A stretch of DNA of 64,000 bases from Pomacea canaliculata (lineage: Eukaryota; Mollusca; Gastropoda; Architaenioglossa; Ampullariidae), in assembly GCF_003073045.1 (NCBI RefSeq), contig NC_037603.1, forward strand, positions 13,026,192 to 13,090,191, read 5' to 3'. Below the pieces are notes generated by a model. It was not told where the DNA came from, did no database searches, and saw only the letters and a program-made list of their open reading frames with translations. How positions within the stretch are numbered: the stretch's first letter is position 1; the number at the start of each line of letters is the position of its first letter. This document shows positions 1 through 64,000 of the stretch, piece after piece. A program made the translations under genes and the position numbers.

Positions 1-44
1 TCCTTCAGAGGTCTCACAATTGTAGCCTCATCATTCAAATCTAC
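1..44 (-). CDS. Possible second exon of the BLVRB-like gene (cut by window edge)
   Basis: On the minus strand a CCAG acceptor at 48-45 is followed by an open frame in phase 0, reading VDLNDEATIVRPLK up to the window edge. This fits the phase-0 donor at 570. In related reductases the segment after the cofactor-binding strand reads roughly 'GDL/VDL...LRxAL'. The polypyrimidine tract before the acceptor is weak and only 44 bases are visible, so this is tentative. Confidence 0.35.
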
Positions 45-570
45 CTGGTAAGCCTGATGTCAAGTAAATAAATTCATGCGTTTTAAGTCTGATGTCTGGC
101 AGAACAACAATAATAATCTATCTTGTAAACTTGAAGTCTGAGCATGGTACAAAGCTCACTTGTAACCCAATTAAAAATATTACAAATCCATTATATTAAC
201 CTTTTAAAAATCCATCATAACGATGTTAATGAAGTATAGTTGGTAGAAGAAATTTTATTTCTGCAGTAGAAAAGGTTAATCTTAATGTTTATTGAAATCA
301 AAAAAAGAAATACTCTTTTCCTCTCCCCTCCAAACCCCCTTTCCCCCCTCCTTTCTCATTCAGTCCAAAGGACTGCATGCATGTGTGTGAGAGAGACATT
401 ATTTTTGTTTATTAAAAGGAGAGGATACATTTTATTAAATATGGTTATTCATCATACATCGACTGATTCTTAAATCTAAGAAATAATTCTGCTTGATAAT
501 GTGGCATACACAAAGATGCATTACGACAAGTTACTTCCCTATATTAATATTTTTGTGTGAAAAAAAATAC

Positions 571-711
571 CTTGAGTCGTTCGTGCTGAATTTGCTTCGT
601 CATCGCCTGTGGGTTTCGTACAAGAGCCAGCACATCGTGTCCCTGGTCAAGAGCCTGTCTGACCAGGACCAACCCGGTCCGCCCAGTTGCTCCAAGAATA
701 GCGATCTTCAT
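571..711 (-). CDS. First coding exon of a BLVRB-like NAD(P)-binding reductase
   Basis: The minus-strand ATG at 709-711 opens a 47-codon exon beginning MKIAILGATGRTG. This is the glycine-rich dinucleotide-binding loop (GATGxTG) after the first beta strand of a Rossmann fold. It is followed by a helix and a second strand, ALDQGHDVLALVRNP, whose end (VRNP) matches the NADP-binding region of biliverdin reductase B/flavin reductase and NmrA-like proteins. The exon ends in phase 0 at CTCAAG before a GTATTT donor (570-565). Such enzymes are cytosolic and use NADPH to reduce flavins, biliverdin or related substrates. Only the cofactor-binding N-terminus is visible, so the substrate cannot be told. 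The sequence supports the fold strongly; the subfamily (BLVRB rather than another atypical short-chain dehydrogenase) is inference. Confidence 0.8.
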
Positions 712-904
712 ATCTCTGCCTCTTCAATCTGCGATAAAATCTCCTTTTAATGCTTTTTGTTCTTAATCAACTTCGCACGACCAATATTATTATTGAGAAC
801 GCAGAGTATTTACAAGATATGTTTCTTGACGTAGATTGGCAAGGGAAACAATTCGCTCAAGCTTGCTTTTTACATTTATAGTTAACTCCCTTGACTAGTT
901 ACTC

Positions 905-1050
905 GATACTGTGAGGATCGGTTGTCTTTGGTTCAGCTCTTGTCTCGGGCACCCTGTTCTTTCTGTGCATGTGTTTATAGAACTGGCTGCCTTGCCTTGA
1001 TATACCCTAGTTACTGGCTCGGCGTAAAATACCAATTCCTCCTCCCCTTG
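905..1050 (+). repeat. Diverged SINE copy (same family as 13655-13830)
   Basis: The stretch contains a GGTTCAGCTC B-box-like segment followed by CTTGTCTCGGG, then CTGTTCTTT, and ends in TGGCTCGGCGTAAAATACC before a CTCCTCCCCTT tail. The same ordered blocks occur at 13655-13830, so the two are copies of one interspersed element. The 5' end with its A box is not clear here, so this is probably a 5'-truncated or older copy. Confidence 0.55.
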
Positions 1051-1599
1051 AATAGTTAAAGAGGGAACGGCTAGAAAAAAATATATTTCTGCCTTTTCTT
1101 GTATATGTATATATTCGCCGTAACTAGCCAAGCATATAACATTCAAATATCCAAAAGACTGCATGGTGGCAACAATGAAATGTTTGGCAAAATTAATGTC
1201 AGTCACATATATCCCATATGTCTGCCAAGAACAATCATATCGGATAAACAGAGACCATGCATAGCAAACTAAGAAATATTACCACTGCGTGTTTATTAAC
1301 TATGGACACGCTATAGTGTACATTATCTGTAGTATTCATTTTTATTTCGCATTTCTCTCTCTCCAGAGGACTGACTGATCTGTCACTCATACCACTACAA
1401 AGAGTTCTTTTTTACACAGCACAACAAGATGTTTGGGGAACGTGCGTGCTGATAATCACAGCAAAATCAAGGAAAACTTGGAAGTTATTCCTCAGCCAAG
1501 TTACTGATCTGATCAACGACCTTTCTACACAAATCCACACCAGTGCTGTAGCTCTGTAGCCAACGAAAAGCTGCGACTGAGTGAACTGGGTCAACATAC

Positions 1600-2084
1600 G
1601 TAAAACCGTTGAGGAAAAATAAAGAAGGAAGGCGAAGGTCGCAAGCCGGTGTTTTCCAGCAGCGATCAGCTGATCGACAGTGCAGGGAGCAAGGTTTTTT
1701 TCCAGCATCCCTACTTGATGTGTGCTGTTCTCGACATGACAGTGGTCATTCCTCAAAGTCTCGTTTGTGGTCGACCGAGAGCTCTGTGTGTGTGTTACCT
1801 GCATCCTGCTGGCAGCTGATGCTGCGACGCGGAGAAGTTAGGAGTGCTGCCGCGAACTCTGACCTGTGGAACGTGCGTGTGTGTGTGTTGCACCACCTAC
1901 ACACAACCAGCGGAGCTGGCTGACTGTGTGGAAGGCGATCAATTCATCCACTTAGCGGTCGCTTGCTCATGTTTGAATGCCTGCCTGCTTCGCCAGTCGT
2001 GTTTTGCTTGCTGGCTGATGTCAGCTCGCGATGTTGGCGACTGTGTCACATGACGCATGTAGACACTGGGAAGCGTCGTTATTC
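1600..2084 (+). promoter_or_regulatory. CpG-rich stretch ending in a strong splice donor: candidate first (UTR) exon
   Basis: This segment is richer in G+C and CpG than its surroundings and ends in TTATTCAG followed by GTAAGTG at 2085, a near-perfect donor. Short overlapping open frames cover it, but none resembles a known protein. It could be a promoter and 5' untranslated exon of a plus-strand gene. The next good acceptor feeding a real coding exon is at 20787 (the transporter), about 18.7 kb away, so that link is speculative. Confidence 0.25.
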
Positions 2085-5000
2085 AGGTAAGTGTTTTGAC
2101 ATTTTCATGTATTTCCGTTATTCTGTCATGCCATTTAAAATGATTGTATAAAATATAAAAAGAGTAGACACGTTCGACCAAAACACATATTCGCGCGCAC
2201 TCACACGTACGTACGTTAAGATAACGAGTAAGAGAGAGAGAGACAATGTATGGTTGGTATTGTGAAACAAGACATTCTAAAAAACGAGAAAGGATTTTAA
2301 ACAGAAAACTGGTGAACTGTTTTCTGTTGCATAAGCTGCACTTAGGCTCCACCCCAAAGTGTGTTTGCACTTGCTAACTTTAGGATTCACTCGTGAGCAC
2401 ACTCGTGTGTGTGTACATAAGGCCTGGAGGCAGGTGTGAGGCGCAGTTTCATGAAACTGCAAAAAAATTTGTGAATGTCTAGAAAGGGCTAGATCCTCCC
2501 TTCTTGCTGACTAATTGACCTGAAACATATTTATAAAGGATTGGCTTGCTGCAGGTGCAGCGGGTACATTGGACACTCAATACACGCATGGTGTAATAAC
2601 CACTTTTTTCTATTCATTGTGTGGGTGTGTCAGTACGTGTGTGTGTGTGAATAATACTATGCAGGAAAGGTTAGCAGGGAGGGTCCAGCCTCTGCCTATA
2701 CACGTTACATGTAAAATAATATTGTTGAAAGATCTATTATCAAGGGTTTAAGGAGACATAAGGACCCCTGTACTGCCAATATATACCCAGTAAAATTATC
2801 ACCCGATGTAACTTGTACAGCTTCAATCAGCGTTCCGGTCTATTGATTCCAGGGCAAGGTTAGTCATGCGTGCAGGTTAACCGTGCTCAGCGTTCTTTGT
2901 GTTGCAGCTGGCAGTTGCACAGTATGGCTGCCGCACTCGCTCATTTCATGTTTCGCTTTCTTTCTCTTTCTCATGCTTTTGTTTCTCATTATTCTTTGTC
3001 CTTAATTTTGTGTGGCTTTATTTCTTTATGGTCTCTCTCTCTCTGTTTTCCTGTCTCGCTGACATGCAGAACGACACAAAGAATATATTGTTTCAAGCCA
3101 GGTGTTACAGCTTTTTATGATCTTCGAACCATGTTTATTGAGTGCGGCTTGCACTTGTACACCTGTGGGGTCTGTGTTTGTGTTGGGGGAGCGTGTGTAT
3201 ATAGAGAGAGAAGATACAGTGTATAAGAGAGAGAGAGATGGGATGTGTCTGTCTGTGTGTGTGTGTGCGCGCGCTCTCGTAATGAAGAACTTCCGGTACA
3301 TCTTTTACCTTTACCTTCGTTAACCCCCTACAACTTTTTTCTTTTCCTTCTCGTCGATCCCTTCTGTAGATTTTTTGTGACATCAGTCGTCTGAATGCAA
3401 AACTACATCCTGCTTTGCTGACCTCTGTTCCTGTTTTCCCGCAGACGTGTTGCACTTTAATCATTAACCTTTCAGGCAAATATCGAGAGTTTTTTTGTTG
3501 TTGTTATTTTTTTTTGCGCTTCCTGAGTTTTTAAGGAAAGGATTTGCTGATGTGATGTGTCAGATCCTGCCCTTATCAGCGGTTTGAGAAAGAGACAAAT
3601 GACTAATCTTTATTTACAAGGGTAACAGAATAAGCAAAAGGTATGCTTTTTTACGTCTACACCTTGGACTAGTAAGTAGAAATTGAAAAAGATGAGATAT
3701 GTTATTATTCTATTAACCACGTACTATAATGTCGCCACTGCTCCTCGAGGTAGGAATCTTCAGAAATCACACACAGTTGGAAAAAAAATAACATGTTGAT
3801 AAGCCTGATAAAAGTCATGTCAACCTAACCTGATTCCGATGAATGATCCTGCCCCGCTTCCTCCAAAAGAAGGGATCAGAGGTCATTTATTTAGAGAAAT
3901 GCGATACGTATCGCAAATACGAGCAATGGCCATAATCGTGACTGGCAACTGGTGTAAGTGAAGCACCAGTTCGATATAAATGTACCTCCACCGATCATAT
4001 TCTTTAGCCAAATGGGCAAAGACATTTGCCTCCGTGAGGATCATGAGGGTAAATATATTTCAGTGGTAAGAATAAAATGTGAAGCAAGGCGGAAAAAAAT
4101 GGTGGCTTCTTTACGACACGATGCATTGAGTGGCTCATGGGGTCCAGCCAGTCTCTTAATCTTGTAATCTTTTTATGCATGGAAATCGAAGGATGAATGT
4201 TCTTGATAACGAGATTTCAAACGACATTTTGGGAGCTCGCATTTTAAGGCTGACATTTTGCGGAAGGTCAGGGGGAGGACAATGGATTGCCGGGTGATTT
4301 AATGTTTGGGACAACCAAGTTAAAGCCATGGACGGAGGTTGATATCTAAGTGGGGAAGCGATGAAGAGGGAGGGGAATTGGTGTCAACCAACCAAACTGA
4401 TGATATCCTTGAGTTTCTGCTGTACGTGAGTGTGGACTGGGTATAGTCAACTAGTGCTTAGTACTCCTGATGCTACCTCTGGCCCCGAGTAGCTCCCCGA
4501 CACAGGGGCTGGAGTATCAATTGGAGAGGGCTGTTTGGTCGGAGAAGAGGTCACATCAAGTGCTCACTCAAGATGAGGTTTAACCAGCCGCCACATTCTG
4601 AAGTGGGACGAACGTGTCCGAGCAAGCATTGATGGCCTGATGACACTCCCCTCTTCGCACTAACCTCTTCTTTGCAATAAAATTATACGACATCCAGCGC
4701 GAAACTATCCTTCTCTTCAGACAGCCAATAGTTTGTTTGTTAGCGTAAAGTACTTCCACTTTTACATCCTTCACAGTCAAAGGGTTGGAAGGAGGACACA
4801 AATATCCCACATTAAGTCTTCATGCGAGAGGAACTAATGCTTAGTAACACCAATTAAAAAACAGACAGGAGTCTCTCTCACTGGTCTGCTACGCCATTAG
4901 GAATGACACTCGATCACCATCGAGGATTTTTGTCTGGCAGAAGGTGGGAGCAAACAACATGTGTCGTGAGGCTCACAGATTCTTCTTGAGATGAGGACTT

Positions 5001-7619
5001 TAGGGTCTGTGTGGTGGATGTCCTCACAAAGCTGTGGAGCTTGGCACGAAGTTCCGTTCCTGTTGGCGTTAAATGCGAGTCTGAGAGCCGATCGACCAAG
5101 GTTTGGGAGGCGGTAGCCTAGGAGACAAATCTGATGAGAAAGCTTTGCGTGATGGTAAAGACCTGGCTGCAACACCTGGGACTTTAGCAAGATCAATGGC
5201 ATTGCCCCACCCACCATCCATCCATCCACCCGCAACAAATACACACTCGGGGTAGCTACCAACAGATTTTAATCACAGTAGCGGACTTGATGTTTGGGCG
5301 GTGACAGGAACCTGACGGTCTTCTTTGACTTCTGACCTTTTTGGGGGTCAGGTGCTGACCTCTCATGACTCATTAGTTTTCCGTCCTTTAGACACGGCTC
5401 ACTGCACGTGCCTTCATCGTGTGCTTTGCTCTGATGGAATGCTGTCTTACACGCCTATCACAGCAGCAGACGACAGGGAGTTTGTGACAGAAATTGTAAA
5501 AACTGTCGTTATTGTCTTCTTGCTTGCCTGACCTCAGCACGTGGTGATCGAGTGTGTCGGTAGGACAGGTCAAAGTTCATGTCAGGTAGGTGGGTAGGTG
5601 GGAGTCCAAGACCCGCCCATTGACCGGACGCCATGACCTTCCAGGCTGGACAGAGGAACAAATCCCAGATAACGAGGGAAAATACCCGAGTATTGTAGAA
5701 GCGGGTCGTCTGCGGGCTTTTTCTGATTTCATTTGCCAAGCCATAATGACGAAGGTGATGCAGAGATGAAGTCTCTCTCTCTCATTTACCACACAAAACA
5801 TGCACACACGTCTGTATCAGGACGATAGAGAAACCCTCTGGGTTTTGTTTGTTGTTTTTTTTTGCTATTATTTTCCGATAAAATCACTCGAATGTCTTGC
5901 GGTGTTTCCTTTTCATCGTCTTTGGGGATTTGCATTCCACCATTTTTTTTTCTTTGTAATAACGAAATCGAGATGCAGAAGATTAAGTCTGCACGCATGG
6001 AAAGTTGAGAAAATAGAGAGTGCAATGGAGCTGCTCTACATTGACTTTCTCGTCCTCTTTCTAACTAAAACATATTAAAGGAAAAAAGAAAGCTAAAAAA
6101 ATACTGATTCTTTTTTTAAGTCTGAATTTGATTGAAACTTGAAAGGAAGAAGCCCCGAGACCGTCTATAAAAGCAAGACGAATTAAATAAGTGTAAGAAT
6201 GTAAGTTTTTGTGTCAATATCAATATCCACCGCTGGTCCGTTGGTGTCTCGTGTAGAAGTATAAACAAGCAATATATAATATATTTCACGTCAACTGTCT
6301 ATAAAAAAAGTAGGCAGTTAAATTGTAGAGTGTGGGGTAGTGGTGGCATTCTTCTTGACAAATTGTCGAGACTTGCTTGAGCGACTAGTTTTATGGGAAG
6401 CGAGTGTCGTCAGAGACGTTGAAGCCTGGCGACAGAGCCACAACGGTGGACCGTAAGAACTCTACGTCACCACGTAGCTTGACATGCGATCCTCACGTCC
6501 ATAAAACTCTTCTCGAACCCCCGCTGTCGATCAGCCATAAACATTTGCGGGCAAGGCTCTTGACGGAAGCTTGACACTTTTTTGTACTTTTCTTCTTCTT
6601 CTTCTCTTTTTCTTGAACTTGAACTTGTTGCACGAGCAGCCGAGATTTTGTGAGGTCGCGAGGTCGAGGTACTCTCTTCGCAATTGTGTATTGTAAAGGA
6701 CTATACAGAAACAGACGTCCATAAATTTTTACCCATAACTACTTGTACCACAGTTACTTAGCTAGTCACAGTGGAAAGGTCAGAAGCCAGATTCAAACTA
6801 GCTGCTGCCGCGGAGTGTGGTCGCTGCTGCGTATTTTTCATAACATTTCCTCTTACCATCTGTTCCGACATCTTGTTACCTTTGACCTACCACGATGCCC
6901 GGACAATCTGCTGGAGACTGGTTAGACCTGGAGGTGTTTTGATTCCCGCTCCGTGTCGTTATCACCAGGCACGTATGAAAGGTCATGCATGTCTATAGAA
7001 ATGTGATGCACTTGAACTTTGTCGTCACACGTGCTCGCCTTCAATTCATGGTACGCGGGAACCTTTAACCCTCGCGGGACTGCAGGAACTGTCATTGTCC
7101 TAGGTTAAAAGGTCTACACCCTCCTTCATCTGCATTCTTTTGTGGTGATTGTAGCTTTTTGCTGTTTTCCTCTTTGAGTGGACAGACGAAGTTTTCGTTG
7201 AGTAACGGTCTCCGTATCATCCCCTCTCATCATTTGTAGTATTTACTATAACAATTGTTGTGCATCCAGATGGCGCTTTGGAAACACTTGCTTCAATTTT
7301 CCAGACCTTCTTTGCTTGGATGCTTTCATGAAGAGATGGAAAAACAAACGATTATATTTAGACCTCCTCAGCCAGTTATCATTGATTGGGGTTATCTCCC
7401 CTTTGCTAATTAAGATGACCTTTTTGTACTTCTTATTTTCTCGTTTATCTCCACCTAGTTGGATGTCTTTACTGCGTTCTTTCTAAGACAAACTAGTTAT
7501 CGCTGCATTGTCCTCTCTATCGCATTTGAGAGAATTCTCATCCTTCTGCAGACAAAGCGCTTGGAGCAATAAAATGTTCTGTCTGGTCTCTAGTAGCTGT
7601 AGTGGCAGTAAACGTGGTT
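2085..7619. other. Non-coding stretch
   Basis: No convincing coding exon, RNA gene or recognisable transposon was seen. The DNA is AT-rich with short GT and GA simple-sequence runs (for example 2230-2245 and 3190-3280). Confidence 0.5.
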
Positions 7620-7629
7620 TACCGGGTCT

Positions 7630-7800
7630 GTGTGGAGGTCGGAGAACCCAGCACCATCATTACCTACCCTGATGATAAATCAGGTACCCGTCCTTGCTAA
7701 GGCGTAGAGGGAGTGTTCCAGCTACAGGTCCTAGCGGCCTTCGAACCCACAACCTTCTGGTCGGCACTAATCAAGTTAGACCACACCACTATATCTGAAT
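7630..7800 (-). repeat. tRNA-derived SINE-like element
   Basis: Read on the minus strand from about 7800, the sequence starts with a tRNA-like head: ATATAGTGGTGTGGTCTAAC, then a B box GGTTCGAAGGCC about 45 bases on. An unrelated body follows. This layout (A-box-like region, spaced B box, non-tRNA body) is that of a tRNA-derived SINE. It is not a functional tRNA gene because the arms do not pair fully. Confidence 0.5.
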
Positions 7801-10800
7801 TATTCAAGAAAAGTGTTGCACATAATGTCATTTCATGTCTCACCAAACGCTTAGTCACTTCCCACTCGCCATTCGTCACGTGATTCAGACAACCGGCACG
7901 AAGCAGCCAATCAGATGAGGTGTGACTTCGGAGATTTGCTCCACGCGCAAGTTGAACTCTGCGAGTGCCTGGCTACACTTCGCACGCGCATTACAGTCTT
8001 GGCGAGTGCTCACAGTCTGCAAAGCCAAAGACCTTCGTGCGAGAAGCTTGCACTGTGGCAAAAAAAAAAAAAAAAAAAAAAATCCCCTTTAAGACAATCG
8101 GCTCACAGATGAGCCATCGGGAGGGGCATCCGTTGCTGAACACCGTTTACCAATTAAAGGAGACGTGAGAGCTCTGCAGGAGATTAGATTGATGCGATGT
8201 GTTGAGAGGGGATCAGAGAAGATAAAGGATGGGTTAGAGTAGCAGAAAGAATGAGATAAAGGAAAGAAAGAACGAACAAAGGAAATAAAAATAGAGATTG
8301 AGAAGGACTGAACGAACAAAGGAAATAAAAGTAAGCAAGACTAAGAAGGACTTTTTCCAATTGTCAGACGCATTGTTTGCTGCTGTCGGACACGAATTGC
8401 AGCGTTCGTGGCGATCGTCTGTCAACAAGAAAACAAAGGAGACTACTATCAGAACGACCCTTTTGTTTGTAGATGTAGTCATTAAGCCTGGGAGACCCTT
8501 GAGAATAAGCAGCCATTGATGTGATCACACTAAAGTGAACACGACTCGGAAGTGCAATGGGCGGCAAGTGTCGATTCAGATGCAGTGCGCATGTTTTTTC
8601 CGGTTTTCGGGTCATGTGAATTTTAATTAACATGATTGCTGAGTTCCAGCAGGAACTATTTCTACAGATGCAATGCGTACTCCTTGGTCAGCGTGTCTTA
8701 CCTCTAACGGTGATGACTTACAAAAAAATAGCATGTTCATAAACTGAACTTCTTTTTTCTTGCAAAGGTAAGAACTGCTCGAGCTCTAATATTCTCCACA
8801 CTCTCACTCTCAACCCTCAAAAGTCGGTAGCCACCCACAGCTGAGAGATAAGCTAAAGATTCTTAGTTATATGATTCTGGTTTCAACATTTATTTCATTG
8901 TACCACTGATGTACCATGTACCAGGTGTTTTGCTTCGTTCGTAGATAGGGCAACAGCAGACATCTTGCTCAGATAGGATGCTTTTCCTTTATCTGTCTCT
9001 TGTTGCTACAGTTAGCACATGAAAATGTCCTGCAGCCGTCTGGCTTAGTTGTGTTTACATAGACACAAGACTTACACATGGTAATGTCAAACACACAGAG
9101 AGTGGTTAAGTTTCTTCGTCTAACCGTCTGAAGTGGCTTCTGTCTTTTTCATCTTTTGTTTTTCTTTTTGTCTTGTTTGAAGTCTTTGCACTGAATTTAG
9201 TGTTGATGTGTCTTGACATGGCTTCCTTCCATTGTGCAATTGAAATTTGATGTCCTTCCCGTTGTGACAGTGGCAGTTCCTTGTTGACGGGAAGCCACAA
9301 TCAGACCTTTGATGTTTGACCTTTGTTAATCAGTGAGCTTTGCCTTGGGACTCATTCGTCATTCCACATGCGACTCATGGTGTTTGTGTGATTCTCTGCT
9401 TGGTGACTGTGTTTGCAACCTCATTTTTATTCATTTGCATTGTGGCTTAATTTTTTTTTTTTTTTTTACAGAATGCATTTAGCTCGATTCTCGGTGAAGA
9501 AATGCGCGACATCGAGTGCTTTGGTCATTAGCATAGTTCATTAGCGTGGTGACCCTTTATCCTCAGGCAGGACCGTGAAATTACCTGTAGGAAAAGGTTT
9601 GCAAAGTCAGAACCTCAAACAGCATGGAAGGTAGAGCAGGAAATCGTTTCTGCAGCTCACAACACCAATGGTGTCTTTTTTTTTTTTTTTAAGAAAAGTA
9701 CGCATGACGAGCTGTGGCTTTGCCAACTTCCTTTCCAAAGATTCAGTTTCTGCACAGACGTGTCTTTGATGGACTCCTTACAGACATTTTTTATGTTAAG
9801 TTCTAGAACGAGGCCAATGTAATCATCCTGAGTAGTTCTCAACATCAGGAAGAAGAGCAGACGACAACAACTCTCGTGCTGACGAAGGTAGAAGAGCTCA
9901 AACTTTATGGTCTGTTGTGTTTTCAGTTTATTGGCTCTAAGCCGCGGGAAGTGGAGGTCGAGGGCTTTTGCCAAGGCAGAAGAAATAAAATGTAAATAAG
10001 TAACAAATTTATTGCTAGTGTATTGTTCACTTTAAGAATTTTATCTCGTTTTTGGATAGTAAACAGTTACATGGTTTGTCTGGACCTAACAGCCTATAAC
10101 TTTGCCAGCAGTCCAGACATTGATGTCCTTGATTTCTATGTCCTTAAAATCAAATACACTGTACTACACTTTTTAAAAACCTTTTATTTCCTTCTCCTGG
10201 TTATTTTTAACATAATGGGATCTTTAATCTGCATTGCAATTAGATGAGACGAAAGGAGAAGGAGGTACACCAAACCTCACTGTGACAAGTACAAACTGTT
10301 GCTCCACAGGACCGCTAAAAAGAAAAGAGAGAGTAACCGAGTCCTAATTCCAATTTGTCAGATTTAATCAACAAGTCATCAACAATAGTTATTTAAAAGA
10401 ATTCCACAATTTATTTAACACGAGAGCAAAGTTCCATAATCCAAGTAAAAAAGAAACTAGCTTGAAACCCGGATGTTACCGGCTCTTGTCTCTGTTTCTC
10501 CTTCTCTTGGTTTGTTTGTCTTATGCACTTCTTTTTTTTTTTGTTAAGTCATGGTAACTCAGCGCACGTGACATTCTTAACATTCCTCATCTCGGTAATG
10601 AAATTCCAAGCTGCCATCCATCCTCTTATGCTGTTGCTAGGCTAGAATTCTTCCTAGGTTACCATGTCAGTCAGTTACTACAGTTTGAAGATGACCTTTT
10701 GTCTGAACATCTTCAACATCTTCTTCAACATGTTTGACTTCAAACATCATCTTCTTGGGGTTGCTTAGCGACATGGCTATACGAAGCTGGCTAGCTAATA

Positions 10801-13334
10801 ATGTTTATATGACCTTTTGCATCAGGGGGACATTACTCACACACACCAAAGATCCAATGTCCAGGAAATTGCTAGAGCAGAGAGTTGTAATGACTAAGTC
10901 TGGCAGGGGGCAACTACAACTGCCGTGGTCCGTACACTCGACCCCGCCCCCGGTTCCTTACACATGTGAGTGGCACATTATGGACACTTACATTCTTACA
11001 GACTTACATTTCTCCCCGACATGTTAGGAAAGACAATAGTGGTTTTATCTCGTGCACTGCGATTCTGTTATGTGATAACCGCCAGATCCGGGTCTTGTCG
11101 TTCTCCTATGTGTCAAAGACCGACTTTTTTTTTTTTTAGGGGAACGGGGGGACTGGTGCGAGGGTTACTCATTTAAAAAAAAATTTAATCGAATTTTCGA
11201 TGGCAACGGGTGCTCAGTGGAAGGTAGTGTGTGTCACGTGACCAAAGGGAAGCTACTGACATGTCCCATACGCTGAGATGGTAGTGACAGTTTGTACAGT
11301 AAGGGTGAGTTATTGCGCCTCGTCTGATTGTATCATCGTAACAACTCCTGGCCACCACGTGCCTGTCTTTACTTTGTCTTCAACTACATCCTTGCAAATG
11401 TAAGTCTCATTTCTTTTTAATTGACAAAAAAAAGTAAAGTATCCGACATCATAACTGCGGCTGAATTTTCATGTAACTCAACCTTTGCACATTTTGGGTA
11501 GGAGACAGTTTCAATTGGTCATGAGAAAAAAAAAATGTTGTATTCCACTAAACCTTGATACTGTCCACACCCGCAGTTCCCCGCCTTTCATCCATCTTAG
11601 TGACGAATCGATAGCACGATCGCTAGACATATGCTGCTGATCGATCTACGATTGGGCGAGCTGGGGTTGCATCATCAGACAGCAGTCACGTGAGAGCGTT
11701 TTTGAACAGACGTGACCGTTCAACTCTGCCTGTCGTCAGTGCCAGCGATCGATCTGCTGTTTTCTTTTTTTTCACTTGGATTTTCTGGTGATTGTAAATA
11801 GCACCTTATCAATTATTTAAGTAATTCGCATAAAATTGTATAATTATATAAATGCACTGCGTAAGTTAAGTACTTTAAGTAGAAACTGTAATTGCATTTT
11901 TTTCTATGAGTAGTAGAATTTATCATCATCATCATCATCTTCATCTTCATCATCCCAGCCATTATATATGTATTATAACACTATATTCGTCATCTTCTCG
12001 TCTGCTTAGTGTGTGACAAGCCTAGTTCTCGATAAAGATGAGATTTGACCGAATCGCACCGTGTGTAGCCGGCTTTAGGTCATTATTTCTTTACCCAGCT
12101 GATCCAGTTGGAAGTTGCTTTCAGTAAAACTTTACCTCAATAAATCATCCATTTTCCTGCTGACAGTTGCGGCACTGGAAACTCCAGCTTATTTTGGCAG
12201 GTGATTTTTGTGGGGGCGTGGGGTGGGATTTTCTGTTGCTATGGTGCTGAGGAGAGCAGAGTGGGTTGGGGCAAGGAGAGGCTGACCCATTGATCTCAGG
12301 GCCAGCATCCTTTGATTTCTTCTGGAACATACGATGTACTCAGACAGCTCAGCTCGGCTTCCTTGCAGAATTTTGCTGGCGCACTGAGAAACGAAAATAT
12401 GCGACACGAGGCGTGTACAGCAGGCTGTGTGTCCGTGTGTGTGTATATATCGTGAGTTTTTGTTTGTATGTGTGAGCGTGTACATTTGTGTGTGCGTGGG
12501 GGTATTTTGTGCGTGTGTGCGTGTTTATTCTGAATTTGTGAATTGTAGTAAGAGAGACTGTGCGTATGTACGAGAGAGAGAATGCGATACTCATACAAAC
12601 CTTTGCCTTTTTTTTTTTTTTTAAATTCAAGTCACACAAAAATCTGTGGAGTCACGTGTTCATGTTGGCATGTTTCCACCATCTGGTTCTTCGTAATTCT
12701 TAGACTTACATCCTATCGACTGCCAAAGACTCTGTTGACCGATTTACACATTAACGCGAGTAAAACCTTGTTATTCTAGAAAAGGTGATTTTATAACTCA
12801 AGAGATGAAAAACCTCACAGGTAAGGTTGTATTACTGGTTCCCCGGGTCTAGATTATGCAATAAGAACTCAGTCACCTCTTTTCGCAATCTTTTGCCCTC
12901 GCGACAGTAAATACGATCCTCGTTAGTATGGATGAGCAGGGAGGAGTTTCTTAGTCAGTGGCCCAGGAGACCGAGAATCAAGAAGCCTTCTTCTCCGGTC
13001 GAACCCACTGTCTCCAGACAGTTCTTAGCTTCACCACTGGCAGCAGACTTGAAGAAGCTAGTGTATCTATGACCTCTCACCTCCCGCAACAAATATGACC
13101 TAGTTCTGTGCATGAAGAAACTGGACTTGGGTAGGTCTTTAAGTAATAATTGTGTCTTGTGATGGAGTTTGGACCCAGTCCTATATTCAGTATTGTACTT
13201 AAAAGTACGTTGTCCGAAACAAGATAATTAATGTAAACAGGTTTCATAATGATCTCTTTTGTTCATGGTCCAAGTAGGTGGGAATGGAGGCGGGTGGGCG
13301 AACCGGTCACCATGTCAAAGGTCACGGCATTTGC
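7801..13334. other. Non-coding stretch with homopolymer and GT runs
   Basis: No supported gene. Visible features are a poly(A) run at 8060-8082, poly(T) runs near 9452 and 12610, a CAT/CTT-type short repeat near 11922-11955, GT-rich DNA at 12425-12530, and a CCAAT motif at about 7907 close to a TCACGTGA box at 7877. Open frames here are short and of low complexity. Confidence 0.5.
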
Positions 13335-13339
13335 GGTTG

Positions 13340-13505
13340 GCAGCAGTCCAGTAGTAGACTAGTGGGTGAGCGCTAACGACTACAGTGACAGTCTTACATC
13401 AGTTCGAATCTCGACTTGGGATATACATCCTTCTATCTGGATGTGATACCCGTAACAGGGACTCACTGTCAGGGGATTTCTCCAGTTACTCTACTTTTTC
13501 TTTCC
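13340..13505 (+). repeat. tRNA-derived SINE-like element
   Basis: The run TAGTGGGTGAGCGCTAACGA (A-box-like) is followed about 40 bases later by AGTTCGAATCTCG (B-box-like). This is the promoter layout of a tRNA-derived SINE. The body after it differs from the element at 13655, so it may belong to another subfamily. Confidence 0.45.
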
Positions 13506-13654
13506 CTTTCCATACCCCTATTCCTTCATTGTGAGACATCATCATGCAGTGGACACACCACACATCCAGAATACATAAAGGGTGGAACAAAGATGTCCTG
13601 GGTTTAATTTTAAAAAGTTAAAATTTCTTACAGCACTGTTCCTTACTCCATAGA

Positions 13655-13830
13655 GCATGAATGGCGCAACGGTTAGTGCCTGTCACCAAAAAAGCGAGGC
13701 CTGGGTTCAGATCTCGTCTGGGGGTACATTGTTCTTTGTCTACCCTGCACCTGTTATATATGGCCGACTGTTGTACCTCAACATAACCTCATTTGCTGGC
13801 TCGGCGTAAAACACTAATCATCCCTCTGCC
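13655..13830 (+). repeat. tRNA-derived SINE, fuller copy
   Basis: The head contains ATGGCGCAACGGTTAGTGCC (A-box region) and GGGTTCAGATCTCG (B box) with tRNA-like spacing. The body ends in TGGCTCGGCGTAAAACAC and a pyrimidine-rich tail. The body and tail blocks recur in the same order at 905-1050, which identifies it as an interspersed repeat family rather than a tRNA gene. Confidence 0.65.
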
Positions 13831-16800
13831 CTTCCCCTTCACCTCATTATCCTGCTGATTCCGGCTTCTTTGATAATGTGAGTGGTTTTCAACCGGTGCA
13901 TGCCAGCTACAACATTTATTTTCGGGTGCATGATCTACGTAGGAAGAGTTCTAACTGCGCAGCAAACACCCTGAGGTGTGTGTGTGTGCTCACCTGGGTA
14001 GGTTACCTGCTAGGTATGCCAACATGCGCGCTCTCCAGCGATAAGCCGCCGCCCACTTCCCTCGCCGACAGCTGGGTCACGTGACTGGTGGGGTCGAGGT
14101 CGAGGCTACTCACCGTTTTACGACACCACCGACAACCCCACCAGTCAGCTGTTGGATCGGGAAAGCACCGCGGAAGCCATCATACAGTGAACAGGGAGGC
14201 GGCAGATGTGGGAGAAAGCCAACGGATCGTCTCTCTCTCAAAGTAAGATTTCTTAAAAACATGTTTGTCGACTTGTCTCTAGATAACACGCAATACAATG
14301 TTTGTTTGTTTGTTGAGACTTGGGACGAGAGGTTAAACATCGCTCAAGTCTCTTCTTCGAAAAAAAAATTGACATACTTTTGGTTCCCTTTATACATCAC
14401 TTCGCAGTTCTGCTGTACTGGGCTTTTCTCGCCGATGAAACAGAGTAATTTACTAGGTAAGATATTCTGTTCAGAATTACCCTTCTGGGTAATGAATATT
14501 GCATTACTTGCTGTAGTTTATTCAAATACATTCCTAGCGCCATGATTTGCAAGGGCATCGTTCTCTCTTCTCTCTCTCTTATCCCATATTTCTTTTACTT
14601 AATGGCTTCAGCGCCTAAGATCTTACGAAAAAAAAGAAATTTGATGATTTTTACTGGGAATATGAACCTCACTTAGAAGTTGTAGCTGGCTCATATTTTC
14701 TTTAAAAACTTCGGTCAGTGACTTAATTTTCCGTCTGATTTATATACATGTTTCCCAATCGGCAATCTTTAAAAAAAAAATTTCTGCAGAAGGGGGAGGG
14801 GTAGGAAGAAGTGGAATTTATAAAAAAAAAAAAAAAAAAAAAAAAAGAAGAGAAGGGCAATGCACTGTAATAAAAGGAAAAGTTGGCGATGACTTCACTT
14901 CGCACGAAGTTTTTGTTTTTCGCTCACGTGCTGAGTACTTAGCGGTAATGAGTCACGTGGCGCCAGTCTTTCCGGTACGTCGACCGCCTCGGGACCTTTA
15001 GGAATTTTGCACACATCTCTCGCCTGTGTCAGCATCAGATGGGATAGACAGAAAGACCCGTTGATTAGTCGGTCCACGTTCTCTGGGCCTCATCCAAAGC
15101 CTGCAATAGGAAGCCAGGGTGGACTCGTGCTCGGAGGGACGGTCGGACGTTTTCCACCAGCAGAAACTATTTGGGTTGAGGTGGTGCACAATGTGCTAGA
15201 TTATATATTTTGGAAGAAGTACTTAAGAGTTTTATCACCGAGGCATAGAGTGTCAGCTGTAGCTCCTTCAGTTATCTTCTTCACCTGTTGGAAGGTGAAA
15301 GGTCACGTGAGTACCTGATGCTGTAGATTCTTGCCACGGTGCAGCCTGACCTACTGACCTACTCTGCGCTGATGAAGTGTTTCTTTCCTCGGCTTTCTTT
15401 CTTTGTCTACCACGACTGTGAGTCTCTCTCTCACACACACACAGATTAGCAATGACCACGACAATTGTTTATGAATAAGAAGATAAACGAACAATGAATT
15501 TAGTAAATCTAGTCGTCACACTGCAGATGGATAATATGTCAAACAAGAAGTGTAGGTAATAAATATAATATTGAGGCATATTAATAACACACTTAGACAT
15601 TAGAGACATTTTCTAATTGCACCCAATGTAACTCTAATTACGATTCTTAAATTTTGTATCTGGGATTAGACAGGATGTGACATCTCTACCTGTTTGTTCT
15701 CATTAACTCCTGCTTCATGTACCTTCTTAAAACAAAGACATACTTTGACAAAGATTTGATAGTAATATGTCACTTTGCCAAAATTTTGTCGATATTTATT
15801 TGGCTAAGATACGACGGGAATGTGTGGCTATGCTTAGCAAGATTGTTTCATACGATCGTCATGTACAAGAGAAAATCTCGGCCACATCCAACACATCGAC
15901 CCATCACATTTTCGAGAAAATATGTCAGATAAAGAAGGCTTTTTCCGAATCATAAAATCGTGCTCTTACCGGTTTAACAAAATAACTGTCCTCTGTGAGC
16001 TTTAAAGCTATTGATCCTGACATCTTTAACACCCCCGAAAATGCTCCGCGGAAATTTAGGAACTGTCAGAGGGTGTCCATTCCCCTGTAAGCTGCTTTCA
16101 TCCATTGAAGTTCAGAATCCACTGGGTGCATATCCCCTCCAAACACTGTAGCCTTGAGCTTTGTGTCATAACTAACCAGGTTTGTCAATGAAGATAGTCT
16201 GTGCTCACCTATATTAATTTTTTGCTGAGCCAGCCAGACAGCCGACCGACCTTCCGACCTGCTTATCCACCCGCTAAACTACCACCCGATTGAATTGTAG
16301 GTCTTACCTATTTTTTTTTTTTTTTTTTCCTTTCTATTTGAAAGCATTCCCACCTCGATATTTGACTGGTCTGAAATCAAGTTTTCTTTTTTTTTAAATT
16401 GTTGAAGTCGGTTTGCTGGTGACGTAGCCAAGATGGCGTGTGTAAACACGAAGGAAAGAAAATTCTATCTCTTTTCAATCGTTGATTAAGAACGCCTGTG
16501 CCAAAGCAGCTGAATAGCTTTCTTTCTCCGCACGCAGGGGCCGTGGTTATGAAGCGGAAGTAAGCCTATCCCCAGGGCACGATGGGAAGCTCAATGAAAA
16601 GCTTCTTTTTGTGATTACATTACTTTGCCCGGACCCGGCTGTTACTTTATTTTGATTTAATCTGTGCTACCGATTTATAACCGCGGCTCCAGGGATAAAA
16701 CAACATCTGCGGGGTCTGGATACAAGATTCTTGTCCTGTCGTTATCCATGTTGCCTCCAGGGCTTATACTTGCTCGGTAAATACCACCCGAGGTGTGTGT

Positions 16801-18509
16801 GTGTATTGAGTGGGTGAATGAAAGGTCGAGATGACCGGGAATGCACCCAGACACGGACAAGCACGCACACGTACACACCGTTCCTGACAACTGAGACAGA
16901 GATAGAGAAACAAGAGAGAGAGAGAGCTGGAAAGCGGCAAGAATGAAAGATTCCGTTAGTACGGAGCTGATAAGTGTGGACATGTCTGATAACCTTTAAC
17001 CTAAGGGCAGTTAATTTAGTGCGATGCGTCAAGGATGTGATAAAATGTGCTCGAGGGGAGGAGACGAGCACTTGAGATGTAGTTGTGGTGAGACCTGTGC
17101 ACACAGTCGACACAATGCACACAGTCTGTCTCTCTCATGAACGAGCACAATTGCACATGTATGCGCGCGCGTTGTTGATTCAATAAGGTGACTCACATCA
17201 ACAAACGGCAGTCCTCAACAAATTGTATGACTGTTCACTGTTCACAAAACATCGGAAACTCTGATAAATTACATCTCACATTGAAACAGTTTTTTTTTTT
17301 AATTTTAAAAGCATGATACAGTGGACTTGATGCTATTGTGCTGACGCGGAGTTTAGGAGGGAAAGTGCTTCCACCTTGAGATGATTTCGCACTGGATGGT
17401 GCCGACCTTATCAGAGGCGTCAGATATGCACGTCGTCTTTGTCACGTGATACAGTGTCAAGGTGTGTCACGTTTACACCTGCGACTGTGATTGACAAGGC
17501 CACGCGATGAGGCGATGCACCGTTAGTGTGTGTCGTGGACAGGTGTTTGTTGTGCGTGCATGCGCGTGTCAGCGTGTGCATACATATGCACGCTCTCTGC
17601 ATCGTGATGCTGAATCACAAAAATCTGGTGTTGATCTTCGGGAATAGTAACAAGTGGCTATGCAGAACTGGAAAGTAGAAAATGTTGACAACTCGTGCGT
17701 TTATGATCTTGAATAAACTCGCTCACTATGGTCGTCTGTCCATTTTTCCCCCACTGAATCAATATGTCGCTTGATAAATGTGCGAGTGGGTGGACACCAG
17801 TGTTCATTTGCAAGGTTCTTTGACACAATATCGATTCTTTGTTTTATCTTGTTCGAAGAAGACATTAGGACGACATGTCTGATTGTATCGCTGCGTAATA
17901 ATTTCTACACCGTTACCTGGATACCCTAGGGGAGAGGGACTGTTCACGACCACTGGTGTCCATGACAACCCACGGGGCATATCGTGGCTCATTTTGCTAT
18001 ATTCCCTTGCACCCGCTATCCTGTTTTCGACATTGTTCTTCGCAAATGTTCCTTAGGAGTAAACAATAAGGTTGATTTGTTTCTTTGATGAAAGGAGAAA
18101 AAGAAAATGGTATGAGTCCGAAACTATTAAAGACTGTTTTTAAAAGCTAGACAGAAAATGTTTCACACAGATACTAAAATGTAATAGAAGTGTTCAGCAG
18201 ACTGGTGTCATATGTAACAAATACGGACTAAGCAACAGATCACCAGTCCATACATAACACCTACAGGTGAACATTATTTTTCTCACTTTTTACCTGACAA
18301 AGTCTAGTAGAGAGATACACACACTTAATTTTGTGTCAGGTAACTGTTTTATTTTTTTAAAATTAATTTCACAGAGAAGGAATCTTTTCTTATTTTTTAT
18401 AAAAAGTGAGTCCTTCCCTTCTATTTAAAGTCTTCTGTAAACTGAGATGTAAACAAACCGCGAAGAATGTTATTGTCAGCAGTAGATATACAGAAACCAG
18501 CACGAGGGT
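13831..18509. other. Non-coding stretch
   Basis: No gene supported. It holds a poly(A) tract at 14821-14847, a poly(T) tract at 16310-16328, a perfect GTCACGTGAC palindrome at 14076-14085, and an AAGATGGCG (YY1-like) motif near 16430. Confidence 0.5.
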
Positions 18510-18716
18510 GTAATTGATGTCTACGTAATAAACAATTGCGTCATCGCTGACATAATTGACGTCTAGGTACTTAAAAAGGCCTCGTCTCTGACGTAATTGA
18601 TTTCTACGTAATGATAAAAGACGTCAATGCTGACGTACTTGACTCTACGTAATTAAAAAGGCTTCATCGCTGACGTAATGGACGTCTGCGTCATGATAAA
18701 AGGCGTCATTGCTGAC
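18510..18716 (+). repeat. Minisatellite: five diverged ~41-bp units rich in TGACGT
   Basis: Five consecutive units of about 40-42 bases follow the pattern GTAATTGAcgTCTACGTAATnATAAAAGgCGTCATcGCTGAC. Each junction creates TGACGTAATTGA or a close variant. The units begin near 18510, 18552, 18593, 18635 and 18675. Most carry one or more TGACGT/ACGTCA half-sites, the core recognised by CREB/ATF-type bZIP proteins. The units differ from each other by substitutions and small indels, so the array is old. Confidence 0.8.
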
Positions 18717-20786
18717 GTCTTGCGAAACCTTGTAATGAGCTGAGACAACTCACTCCCAGGAAGATTGTGCTCAGTGCATGGCGCAGGATGCAGGATGCAG
18801 AGGATGCGAGTGCATTTGGCGCAGACTGTGATGTTGGAGCATGAAGGACAGGAGACAATGTGTAGTGCCGGGATCGATTCAGCGCGAGACCCTCTACCCT
18901 GCACCCTCTGATGTCGCTGTCTTCAGCCGGAGGTGGTGTCGCCTGCTTGCTGCGCCGTCGTGCGGGATGAATCATGTCCTGCTGTGATCGATGGGTGAAG
19001 ATGCAAAAATTAATTTTAACAACGGCATGATGAGGCTGGCACCAGTGCGGAATCAGTGTTCTGGAACCAAGGTAAAGGTGATGCAATTTGTATTGCATCT
19101 TGTTGTTGTTATTGTTGTTTTTTTCGATATTGGAGGTTTGTTTGGGGTACCTTCAAATTAAATTGCTCTGATTGTGCGGCCCGTGGATGAAAGGATTCCA
19201 GGATGCTTTCTGTTGATTTCGGTCGACTGAACTGCCAGGTTCATTTAGCACTGCAATGAATACATGTAATTGGTCTTGTATTTTTTTTTTTTTAGAAAGT
19301 AATTCTCTTCAGTAATACGAAGAGATTCACTCATGTACACACAAATATACCCTTCCACCTTCACACACACACACACACCAACCGATGAACATTTTTTAAC
19401 CGATAGGAACGTGGTGTGGAGGTTGGGGATTATAAAGAACACAAGTGACGCAGGAATGGTCCACCAGTCTGCGGTTTCTCTCCCTTTATTAATAAAGAGT
19501 TCGCTTGGATTGCCAACCCTTAGTCGTGTCCTTTGATCAACCGCATTGTGTCATTGTCCTTATCACTTTCGTCATCACCAAAACCATCGATTCTGCCTTC
19601 TGTAAAAACACTTTCAAAATCTGTTTACGTCCGTCTTCTCAGCAACACATAGTTAAAAAATAACAACAACAACAACAACAACAACAAACGTTTATCACTC
19701 CTCTCGTAGAGGGATGAGTGGTTTAAATCAAACTTGCTCACAAAAAGTGAGCAACAAAAGCGCTTGGGGTTGGTTAGGGGGTGGTGGGGCGAGTTGGGAG
19801 GGCAGCGACACCCGTGGTGTCAGGAAGAGTAAGAAATGTTTCTCTAATGAGAGCCTCCTCCAATTTACGCCGCCATCTTCACGGCAGCTGCTAGTCGTTT
19901 GCAGCGTCTGGTGTTCCAGAAGTTTCTCTCCACAAAGCGCACCATCCGTTGACAGGAAAAATCTCGGTCTCCAGGGAGAGTGTCAACGCATGCGGCTGAC
20001 GCACAGAACTGCCGGCAGTTTGTTGTCTTTTTATCTCGGGGAGGGAAAAGGTTTGCCTAGGAGGAAGAGGAGACCACTCGGCGTCATCTCAGCCGTCCTG
20101 ATTGTGTCCCTTTCATTTTTTTTTTTTTTTCCTGAAGATGGGCCGAGACGCAGAGGCAAGAACCTCGTGGAATTGTATAGTTTACGTCGTTGAGTAGCCG
20201 GGAAAACCGTGACACTCAGTCGACGTGACATAGTTCATGTTAGTGACGTAGCTCACAGTCCCTAGTGACGTAACTAGGGGAACCTTAATCCTCGAGTTTG
20301 GATCATGAATGAGACTGTTCGATTTTAATTCGCTGCAGAGATCCAAGATATTACGTGTGTTTGTTTTTTGTTGTTGTTGTTGTTTTGGGGGTTTTTTGTT
20401 GTTGTTGTTGTTTGTCATTCTGTTGTTGTTTTTTCGTAATTCTGTAAGCCATGTTAGAATTATTTATTCAGAGACTGAATCAAAGCTTTTCTTTTACATT
20501 CGGGCACAGAGATAGATATGGCTGACGTATAAATATTTTTAAGAGCTTTTATTATTTTAAAAAAATACATACATGTACAACACATTCAATCATACACAGA
20601 ACAATTCAAGATTTAAAAAATTCATATAAACAAGCAACATACTATACATAAAGCTTTCATTATTATTTTTATCTGGACCTTTTCTGTCTTGTGTTATTAT
20701 ATATTCGAGACCCTTTATGTCAGTTTTTGTGTACCTGCTGTGGACACGCTCCTTCCGTAACCCATTCTTTTTCGTTTTGATTCCAG
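18717..20786. other. Non-coding stretch upstream of the transporter
   Basis: No coding exon recognised. A CAACAACAA run lies at 19664-19687, poly(T) at 20117-20130, and GTT repeats at 20367-20430. An open frame at 19714-20193 is of mixed low complexity and resembles no known family. Some of this region may be promoter or 5' UTR of the transporter. Confidence 0.4.
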
Positions 20787-20997
20787 AGCTAACATGACGG
20801 CAGAGCAACAGCGGTCGTGAACCCCAGGCGGGCCGACAACCCCCGCAGCAGCAACATACAAGAGCCACAGCATCCTATCGATCGCCTCCCTTCTTACCAG
20901 CCTGCTTCCTGGCTGCCAGACCATCCCAGGCGCCCCGGCAACCACAGGAGGGACTGGGACCTGCGCCCGGCAGCACGAAGGTGTTTGAGGCCGCATC
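20787..20997 (+). promoter_or_regulatory. 5' UTR part of transporter exon, with a short upstream ORF
   Basis: TTCTTTTTCGTTTTGATTCCAG (ending 20786) is a good splice acceptor, so the start codon at 20998 probably lies in the second exon of the transcript. A 9-codon upstream ORF (20794-20820, stop included) precedes the main ATG. The first, untranslated exon was not identified. Confidence 0.5.
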
Positions 20998-23900
20998 ATG
21001 GGGAAGGGAGCACACAACGTACAGCAGAAGAAGAGTGACGAGGGCAAGGAGGTGGAACCTCCGGATGGAGGGTGGGGATGGGTGGTGGTCTTCTCGTCCT
21101 TCCTCATCCACGTCATCGCCGATGGCGTCGTCTACTCGTTCGGCGTCTTTCTGATCGTCTTCGTGGAGTACTTCCACAGCGGACGTGGCGAAACCGCGTG
21201 GATCGGGGCACTTCAGCCGGCCGTCACCTTCACCGTTGGTGAGTGCTTGTTTCCTGTCTAGCGATGAATGGAAGAAAAGAAAAAAAAAAAAAAAAAAAAA
21301 AACAGACAAAGTGACTGATGACAGCACGCTGGACGGTGGAATGAAAAATGCAATCAATAGCTCGATCGTTTGAATGTCGGTCATAAAGAATTTACCTGGG
21401 AAGACACATCTAGTGTACTGACTTAGAGAGAAAAAAAGGAGAAATAACTAGTTCTTGAAAAGTAGACTTCTGGGAGGAGAAAGGTCAGAGGTGGAGGTGT
21501 GCCAATCGTACGGTCTGAAAACTGTCTATTATTATTCAATGTCTGTCTTAGCGTTGGGAGACCTTCAGTCCCAGGAAACAGGATATTTCTCCCAGGAAAC
21601 GAGGATGAAATATCCTGTTTCTGCAGTGACAGGGATAAACATAGTAAAGAAATGTTTTGCGGAAACCTCACACAGTTCATTAAGCTGCTTCCATTTTAGA
21701 TATCAATAAAGTCACTTGAACGAAATATTGTCATATTATGTCCTCAACGGACCCTCATGGACATGACTTCGGATATCCTTAAATAAACATGTAAAGATGA
21801 ATATTAATGTTGAGATCACTGGCAACCCGGTGCACATCTGGTGGATAGTACAGATTAAACAAATAGATAATCATTAATAAATAAATAAAGCAGTCATGCT
21901 GAGCAAACGTCGAATCGTTGTGCAACAGTTTTACATCCATTTAACCGTTGAACACATGATCGGGATAGAAGGGTTTCCGCACGACTGCTCACCCCAGTCA
22001 GCTGCAGCCACAGATAAACGGCTTTACGCTGACTGACGCTGTGTCATTGACCCGTGACCCAGTCCAGGGAGGACAAAATGTAGGGCATGCGTACTTTGAA
22101 CGGACGGACGTACACGCAGACGCACGCTCTTCTTTCTGATGCGCACACGCACGCATACCCACTAACACAAGCAAATATACACAAAAACTCACCCTGCAAA
22201 CAGCACACACAAACATAAACATGTGTACACTCACATACACTCACACACAAACACACACACACGTTTTTGTCACACACACACACACACGCACACACTCCCT
22301 CACACACACACGTAAACTTTATCTGTCCCTCTCACTTGCAAACTGTTGAAAAGAATCAGGGGATATTTTTATTTTATTTTTTTATTTATTTTCTTGGGGG
22401 GAGGTGCAACTTGAATACTTAATTGCCAGCCTGCTTGCCCTGATCGATGGGGTCGATAGACCAGCGCGGCTTGCGCTGCAGGATGGTGGCTGTCATCGCC
22501 CGCTGGAGTGTGATAATTGCATAAAAAGGACAATGACAGTGAGGACACTGGTCTGATGAGATTTTGATAACAGAGACAGTCAATTCTGTCCAGTTCGTCT
22601 TTCGGGTTAGCATAAATTTTAACACACTTACATCCTTATAACAATAATAACAAGAAAAAGATTGTTAGCTGTAATAGCCAAAGTCAGGCTTACCACAATT
22701 TACAAACATAAAACATAGGATTTCTGTGTGAAAGTAAGGGGACTGGTGTCACAAACGATTTATTTAAGCAACAAGTTACATGGTTTCCCCATTAAAATAA
22801 TCCCCATGGAGTGTAATGCACTTTTCCATCCCACGTCGTGCTTCTCTGTAGTCTTGGAAGGATTCTGAGATGCTTCCTCAGCTTGGTCGTTACAGGATTG
22901 ACTATATCCACGCCTTCAAAACGGGTTTTCTTGATTACCACCTTGGGCTTGGGGAATATAAAGTTACATGGGTGAATTGGGAGGTTGTTTTATTACAGTG
23001 ATGTTCTCGGCCAGGAACTGCCGGATGCTCAGGACGGTGTGAGCAGGTGAATTGTCATGATGAAGCAGCCTGTCCTGCCATAACCCTCGTTTCTTCTCTC
23101 GCACTGAGTGAAGCAAATGGCGAGGATACCCTTGTAGACTTGCTGATTGACCGAGATAGTATGTTAGATGATAACAAATCCACTTATCCCTCTGTCGTCC
23201 ATAGCACACACAGCACACCCTGTCCTGTTACCCTCCAGACCTCGTACCTCCGTGCGATGCTGTTGTGAGTTTCAGGAAAGTATATGATCTCTAAGACGAC
23301 TTTATGGCGAACTTTACGATGATGAGTTTGAACAGTAATTAGTCTGTAATCTGCCACGTCACCCAGAGTGTCATGCTTGAGATGCTGTGCAGGTCCATTG
23401 GCCAGTGCGCTGACCAACAGATACGGATGCCGGGTGGTGACCATCGTTGGCGCCGTCATCGGCAGCCTCGGCTTCATCCTCAGCGTCTTCGCGCCTAACC
23501 TCTACTTCCTGTACTTCTCCTCGGGCATAATGGCAGGTGGCTCCACTTCCAGTTTCTTTTAGTTTCGTAGTTTAATTTTCATCGTCTTCATCGATGATTT
23601 TATTGTCTTTTTCATTGAAGTCATTAATATTTTCCTTGTTTTGATTATTTCATCAGTCGTCATTTTGTCACTTTTGTTTTTGCGTAGCATTTGTCATGGC
23701 GATCATTTCTTCTTCCTTTGTTTAATTCGTTTTTCCGAATCATTACCATTCATGATAATGAACTGTTGATGTTACTATAAATCTAATAGTTATATTTTTC
23801 ACTGGAAACATTTTATGTGACATTACAAGACATTAAGTGTAACCTGGATGATAAGCTGTTACATGAAAGTCCTAAAATCTAAGCTAAGAATCTTTAGCCA

Positions 23901-26900
23901 AAAATTTGTCCATATTTTTCCGGTTAAAATGGCATTTTGTGATAGTTAATGCCTTATATTTAAAACCTCAAACAAAGCTGAGTGCCTTAACTATCAACGA
24001 GCTAGAGTTGATAACCCTTCTACAACGCCACGAGTACTCAACCCCTATTCTTCTCTTGTCTTTTTTTCTCCCTCCTTCCCAATCATCCCCACTCTCAGGG
24101 CTCGGGTTCGGGCTCATCTATCTGCCGGCCATCGTCATCGTGGCTCAGTACTTCGAGAAGCGCCGAGCCTTCGCCACGGGGCTCGCTGTGTGTGGTTCAG
24201 GGTTCGGCACCTTCATCCTGGCGCCCCTCACAGAATACCTGCTGGAGGTCTACGGGTGGCGCGGCACCATGCTGATCGTGGGTGGCGTCCTCTTGAATGC
24301 CATCGTCTGCGGGGCGGTGTTCAGGCCGTTGCTAGCCCCGCAGCGTTCCGTCGACGCTGCCGCGGAAGCGACGGGCGGAGGCGACGCGGACCCGCCGCGC
24401 GACGAATGCGGGGATGCGGCGAAGGATGGAGTGCAGAGTGTTCACACCCTGGACCAGGAACTGGCTTCGGCGGAGAAGTGCAACAGCCACCTCAGCGACG
24501 TGCCACCTGCGGAGAGAGACGCTTTATTGAGTAAACTCAACGTCGATCTTGAGCTGGTGACGCTGGAGAGTATAGAAGGTGAGTGGCAGGGTATTATGGG
24601 AACAACACTTCTTCGCCAAGCCCTAAGGATAGTCGTTACTCCCGAGGCAGAGGTTAGGAGATCAAGGGTGACCATGTTGTTCTCGTTATAAAACTGTGAT
24701 CCGCGGATGTTGCTGCATTACCCTGGATGTATTATAAAGTTGCGTGGAGGAAAAAAGATACCGGGGGGACAAGAATGTGAACTTATCTCCATCCTCTATG
24801 ACCATAAACCTCAATATTTAATATCTCAACACCGTCAGGGTTTCAAAATTATACATCAGTTTTGAAATGCTTGTTTTGGGGTCATTCCTAAATGTTAGGC
24901 TTACCTCTTTAACGTTCCACCATTTTTCATCCTGTCAATAAATTAGATGGATATGAGTTCGTATTGATGTTTTTGAATAATTTTAGTTTTGTTTTTTTTC
25001 CCCTTAAAATATATTTAAGAGGGATCACAGCTATGCTAGTTGACCTCATCTGTGTGAACAGAAAACTTCCAATCTCAGAAAATGAAATTCAGACTTAAAG
25101 TGATTGAGAATCATCCGCTACTTTTTCTGTATTTTCCCACTGAGCAGAGATCACCTCAGACAGCGACCTACAGAGCGACCCCAAGGTCTTCGTCGATGTC
25201 GGGACGGTGCGGGCCACGGAGGGTCACAGCAACTTCCTCCTCCGCGCCCCCAAGTTCCACGATCCCCGGATCATCAGCAGCCAGCAGCACCTGGCCCTCA
25301 ACCGCGGCGACCAGCCTCCGCCCACGTTAGCCGACCTCGCGAGGTCAGACGGGGCGATACACTACATGAACGGACAGCCAGCAGCTCGAGGGGAGGCCAA
25401 GAATCTGGTTCTCAGGCAATTGTCCACCCCGGCCAACCCTACCCCCGTGGTGGCTGCGGGGGTCGTGCGTCCAGTGGGTAGCCGCAAGGACGTTTTCTAC
25501 AGCGGCAGCCTGCAGAACATTCCCATGTACCGCTCCCACCACGACTTGTACATCACCAGCATCACTTCTATCCCCGAGGTAAGATAATGAATCATACTGT
25601 ACACCTCATTTAAAAAAAAAAAAAAATTCCAAAAAACTCCTAATAAAAAAAAAAACTACAATATATAGATCATGTTAATATTGGTATTCACATTTTTTTG
25701 GATTAAAAAAATCGGAATATAAATTTTCTTGGTGGACAGTTATGGTTTCGAGCAAGCCATCGCTACCAGAGTGAACTTTGATCCCATAATGATTTCTCCT
25801 TAAGAGTTCACGCCCTAAATAACTTTTGAAGATTCCAGACTGGGACTACGCATGCGCAGGCCGGCTTCTAACTGGCGTTTTTTCTCATACCCGATGAATG
25901 TAAACAGACATTATTGAGTCATTGAAACTTTTCGTTTCGTGGCATGGGGTAATGTCCATCATTTACAACCTGCAACCTTGGCATCCCTCTGAAAAATTTC
26001 TGCTGACATGCACCGATATTTACATACCTCGATGTAGGTTAGCAGGTGCTGCACGTGTTCACGTGTAAACATCGTGCAAAGTTTGGCACATCTGCCACAA
26101 ACACACTTTTAGCGTCTGGAGCCCTTCATGCATGATTGTCTTTTCTCACACTTTTTTTTTCCCGCGCTCATCTCCATTTACATTCATTTCCTGTAATTTA
26201 CAAAATAAATTGTAAGGGGAAAAACGTCTCTTACGCTTTAATATATTATTAAAACAGGTTTTTCCAAGTTCATCGCGTTGGTGGTATGGAAAGAAAAGGG
26301 AGGCAAGCAAATAAACTTGTTCACGTTCCTAAAGATACCAAGGCTTGCCTCCCTTGGGTAGTAACGCGATGCGGAAAGCGTGGACAGGGTGTTTGGCGAA
26401 AGGAGGCAGGCCTCAGCAGGTTTAAAGCTGTTTGCAAAAATGGTAGAGGGTTTAAAATGTGCTTATGTCATGCTGTCGTCTCAGGTGGACTGGAGAAACA
26501 CAAAAATGAGAATTTTGTCGAGTGTAGAAACTGCAACGAGCACTTAATGACACTGTTTAATGAAGGACAGTAAAGGAAACGCTTTAATAAATGAAAGGAG
26601 CTAATGAAGGAAAATATAATAAAATTTTAATTACACTTATGTCTAACATGAACATTTCTAATACACTTTAACTGAAGTGGTCTATTTGTTATTTAGTTGT
26701 ATTATGGAGGACGGTTGATGATAGAAAGTGTGTGTGTGTCGAATGACAAGTTTCACCTGTTCCTGCCTCATTTGCATTTGCAGATGGAAGAAGAAATTAA
26801 GGAGGAGGAGAAGTGCTGCGGGATGACAGTGTCCACCGAGTTCCGCGAAGCCTTCCGGGAAATGCTGTCGTTTGCTTTGCTAAAGAACCCGGTCTTCCTT

Positions 26901-28244
26901 ATGTTCGCCATCTCCAACTTCCTCACCTCCATCGGCTTCAACATGCCTTTCATATTTCTGCCGGACAGAGCCAAACTAGCAGGTAGAACAAGCTTCCTTC
27001 TCCTTCACCTGTATCGAATACAGCAATACAATAAAATAACTTTTTGAATGATGATCTTAGATGTAGTCGGAAACAAGCGACATTTATGTCACGTGACTCG
27101 TTCTTGTGTAGGAATCGACGAGACGAAGGCTGCCTGGCTGCTGTCCGCCATCGGCATTTCCAACACCGTGGGCCGCGTGGTGTTCGGGTACGTGGGCGAC
27201 ATGCAGTGGGTGGACCGCCTGATGCTGTACAACACAGCGCTGGTTATCTGCGGGGTGGCCACGGCCCTCAGCCCCTTCGTCGGCGGCAACTACGAACTGC
27301 TCGTGACCTATGCCGTGGTCTTTGGAATATTCATAGGTGAGAGGTCGCGTCGCCCAGGTTAATTGGTGCCAGCCAGTTCATTCAGCTGTGACATTATTGT
27401 TAACTTTCGATCTCTTGCTTGATGTGAGCGAACCGTATTCATGCGTGAAGTCAGTGCGCATGTCTCGATACTGACCAGGCTGTTGTTGTTTTTCCAGGTG
27501 TATACGTGTCACTGACCTCAGTCGTTCTGGTGGACTTGCTGGGCATTGAACTGCTGACCAACTCTTTTGGACTTCTGCTGCTTTTCCAGGGTGCTGCCAC
27601 CTTTGTTGGACCACCTATCGCTGGTAAATAGGATATATCCTGCATTTGCTAGCACGAATGCGCGCGCGCACACATATATATATATTGTATATAATTTATA
27701 TATATAATGAGAGAGAAAGAGAAAAAGACATAGGATAAATATGTGTTAAATCGTTATAAATATTGGTACATTGTTTGAAGCTTTGATCCACACGGACAAA
27801 TATGTTTATTGTTGTTGTTGTTATTTGTTGTTGTTGTTGTTATTGTAGTATTATTATTATTATTATTATTATTACACACCACTTGTGTATGTATATACAG
27901 TGTCTTTATTGCATTCCTAAAATTTCTATTCTTGTTCCCTACTGTATGTTCAAATACATGTTTTCTTCCCCCACCTGCCAGGTTGGTTATGTGACTGGAC
28001 CGGAAGTTACGACATCTCCTTCAACGTCATGGGCGTCATGATCGCCATCAGCGGAGCCATGTTGTTTTTCCTGCGCTGCGTGCAGCGGCGCTACGAGCGA
28101 AACACGCCGCCGCAGGAGAAGGCCCACCAGATCGAGATGGGCAAGCTACAGACCACCATCTCCACCTCTGCTGCCGAAACCCACGCCTTACCTGAAGAGG
28201 AGGGAATGCTCACCTCCGACCCTAAGCACGAGAAGGCTGTGTAG
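20998..28244 (+). CDS. Monocarboxylate transporter-like protein (SLC16 family), 8 coding exons
   Basis: Exons 20998-21238, 23393-23536, 24099-24578, 25148-25578, 26784-26982, 27112-27336, 27498-27623 and 27982-28244 all have GT-AG borders and join into 2109 bases: 702 residues with no internal stop. The protein is a 12-helix major-facilitator transporter of the plasma membrane. The family signature DGGWGW is at residues 23-28, at the start of helix 1. YFEKRRAFATGLAVCGSG near residue 150 matches the conserved helix 4-5 region, and LVDLLGIELLTNSFGLLLLF in exon 7 and the GWLCDWTGSYD start of exon 8 match helices 10-11. About 250 residues between helices 6 and 7 (exons 3-5, roughly residues 207-455) form a charged cytoplasmic loop, much longer than in vertebrate MCT1, as in some insect MCTs. 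The helix-8 arginine is kept (NTVGRV), but the aspartate four residues before it in MCT1 is asparagine. Substrate is therefore not predictable. Confidence 0.92.
22720..23300 (-). mobile_element. Decayed mariner-type transposase fragment in transporter intron 1
   Basis: On the minus strand the frame ending near 22964 reads RLLHHDNSPAHTVLSIRQFL and then ITVIKQPPNSP, the mariner signature around the second catalytic aspartate (HHDNAPAHT...). A further stretch (about 22960-22785) reads roughly as the transposase C-terminus (RFEGVD, LRKHLRILP, RRGMEKCI, GDYFNGE) but is broken from the first by a stop. The third catalytic segment is damaged, so the element cannot move on its own. It lies wholly within the 2.15-kb first intron of the transporter, in reverse orientation. 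Inverted terminal repeats were not resolved, so the ends are approximate. Confidence 0.75.
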
Positions 28245-29079
28245 CGTGACCTGTGACCTGTGACCCCCAAGAGCATCTCGTGAGCGGCTTGTGGTGAATG
28301 GTGTCAGCGGCAGTGTCCCGCGCTGGAGAGAATCATCAGTGTGTGTATATGGCCTGCTGCTGCTGATGATGATGATGATCATGATGATTCTGGCATCTCT
28401 TAAATTAATTTTTTTATTAATGAGCAAGATGAATTGAGGACTGAGGTCTCGACAAATGTGATGGCTGCTTAATCGGTCTTGCAACGATAAAACATCTAAA
28501 CTGAGAACAGTGCAGCTCTGCTCCTGTTGGAGTTTATTTTGATGATTTTTGTCTTTCACTGTCTCAGAAGGTAGCACCAGAATCCTAACATCTCATCCCA
28601 ACCAGGTGTGCACATTAAAGTACACATGTTTGTCCACACTGATAGAGACCTTGTATACTTAGGTTTGTCACAGAAGTACCAAGTGCTTAATACCTCAATA
28701 TATATGTCCATGTTGCCTTATGTTTCCTCTTTATCAAACACTTGAGACTTCTGGAACTGTTCGGAAGCTCATCTGTCTGATGTGCTGACTGCTAGAAAAA
28801 AAAATATTACTCGTGAAGAGGAAAATGGAGTGGTGGAGAGGAGGTGGCCAAACTAGCCCTTCACTAGTCGACTAAGCTCAAGGAGCAATGTGAACGATCC
28901 ATCTCTGGGGATGGTGGACTTGGAGGGAATCAACACCAGCAGCTTTGGTGTTCTCTCACATAGGAGAAAGTTAAGTCCAAGTTTCAAGATGGCGATCTCT
29001 CCTGGGGACCATCGCCCAGACTGGTGAAAGGATCTTCTTCAACAAGACAGCGACACTTCAGGGAACATCCCCAAATAAA
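28245..29079 (+). other. Likely 3' UTR of the transporter
   Basis: After the TAG at 28242-28244 the sequence holds no further coding exon. Candidate poly(A) signals are ATTAAA at 28614-28619 and AATAAA at 29074-29079. A short GAT run lies near 28365. Which signal is used cannot be told from sequence. Confidence 0.35.
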
Positions 29080-32000
29080 GTTATTAGAAAGGCTTTTTAT
29101 AAAACCTCCCTATCCGCGCAAGCACTTTTTGAGCTCACTGTTACAAATTGTGGCAGGTAAAAGAACTCGAGAAGAATTCCTATCAAAGAACCGACTTTCA
29201 ACTTCCTGCGACTGGCTTCCTGCAAAGCTGAAAGGCTGATATGATGTTGAAAGTTAAGATGAGAAACTTTCTTGCTCTCGCTCCTTGTCAAAACTGTCCG
29301 GACTGTAGGCAGATTCGCAGACAATGACAAGGCATTGGACTTTATTCTGTCTGCGTTGTTTTACAAGGTAGAGATGAGTGACTGTAAGCATACTAGTGGA
29401 TTTCATTCATCCCAAAAATACGAAATGAAGATGATATAAATTTGTACTCTGTGGGCTTCAGACTTTTGGGGAAGTCGGCCACCCAGTGCTGTAAAGGGGA
29501 GGCAATTTGCATTTTCATAAATGTGTCTTTACTTTTACGCTTGCAATTACTTTTTTGTACTGCTAATTTCGATACACTTAATTAATCACATGCTTTATTT
29601 TTTTTCTTTCAGCTCTTCTAACTTCATCTTTAAGAAACAATGCCTCACAAGCTCAAAATTTATTGTTACTTTAACAGACGCGGTAATGTTTTGTCAAATA
29701 TAAAACTCTTTATTTTATCCTTTTACTAGAATTTTTATTTTAAAAGAGCATTTCATAGTAAAATTGTAGAGGTTACAGTTTTAGCAAAGTCGGTCACTGT
29801 CACTTTTAGTCAGTCACAAATACATGTGTCTATATATACTATATAAATATATATCAGAGAGGAGAGAGAAATTGTGAGTTTTGTGTATTGACATTCACAA
29901 TATATTTTGACATTTCTGCTGTTTCCATTCTTAATTCAAGTGACGAGAACAATTCGTGGGAAGTAGTCGACAACTTTTATATCTAAAATTATTATCACGT
30001 AGCTGTCTCACGTGGCAGGGGAGACTACCTTTGACTAACCTCTACTACCAGTTGCGACCCTTTGTTGCGCGTGAGTAGAGTCTGTTCTGCACAGTTCGCG
30101 AAGAGAGAATGTGTGTGTAAATCAACTTTGTCTTATTTGCTCCTGTCTCGAGAGTAGGGCTGCCTCTGTATTATGGGTGAGTGTGTTCTGTTGGTATTGC
30201 TGCAATATTGTTTATGCTGCCTTCGCAGGTTGTTCAAACATGTCTTCTTGTGTCTGCAAATGCCTTTCTGTATGAATACAAACATTATTTTCACACAGAC
30301 GCCTTCCTAATATCCATCATTCAAAGTATTTTTGTGTAAAACCATGTATTCACAACATGTTACCACGTGACTGACTTTTGTAAAGACCAAACCGTCATTT
30401 ATGTTCTGACCATATAGCTAGTTATTTGTCTATCTTTCTATCCTGAGCATGCTTGACCCCTGTCTCCGTCTGTAGTCATTAATCTATCTTTCGTCATTTA
30501 AAGCATTATACAGTACATGCCAGTGTCCAGGGTGTCCAGTGTCCACTGAATTCATTAACTCTATTTTCTTTAGTTTTTTTGTTTGTATGTATGTTTGTCA
30601 TGTTGAGCCATTTTAATGTCTCTTTGATAAATTGTACTGTAAGGAAATGTCATACTTAATGTGTCATGTGATGAAATTTTCTGCAAAGAGAATTATGGAC
30701 TTATGTAGGCTTTACGTTCAAAATATTTAGCAGTAGTAAGTTTTCAATGAGGCATTTCAATTTGATGAATATAGTCAATGAATCAAACTACAGTCGACAA
30801 TAATACTACAATGAAAGGGCATTATACACTACCACTGCCTTTCCACACATTGGGTGTTCAAACAGCATTTTTTTATGAAAGCACATAACTTCATTCCTTC
30901 ACACCATCGGGTGGATTACTGTCTCTTGCGACTGATGTTTATTCTTTAACTGCTAACACGCTTTGCAGACGACAGTTCCAGATGATGTCAATTAGGCGAC
31001 TGGACATTTTTTTAAGAATCATTTTCTGCCATTCAAAGCTGTTTTATTGAAAGGCCTAATGTACAATTATATTTTGGGTGATATCTAAAATAGTCAAACA
31101 ACCAAAGCAACAAGAAGAAACAACAAATGTCATCTTCAAAACCACTTGTTCTACAAACCTCCAGAGCACGGACTATGTAAACGATTATCTCCATTTCTGT
31201 CAGTGTGAATTTATTCTCGTCAGTAAAAGCAAATCTCAAACTCACACTGAATAGTGTGCTGTACATATCAGGCCACTTTATGGTGGGAGTCTAGCTAATC
31301 TTGCTTTACTCAGTGCTTTCCCCGCAAGAAAGTTTCAGTTCGGGTGGAACGTGTGGATGAAGAGGTGAAACTGAGGATGTTTTTGAACACTTTTTTTTTT
31401 TTAATAAAAATAAGTGTTTTCTGAGATGGTCATTGGTTGATCCTATACTAAAGAAAGTTATCGCCTCTCGCCACACTTTGTGGTAAAAGTGACTCCCCCT
31501 CCACCTTCCCTGAGTTACTCTTCCTTATGAATCACATTCTTCATGTCTCAGCCCCTCGCCCACCATATGAACTGGATGAGGGCGAGACTACGATGTGGGC
31601 CAGTATGAATTCCATCGTTTAATATCCGCAGTCGGAATTTTATAAAAAGGAATTTATTTATTTCCAATGTAATTTATCCCCCTTTCCATTCACCGCTCCT
31701 TCTTAGTCCCCCAGATAACAACAGTAGAAATAAATAAATGAAAATTAATATTTTCGGATTTTTTTTTTGTTTTTATTTTTTTTTTTTGTTGTTGTTTTTT
31801 GTTTTTTTGTTTTTTTTTTGTTTTTGTTTTTTTTTTGCTTGTTTGTTTTTGTTTTGTTTTTTGTTTTTTTTTGTTGTTTTTTTGTGCAGTGTCTAATCCC
31901 AGGAAGTTAATTTTCTTGCGCATTGCTGGCTATTCCGAAATGTTCTTACAGACATCCCTTATGTGTGCTTGCATTTTCAGGATTCCTGTTGTTTCGAAAG

Positions 32001-32682
32001 CCTGTGCGCGAGCGGTACACACTTTCCTTCAGCACAAATATCTTCGCCCCGATTGCTAAATATGTTTATGGTCGTGAATTCACACCAGTTGTTAAGTGAA
32101 CAAGCCTCAAACAACGCTCTCATTGTGATAACTGGAAACTTGCCATCAAAAATCGGCGAGAACCCGGATGTTCAAACCGCCGCTCCATGTTGAATCCTTT
32201 CCTGTTGGCTTACTTCCCTTCCCGCCTTCGTGGCAGATGCTCCTGTAACATGTTGTTGTATGCTCATTGCCTTTTTTTATATACGATGTAACTATTTTTG
32301 TCTGTCTTTACTATAGAAGATCCGGATGGCCTTCTTGTACGGTCGCTAAGTACAGTGACATTGCCAATGCTCTTATGAATGACATACCGGAAGTTTGAAG
32401 TAAAAGACAACGCATTTATCATCGATGTCTTGATTTTCTTTATGAAAAATCTGTTTGTGAATATTCAAGTTTCAGAAATATCTGAAATAGTGATCGCCCT
32501 TTTGTTTCTGTTTCCTCTTTCATCGCCTCCTTTTTTTTTCTTGCTTATAGTTTCTTTTCTTTTTTTCTTTCCTCTTTCTTTTTTCTCGTTTTTTTTTTAC
32601 CCTTATGTCAAATCAGAGAATGTGCGTTTTCCTTGTGTTGACCTAACCCCACCCAAAACAACTTTCACCTTCCAAAACTGAC
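29080..32682. other. Non-coding spacer between the two transporter copies
   Basis: No gene supported. A T-rich (T3-9G)n low-complexity tract lies at 31760-31885. The segment at 31033-31266 (minus) is open but not recognised. Confidence 0.5.
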
Positions 32683-35464
32683 ATGACTGCAGAGAAACAG
32701 CAACATATATACAAGACCCACAGCATCCTATACATCGCCTCCCTTCTTACCAGTCGATTCCTGGCTACCAATCTATCCCGGGTACCAGCCAACGATAACA
32801 GGGACCGGAACCTGCACCCGACAGTGTCAGAAACCTCCTCATGGAGCAGGTGATGCATGACGAGGGCGGCGATGTCGGGGATGGGTGGGGATGCGTGGTG
32901 TACTCGTCGTTCCTCATCCACGTCATCGTTGGCAGCGTCAACTACTTTTTCCACACCTTCCTCGTCTTCTTTCTGGAGGACTTCCACGATGGACCTAGTG
33001 AGACTGAGTTTATTTGGGAACTGCAGCCGAACTTCGTCTACATCATCGGTGAGATCTTGCTTTTGGTCTGACAGGCGCGAACGAACACACACACATACAC
33101 ACTTATCTCTCTCATTCTTTAGCTCTCGTGCACACTTGTAACTATCAGCTGAAGATGTTTAGCAACAATCTTATGATCTCAACCAAATATCTACATGCCC
33201 GGAGTGTCCGCTTGATGCTGTGCAGGTCCAGTGGCCGCAGCGCTGACCAACAAGTACGGGTGTCGGGTGGTGACCACCGCTGGCGCCCTCATCAGTGGTT
33301 TCAGCTTCATCTTCAGCTTCTTGTATGCACACAGTCTCTACTTCATGTACTTCGCCTTGTGTGTCATGGCAGGTGACTCAGCTTTCAATTTCTTTGAGTA
33401 TTGCAGTTTAATTTTCGTCGTCTTCGTCGTCGTCTTTAGTGGCGTCCTTCCTTGTCTTTCTCATCGGTATCATAAATATTTTCCTTGTTTTGATTTATTC
33501 CATCAATCGTTATTTAGTCACATTTTTGTTTTGTGTAGCATTTGTCGTGGCAAAATTATTTCTACTTCAGTGGTTTGTAGATTTCTTTATATTCATTTTC
33601 ATTCTCTAATTATTATATTTATTAAGTTGCAATACAAAAATCTTAGCCAAACTTGTCTTTCTTCTTCTTACCCTTCTTCTCACCCTCACTCCCACCCATC
33701 AGGGATCGGGTTCGGGCTCATCTACCTGCCAGCCATCGTCATCGTGGCTCAGTACTTCGAGAAGCGCCGAGCCTTCACCACGGGGCTCGCTGTATGCGGG
33801 TCAGGGGTCGGCCCCTTTGTCCAAGCGCTGCTCACCGAACACCTGTTGAAGGTCTCCGCAAGGCGCAGCGCCATACTCGTCATGGGCGGCATCTTCTGGT
33901 CGTCATCGTCTGCGGGGTGTTGTTCAGTCCACCGGAAGTGCCTCGACGCCCAGTTGTGGCAGTTACAGGGGAGAACATAGAAGGTGAGATGCTGGATATC
34001 TGTACACACTTATCATGTTAAGTCAAGCAAAGTCGCTAACCCTGAGGAAATCAAGGGTAAGAGTTGTCTCTCTGTAGTTATAAAATGTTTATAAAAATGT
34101 TTCGTTCTCGTCTGCAGGTGGAAGAAGACATAGAGGAAGAGCGTTGCTCTCTTTGCTAAAGAACCAGGTCTTCCTCGTGTTCGCCATCTCCAACTTCCTC
34201 ATCTTCATTGACTTGACCATGCTTTTCACACTTCCATGGAACAAAGCCATACAGACAGGTACCACAGACCCCCTTCTCCTCCCCCGTTCTTTTACATACA
34301 GGCTGTAATAGACAGGTACAACAGACTCCCTTCTCCTTCCCCATTCTTTTACATACATCGAATACAGCAATGCAATGACATTCCTCACCATTTGAGTTGT
34401 ATTTCGAAATAAACCACCTTAACTTCTATTACCCTGTGACTTGACCCGTTCAGGTTCAGGAATGTGGACTACCCCGCTTGTATACGTCATTTCCTGCGTG
34501 GTGTTCGGGTATGTGTCCGACAAGCAGTGGGTGGACCGCCTGATGCTGTATAACACAGTGCTGATCATCTGCGGGGTGGCCACGGCCCTCATCCCCCTCA
34601 TCGGCGGCAAACTTCTTGTGACCTTTCCCCTAGCTTGTGGAATATGCATAGGTGAGAGGTCGCAGTAACCAACACACATAAACACAGATAAAATTATGTA
34701 CATGTTACCCGGCTTTGCCAAAGTTAATATCTGCCGGCCTGTTCATTCGACTGTGACGGTATTGTCAACTTTCTATGTCGAGTGAATCGTATTCATGCAT
34801 GAAGTCAGCGATCGTGTCTCGATACTGACCAGGCTGTCTTTTTTCCAGGTGCATACGAGACACTTACCTCAGTCTTGTTGGTGGACTTGCTGGGCATCGA
34901 ACTGCTGCCCAGTTCTTTGGGATTTCTGATGCTCTTCCAGGGTGCTGCTCACGTTATTGGACAACGTGTCTCTGGTAAAGAGGCAGATGAATATGCATTT
35001 GCACTTGCACGCACATATATAATATATAATATGAAAAGAAAAAATATTGATAATGTAATATATAATATATATCTGACCTCTATCCAATTATTATTATTAT
35101 TAACGCCCTTTGCGTTTGTCTATACAGAGTCTCTTCCTTTACCTCATTGCTCAATTTTTGCCCGTGTTTTCTATTTATCTTGTATGTTAAAATATATTTT
35201 TCTCCTCCTACCACCAGATTGGTTGCCCGTCTTGAAGGGGGTTTCGAGATTTACTTCGTCATCAAGTGCGCGACGATCGCCATCAGCGGCGCCATGTTGT
35301 TTGTCCTGAGCTGCGAGCGAAGCACGCCCTCGGAGAGGAGGGTCCATCAGATCGAGATGGGCAAGCTACAGATCACCATCTCCACCTCTGCTGCCAAAAC
35401 CTACTCTTTACCTGAAGAGGAGGGAATGCTCACCTCCGACCCTGCGCACCACAAGGCTGTATAG
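32683..35464 (+). pseudogene. Degenerate tandem copy of the monocarboxylate transporter
   Basis: Regions matching transporter exons are found in order: 32841-33048, 33226-33372, 33703-33983, 34118-34258, 34460-34651, 34849-34974 and 35218-35464. Introns also align (for example 23630-23700 with 33470-33550), so this is a DNA-level duplication, not a retrocopy. Lesions: exon 4 (most of the long loop) is absent; exon 3 has a net one-base loss near 33895, leading to a stop at 33978-33980; exon 5 lacks about 60 bases; exon 6 lacks 27-33 bases; exon 8 has a net one-base loss within 35218-35270, leading to a stop near 35300. The signature DGGWGW has decayed to GDGWGC, and the 5' UTR acceptor TTCCAG is TTCCAA. 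If translated it would give a truncated protein of roughly 210 residues ending after helix 5. Poly(A) signals lie at 35727-35741. Very likely a pseudogene. Confidence 0.88.
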
Positions 35465-37094
35465 CGTGACCTTTGAAGAGCATATCCCCGAGCCTGAGAA
35501 AGTCTCAAGTGTGTGTACATTGCCTGTTGTTGCTTGCTGCTGCTGTACATGATGCCTTAAAACACCAATGTCATCAGAGAATATTAAAATCTGAGCTTGT
35601 TGCACGCTTGGGGCAACTTTCATGTCCAGCAAGTGAGCATTGCAAACAACCTGTTGAAGTAAATGGAAAAGTTTGACAATTCTTTCGTCTTATCAGCTTT
35701 ACAGCTTGCTTCTGTTATAAACAAACAATAAAAATAATAAAGTTTTCTTAAATGATATGTGTGTGTGTGAAGCAATCAACATATTTCATCTGGACATTAA
35801 CAGAACTGTTCACTGTTGTTCACTTGTTAATATAAATTAATTTGTGTTATGCTGCAGATGCAAAACAGTTGGTAAATCAATTGTCACAGGAATTGTCCCT
35901 GTGTGAAACTCCACTGATTTCAACTACTAGTCGTGTTTGTGGGTGGGCGTGTGTATCAAACAAACAAATAAATCTATGTATCATACAAACATTGACACAG
36001 TCACTCTCTCTTTTACTCATACAGTCAAGGAGGCAAACGGACAGAACAGACCTTTTACTTATCTTCCGTCTTAGACAGTCTTTCTTTCTTGACTTTTATG
36101 TGTAACGATTATTTCACCGGAAGAGGAAGTACTCTGAGGGTGTGTGAACACCTGTGTGTGTGTTTGTGTGTGTGTTTTATATGTTATGCATCATGCAAAC
36201 AGGTTAACAGTCATTTCCTCGCTTACTCACTCGTATAGTCAGACAAGCAAACGGATAGACAGACAAGTATTCTAAATGTCCCCCTTCTTAGAAAAACTTC
36301 TTAATTCTACCTCACAAAGGTAGTTTCGAATGAAAGAAGTAATCCAAGCCTTTGATACTAAAAAAAGCAGATATCACTACGCTTACTTATTTTCCACTTA
36401 TTCATTCTTTCTGTCAAAATCTTACTCTCCCAACGCCCTGGTGTCGCCCGAAGACCATGTGGAGGGTCAGCGAAAGTACGAGTCTCTGAACGACATGACC
36501 GGGAAGTTTTAATTATGAAACATAAAAAAAGGAAACATTTTCCCGAGGAACTGGCTGCGCATGTGTTGCTTAGAAAAGAAAGAAAGAAGACCTTTGAATA
36601 AAAAAAAAATTGTCTTCACTTGAATTTGTATTGAGTATCGTCTCGTGGGAGTCTCATTCATCAAACAAGTAGTTCATTGTCCTTCATCCATCTGGATTTG
36701 CGATTTTTTTTTTAAAGCTGCAATATTTTTTTCTTCCCTTTCCTGCCTTGCTTTAAGCATTGCCAGTAATAGATAACCATACCTACAGTTCATTTAGTTA
36801 ATATGAGTAAGAGTTGGCAAGTTGAAGGCTGTTCAGTACATCAATCCTTCAAAGTGTCCCTAAGTTCCATCGTATTGGCAAATGTATTGGTAAAAGCATT
36901 GGCAAACACAAGACTGTTTGCACTAAAGACTGTTCTGAGGCATCACAGTCCTTTGTGAAAAGTTCTTTATATTATAAACGAATATTTGACCGAGTATGGC
37001 GACATGTTGAAACTTCGCCCACGAGGTCAAGCATCCGTCCACATTTTTCTCCGCTTCTGAACACTTAGCTTAGCTCCTCCACATACCGCTGGTT
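35465..37094. other. 3' flank of transporter copy 2 and non-coding DNA
   Basis: Overlapping AATAAA signals at 35727-35732 and 35736-35741 may end the transcript of the duplicate. Beyond them no gene is supported. GT-rich stretches occur at 35757-35770 and 36150-36180. Confidence 0.4.
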
Positions 37095-37290
37095 TTGTGT
37101 GTGTGTGTGTGTGGTTTTTTGTTTGTTTGTTTGTTTGTTTGTTTGTTTGTTGGTTGTTTGGTTGGTTGGTTGGTTGGTTGGTTGGTTGGTTGGTTGGTTG
37201 GTTGGTTGGTTGGTTGGTTGGTTGGTTGGTTGGTTGGTTGGTTGGTTGGTTGGTTGGTTGGTTGTTTTGTTGTTGTTGTTGTTTTTGGTT
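37095..37290 (+). repeat. Tetranucleotide (TTGG)n microsatellite with GT and TTTG flanks
   Basis: A (GT)n run passes into (TTTG)n and then about 28 copies of GGTT/TTGG, followed by (GTT)n. The three plus-strand open frames over it (WLVG repeats) are artefacts of the repeat. Confidence 0.95.
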
Positions 37291-38500
37291 TGGGGTTTTT
37301 TTAATTTTTATTTTTATTTAGTCATCTTAACACACAGCTTCACCAAACTTGGTCAAACACTCAATGATATTTATTTGTCTAAGAACGAGTTTTTGTAAGT
37401 GGTCAGTATTAGGAAATAAAGTTCAACAATATGGAGTGTAAAAATTATACTTTAAACCTGTTTACACTATTGATGTTTGAATTTTAAAAAGTGATTAAAA
37501 GAGAACCCACTTTACATAAAAAAGTGCCACGCTAATTACGAAATTCTTATTTAATTAGTTGCTTGCGAACAGTTTCTCTTCGTCACAAGGTGTGGGAGGA
37601 GATCATCTCTGAGGTTTGCCAACATCATCTGGTAAATGGTTTCGTTAGGGTTCGTCAAGGAAGGTGTCTACTGTGCTCCGCCCCTTCACTCGCTCTTGAT
37701 GTAGGTCTGAGCGACAGTTTCATGTCCTTGTCGCGGGGGAGGGATGTTGGTGTCTTGGTGTTCTTTGTGTGTGAACCTCGCTGTGTCTGGACTGTGGATA
37801 GCATCTGTTGCCTTGTGTCTTCGATGGTGGTACCGGGACCTTGCTCTACCTTCAATGCTTGTAATGTATATGTATGCATGTGTGAGTGAAAGAGTTTCAT
37901 TTGTAATCGCTCTCATTCTATTACTTAAAACTTTTTGTTCTTTTGAGTACAGTTTTAGGTTGAGAAGCGAGCAACTCAATGAGTAAAGTCCTTTCGACAC
38001 TCGGTAACTCATCATAGTGACTCACTGAACTTAGTCTTAGGGTTAGCATCCATGCTGGTGCGGATAACAGAGGAGATAAGATGGCACTGCCTTCAAGTAA
38101 CAGCTGATCCCCGACAGAAGTGAAGTCTCTAACAGCTCACTCTCTAACAACCTGAAAAAAGTCATAGTACGACCTTTTCAGGTTGCTGATGGAAGTCGAA
38201 CGCGGGATAGCCTCCTCACCTCTTTTTCTCACAAACAGAAGAAAAATATAGTCCCCGACAACCGAAAGGTTAGGGAACTACAAGATATATTATTGCAATC
38301 CCCAAACTTCTTGTGCTCCTACTTTTTGTCTCCCTTTATTCCTTTAAATTTATTCTAGAAATAGTTTGTTGTCATGGATATGTAGGTATGACAATCAGGA
38401 ACGTCACCGTGTCGTATGTCATTATCATAATCTGTTCCAGAAAAAAATAAACCCGCGTAAAGATCAATAACCGATACAGGTGATTAGTTTCGGGAAAACC
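37291..38500. other. Non-coding stretch
   Basis: No supported gene or repeat family. Open frames at 37563-37889 and on the opposite strand are of low quality. Confidence 0.4.
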
Positions 38501-38612
38501 CGTTGCGCGGTGTAAAGGTCACACCTGGGTGGGGACACTCACTCAATAACCACGTAGTGCACGTAAACGACGTAGTGAGCCGTCTGCTTTCAAACCATCA
38601 GCTTCACATAAC

Positions 38613-38771
38613 ATGGCGGTAACATCTGTGACGGGGGAAACCCGTACCGCCGTACATGTCGTCACTGAGAAGATAGTCGTTACTGCGAACCCTGTCGTTA
38701 CGTCATCAGCGACAAGGGCGTGGCCAGGGTTACTTCACTCTTGTCGATTATTGAGCGCAGGGTCTGTGTAA
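38613..38771 (+). CDS. Candidate 52-codon small ORF upstream of TIR-STING
   Basis: ATG in good context (ACATGGCG) opens a 52-codon frame beginning MAVTSVTGETRTAVHVVTEK, ending TAA at 38769-38771. It lies in the CpG-rich stretch upstream of the TIR-STING gene. The protein resembles nothing known to me, and a frame this short can arise by chance. Confidence 0.15.
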   Translation: MAVTSVTGETRTAVHVVTEKIVVTANPVVTSSATRAWPGLLHSCRLLSAGSV

Positions 38772-38993
38772 TCTCAACTGCAGGAGATTATTTTTGTCTG
38801 TGGGAAAACCATTATAAGACCACGTGATCGGAATGCTGTACCTACCATGTATCTGTGACGTAGGAACCAGGGGGTCGAGGGAGCGGGGGGACAGCGACCC
38901 CTCAAAAAAAGATACTGAGTAGGCAAGAATGTGTTAACTGTCAGCAAGGGGTCCCACCCCCCACAAAGCCGGGTATGTTACCACCCCACTGTG

Positions 38994-39282
38994 TATATAA
39001 CACATTCAGCACATGCCAGGCTGCAAGTACGTGCAGGGTGCGGGCTGCAGCATCACACGTGATGTGAATGTCATCGAGGGGGTTCACCATCACCAGCAGT
39101 GCCAGCCACAACGAGTTTTAGTGAAAGATTGAGAAGATGATGTGCTGCACAGACAAACCTGTGTGAACGCTACATTTATGAACAGAACGATACAGTTAGG
39201 TTACCGTTCACAGATCTCAACAGTGGTAGCGACGATTCTTTCGATGAACACTGAACATTAACCTTGTGGATGTCAACGACAG
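38994..39282 (+). promoter_or_regulatory. Candidate TATA box and untranslated first exon of the TIR-STING gene
   Basis: TATATAA at 38994-39000 is followed about 30 bases on by a possible start region near 39024. A stretch with only short frames then ends in GACAG followed by GTATGTGA at 39283, a good donor. The next acceptor, TTTTGTTGCAG ending at 39995, leads into the upstream open frames of the TIR-STING gene. This is a plausible promoter and first exon, unproven. Confidence 0.3.
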
Positions 39283-39474
39283 GTATGTGAACAGCAAAAG
39301 TAATTTTCTGCTACTCCAGTGAAAGCTTTGTCATCGATAATAAACACAGATAACATGTTTTTTTTTTTAATTTTTCTGCGAGGCGTTGCACCTATTTTGC
39401 CAAAAGGTGTTTAAAAAGGTCAACCTCTATGAATGACAGCATTTTTTAAAAAAAAAAGAACAAAGCAACTGTCA

Positions 39475-39499
39475 TTTTTTTTTTTTTTTTTTTTTTTTT
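39475..39499 (+). repeat. Poly(T) tract
   Basis: An uninterrupted run of about 25 T, which may be the tail of an inserted retroelement copy on the minus strand. No body is recognised. Confidence 0.8.
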
Positions 39500-39995
39500 A
39501 GTAAAGTAGCCTTGAAACGTTTGGACATCACCGTCTTGAAGTCGGGGGAAGTGCTGGCCCTTGCCTCCTGTAACCGAAGCTGATGTTATTAAGAACACCT
39601 GTAGTTTACAAGAATAGAACAATCTTTGGTGCCTAGTTTGTTTATTACCTGTAAACACAGTTTAAGAAGGCTCAATACTTTTAAAATCACATAGCACCTA
39701 GATCGTGGGTACATTTATCGAAAATACCTTCTTCTGTCTGAATGACATTCCCGTTTGTGTGTTATCCAACCACACCCCAGAATTCTGTGAATTATCATGC
39801 TCTTTCTACTTTCGCTTTCTGTCACGACCGTATTACCCTTTACTTAAGAGAAATAAATGAAGAAAGGATGAATTAAGGAAAGGTAAGAGAAATTAGTTTT
39901 CTTGCAGTCTGTTTCTTCTCTTTACAGCTTCTTCTCTCTTCTTCTGACTCGCTTCCATTTCAGTCACCTCTCAACTGGAACAAATTTTGTTGCAG

Positions 39996-40830
39996 GATAA
40001 AATCGTCTTTACGGACCACACAGCTCACAAGGCCTTGGTGAATGAGTTTTTAAAATTATGCGACATGAGTTTTCACATTCGGGTGGATGCAGAAAGCTTG
40101 TGTATATCCCTCCGCCATCAGGGCCGAGCATCGCCCATCAAGTTCTCAGACGTTCTCATAGCGAGGTGGTGGTGACAAGATGGCGCCGCAGACAGTCCCA
40201 TGATGCTCGATGCCAGTCTGACAGCGCCATTGCTGTGACGAGGTGGGACCGCAGTCGACCTGCTGACGCCGGCAGCAAATGTCTTGGATGCAAAGAGGAC
40301 AAAGAACATCGGCGACACCGTGAACAGGAGTGTGTTCTAGAGCTGAATCGGGGGAATTTCGAAGCGAAGGAGAATGTTGACGACAACGGCAACGATGACA
40401 GATGTGTCGTCAAGACAACAACAGGACATTCCCCTTCGGTTTTTGACAAGCTGGTCTGCATTTTGAAACAATTCCAACCTCATCTTTTCCTCACCCAGTA
40501 GCAGAGGGGCGGAAGTCATGTTTACCTTGACTACTCGAGATGACAAAGAAAAAGGAGTCACGTGGACATCAAAAACTGGCAAAGGTGAAAAAATAAATGT
40601 TGTAAGCAAAGCTACTTTTGATATTAGCAAGACGAAGGTAAAGGAGAAGAAATTGAGAATAAATTTAAAACGGGATTCGGTGGATTTCTGTAGGGAGGAA
40701 ACAACACCCGGTCATGGCGAGTGCCGGGGATCTCAGGACGTGAGAGTGACTAACCGAGGGATGAATGGTGTGGTTTCAGCATCTGTGTTCTCAGAAACTT
40801 TTAAGAGATCGACAGATGTTGACGTCATGT
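39996..40830 (+). CDS. Unresolved N-terminal exon(s) of the TIR-STING gene
   Basis: After the TTGTTGCAG acceptor (39995) the sequence stays open in one frame to 40175 (start of exon: DKIVFTDHTAHKALVNEF). A second frame runs 40058-40501 and a third 40467-40832. The third can begin at a CTTTTCCTCACCCAG acceptor (ending 40498) and ends at a donor GTGAGTA (40831) in phase 2. Joining that phase to an acceptor CCCCCAG ending at 41132 would enter the TIR frame correctly (codon for Ile, then SEGASP). No domain is recognised in any of the three frames; the later part is rich in Lys, Asp and Glu. The frame changes may reflect unseen introns, indels or decay. These may be N-terminal extension exons or may not be coding. 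Confidence 0.35.
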
Positions 40831-41121
40831 GAGTATTATCTTTGAATTGTGTTCGATCAGGCAATCGATCAATTAATCATAATCGATCATATCGCTCCAT
40901 CATCAATTATCACTATCTGATCGTAAGCATCGTCTATCAATAATCCTCAATCCTCCGCCCATGAATCAGTGAGTGGCTTGATGGGTAGAGTACTTCTCCT
41001 CCACGCTGTCTGTACTCATATATCCCCCCCCCCTTACTCTTCATCAGCTTCCCCACCTACCCCTCGCTCCTCAATCCACCTTCACACACTCTACATCTCT
41101 CTTCCCATGTCTTCTGCGCAG

Positions 41122-41505
41122 CGTGCCCCCAGAAGCGAGGGAGCCTCACCGTTGCCTAGCACCACCGGAGTCCCGCCCACCCCGGCCGTGCAGGCGCAGC
41201 ATGACGTGTACATCGCGCATGCGCGGGAGGACCTGCAGGTGGCCACGCGGCTGCTGCGCGTGATGGAGGAGCGAGGGTTCTACTGCTACATGTGCGAACG
41301 AGACTTCCCCGTGGGCGACTGCATCAGTGACGTCATCACCGACGCGGTGCGAGCCTCGCGACATGTCGTGGCCGTCGTGTCCAAGAGCTTCCTCTCCGAA
41401 GACTGGTATGACGTCATGTTGGTGTTGGGGGAGGGGAGGAGTAGGATGAGTAGAATCAGAGTCAGCAGAATCTGGTGTGTATCTGGATGTGGCACTTGCT
41501 TACAC

Positions 41506-41572
<67 letters not shown>

Positions 41573-41796
41573 GGATTGGCACGGAGTGCATAAAATTACT
41601 TTTCTGTTTTCACCTCAGGGGCATGTTCAAGCTGCATGTAAGTCTGAGCCGGATGTACGAAACAAACAGAGCTATTCTACTTCCGTGCTGGTGGACGTGT
41701 GTGAAAAGGACGTTCCAAGCGTTTTACGTCACCTTAGCTACGTGGACATGCGCAGTGACCCAAACTACGTTGACAAACTTATTTCGATGCTACAAG
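41122..41796 (+). other. TIR domain-coding exons
   Basis: Box 1 reads HDVYIAHAREDL (from 41200) and the BB loop reads ERDFPVGDCISDVI (41296-41337). VVAVVSKSFLSEDW matches the beta-D strand and the 'SEW' segment of Toll-like receptors. Exon 2 continues GMFKLHVSLSRMYETNRAILLP, then after the slip VLVDV and VPSVLRHLSYVD, as in the end of a TLR-type TIR. The residue four after the conserved Trp, glutamate in NAD-cleaving TIRs and most TLRs, is lysine (41629-41631). The slip is between CCG at 41683-41685 and the GTG starting at 41685. The intron between the two exons contains (GTT)n and (GAT)n repeats. Confidence 0.88.
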
Positions 41797-43146
41797 GTGG
41801 GAGACATTTTGTAATATTTTTATATGTAGATACAAAAAGCTGATCGACGCTCTTTAGCAGAAGTGTATGTTTTTTTCATCTTCAAGCATATTTTTAAAAA
41901 AATACTGTTGCATGTTCACTATTTGCATACTCATATAGTTTACTGACTGTGCAGGACCAGAGGTCAGGGTGAATGAACTTTTACCTGTTGGGAATCTCTC
42001 TTACGGCATCGTCTACAATTACTACCTGGGCTACCTGAGGTTCGTGCTGCCAGGTGAGAATTTGTGATAAATCCCACACAATTTCCTTGCTGTGATTTTC
42101 AGCACCTGGGCAGTAAGACGAGAGCCTCAAGTTCCCCGTAAACACGTGACACAATCTCAGGATTTTGTTTATTATAACTCAGTAAGACTTCCGCGTTCTC
42201 ACCTGTGAATACGCTGAGTCATTATCATGTAGAAGCAAATAATTGTGCAACTCCCTGTCTCTTCTGAAAGTAACTTCTTTCAACAGGAAGCAGAAAATAT
42301 TTCTATAAACCTGCTACTTTCCAGTGGATTTTTTATTTCCTTTTTTTCGGTTCGCATGACCTGACAAGTCTCAGGTAAACTTCAAATAATTTTTATTTCC
42401 TGAAAAATTCCCCTCACCTCGAAGTCGTCCGCAGTTAATATTTTGTAACCAGGAGCAAAGACAAGGCACGAGGTGCATTTTATTTAAAGTGCAGGTTCGA
42501 ACCTAAATGACTATGTTTACACGTGAACACTCCTTTCTTTCTTTCTCTCAGTCCTTCTTCCGTCTCTAATTATATAATTAATCCTTTTTTATTCCCTTTG
42601 TTTGCTCTGACATCATTTGTTTCAATACTTTTTTTCATTGATATTGTTTTTTCCTTTATTTCTCTCTTTTGTTTTATCTCTGTAAACTCGCCGACTCATT
42701 CTCTTTCAGTCTTGTAGTTCTCGACGACGATAGACAACTCTTCTCATAGAAAGGCACTAACGATTAAATAATCATCTCCCTTTGACTATGTTCTTTACAA
42801 CATTTTAAGTCTTTATTTGAAGTGAGTTTTCTCGGCTTTCATAGATTGCAATTAAAAAAGGAGAATGTCGAGAAATGTAATTAAAGACAAGTGCATACAC
42901 CTATGCCCCTCTATGCTCGCTCACACGCACACGCACATATCATTGGAATGGAGAGTGATGTCCCTTCACCCAACTGGCTAAAGGTTGCTCTCCCTTCGCT
43001 CTTCGTATTTCCGTTGATCTGCGTGAAGTTTTGTGTCTAATGTTCATTAGTACATCTGTTGTGATATTTGCTAAGTTCCTTTTGTGTCTATGTTTGTTTG
43101 TTGTTTTTTTTTTTTGTTTGTTTGTTTTTTGTTTTGTTTTGTTGTT

Positions 43147-43188
<42 letters not shown>

Positions 43189-43315
43189 TTTTTTGACTCA
43201 TTTGTCTGCATGGTTGTTTATCCTTCCATCCTTCGTATTCTCTCCATGTCTCCTACTTGTCTTAAGCTCAGAGCATGTTCCTTCGGGAGTGCCATTATGC
43301 GCTGTATAAAACACA

Positions 43316-43351
<36 letters not shown>

Positions 43352-44571
43352 CCTCCTCCTCCTCCTCCTCCTCCTCCTTCTTCTCATCCTCATCCTCATC
43401 ATCATCATCATCACCACTCAGCTTGCCCTAAACGTCTCTCTTTTTCTCTCCCCTGACAGGAATCCAGCAAAGGATCGACAGATGGTGCCAGAAGCACAGC
43501 AACACGCAGTGCTTCGACGCACGCATGTCCCGGAAGTTCTACATCCTAGTTCCGGTCAGCTGCTACTGTCCTCACACCCTGGTGGACGCGGGCTGCGCCA
43601 TCTCCTTCAGTGGTCACGTGGACGACCTGGAGCTGTCCAGGGCAGGCAGCCTGCGCCGCGTGTACAGACACACCGTGTGGAGCATCACCAAACCCAACGG
43701 GCAGGTAAGCTTGGTTGCCATGGCCGCCAATACTTCAACGAACAGAATTTAAAAAGATTCGTGTGAGCCGTGTGTGTGTAGTGGTGGTGGGGATGATGAT
43801 GGTGGTACGTGGATAGGCGCGTGCATATTTATTTATAGAAAGATACTATACCCTCCATCAGTTCATCAGTGTTGTGACCTATTCCATGCCAGGTGCTTCA
43901 CTTTGTGGGTGAGTACCCGAGCTGCCTCAACACCTTGTACCAGATGGAGATGATCAGAAACACGGGGCTGGACTCCAGTGAGAGGCAGAGACAGAGGGAG
44001 GAGTTCGTGGCCAGACTGAGGGCGCTCCTGGCCAGCAATGACCACACGGACAGCGTTCGTGTTGTGGACTATCGGGGTCAGCACTTTGCTCCTACTTTTC
44101 TTTGCTGTTGAAGCTCTTGAAAAATAAATGTTTAAATAATGGTAAGAGGAACTAAATATGTAAATATATGTGTTTTTAACCGTAAATCCTACTTTTGGGA
44201 AAAAATGTCTCACTGTTTACTAATTTCATGACATGCAGACGCTGAGAAGCGTTTGTTGTTGTTGTTGCTGTTGTTTGGTTGGTTGGTTGTTTGTTTGTTT
44301 GGTTGGTTGGTTGTTTGTTGGTTGTTTGTTGGTTGTTTGTTGGTTGTTTGTTGTTTGTTGTTGGTTGGTTGGTGGTTGGTTCGTTGGTTGGTTGGCTGTT
44401 GGTTGGTTGGTTGGTTGGTTTTTTATTCAAAACGTTAAGCAGGTTCTGGAAATACTATCTTTTACAGATAAAGACAGTTTTGGAAACATCATTTCTCTCT
44501 CACAAGTCCTCGCTCCAGTTATCGAGGAAGACAGACTTCCACCCAGTGAGAGCCAGCAGACAGTGAGCTGA
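41122..44571 (+). CDS. TIR-STING fusion protein (cyclic-dinucleotide receptor with N-terminal TIR), apparent frameshift
   Basis: Six exons are supported: 41122-41405, 41619-41796, 41955-42053, 43460-43704, 43893-44076 and 44468-44571 (stop TGA). All have GT-AG borders and compatible phases. The first two encode a TIR domain and the last four a STING ligand-binding domain, with no transmembrane segment between them. Vertebrate STING has four N-terminal helices in the ER membrane; here TIR takes their place, as in the known oyster TIR-STING proteins and bacterial TIR-STING. The expected role is sensing of cyclic dinucleotides (2'3'-cGAMP, c-di-GMP or relatives) in innate immunity, with signalling through TIR assembly. 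The frame slips by one base near 41685, so as given the reading frame is broken. A start codon at 41107 (MSSAQRAP) or splicing from the upstream exons are both possible; the start is not settled. AATAAA at 45057-45062 is a candidate poly(A) signal. Confidence 0.9.
41507..41572 (+). repeat. (GTT)n-(GAT)n compound microsatellite
   Basis: About 11 GTT units followed directly by about 10 GAT units, in the intron between the two TIR exons. Confidence 0.95.
43098..43192 (+). repeat. T-rich (TTTG)n and (GTT)n microsatellite
   Basis: A T-rich run is followed by about 15 GTT units, within the intron between STING exons 1 and 2. Confidence 0.9.
43314..43422 (+). repeat. (ATC)n-(CTC)n compound microsatellite
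   Basis: Repeated CAT/ATC units pass into CTC/TCC units and back to ATC, ending about 35 bases before the acceptor of the next STING exon. Confidence 0.95.
44252..44422 (+). repeat. Interrupted (TTGG/TTTG)n microsatellite
   Basis: Interspersed TTGG, TTTG and GTT units fill most of the last intron of the TIR-STING gene, ending about 45 bases before the final exon. Confidence 0.9.
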
Positions 44572-46551
44572 CTTTTGTCTGTGGGGACGAGGCGTAGAGA
44601 GACTTGTGTGGGCATTCCTTGTTACGCCAGTCAGGACATCAGCAACGAATCTTCTCAAAGCTCAACTGGATCATTCCTAGTTTGGTTGTTTTTGTCATTT
44701 CAGGATTTTTGCGAGACAATTTTTTAAAAATCTGGTATATTTTGCACTCGCTTGCCACAAGACAATCTAATCTTTAATCAGTTACTGTAAATTATTTAAG
44801 TATTTATTAAAAAAAATAATCATTTTTTATGTAGAAGAAGTACTGTAATCTTATGGTCAAAGGGGGAGTGAAGGCTACAGCCCTTTTTTCCTTTCGGAAC
44901 CATTTTAAAAAATTTTTATTGAGCGGTATCAACTGCAGTTGCTTTAACCACATAAACAGTATTAATCATTGATGAATATTCTTATTGTCCTATTTTGTGT
45001 CAATATATATTTATTTTACACAAGCTGTTATCACCAGATAGATAAATGTGAAGGGAAATAAACTGTCCTATAATTCAATTAACAGTGTAGTTAATTAACC
45101 ATCGAACAAGGCACCGAATGTGTGGTAGAGTTTGTGTTGTAATCATTAAATGGCAAATCCTCACTGACTAATGGCTGACTAATGGCATCCCGACTCCTAT
45201 TAGAGAGTAAGTCAGGGTATATTAGCCCAAAGAACGACTTTTATCATGGGAAAGATGGGTAGTGGGAACGGGGTGTGCTAAGTCTATTAAAGGATTTGTA
45301 AACTCAGTTGTGTTGCTTTAATTAGTATGACTATACCAGTCGCTGTCTTTATTTTTCCTTCTGTCTCCCTCTTTTCCTTCCCTTCCTTTTCCTATTATTT
45401 TTGTCAATCCACTCTGTCTATCTTTATCTATCCGAACAGGGCGGCCTATTTACAGGAGTTTAAAAAATTCTAAAAAATTTATTTTATGATGCCGAAAATA
45501 ATCTTTGTGGTGTCAATGTGTGTGTATGTGAAACTAAGAGATTGCAGAGAGAGAGAGAGAGTGCGTGTGTGTGCGCATGTGTCCGTTGGTGTGTGTGCGA
45601 ACCTGTCTTTGAGTCTGTTCTTTGTCGCTTACATCTTTACCTTGTGGTGATTCAATGAGAGTTGTCCTTTCTTGTTCGTTCATGACTTCAATCTGGCAAA
45701 GAAAGTGAGTAAATAAACCCATTTGATTCTGAAGCAGATTAAAAAGCCTCCTTGTTCTGTGTTAAACCTTTCATCTTCTGTTTCCTTTTTCCTCGAGTGC
45801 TTATTGTCGCAACACGTCGACGCCATCTCAAAGCCACGCTGCACTACTGCGCAATCTTTCACCGGAAGTCGCCAGTCGTCGTCCAGAGGCGACCGACACA
45901 AAAAGCATTTCGCCTCCTGATGCTTAACGCACACGCGTCCTCCGCTCTGCGCATGACCACACACGTGACTCCTGGACCGACGCACGTATGGGTACTTTAT
46001 GACTGCAACAAGACCACTTTACGGCCGAAACAAGACTCCAAAATGGCTGGCCACCAATCTTAAACAAACCCTGATTGATCTTTGATGACCCCCACCACCG
46101 CTGTCTTGTCCCAGGGCGCCGGGTCCTCGATGCCCTGAAGAATTCTAGATTTCAAGATAACGACAAAGTCGATGAAAAATCAGCCTTGGGCGCGAGAACA
46201 CGATGTTTGCTCGTCTATCGCGCACTTGAGAATGGGACAGCTTTTGCAAATACGAGTCGATAGATTGGAAACAGATAATGACACGCTCTCGGTCGCGCTC
46301 GGTCTGAGGGGACAGATCGAGTTAAGAACTGGACGAGGCCTTTCAGTACCTCCTACTTCCTGGCCTGGACTCTGTCCTTGTTCCGCTTCACTGATTTCAC
46401 TTATTTTTAAAGGCACGATTTCGCTCAAGTGTGGTTGTGAGGCGACGGGCAGCAAAATACACATTGCTCGATGAAGGGAGATAATGTGCTTGTAGAAACC
46501 ACGAACCGGAAAGGGTCTTCGCGAGCCTTTGTTGTCACATGCAGAGAGCGA
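44572..46551. other. 3' flank of TIR-STING and non-coding DNA
   Basis: AATAAA at 45057-45062 is the best poly(A) signal for the TIR-STING transcript. A CpG-richer stretch at 45780-46040 holds a TCACCGGAAGT ETS-type motif near 45857 and could be a promoter, but no exon was recognised. Confidence 0.4.

Positions 46552-46626
<75 letters not shown>
46552..46626 (+). repeat. (AAT)n microsatellite
   Basis: About 25 uninterrupted AAT units. Confidence 0.97.
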
Positions 46627-46628
<2 letters not shown>

Positions 46629-49600
46629 CATGTAATATGTTTGACTGACTCCCTGTTTATTTGTTACCTCCCCCTTCTCACATTCTTCTACCAATTATTT
46701 CAGTCTCTTACTTCATCGCGCGCACGAACGCACACACACACATTTGAACACATTAACATCCTCGTTCAACCACATCATTCATTCATTCTCGCTCTCGGAC
46801 ACCCGTGTTCGTCAGTGCGTACGTCCAGGAAGGAAACAAGGCGGTAAGGGAGATAAGCGGTTATATGTCTGCGTCGTTGAGGGTATAACTTCCGGTTAGA
46901 GTTCAAGATCTCCGCAAAGAAAGGTCTTTGGGGGGAGGAGGACGGGAGGGCATCCTACACGACCTCCTCTTCCTCCTCACAAAACATCGAAGGCAGCGCC
47001 ATCATTAGAAATGTAAGCTCATGGTGTGCACTTTATTGTCTCAAGGAATCTTCCACGTGCCAGGCAAACACGGGCATAACTAATTGGTAAATTGTTGGCG
47101 AAGATAACCGCGGACAAATAGCAAGCTTATTACTAATGCTGCCCTTTTTTGTCAGAGACAGATGTAGATAAGAACACCATTAAGCAGGGCTTCGATCGCT
47201 GGAGGTATTTCTGAGGCCGGAGGTTGCTTCCCCTTTGACTGCCGATGCGTTGGCCTCTATGGAGACCTGCACAAAATAAACATCGTGCCTGGCTTTTAAA
47301 AAAGGAGGAGGCAGACACTTTGTCTTCCTAAGAGGCACATGAGTGCAAATTATTTGAAACGAATATTTTCAGCTCATTAGGAAATATTTATTTCCTAAAG
47401 GGGAGAGAAATTATCTCCTACTTGTTAAGTCTGTCGTGAATTAATGTGAACATGTCTGATTCATGTCTGAAAATTTTGGGTTGCAAAACGTGACTTGCTT
47501 TTCCCTTTAACGGAAATTGTGCCACCAACACCACTACCTCCCACCACCACCACCACAGGTCTCGTATGTCGAGGTGTCTATATATGTCAGTCATTTTCGT
47601 CCATCCGTTCTATATGTCTGCTTTATTTGTCTATCTGTGTGTCTGTATGTCTGTGTGTCCATCGGTCTGTCAAACAAACAAAAAAAAACTCACTGTTTTA
47701 AATGTCTGTGTGTCTGTATGTCTGTGGATCACAGTCTGTCTACAAAGCCACAAACACGATCACTGCCTTATTTATATGTCTACGTATGTGTCTATCGGTC
47801 TATCTATAAACCATGCAAACTCAAAAAAATTACTACCATAAATAAATCGGTGAGTGAGGAAATGAGAGAATGAATAAGTGAGTGAGTGACAGGAACTAAA
47901 AGTAGAGTAAGTTAACGAGCTACTAGAGAACCAGTCGTCAGGACTTTAAAAAAAAAAACTAACGCCGACAAAACAACAAAAAAACAAAAAAACAAAAAAA
48001 AAAAAAAAAAAGAGAAAAAAACATGAATGACAGCCTCAAAATTGAGGGACAAGAATCAACGATGGTCTTGTCATCGCCAGGGCAGGCCAGTGACGGCCAT
48101 GTCCTTTGTCCACACAGCGTTGCGCCTTTTCACACACATCGACCAACGGCAGTTCCTTGAAGAAGTCGTGGGAACGGCGCCAGAACAGCAGCGCCCTCCT
48201 CCTGCTCCCGCGAGCCCTCCCCTCCACCCCGACGATGACAAGAACTACGGCCACAAACAGCGAGACAGCGGCCACATAAACTGCACTCTATTAAAACTCA
48301 ATTTTCACGCCATTAATTATTTACCCACACATTATCCCGCCAAGCGCGAGCGGGGTCCGGCGGGAGGAAGTTGGGGGCTGGGGGTTGGAGATGCGGAGGA
48401 GAGGTGGCGCTGCCACTTCATGGTGAGCGCGGCGCCGTGTGTTCGATGCCCATTTTTTTTCAAGATCGGCTGCTGGGTCCGCGAGCCTTGTTCTTCCCCT
48501 CGTGAGAATGGAGGAGAATGGAAGCATTTGGTGCCCACCTTCCCCCCCTTTTGTGCGCGAGCAGCGTCGCGGGTCGCACTGAGGAATGCCGGGAGTGGAC
48601 AGTTCTTGGATGATGTTCTACTGTTGTCACGGCTGGTGCAGGTGCTACTGTTATCTGTTCTTCATTTCTGTGCTTATCTTCTTCTTCTTGTTCCTCTTCT
48701 TCTAATTCTGGACAGCATCTTTTATCTCATAGGTTTGATGATAAAGATAGTCGAAACTTTTTTTTATGGGTTATCGAACAATTAGGAGGTCACGTGATCT
48801 CCTTGTGCAGTAAAACTTAGTTTATTTGGACAACAACGGTGCAGATGAACATTGGTACACCACCACCACCACCACCACCACCAGTATTACAGCCACTGAT
48901 GACAACGTTCGGCGGCGCCAGCGTCTGGTGGGGATGGTTTTTTTTCTGGGAGGGTGAGGATGGGGAGGAGCAGGCAATGTGAAATGTGCGAAGACGAAGA
49001 GGGAAAGACAAGAACAGCAATAATGCGTATAAAAGAAGCAGACGAGGAGCGGTAAAGGGAAAAGAAGCCCTCGTGATTGAGAGCTACACCGCGGTATTAC
49101 CAGTTGCCAAATTTAATATCGACCATGGACAGAAAATTTCTATTGGAAACAGCTGTGACGTAGGGTACCCTTCTCCTCCCGTCCTCCCCTCGCCAAAAAC
49201 AGGGGCAGTGAAGTGCGAAGCGTTCGCGCCAGGGGGACATAATTGAGTTAAGCGGTTTTCCGCGGAGCTCTCATCGCGATTAAACCGCTTAATTGATTGA
49301 GCGGGAGGAGGAGAGTCATGTGGCCTCTTTGAGGGCAACTTTCGATGACAACGCCTGCGACGAAGGCCGCGGTTTTATAACGAGTCCTTTTTATATTTTT
49401 TACGCTTCCTTGTCATGTCTTTTTATTCGTTCCAACAGTCTTGTGAGCTCTTTATTTCTTCTGGTTGCCACTCTCACCCTTTCTTCTCTCACTAGCTCCT
49501 CCCTCACGAACCTCCCCTTGCAAACCCTCGTTTAATTCTCTCTCTTTCACCGGTCGTATGTTTCCAGCTGGGTTTTTATTCATTTCTGATGGTTTGGATT

Positions 49601-52600
49601 TCTTGTCGTCTGTCATTTTTTTTTTATTGTGAAATATTCTTGCAAGATTTGCTGATGGTGTTATGCTGAGATCATCGAGAAGGAAGAAGTGTTCTCAACA
49701 CGGTGGGTCTATAGACATGACCAGAAGACGATCTCTTTAACGAATCGTGTAGACAAGCACATCTTAGAAAACTAAACGCTGACAAACAGATTACATACTT
49801 CTAGATATGAGAGAAGGAAAGGAGTAACGAGTAAAAGAATAATGACTTAAAGACGAAAAAAAGGAGAAAGAAAGGAAACGACGAATAACGATGACGATAG
49901 GAATAACATTTCGAACAAACAAAGAGACAAAAAAGAAGCAGTCGCCAACCTGTGTAGTTAGAAGGTGAGTCTTCCTAAACATTACAACTCTGAATATGAA
50001 TTTCAAGTCTGAAATAAACTTTCAGTTTCTAATGGAAAGTTTTGTGGATAGTGTATGTGTGTGTGTGTGTGATTTATCTACAAAGGTATCAAAATATTAT
50101 CTACAAATTATAGTTTAAATTTTGCTGCAGATTGCACACCTAACTTTATCATAATGCCCTTCTCCTAGCCTGCTCTTTGCATGTCCTGCAACATCCGTGG
50201 AGCACGAGATGCGACAGTGCGACCATGAGAGACTGGAGCCGAGAAAGGGAGGGAACTCCGTTTACCGAGACAATCTGAGTAGTCGATCGTAATGGGTCTC
50301 GGGAGAAGAGGGTGAGAGTAATCTACGGGGGGCGCCAGTGTTCGATAATTCGAATGATTCCTTTCTTTTATAAATGGCGAGGCCATAGTGATCTCGCCAA
50401 AAGCGTGAAAACACGCTCCACTGACAAAGTGAGGAGCTCGTCCCGAGAGTGGCCTCCCCTTGAAGCAGCGCCCACGATGGACAGCAGTTCGTTAGCCTCC
50501 AAATGTAGCAAATAGGGGATTGGAACTGGGAGGGGAATATATTCCCACAAATAGACCACCAAAAAAAAAAAAAACAGATGGACTGAATGAAGTAGACAAC
50601 AATTTCTTGGAACTTCCGCTTTAAAAAAAAATCCAATGCGGAATTTACCTTTTTTACGATTCCGCTTTTACTGCAAATATTTGTATTCTAACTCCTCAGT
50701 GCATCCCACTAACCGGTTTGATCAAGAACTTTTTTCATAAAGCGAAATGTTTGACTGCTTTATTGCTGCAGCTACTTTTCTACACGACCTGACCACAGCC
50801 TACCGGAACTGACGACATTTGCGTCACCGGAAGTGCCCTCCTTTCGGTCGGACATGGCTTTTTTCCACGATCGCCACGAAAAACAATTAATCTGGGACCT
50901 AGAATTTCCACGGGGCGTGACTCGGTGAAGGGCCGAGCTGTTGAAATGTTTTCGTCTGTTTGTGACCGGATTTTCGCCTCATATTGTGACAACATGTGGA
51001 GTAGTACAGGCCATCGTGCTTGAAGTTTGCCCGCCAACAACAGGTTTCAGGTTGCTTCACGTGCAAACCCAGCAAATGGGAAAACACTCTTGGCACAAAC
51101 ACGAGTTTGCTTTCATTGGCTGGGGAACAAACGGCGATTTCGAAAATGCATTTGCACGCGGAGGTTAAACTCAATTAAAACAGTAAAAGGTTTGTTCGAG
51201 ATGTCTTCTTTACAATCAAATGATAATTTTTTTACTTGTTGTTTAAAAAAAGAATTTAAGGGTGGGAAAGCTTTCTAAAATTTGATATTTTAATCGCATA
51301 TATACATCTATACATATATGGCGGGATAACGAGATAAAACACTGTAAAAACAAATGCGACTGGCGGGGATACGAACACAAGCAATGATGCATTTCTGGTG
51401 GGAGGACCAGTTTGGCTGTTCATTGCGAGAAATAAGAGTGGAGGGAGGAGGAATATCCGTTCTGCTCCAAAATGGTGGCGAGATATTGAGCGTGGACTGA
51501 ACCTCACTGCTTCTTCTAAGTCTCTGTCACGTGTCATTAAAATCAGAGGAAGAGAGATTAAAAAAGAAAAAAAACGAGGATTAAACTCGTAGGAAGCAGG
51601 TACGGGCTGCCCAGATGCGATCGTGGTGATTGGTCAATTTTGGTGTTCCTGGCAGCGGTTGTCTGCCTGATGAACGCCAGAGATTTGCGCCGCAGAGAAC
51701 AAAGATGGCGCTGCCCGCGATGTAAGACCGACGTGCGAGATAACACAGCTGAGGGTGTGAGCAACGGTCCGGACAGCTCCTCTGTGAGGGACACAATTCG
51801 TCCCTCCTTCCACTCGCAAATTGTGAAGCATTTAGTCCCGACTGCTCTTGTTTAGATATCGAAATATTTAACTCCCGACATACGTACATCACCGTGGTTG
51901 TTGTCAAAATTGTCAGTCCCGACTTACGAACGCTGAATGCTGAGTGAAACTGATGTATTAAATGAGATTGGATTGCTTAGTGTGTATATATATATAGGAG
52001 AGAGACTTTGTCATGTGCAAGTATTTCCTCTTTCAACTCACTGAAGTGACCACTAACAGTACCTGCTTGGACATTGAAAAAATAAATATATATATATATT
52101 GATTAAATGGATGAGTATATATAGGGAATAGCTAATATATTTCTACATTGATTAAAGTGGAAAAATAAATTTTGCACCTAAGCTTTCACCTCGGTGAGAA
52201 TCAGAGCAAGGGTGTTTGTCTTAATCGCAGTATCTAAGTTGACATTCTTGAAAACGTATTATTTGACCTGTCATCACCGTAGTACCTATGCCGAATACTT
52301 CAAAAACTACATCATCAGCCATCGGGATCCTCTTCTTATTTCATTTTTTCAACAAAATTGCCAATCAATCCAATAATTAAGAAATCGTTTTCTATGCAAA
52401 GCATCTACTTCGCATGGGGAATAGAGTAAGTAGGTTACCTTCCCCGTTGGAGAAAAAATCTACCTTAAATTGTTTGTTTTTCAAGCCGACAATGCAGTGG
52501 CCCTGTTGTTTTTCTCTTGAATAGGACACATGGTTGCCCTGTCCCGATGGTCCATGGGAGCTGAAGGAACAACAGCGTGGGCAGGACGCATCCAGCCATG

Positions 52601-53298
52601 ACACTGGGCGACGGAAGAGTGCGTGAGGTTTTTACCTGGCCATACCTGGCCAAACAAAGCACCACACAGATAACGTGAGAAAATCATCACCACAGCCGAG
52701 GACTCCGCCGCAGGAAGCGGATGTCCCAGCGTCCTTTCTTGCACATCAGGTGAGAGCCAGTCATTGCTGACGAAAAGGTGTGTTTGTCCAGCCGCACGGA
52801 GCCCACCTGGACACTAGCGAAACCATACAGCGAATATGCCGGGAACCCATACACGGGCCTTGAGAATATCACATTGTTTGGCTTGTCATTTTTTTTCTCC
52901 TCATCCCACAACGCTCGCGGTGGTGGATGGTCAATGGAGGTTGGAGAAGGCCGTGTACTTTAGGTTTTATCATAGAGCTTCCAATATGAAGGTATTTGCG
53001 GGCAGTCTTAGACAGAACTCTTAGTCCACAAGGTCCTCCGTGTTAAGCACGTTCTCTTGTTTATTGCCTGAATCTCTCTCACTCTCTCTTTTCTTCTTCT
53101 CTGATCTGTCAACAGCACGAAGGAGTGAAAGGGCCTGCTAATATTGTCAAAAATGAAGGGGAAGGAGCTTCTATAAACGCGTTCATAATTAAGAACTGTT
53201 CTGGAAACAATAGGAGGTTAGTAATGTTTAGTCACGTATCTTTTTCAACTGGAAACATCGCTACAACATTTCCCGACTGCTACATATTATTTGTCGTG
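46627..53298. other. Gene-poor region
   Basis: No supported coding exon. Visible are poly(A)-type DNA at 47950-48030, a CAC run at 48860-48882, an inverted repeat at 49248-49292 (listed separately), and TA-rich DNA near 51985 and 52087. A 252-codon open frame at 48027-48785 and a 74-codon minus frame at 52687-52911 do not resemble known families. Confidence 0.45.
49248..49292. repeat. Perfect 11-bp inverted repeat
   Basis: TTAAGCGGTTT at 49248-49258 is matched by its exact complement AAACCGCTTAA at 49282-49292 with a 23-base spacer. The bases outside both arms are also alike (ATTGAG before, TTGATTGAG after). It may be a protein-binding site or a hairpin. Confidence 0.7.

Positions 53299-53344
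<46 letters not shown>
53299..53344 (+). repeat. (ATC)n microsatellite
   Basis: About 15 CAT/ATC units in a row. Confidence 0.95.
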
Positions 53345-53345
<1 letters not shown>

Positions 53346-56300
53346 GAAATTATTGTTCATGAACTTTTTCTGTTTTTTTTTTTTTTTTATTTTAATGAAA
53401 AATTATTTAAAGTAATGTCTGCTGTATTTTCCTATCTGTAATCTTTAATTTTTAAGTGACTTGATATTATCAAAGCAATAAGGTTAAGCTGACCAATCAG
53501 ATGATATCCATCTTTGTCCTATTAATGGAACTCCTTTAGGTAAGAAGACTGAGATGCTTAAAATTGTTTTCTTCCTAAAATAGAACTTTCGACTCACACT
53601 TCTTGTGCAAATGGTTTTTATTCGAACTGAGGTTTCTATGAGGTGAAAGGTCAGCTGTAGAATAGGCCTAAAATAAGAAGATAACTTTTTCCTCTTTTTT
53701 TTTTCTCCTTTCCCGATAAGCAGCTCAGATCCCTGACCACGATGAACATCTGCCTAAGACGGTCAAGTTGTACCAATCCCAGCCGGTGTGAAACAAATGG
53801 AAATTCCTACAGGAAATTGCAGTAAAAGTTGTGATTTGACCACTTTAAAAAAATTTTAAACCAGCACGAACAGGTAATAATTCAGGTTGCTTGATCCCAG
53901 CTCTATACCAAACACCTGCAAATAGTAGAATCCAATCTCTTGATAAAAAAAATTAATTTCCAAAACCGTTTTCTCACTCACCAGCTTAGCATATACTTCT
54001 TCATTACATTCGCTAAATTTCCAATTTAATTATCTTGTCGTTGGTTTGAAAAATATCTTGCCTAATTATTAAAGACATTTCGTTACATTTTGTGCCATAA
54101 AAATCTCTCTAAAACATATTTAAAATAACGGGAACGATCTCAGTTTAAATCATGCTTGAAAGGAAATTCTTCCAGCCAATAATTTTATGTGGGAGATTCC
54201 TGCGATGACTCAAATTCTCTTAAGAAATTTAGTTAATCCTAGTTAATGCTCTTATCAAGGAAACACGAGTAGCTTTGGCTTGAATCCCAAAGTTCTCTTG
54301 CCTGAATAATTAACCAGGGAAATGAATTTTTTCAATTAACACCTTTGTGGATGGAGTTTGCAAACCGCTTCTATTTTACCCAAGAAAAAAAAATTTTTTT
54401 AACAGAATTAAAGAATATCTTTCACAGACAAAGACAAATTCTATTTATATATATATAGAGAGAGATGGGGTAATTATTAATACCATCAAAGGTTACATTC
54501 CAATGCACAGTGAAAATGTTAGACTAGTCTCTAAAAGCAAATAAAAACTTCTTTCTTTCTCTTTTTTTTTAATTGGTTTTATTCCTTTCTTCTTGAATTG
54601 ATTCATTTGCTATCATTATTTCTTCTTAGTTTAATTCATTTGTTTGTTTATTTATCTTTTTTTTTTTTACTCAACGTTTTGTTATAATTTGTTTCTTCAT
54701 TCGGTTGTATTGTTGTCGCTGTTGTTTATTTACTTTTTATTGATATTTTTTTCTTGTTTTACTTTCTTTCTTCCTTAAAAGCAATTGTTTCCAGGCGGCA
54801 GACGGAGAAAATGAAACTTGTGTTTGGCCTGAATGGTTATTTGGCGAGATGTCAAGGCCTGATTTGACCCCCAAACAAAGTCGGGGGTCCACGCCTTGTG
54901 GTCAGAAAGCGGCGATGGGGGGCGCTGCTCCCTGCTGATGCCGTGGGAGGGCAAAGTGGGAGTCGTGGGCGGACCACAGACAGGTCAACAGACAGTGATG
55001 AGGATGGATCCGGCTGTACAAAGGTTTGTCCTCCCATGTCGCTGCATTGTGTTAGTGCAGTAAACCTTAGTTAGCCGCGCCAGACGGATTAACACACACA
55101 CTCAAACACACAAACACAAAACACACGTTTACATTCTGTATGTCATGATAGTAGTTATTTGTGAATAGATTTTACCAATTTTATTTTCTTCTTTGATGTA
55201 GATTCCTTTAACAGTAATAAAAGGAGTAAAAGATCCATCTACATGTTCTTGGTCATGTCCGGGAGGTTACTCGTCGACTGGAGGGTGATGGGTTTGAAAT
55301 CATTTGAGACCAGCCACTGGTACTGACAGAGGACAATGTAGTATACTGGGACGGAGGTGGGGTAAGATTCGAATCCACATCCCCTCATACACACATTATT
55401 ACTTATTATTCATTGGATTCGGTCTTTTTCACACACACACATGTCCGTGCCATAGTCAGCGACTAATAGTTTACCCAACTTTCCAAAGACACAAACACGC
55501 TAACACGCCGCCACACGCCTTCCCGACCGGAGGACCGACGTCTGGGTAAACAGCCTCGTCTCCCTCCCCTTCCCCTCCATCACAACCCTTCTTGACGCCC
55601 GACCCTCACATACCACCACCCACCCCACCGACCCCACCCCTCGCGGCGCGCGAGCCTCGGCCAAGTCAAATCAAGCGGAATAACAGGTGAAGAAAGACTC
55701 AGGTGGGAGGGCAAGGTGGGTGGTTGTGTGGGAGGTAGGGGTTAGGGGTTGGGGGGGGGAGTCTTGTAGACGCTCCTCGGGATTTGGAAGTGGGAGGCTG
55801 GCTCGGTGCAGGGTGAGCGCTGAGGGTTCTAAGGATGGGGAACTGGCCGGCATTGGCAGACAGGGGCGATAAACAAGGCGAGAGCGTCGCAACGGAAGTT
55901 GAAATTCCTGTCCGACGAGGGCGAGTGGCCTGCAGTCGATGAGGAGATGCTGTGGCTTTTATTGTCCTGACAATTCCAGCAGAGAGGCCTGGATCAGCAG
56001 AGGCACGCCACGGATGTACAGACGCAGGTCCATGAAGTAGCAGGTATTCCGGAGCTCAGGTGGAAAGACGAGCGAGTGGGGCAAGGGGATGGAGGAGGAG
56101 GAGGTGAAGTTGGGTCGGGGGAGGGAGAATTTATGTTATTTTTCTTTTCTTGTTTTTGTTCGGCTTTTTTTCTTTGATTCTTTGATCTTTTATCTGCTTA
56201 ACCGTCAAAAGAAAAATAATGAAAATAAAGTATAGAGAACGTAATAAAAGGATATAAAAACAATCATGTCGAAGTGTATATATATATAAATAAATATATA

Positions 56301-58867
56301 TAAATGATGAATGATATTGGATAGCAAGATTATGGGCAGAGAGGGCAAAGTAGAGATGATTTCAATTACTATCTCTTATTAACACACCCAGGCAAGCACA
56401 AAGGCATAGAGCAGATGTACAAACAATCTGACAAGTACAAGACAAGAACACACGAGTGTACAAACGAACATACACATAACCTCTCTCATACACACACGCA
56501 AATATAAACACAAACACTCGCACACACGTATGCTTATCAGACTGTTTTAATATAAAATGATATACACATGTTTTTTATTCAGTAAATATGTTAAAAAATT
56601 TATTGCTGAGTAGTTGGGTGTTTGTGTGCCTGTTTGTCTATTCATGTATCTGTGTACCTTTGTGTGTCTGTGCCTATGTGTATATTTATAGTGAGAGAAA
56701 GAAGGAGATACGGATAGTGTGTATGTGTGTGCGTATGCGCGCTGGCCCCGTGTGAAAGAAAGCAAGAACTGTTGATCATATCACTGGAAAACAATTATTT
56801 AAAATTATTGAAAAAAATCTTTATTTTTCTTTTTCTTCCTAATAATTCAATAAACATCCACTGGACAACAAAAAATGTCAAATCATTCTGGTTTCTTACA
56901 AGCGACAAAAAAGATTCCCCCCAGGCTGTCATTCTCTCCATTTACTATATCTTTCTCTGTCTGTGTGTGTGTATTCTACTTCCCGATCCATCATCCATCC
57001 TTTTTTGCCTTTGTTTGTCCCTCAGTCAACGCCTGCCTGTCTGTCTCTCTTTCTGTCTCCCCTCCCTCCGCTCCTCTTCTCTTTCACACACACACACACT
57101 CTCTCTCCCCCCCGTTCCCCCTCCCATGTCCGGTATCACTCCGCGAATTTCTAGCCGCCTGACAAACCAGATGTCTTCCTGTCTCCCCGTGTCACTGAGT
57201 GATTTCTCCCAATTATTTGTAAATGAGCTTCATCAATTATTCACCGGATGGGAATTATCCCGATTATAGCCATCATCCCGTTCATCTGTCAGCCAATCTC
57301 GTGGCTTCTCGCGAGCTCGAGATCAACCATCAGTCAGCTGTCGGCAGGTTCCGCAACATTGGCAGAAAGCAAGAGTTAATTGACAGACAGACGGACAGTT
57401 ATATCCTTGGACTACACAGTGAGTTCACACAAAATAAATTTATAATGTCGTCTACCGATGACATCCCTGCTTTCACGGGGTAACGATGTGAGCGATAAGT
57501 GTGAATGAAATCTTGATGAAGCAGCACAGAGCTAAGCTTCTGGACGTCCATTGCCTCGTCACTCTGAGGAACGATCACACTATCATTAAATCTTTGTTTT
57601 TTATTTATTTATTTATTTAAATTTTTTATTTATTATAAAGTGTGTTTAGCTCGAATTCAATGTTTTAAGCTGTCTTAAATAATAATAAAAGAACAGAACA
57701 TTAATTGTTAGATTGAGGGAACCTGGAGCATCTCATCATCTGACATCCAAAGCCAAGCTTAGTCCACAGGTGCAAAGGTCTTGAACAGGTGAGCATCGTG
57801 CATCTCACACACTCATCGACTGTAGTGACCCCCCTTTGAAGACGGTATTTAGTGGAATCTGTGAATGTCGATGTCTAAGCCGATTGGTGGAAGTGCACGT
57901 TTAAAAAAAATATTTCACTTTTATTGATAAACACTTCTTTCCAACTGGTGCAGCATATTAAAGATGAGCACCTGCTCAGAATCGAACGTGTGTCAGGTCT
58001 GCGACAGTTTCTCATGCGAGGGTCATTCGTGCAGATGGTCTTGGTTGTTCTTGCCCTCTCACCCCTGACCTCACTTCCCCCGTTGTGTGTGTATGCAGGC
58101 GTGTCCGTGTTGTGGGGAGTGTGATTAATAGTCTAACCAGCATTTTATAAGCAAAATATAAGTCAGGTATTGGAGAAGAAGAGAAGAACTAAGCATTCAT
58201 TGCATCTTTCTGATGTTTTGAGGGAAGGTGTGATAATTGCCTTTATGTCCAGAGATTATTGTCATTTTATTATACTGTCAGTATGGGTAATTATTATTGC
58301 TTTATACAATCAGGTTGTGTGTGAATAATTTTCGCTTTTGTCTTTTTGAATAGTTCAGACAACATAATGCACTCAACATTTTCATTGAATAGAATATCGA
58401 ATGTAATGTCTTTGAGTGTAGCTCGCTGGTTAACTGACCAACAGAACTGTTTGACTAAATGAATAAATGTAAGGAAAAGGAAGAATGGAGCAGAAAGGAA
58501 AGTAAGGACTGAAATGTCTAAATGAATGGAAAGGAATGATTTTTTTAAACTGGTGTTTTATGTCTAACCTGTAACTAGGGCTATGACATGGGAAATTCCC
58601 CGGATTGCCAAGATTTGAAAACCAGGAATGGAAACCGATGAAAGCATTCCATTAATTAGACTTTAACTGACCGACTATTAGACTGACTAAATGAAGGAAT
58701 TGTAGGGAATGACGGAGAAAATTAATAAATAAATCACATATTTGCACACACACAAACCAATTCCCTTGTTTGCCTCCCAATGACACTCAAGTTGGTACGG
58801 ACAAACATCCAGTCTTACATTTATCCGCAGGGTCAGGTCACGTGATGGCGCCAACTCCCTCTGACGT
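53345..58867. other. Gene-poor region
   Basis: No supported exon. It contains T-rich DNA at 54550-54770, a TTCGAATCC segment near 55370 that could be a SINE fragment, CA/GT-rich stretches at 56380-56740, and an ATTA-rich block at 57190-57390. Confidence 0.4.
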
Positions 58868-58925
58868 TCACCACTACCACCACCACCACCACCACCACCA
58901 CCACCACCACCACCACCACCACCAT
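58868..58925 (+). repeat. (CCA)n microsatellite
   Basis: About 18 CCA/ACC units. The polyglycine frame on the minus strand (58687-58950) is a product of this repeat. Confidence 0.95.
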
Positions 58926-61900
58926 TAGCTGCGGGACACGCCGTGGGCAAACACGAGGGTCAGCTGAGCTTCACGCACAGTCTCTCGGATTACGAATTTT
59001 ATGAATTTGATTTGCTGCTATCATGTCCTCACGCCACAGCAGTCCGCCTCTCGCGAGATTCTCGGGGATCGATGAGGATGCTTGTTCTAGAATTTCCTGC
59101 GAAGGCCACAGGTGGCGCGGTGACGGCAAAGGGCGATCAAGAGGACGGCTTGCAGACGACAAAAGCCCGGGGTTGGGTACAGTTGTTTGGGAGGGAGGGT
59201 GTTGGTGCTGGGAGGGCAAGGGGTGGGAGGAACATTTGCCGTTGAGCATGTTATGAATTCATGTGCGTCAAGGTAGCGACAGGCAAACAAGGAGGACGCG
59301 GCTGGAGGTGAAGGTAAACGGGTTTAGGAGAAGTACGTGTCAAAACTGCCTCCAAAGAACGCCATTTCTATTGCCAGACATTCTGGGGCTAAATGTGACC
59401 GGGTGTAAATCACCGGAAGGGCAAAAATCCATGTCAGTCGAGACAGAAACTCATGGATCCGACCTTTTTTTTTCATTTCAGAGATAGAAGGCATCCTGCA
59501 ATTATAGAGACTATGGCGGATGCAGAAATATTCTGTTGAATTCTTTAATTCTGGAGAGGAGGAGATTAGAAAATACCGGAGGGGAACAGTTTTCACACCG
59601 TTTGACTAGAACCCACCTAGCTTCTGAGTAAAGGATGTTATAGTCAAATGATTCTGACATTGAAACCTGTCTTAATGTGACATATTAACTTTCACATCTT
59701 TCATATCTTGAGTGGCAAAGCTGTGTGCATAAGTCACAGTATGACAGTGGTTTGGGTTCAAATTTTCGGAACATTGGAAACTTTGGTCAACAAATTAGTC
59801 CAAACTTATTTGCCATTACTATGCCAATACAATTAAAATTCGGGGCACTTAAGAGATTTCCGACTCAGACACTTTGTTAGGCACAAACAAAAACAGAATC
59901 AGAACTTCAATGAAGTATGTGCACATCCCATCACTCACAAAATTATACCACAGATATAAAAAAAAGCAACATCAGAGACATTTTCATTTCAAAGACAACA
60001 ACAGGTAAACATCAATATTTAGTTTTATTTCTTCATAGCAGGAAGGACACAAATAATGGTTGACACCAACATTTACTGTCCTTTTGACAGTCCATTCTAC
60101 GTAAGGCCAAGACCACGTGATCACTTAATGCGAAGAGAGTAAGACACCACATCAGACGGACTTCACTAACTTCACTGTGAATGTTTTGTGCGCTGTCAAC
60201 AAAACTTGATTCAAAATCACACTTGTGCTCTAAAGGGAAAGAGGTAAATATATTAGATTTTCAGGCGAAATGTTACATAATTATTATAAAACTTGTCTGA
60301 CCAACCCACACACACGCGCGCGCGCTTCATCCTCACTGGGGCAGAATCGAGTGACAGAAGGGTCTGATTAGATAAATTAAAAAAATTAACATAAGTGCAT
60401 TCATGTGTGTGTGTTGATGAATGGATGACACAGTTATGTGTTTTATGGTTGTTGGTTTTTTTTTTTTTGTTGTTTGTTTTGTTGTTTTCTTGACAAGCTG
60501 CCACTTGCAAGCAAACGGTGTTTCCAGACAATATTATAAAATGGAAAAAAAAATACCTTGACTCAACATAGCACCATTGAGTTTTACATTATCATGTTCG
60601 TTCTGAGCACATGTTCACTCTGCAACAGCAAGGAGTGGCACTAACAGACTCGAACCACCTGACTACAAGGAGTTTTCTCGGCTGCCATCAGCTCAAAGAT
60701 GTGGACAAGACTTTGGGTCAGAGGTTACCCAACATTTGTCCATTTAATGAAGATGTACGATTCACAGCTAGTATGGCGCCGATATCTGTATGGACTAGAA
60801 ACCTTTACAACAAATTCTATCTTTAAAACAAAATCATGACGGGAAATGATGTTGAAAGAGAGAGAGAATGTGAGAAACACCCTATCTACCTTTCATTTCT
60901 TCTTTTCTCCAGCCTTTCTGTACAAGTATCGCAACTCTGCAAAACTGCAGATTTTGGGCAGAAACAATCACTAAGAAAACTGTCGAGGTTTATAAACGCT
61001 GCTTGGATCATTGGCAGCATTCACCGTTTCGACCTCTTGCATTTTGATAATGACAAGATGTGTAATCTGTGGTTACAGTGAGGTGAGTGCGCAGGTAACA
61101 CTCTGCAACTTGACCTCATGAACTCAGTATTGTTTAGTACGGGTTCTCGACTAAAAGTCTTGACCTCAGACTTTTACACACACACACACACACACACTCC
61201 TGATAAGTATACATCAGGTGAACTTAAAGCTCGTCAAAAAAAGACATTTTATCTGTAACCGATTACACAGATATCATGAACTCAAAGAGAACCTGTGTAA
61301 GAAGACCCTGAACGCCATCTTGAGTTTACATCTTTGCAGACACTGGTTGTATCGTAGACTGGACAGTCTGCCATGCTCATCCGAACCTTTTACTTTCCCT
61401 AAATGGTGGATTTAACGTTTTGTTTGTTTGTTGATGGGTTGGTTTGTTATTGATGGGGTAGCTGAGGACGGGTGTGAGGTGGAGTAACCCCTCAAAGGAT
61501 GTAATGTGTGTTTATGGCACGTTGTGTATCGCTGGCAATAATAAGTAAATATTAGTCCTCAACTTTTATCTCCGTCTGTACTCATTTTGCACATGCTTAC
61601 TTGTATACTTAACTTCTTGTGTACAAGATCTTATATACTTCTTTAACGAGAGAGAGGAGACATGGTTTCAGATTAAATTCTAGACAAGATTTCTTACTTT
61701 CCTTACTGGACAATTTTCGACCTCGAGGCTCCATTCTCTCTTTCCTGGCAAAGATGACCCTACGTGGTCCAGACCGTGTCCTCTAACTGTCAGCCAGGTA
61801 TAAATAACTCCTAGACACCGATGTGTCCTTCACCATTTGTGACTTTTGTCCTGTTTAGACCACAACCCCTGTACTGATAGGTTTATTGTAAATATTTTTT

Positions 61901-62523
61901 CTCTGTCACGGATTTGATAGTTTGATCAAAAGATTTAATAATAGGACAATCACAGGCATATCACAAAAAGCAACATGAAGGGATCTCGTAGTTGGATCTT
62001 GTCAAATATCTAGTGTACTTGACAGTGAAGAAGTAGAATTCAGAACTTTGAAGTTGTTCTAGTAAGTCACACGCCATTTCTGTGATTGAAAGAAACTTTG
62101 CTTCAGAAGTCAGACGACAAAAGTATCGTAAGGTCGGTCCTTTCCCAAAATCGTGGATGTGACCTGTAACCATGGCATTCATGTACACTGGCATGACGAC
62201 CAGGAGGCACTGTCCACATCCCTGTTTTATGATTTCCTGACATTAATACAGTTTTGCATCCCCAGTCCTGTCTCCGGTTCTTGAACTCGTGCCATAACTA
62301 CACAGTTCCATGGCAGTCTCTCGGTTTTGTTGTCTGTCCTTACTTCGTGTCACTCGTGGACAATGTCACTGCTGTCCACAGATGCTTCCACAAGTTCTGA
62401 TGCCATGCTGTCATTCCAGCGCCACCAGGCTAGCCTCTATTATGATATAGTGTCATCGACGCACGATATAATGACACTGACACTGCCCTTTCATTCGAAA
62501 TGTCAATGCAGTGACACTGTTCA
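58926..62523. other. 3' flank of the Aristaless gene and non-coding DNA
   Basis: The 3' UTR of the minus-strand homeobox gene must lie below 62524. A minus-strand AATAAA (TTTATT on plus, 61882-61887) is one candidate end. A (CA)n run is at 61176-61196. No other exon recognised. Confidence 0.4.
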
Positions 62524-63171
62524 TTAATACACAATACCGTTGCAGCCCCTCACGTTGCCCCCCATTCTAATTTCATGCTCCCGCGCTTTCAGTCTCAGTG
62601 ACGCAATGCTGGAACTGCGTCGGTCATCCGGGGGCGAGGACGACGTCACGGTCCCAGCCTGTGACGTCACAGGAGGCGGAGGGGGCTGTGCGGACACGGG
62701 AGAGGAAAGGTCAACGTACGTCTCCCGCGCCTTGGCCGCCGATGACGTCATGCTGGCCAGCAGGTGCTGGAAGGAGCCGGGAGGAGGAGCCGGGATGCTA
62801 AGGTGAGTCAGAGGCCCGCGCATGCTCACTCCGAATGGTCCCACCGCCGGCGAGGTTGCAGCCGCCATGCTGAGCGTTAACGGCGAGCACAGGGCCGGGT
62901 TGAAGGTTGTCATAGGTGACGTCATACCGTAACGTGACATCAGCGTGCTCTCGTAGGTCTTGAGGAGGAGGTCGGAATATGACGGGTGACCTCCGGCGGC
63001 TGCGGCTGCTGCTGCAGCAGCAACTGCCGCTGCGGATGACGCTGCCGACTGCGGACCCACCACTCCTCGCGTCACCAAGTTCAAGGTGTTGCTGTAAGGG
63101 TTGTACGGGTGTCCTTGACCTCCGACTTTCTCCTTCTTCCGCCATTTGGCACGTCGGTTTTGAAACCACAC
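62524..63171 (-). CDS. Last coding exon of an Aristaless-type homeobox gene
   Basis: The minus-strand exon starts right after a CTTCCAG acceptor (63172) and encodes 215 residues before TAA at 62524-62526. The first 14, VWFQNRRAKWRKKE, are homeodomain positions 47-60, with W48, F49, Q50, N51 and R53 present. An intron between positions 46 and 47 is typical of Paired-class homeoboxes. KVGGQGHPYNPY directly after matches Drosophila Aristaless (KVGPQSHPYNPY). A polyalanine tract follows near 62991-63041. Near the C-terminus, SSSIASLRLKAREHEIRM (62563-62616) is the OAR motif. The product is a nuclear DNA-binding transcription factor that patterns appendages and head structures in insects. In molluscs an aristaless-like gene has been linked to shell formation; this is known for the family, not seen here. 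Upstream exons, with the rest of the homeodomain, lie beyond 64000. Confidence 0.92.
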   Translation of the reverse strand: MWFQNRRAKWRKKEKVGGQGHPYNPYSNTLNLVTRGVVGPQSAASSAAAVAAAAAAAAAGGHPSYSDLLLKTYESTLMSRYGMTSPMTTFNPALCSPLTLSMAAATSPAVGPFGVSMRGPLTHLSIPAPPPGSFQHLLASMTSSAAKARETYVDLSSPVSAQPPPPPVTSQAGTVTSSSPPDDRRSSSIASLRLKAREHEIRMGGNVRGCNGIVY

Positions 63172-64000
63172 CTGGAAGACAGAGAACAATACGTGAATGT
63201 ATTTAAGAAAGAAAAGAAATTGCTGCTTACTAAGTTTCTGTTACCTGGACTGGAATTTATCCTGAGGTTGTACGTTTTCCTTTACCCCCACATCTCACCT
63301 GGGACGCCTTAGCAAACCAAAGTGATTGCTAGCGATTTTTTTCTTGCCCTTTTAAAAAAAATGGATAACAGGTGCTATATCATTTTTATTCTTTCTCCAT
63401 TTACTTCATTATCACGAATCCACATATCTCGCTGTTCCACCCAACCATTTGAAATTTTCTACCAATCCTATTGTCAATACTTTCCCAGAGAAAAAAAAAA
63501 AAGAAAGAGAACAAGAGAGAAAAAAAAATAACGACAACATTTCCCCACTCTGCTTCCCACATCAAGCATCCCCCCAACCCAACCCCGCTAAAAAAATAAA
63601 AATATAAAAAAAATTAGATCGTTGAGATTTGCAAAGCTAGTCGGGACGGTTAAATTTGGTTTTCCACTGACATGTTGGCATTTCAATGAAAAGTTACCCG
63701 TGTTGGGTGTAGTTTAACGACGGCGCGTGACCCCACCATGCACACACCTCCGGGAGGGTTCCCGCACACCCTGGCTGTTAGCACACCTTTTCACTTGAAT
63801 CAACACTTGCGCTCAAGCGCTTGTCTGTGATAATATGCCTGCTCAAATCATCTGCCGATAACATCGCACGCGCACTTTATATCAATTAGCAGCTTCTGTC
63901 TGTTTACCCTCTTCGCTCCGAGACGCAGGCCTCTTAAAATGAACTGCCTGCCTTCCAGAAACCTCGCTTTTGGAGAGAGAGAGAAAGAAAAAAAAACTAT
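63172..64000 (-). other. Intron of the Aristaless-type gene (incomplete)
   Basis: No homeodomain N-terminal exon was found between the acceptor at 63172 and the window edge, so this is taken to be intron. It is A-rich with poly(A)-like stretches at 63490-63530 and 63590-63612. Confidence 0.6.

Follow-up and report, generated by a model that had tools for sequence, protein, structure and literature searches.

The locus examined here raises the question of whether the apple snail Pomacea canaliculata, a caenogastropod, carries a gene in which a TIR domain is fused to a STING ligand-binding domain, and whether such a fusion is the one known from oysters. In animal TM-STINGs, transmembrane helices stand in place of the TIR domain. 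Among animals, TIR-STING has been described in oysters; the accessible part of PMC10732462 calls this animal form rare and recent and treats it as convergent with the bacterial fusion. STING was reported absent from heterobranch gastropods in the accessible part of PMC9334734, and no gastropod TIR-STING was found in the published literature surveyed, which consisted of freely readable papers available in part.

The window (the whole stretch of DNA analyzed, 64 kb) contains, on the + strand at 41107-44571, a STING ligand-binding domain preceded by a TIR domain of animal type. The introns are GT..AG throughout, and the following features were read:

41107..41405, + strand: exon 1, N-terminus and opening part of the TIR domain, with its GT donor at 41406
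41619..41796 (178 bases), + strand: exon 2, remainder of the TIR domain, split between two frames
41685..41687, + strand: frame-change site of the TIR homology (best-scoring switch; exon 2 one base out of phase)
41748..41750, + strand: ATG starting the deposited NCBI protein P0001, past the frame change
41955..42053, + strand: exon 3, LLPVGNL-containing linker, then the first part of the STING ligand-binding domain
43460..43704, + strand: exon 4, STING ligand-binding domain with the Arg232/Arg238/Tyr240 equivalents
43893..44076, + strand: exon 5, STING ligand-binding domain with the Glu260/Thr267 equivalents
44468..44571, + strand: exon 6, C-terminus and TGA stop
45057..45062, + strand: AATAAA, candidate poly(A) signal 3' of the stop, read from the sequence

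Exon 1 starts with the ATG at 41107 if it is the first coding exon; an acceptor before 41122 or before 41133 would be the alternatives. An open frame at 40467-40829 (+), with a donor GT at 40829 (GTGAGT), is a possible upstream TIR-STING exon; its phase fits an acceptor before 41133, and its residues gave no Pfam match at E 0.1, so the upstream exon is unproven. Rfam and tRNA scans of the whole window gave no matches. Elsewhere in the window, tandem major facilitator transporter genes lie at 20989-28241 (+) and 32841-35461 (+) (MFS_1, 8.4e-17, on 23888-24688); by eye they are monocarboxylate-transporter-like, and the second copy carries deletions as well as a broken phase near 33.9 kb. At 62527-63240 (-) lies the final exon of a homeobox gene of paired-like type, with an OAR motif (1.9e-8) and a homeodomain end that scored under the Pfam cut-off.

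For comparison with Pfam and the PDB, the joined snail protein was read with X at the frame change. The first-pass annotation had named the gene a TIR-STING fusion, with the TIR domain first, in a non-bivalve genome, and these points held; both domains lie in the interval it gave, on the + strand. The Pfam model STING_LBD matched at E 1.8e-35 (122 bits, cut-off 27), so that the fusion does not founder on a missing STING match, and TIR_2 and TIR matched at 5.6e-17 and 8.2e-10. The best PDB match was the oyster TIR-STING 6wt6 (4.1e-59, top of 104 sequences at <=1e-3, with the best 60 of the 104 listed), and the host is a gastropod. The first part of the TIR domain alone matched TIR_2 at 2.7e-12, and exon 1 alone, which is contiguous letters with no join, had 6wt6 as its top match at 3.8e-11. 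Chance matches are excluded for both TIR and STING_LBD at this locus, and the fusion is real as to its domains and gene layout.

The exon junction at 41796/41955 lies exactly where it had been placed. The splice from exon 2 to exon 3 is in phase and is made in P0001, the sole protein found for the locus in a search of a 5.8 billion-protein collection. All 226 residues of this deposited protein ('stimulator of interferon genes protein-like [Pomacea canaliculata]') are identical to the locus. P0001 is annotated as STING only and has the 16 last residues of the TIR region joined to STING. It begins past a frame break inside exon 2, and the TIR domain is thereby hidden in the public annotation. 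That TIR and STING belong here to two separate, adjoining genes is very unlikely: the frame change does cut off most of the TIR domain from STING, but the end of the TIR domain lies in exon 2 and is spliced in phase to STING, P0001 makes the same join, and oyster proteins carry it within one chain.

The six exons had been described as phase-compatible, which fails at one place: with 2 bases left over from exon 1, exon 2 is out of phase with exon 3. Apart from this single break in exon 2, all exons are open and the splice sites intact, and the phases agree through exon 6 once exon 2 is in its second frame. Compared with oyster TIR-STING, the TIR homology stays in one frame as far as ..YETNRAILLP and resumes in another at VLVDVCEKD.., with the best switch at 41685-41687. 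Splice alternatives were enumerated by pairing GT/GC donors at 41330-41479 with AG acceptors at 41540-41699 and by allowing further introns within exon 2; within these ranges, 82 single-intron joins and 17 joins with an extra intron were open. Scored against oyster TIR-STING, the best open join reached 266 vs 294 for the frame-broken reading, and the open join that keeps the normal acceptor and takes the next usable donor reached 254. Alternative splicing was rejected as a cure for the break, since every open join keeps the TIR homology worse than the broken reading does.

The break may be an assembly error, an allele, or a fixed loss of the TIR domain. According to the accessible part of PMC6129957, the assembly was built from PacBio reads and corrected by Pilon '-fix bases', 652x Illumina was sequenced, and genome heterozygosity is 1-2%. 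After such correction, a residual indel error is less likely. The phase break of the second transporter copy was considered as proof of poor sequence and set aside: that copy also carries other deletions relative to the first, and may therefore be decaying. If the break in exon 2 were real and fixed, the snail TIR would be lost, the locus would yield a soluble 226-residue STING only, or decay, and the TIR exons would be remnants. This course of events is rather unlikely. It fits the presence of the break in an assembly corrected by deep Illumina data, the STING-only P0001, the phase-broken state of the adjoining transporter copy, and the Lys found in place of the catalytic Glu of the TIR (see below), which is consistent with relaxed constraint. 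It fits poorly with a single break in about 370 codons, with intact splice sites, and with a TIR that, beyond the break, can still be aligned to the oyster one residue by residue. In our judgement, the gene is probably intact and the break a sequence error or an allele.

In a BLASTP comparison of snail and oyster, 99/300 residues were identical, and the alignment was ungapped from residue 39 to residue 202, across the TIR-STING junction; since no gap occurs there, the TIR-to-STING spacing is equal in the two. The snail has LLPVGNL at the junction, as does every oyster row spanning it (P0006, an isoform without the junction stretch, was left out of this judgement). Oyster TIR-STINGs (C. gigas 6wt6/6wt7; CgSTING, accessible part of PMC8218723; P0003-P0007 from Crassostrea virginica, Saccostrea, and Ostrea) are like the snail protein in domain order, spacing, and linker motif, as well as in the lack of a membrane segment and in the pocket residues. 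They differ from it in sequence (33% identity), in the TIR Glu, which is Lys in the snail, in the phase break of the snail assembly, and in a C-terminal tail longer than the snail's.

A profile search with snail and oyster queries returned 11 proteins from 7484 candidates: P0001, one protein from Crassostrea virginica, three from Saccostrea echinata, one each from S. cucullata and Ostrea edulis, and four others. Of these four, one was 98% identical to the C. gigas query along the whole query and one was 100% identical along 22% of it; the other two were chiton TLR-like proteins that matched through TIR. A further protein search gave 7 proteins, all among the 11. Outside oysters, TIR-STING was found in these protein searches in P. 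canaliculata only, and no TIR-STING of another gastropod and no TM-STING appeared; the seeds were shared 5-residue words and one search scored the best 7999 candidates, which makes this weak evidence. On the best reading, the apple snail gene would be an addition to the known oyster-type TIR-STING family, as its gastropod member.

In the STING tree, the snail grouped with the oyster TIR-STINGs at 99/97, and at 94/92 when the linker columns were removed; TM-STING was represented there by only 4 rows, of which none is known to come from a mollusc, and the tree gave long-branch warnings. A grouping of the snail with 8ydn alone was rejected (p-AU 0.008). The snail TIR grouped with the oyster TIRs at moderate support only, 88/90 (17 rows) and 90/69 (34 rows), both unstarred and with long-branch warnings. 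P0007, P0008, and P0009 were removed from the TIR set, and P0006, P0008, and P0009 from the STING set, as their domains were incomplete. Of 20 TIR paralogues fetched, L022, L029, and L037 (<80 residues) were dropped, and the larger TIR tree used 26 paralogues out of 63 genome TIR matches with E no higher than 1; two of the 63 are exons of the TIR-STING gene itself. A STING tree with both oyster and bacterial TIR-STINGs had been proposed; its oyster part gave the grouping above, and bacterial TIR-STING rows were absent from both trees.

The shared linker and equal spacing, together with the tree groupings, make it likely from sequence comparison that the oyster and snail TIR-STINGs derive from one shared fusion. 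An independent fusion, in which the snail joined its own TIR to STING apart from oysters, is decidedly unlikely. By identity, the snail TIR is no nearer to oyster TIRs (25-31%) than to several of the snail's own TLR-type TIRs (23-31%), its grouping among 9 snail TIR paralogues was not rejected (p-AU 0.07), and the protein-collection searches found no TIR-STING of other gastropods; on the other side, snail and oyster junctions have equal spacing and LLPVGNL in common, and both the STING and the TIR part group with oyster TIR-STING. A homologous fusion in a gastropod would have originated before the bivalve-gastropod split. The expectation that a further animal example would help to place the fusion is thereby strengthened, as the sequence points to an origin common with oyster TIR-STING.

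The likeness to bacterial CBASS systems, also put forward at first, stands for the architecture. Bacterial TIR-STING such as SfSTING likewise has TIR joined to STING, and a ligand-driven oligomer would be expected in both (PMC9402430, accessible part). SfSTING, however, is a bacterial operon gene with an active NADase TIR, whereas the snail gene bears introns, lies on a 19.4-Mb chromosome, and is not a bacterial gene beside a CD-NTase. Its best matches are animal, and convergence has been published (PMC10732462, accessible part). Gain of a bacterial TIR-STING by horizontal transfer would account for the domain order, which is that of the bacterial proteins in the accessible part of PMC9402430, and is extremely improbable for a gene of six exons on a snail chromosome whose best-matching structures are animal.

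The genome (440,159,624 bases, 24 contigs) was searched for a second STING, and none was found by Pfam STING_LBD (1 match from 3 candidates, the locus itself), by the snail STING part (4 exons at the locus and one match at E 2.64), or by a TM-STING fragment (2 matches, both at the locus). These searches go exon by exon, and a divergent gene could therefore be missed. Separate snail TIR genes with Thr or Ala for the Glu (L010, L015, and L032) were observed at 3.2 Mb of the same chromosome (C14). Mab-21 family matches were found on C3 and C8, and matches to the Mab-21 C-terminal domain on C8 (one), C3 (two), and C9 (two). Three of the loci with Mab-21_C (L042 at C8:6.55 Mb, L045 and L046 at C9:20.39 and 20.42 Mb) are putative cGAS-like enzymes and possible makers of a STING ligand.

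The lack of a transmembrane region, as claimed, agrees with the hydropathy of the protein: the top 19-residue Kyte-Doolittle mean was 1.31, below transmembrane strength, vs 2.10 in a transporter exon of the window, and we conclude from this that there is no membrane segment. The N-terminal transmembrane helices of animal TM-STINGs were not found. The snail protein is like TM-STINGs (PDB 8ydn, 4f5d) in its STING ligand-binding domain, at about 27-32% identity, and unlike them in its linker and in having no such helices. Eleven residues, which we take to be those of the pocket for cyclic-dinucleotide binding, were compared with the mammalian row; columns Tyr163, Gly166, Tyr167, Arg232, Arg238, Tyr240, Glu260, and Thr267 are the same (8/11), and columns 162, 263, and 264 differ. 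Arg238 and the stacking Tyr are among the STING pocket residues in the accessible part of PMC9980059. By these residues, the snail protein is a predicted cyclic-dinucleotide receptor. A structure model of P0001 with 6 oyster rows (mean pLDDT 66, pTM 0.67) was too low in confidence to be used as an argument.

In the snail TIR, the column of the catalytic Glu of NADase TIRs holds Lys. Glu occupies it in 27/34 aligned TIR rows (two of the 27 poorly aligned), including 5/5 oyster rows, and AbTIR has Glu at the aligned place. In bacterial TIR-STING, the TIRs become active NADases when packed by STING filaments (PMC9402430, accessible part). The snail TIR-STING protein would act as a soluble dimer whose STING lid would be shut by a cyclic dinucleotide from a cGAS-like enzyme; the STING dimers would then pack into an oligomer, drawing the TIR domains together. 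Because the Glu is missing, the clustered TIRs would most likely recruit TIR adaptors rather than destroy NAD. Given an intact protein, such a recruiting role has about an even chance.

A role of the gene in immunity is what we infer. In the accessible part of PMC8218723, haemocytes given poly(I:C) show a rise of CgSTING, the C. gigas TIR-STING; when CgSTING is knocked down, TBK1, two IRFs, and an interferon-like gene are lowered, and the ligand-binding part of CgSTING is reported to bind dsRNA and dsDNA. Taken together, the reading that we prefer, at a probability of roughly 0.6, is that the STING gene of the snail is an oyster-type TIR-STING from a single fusion before the split, encoding a receptor for cyclic dinucleotides that is soluble and uses its TIR to recruit partners, not to cleave NAD, and that the break is a local sequence error or an allele. 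A broader account is more tentative: TIR-STING would be old in molluscs, formed once before the bivalve-gastropod split and later lost or mis-annotated in most lineages, and in the snail it would be the only STING found, with the NADase Glu given up, signaling through TIR partners, and the TIR hidden by annotation.

The locus illustrates that one phase break can strip a domain from public annotation. A caenogastropod STING that is a TIR fusion bears on where gastropods retained or lost the pathway. If the fusion is homologous, the apple snail would offer a second lineage, one in which no other STING was found, for asking what animal TIR-STING does.
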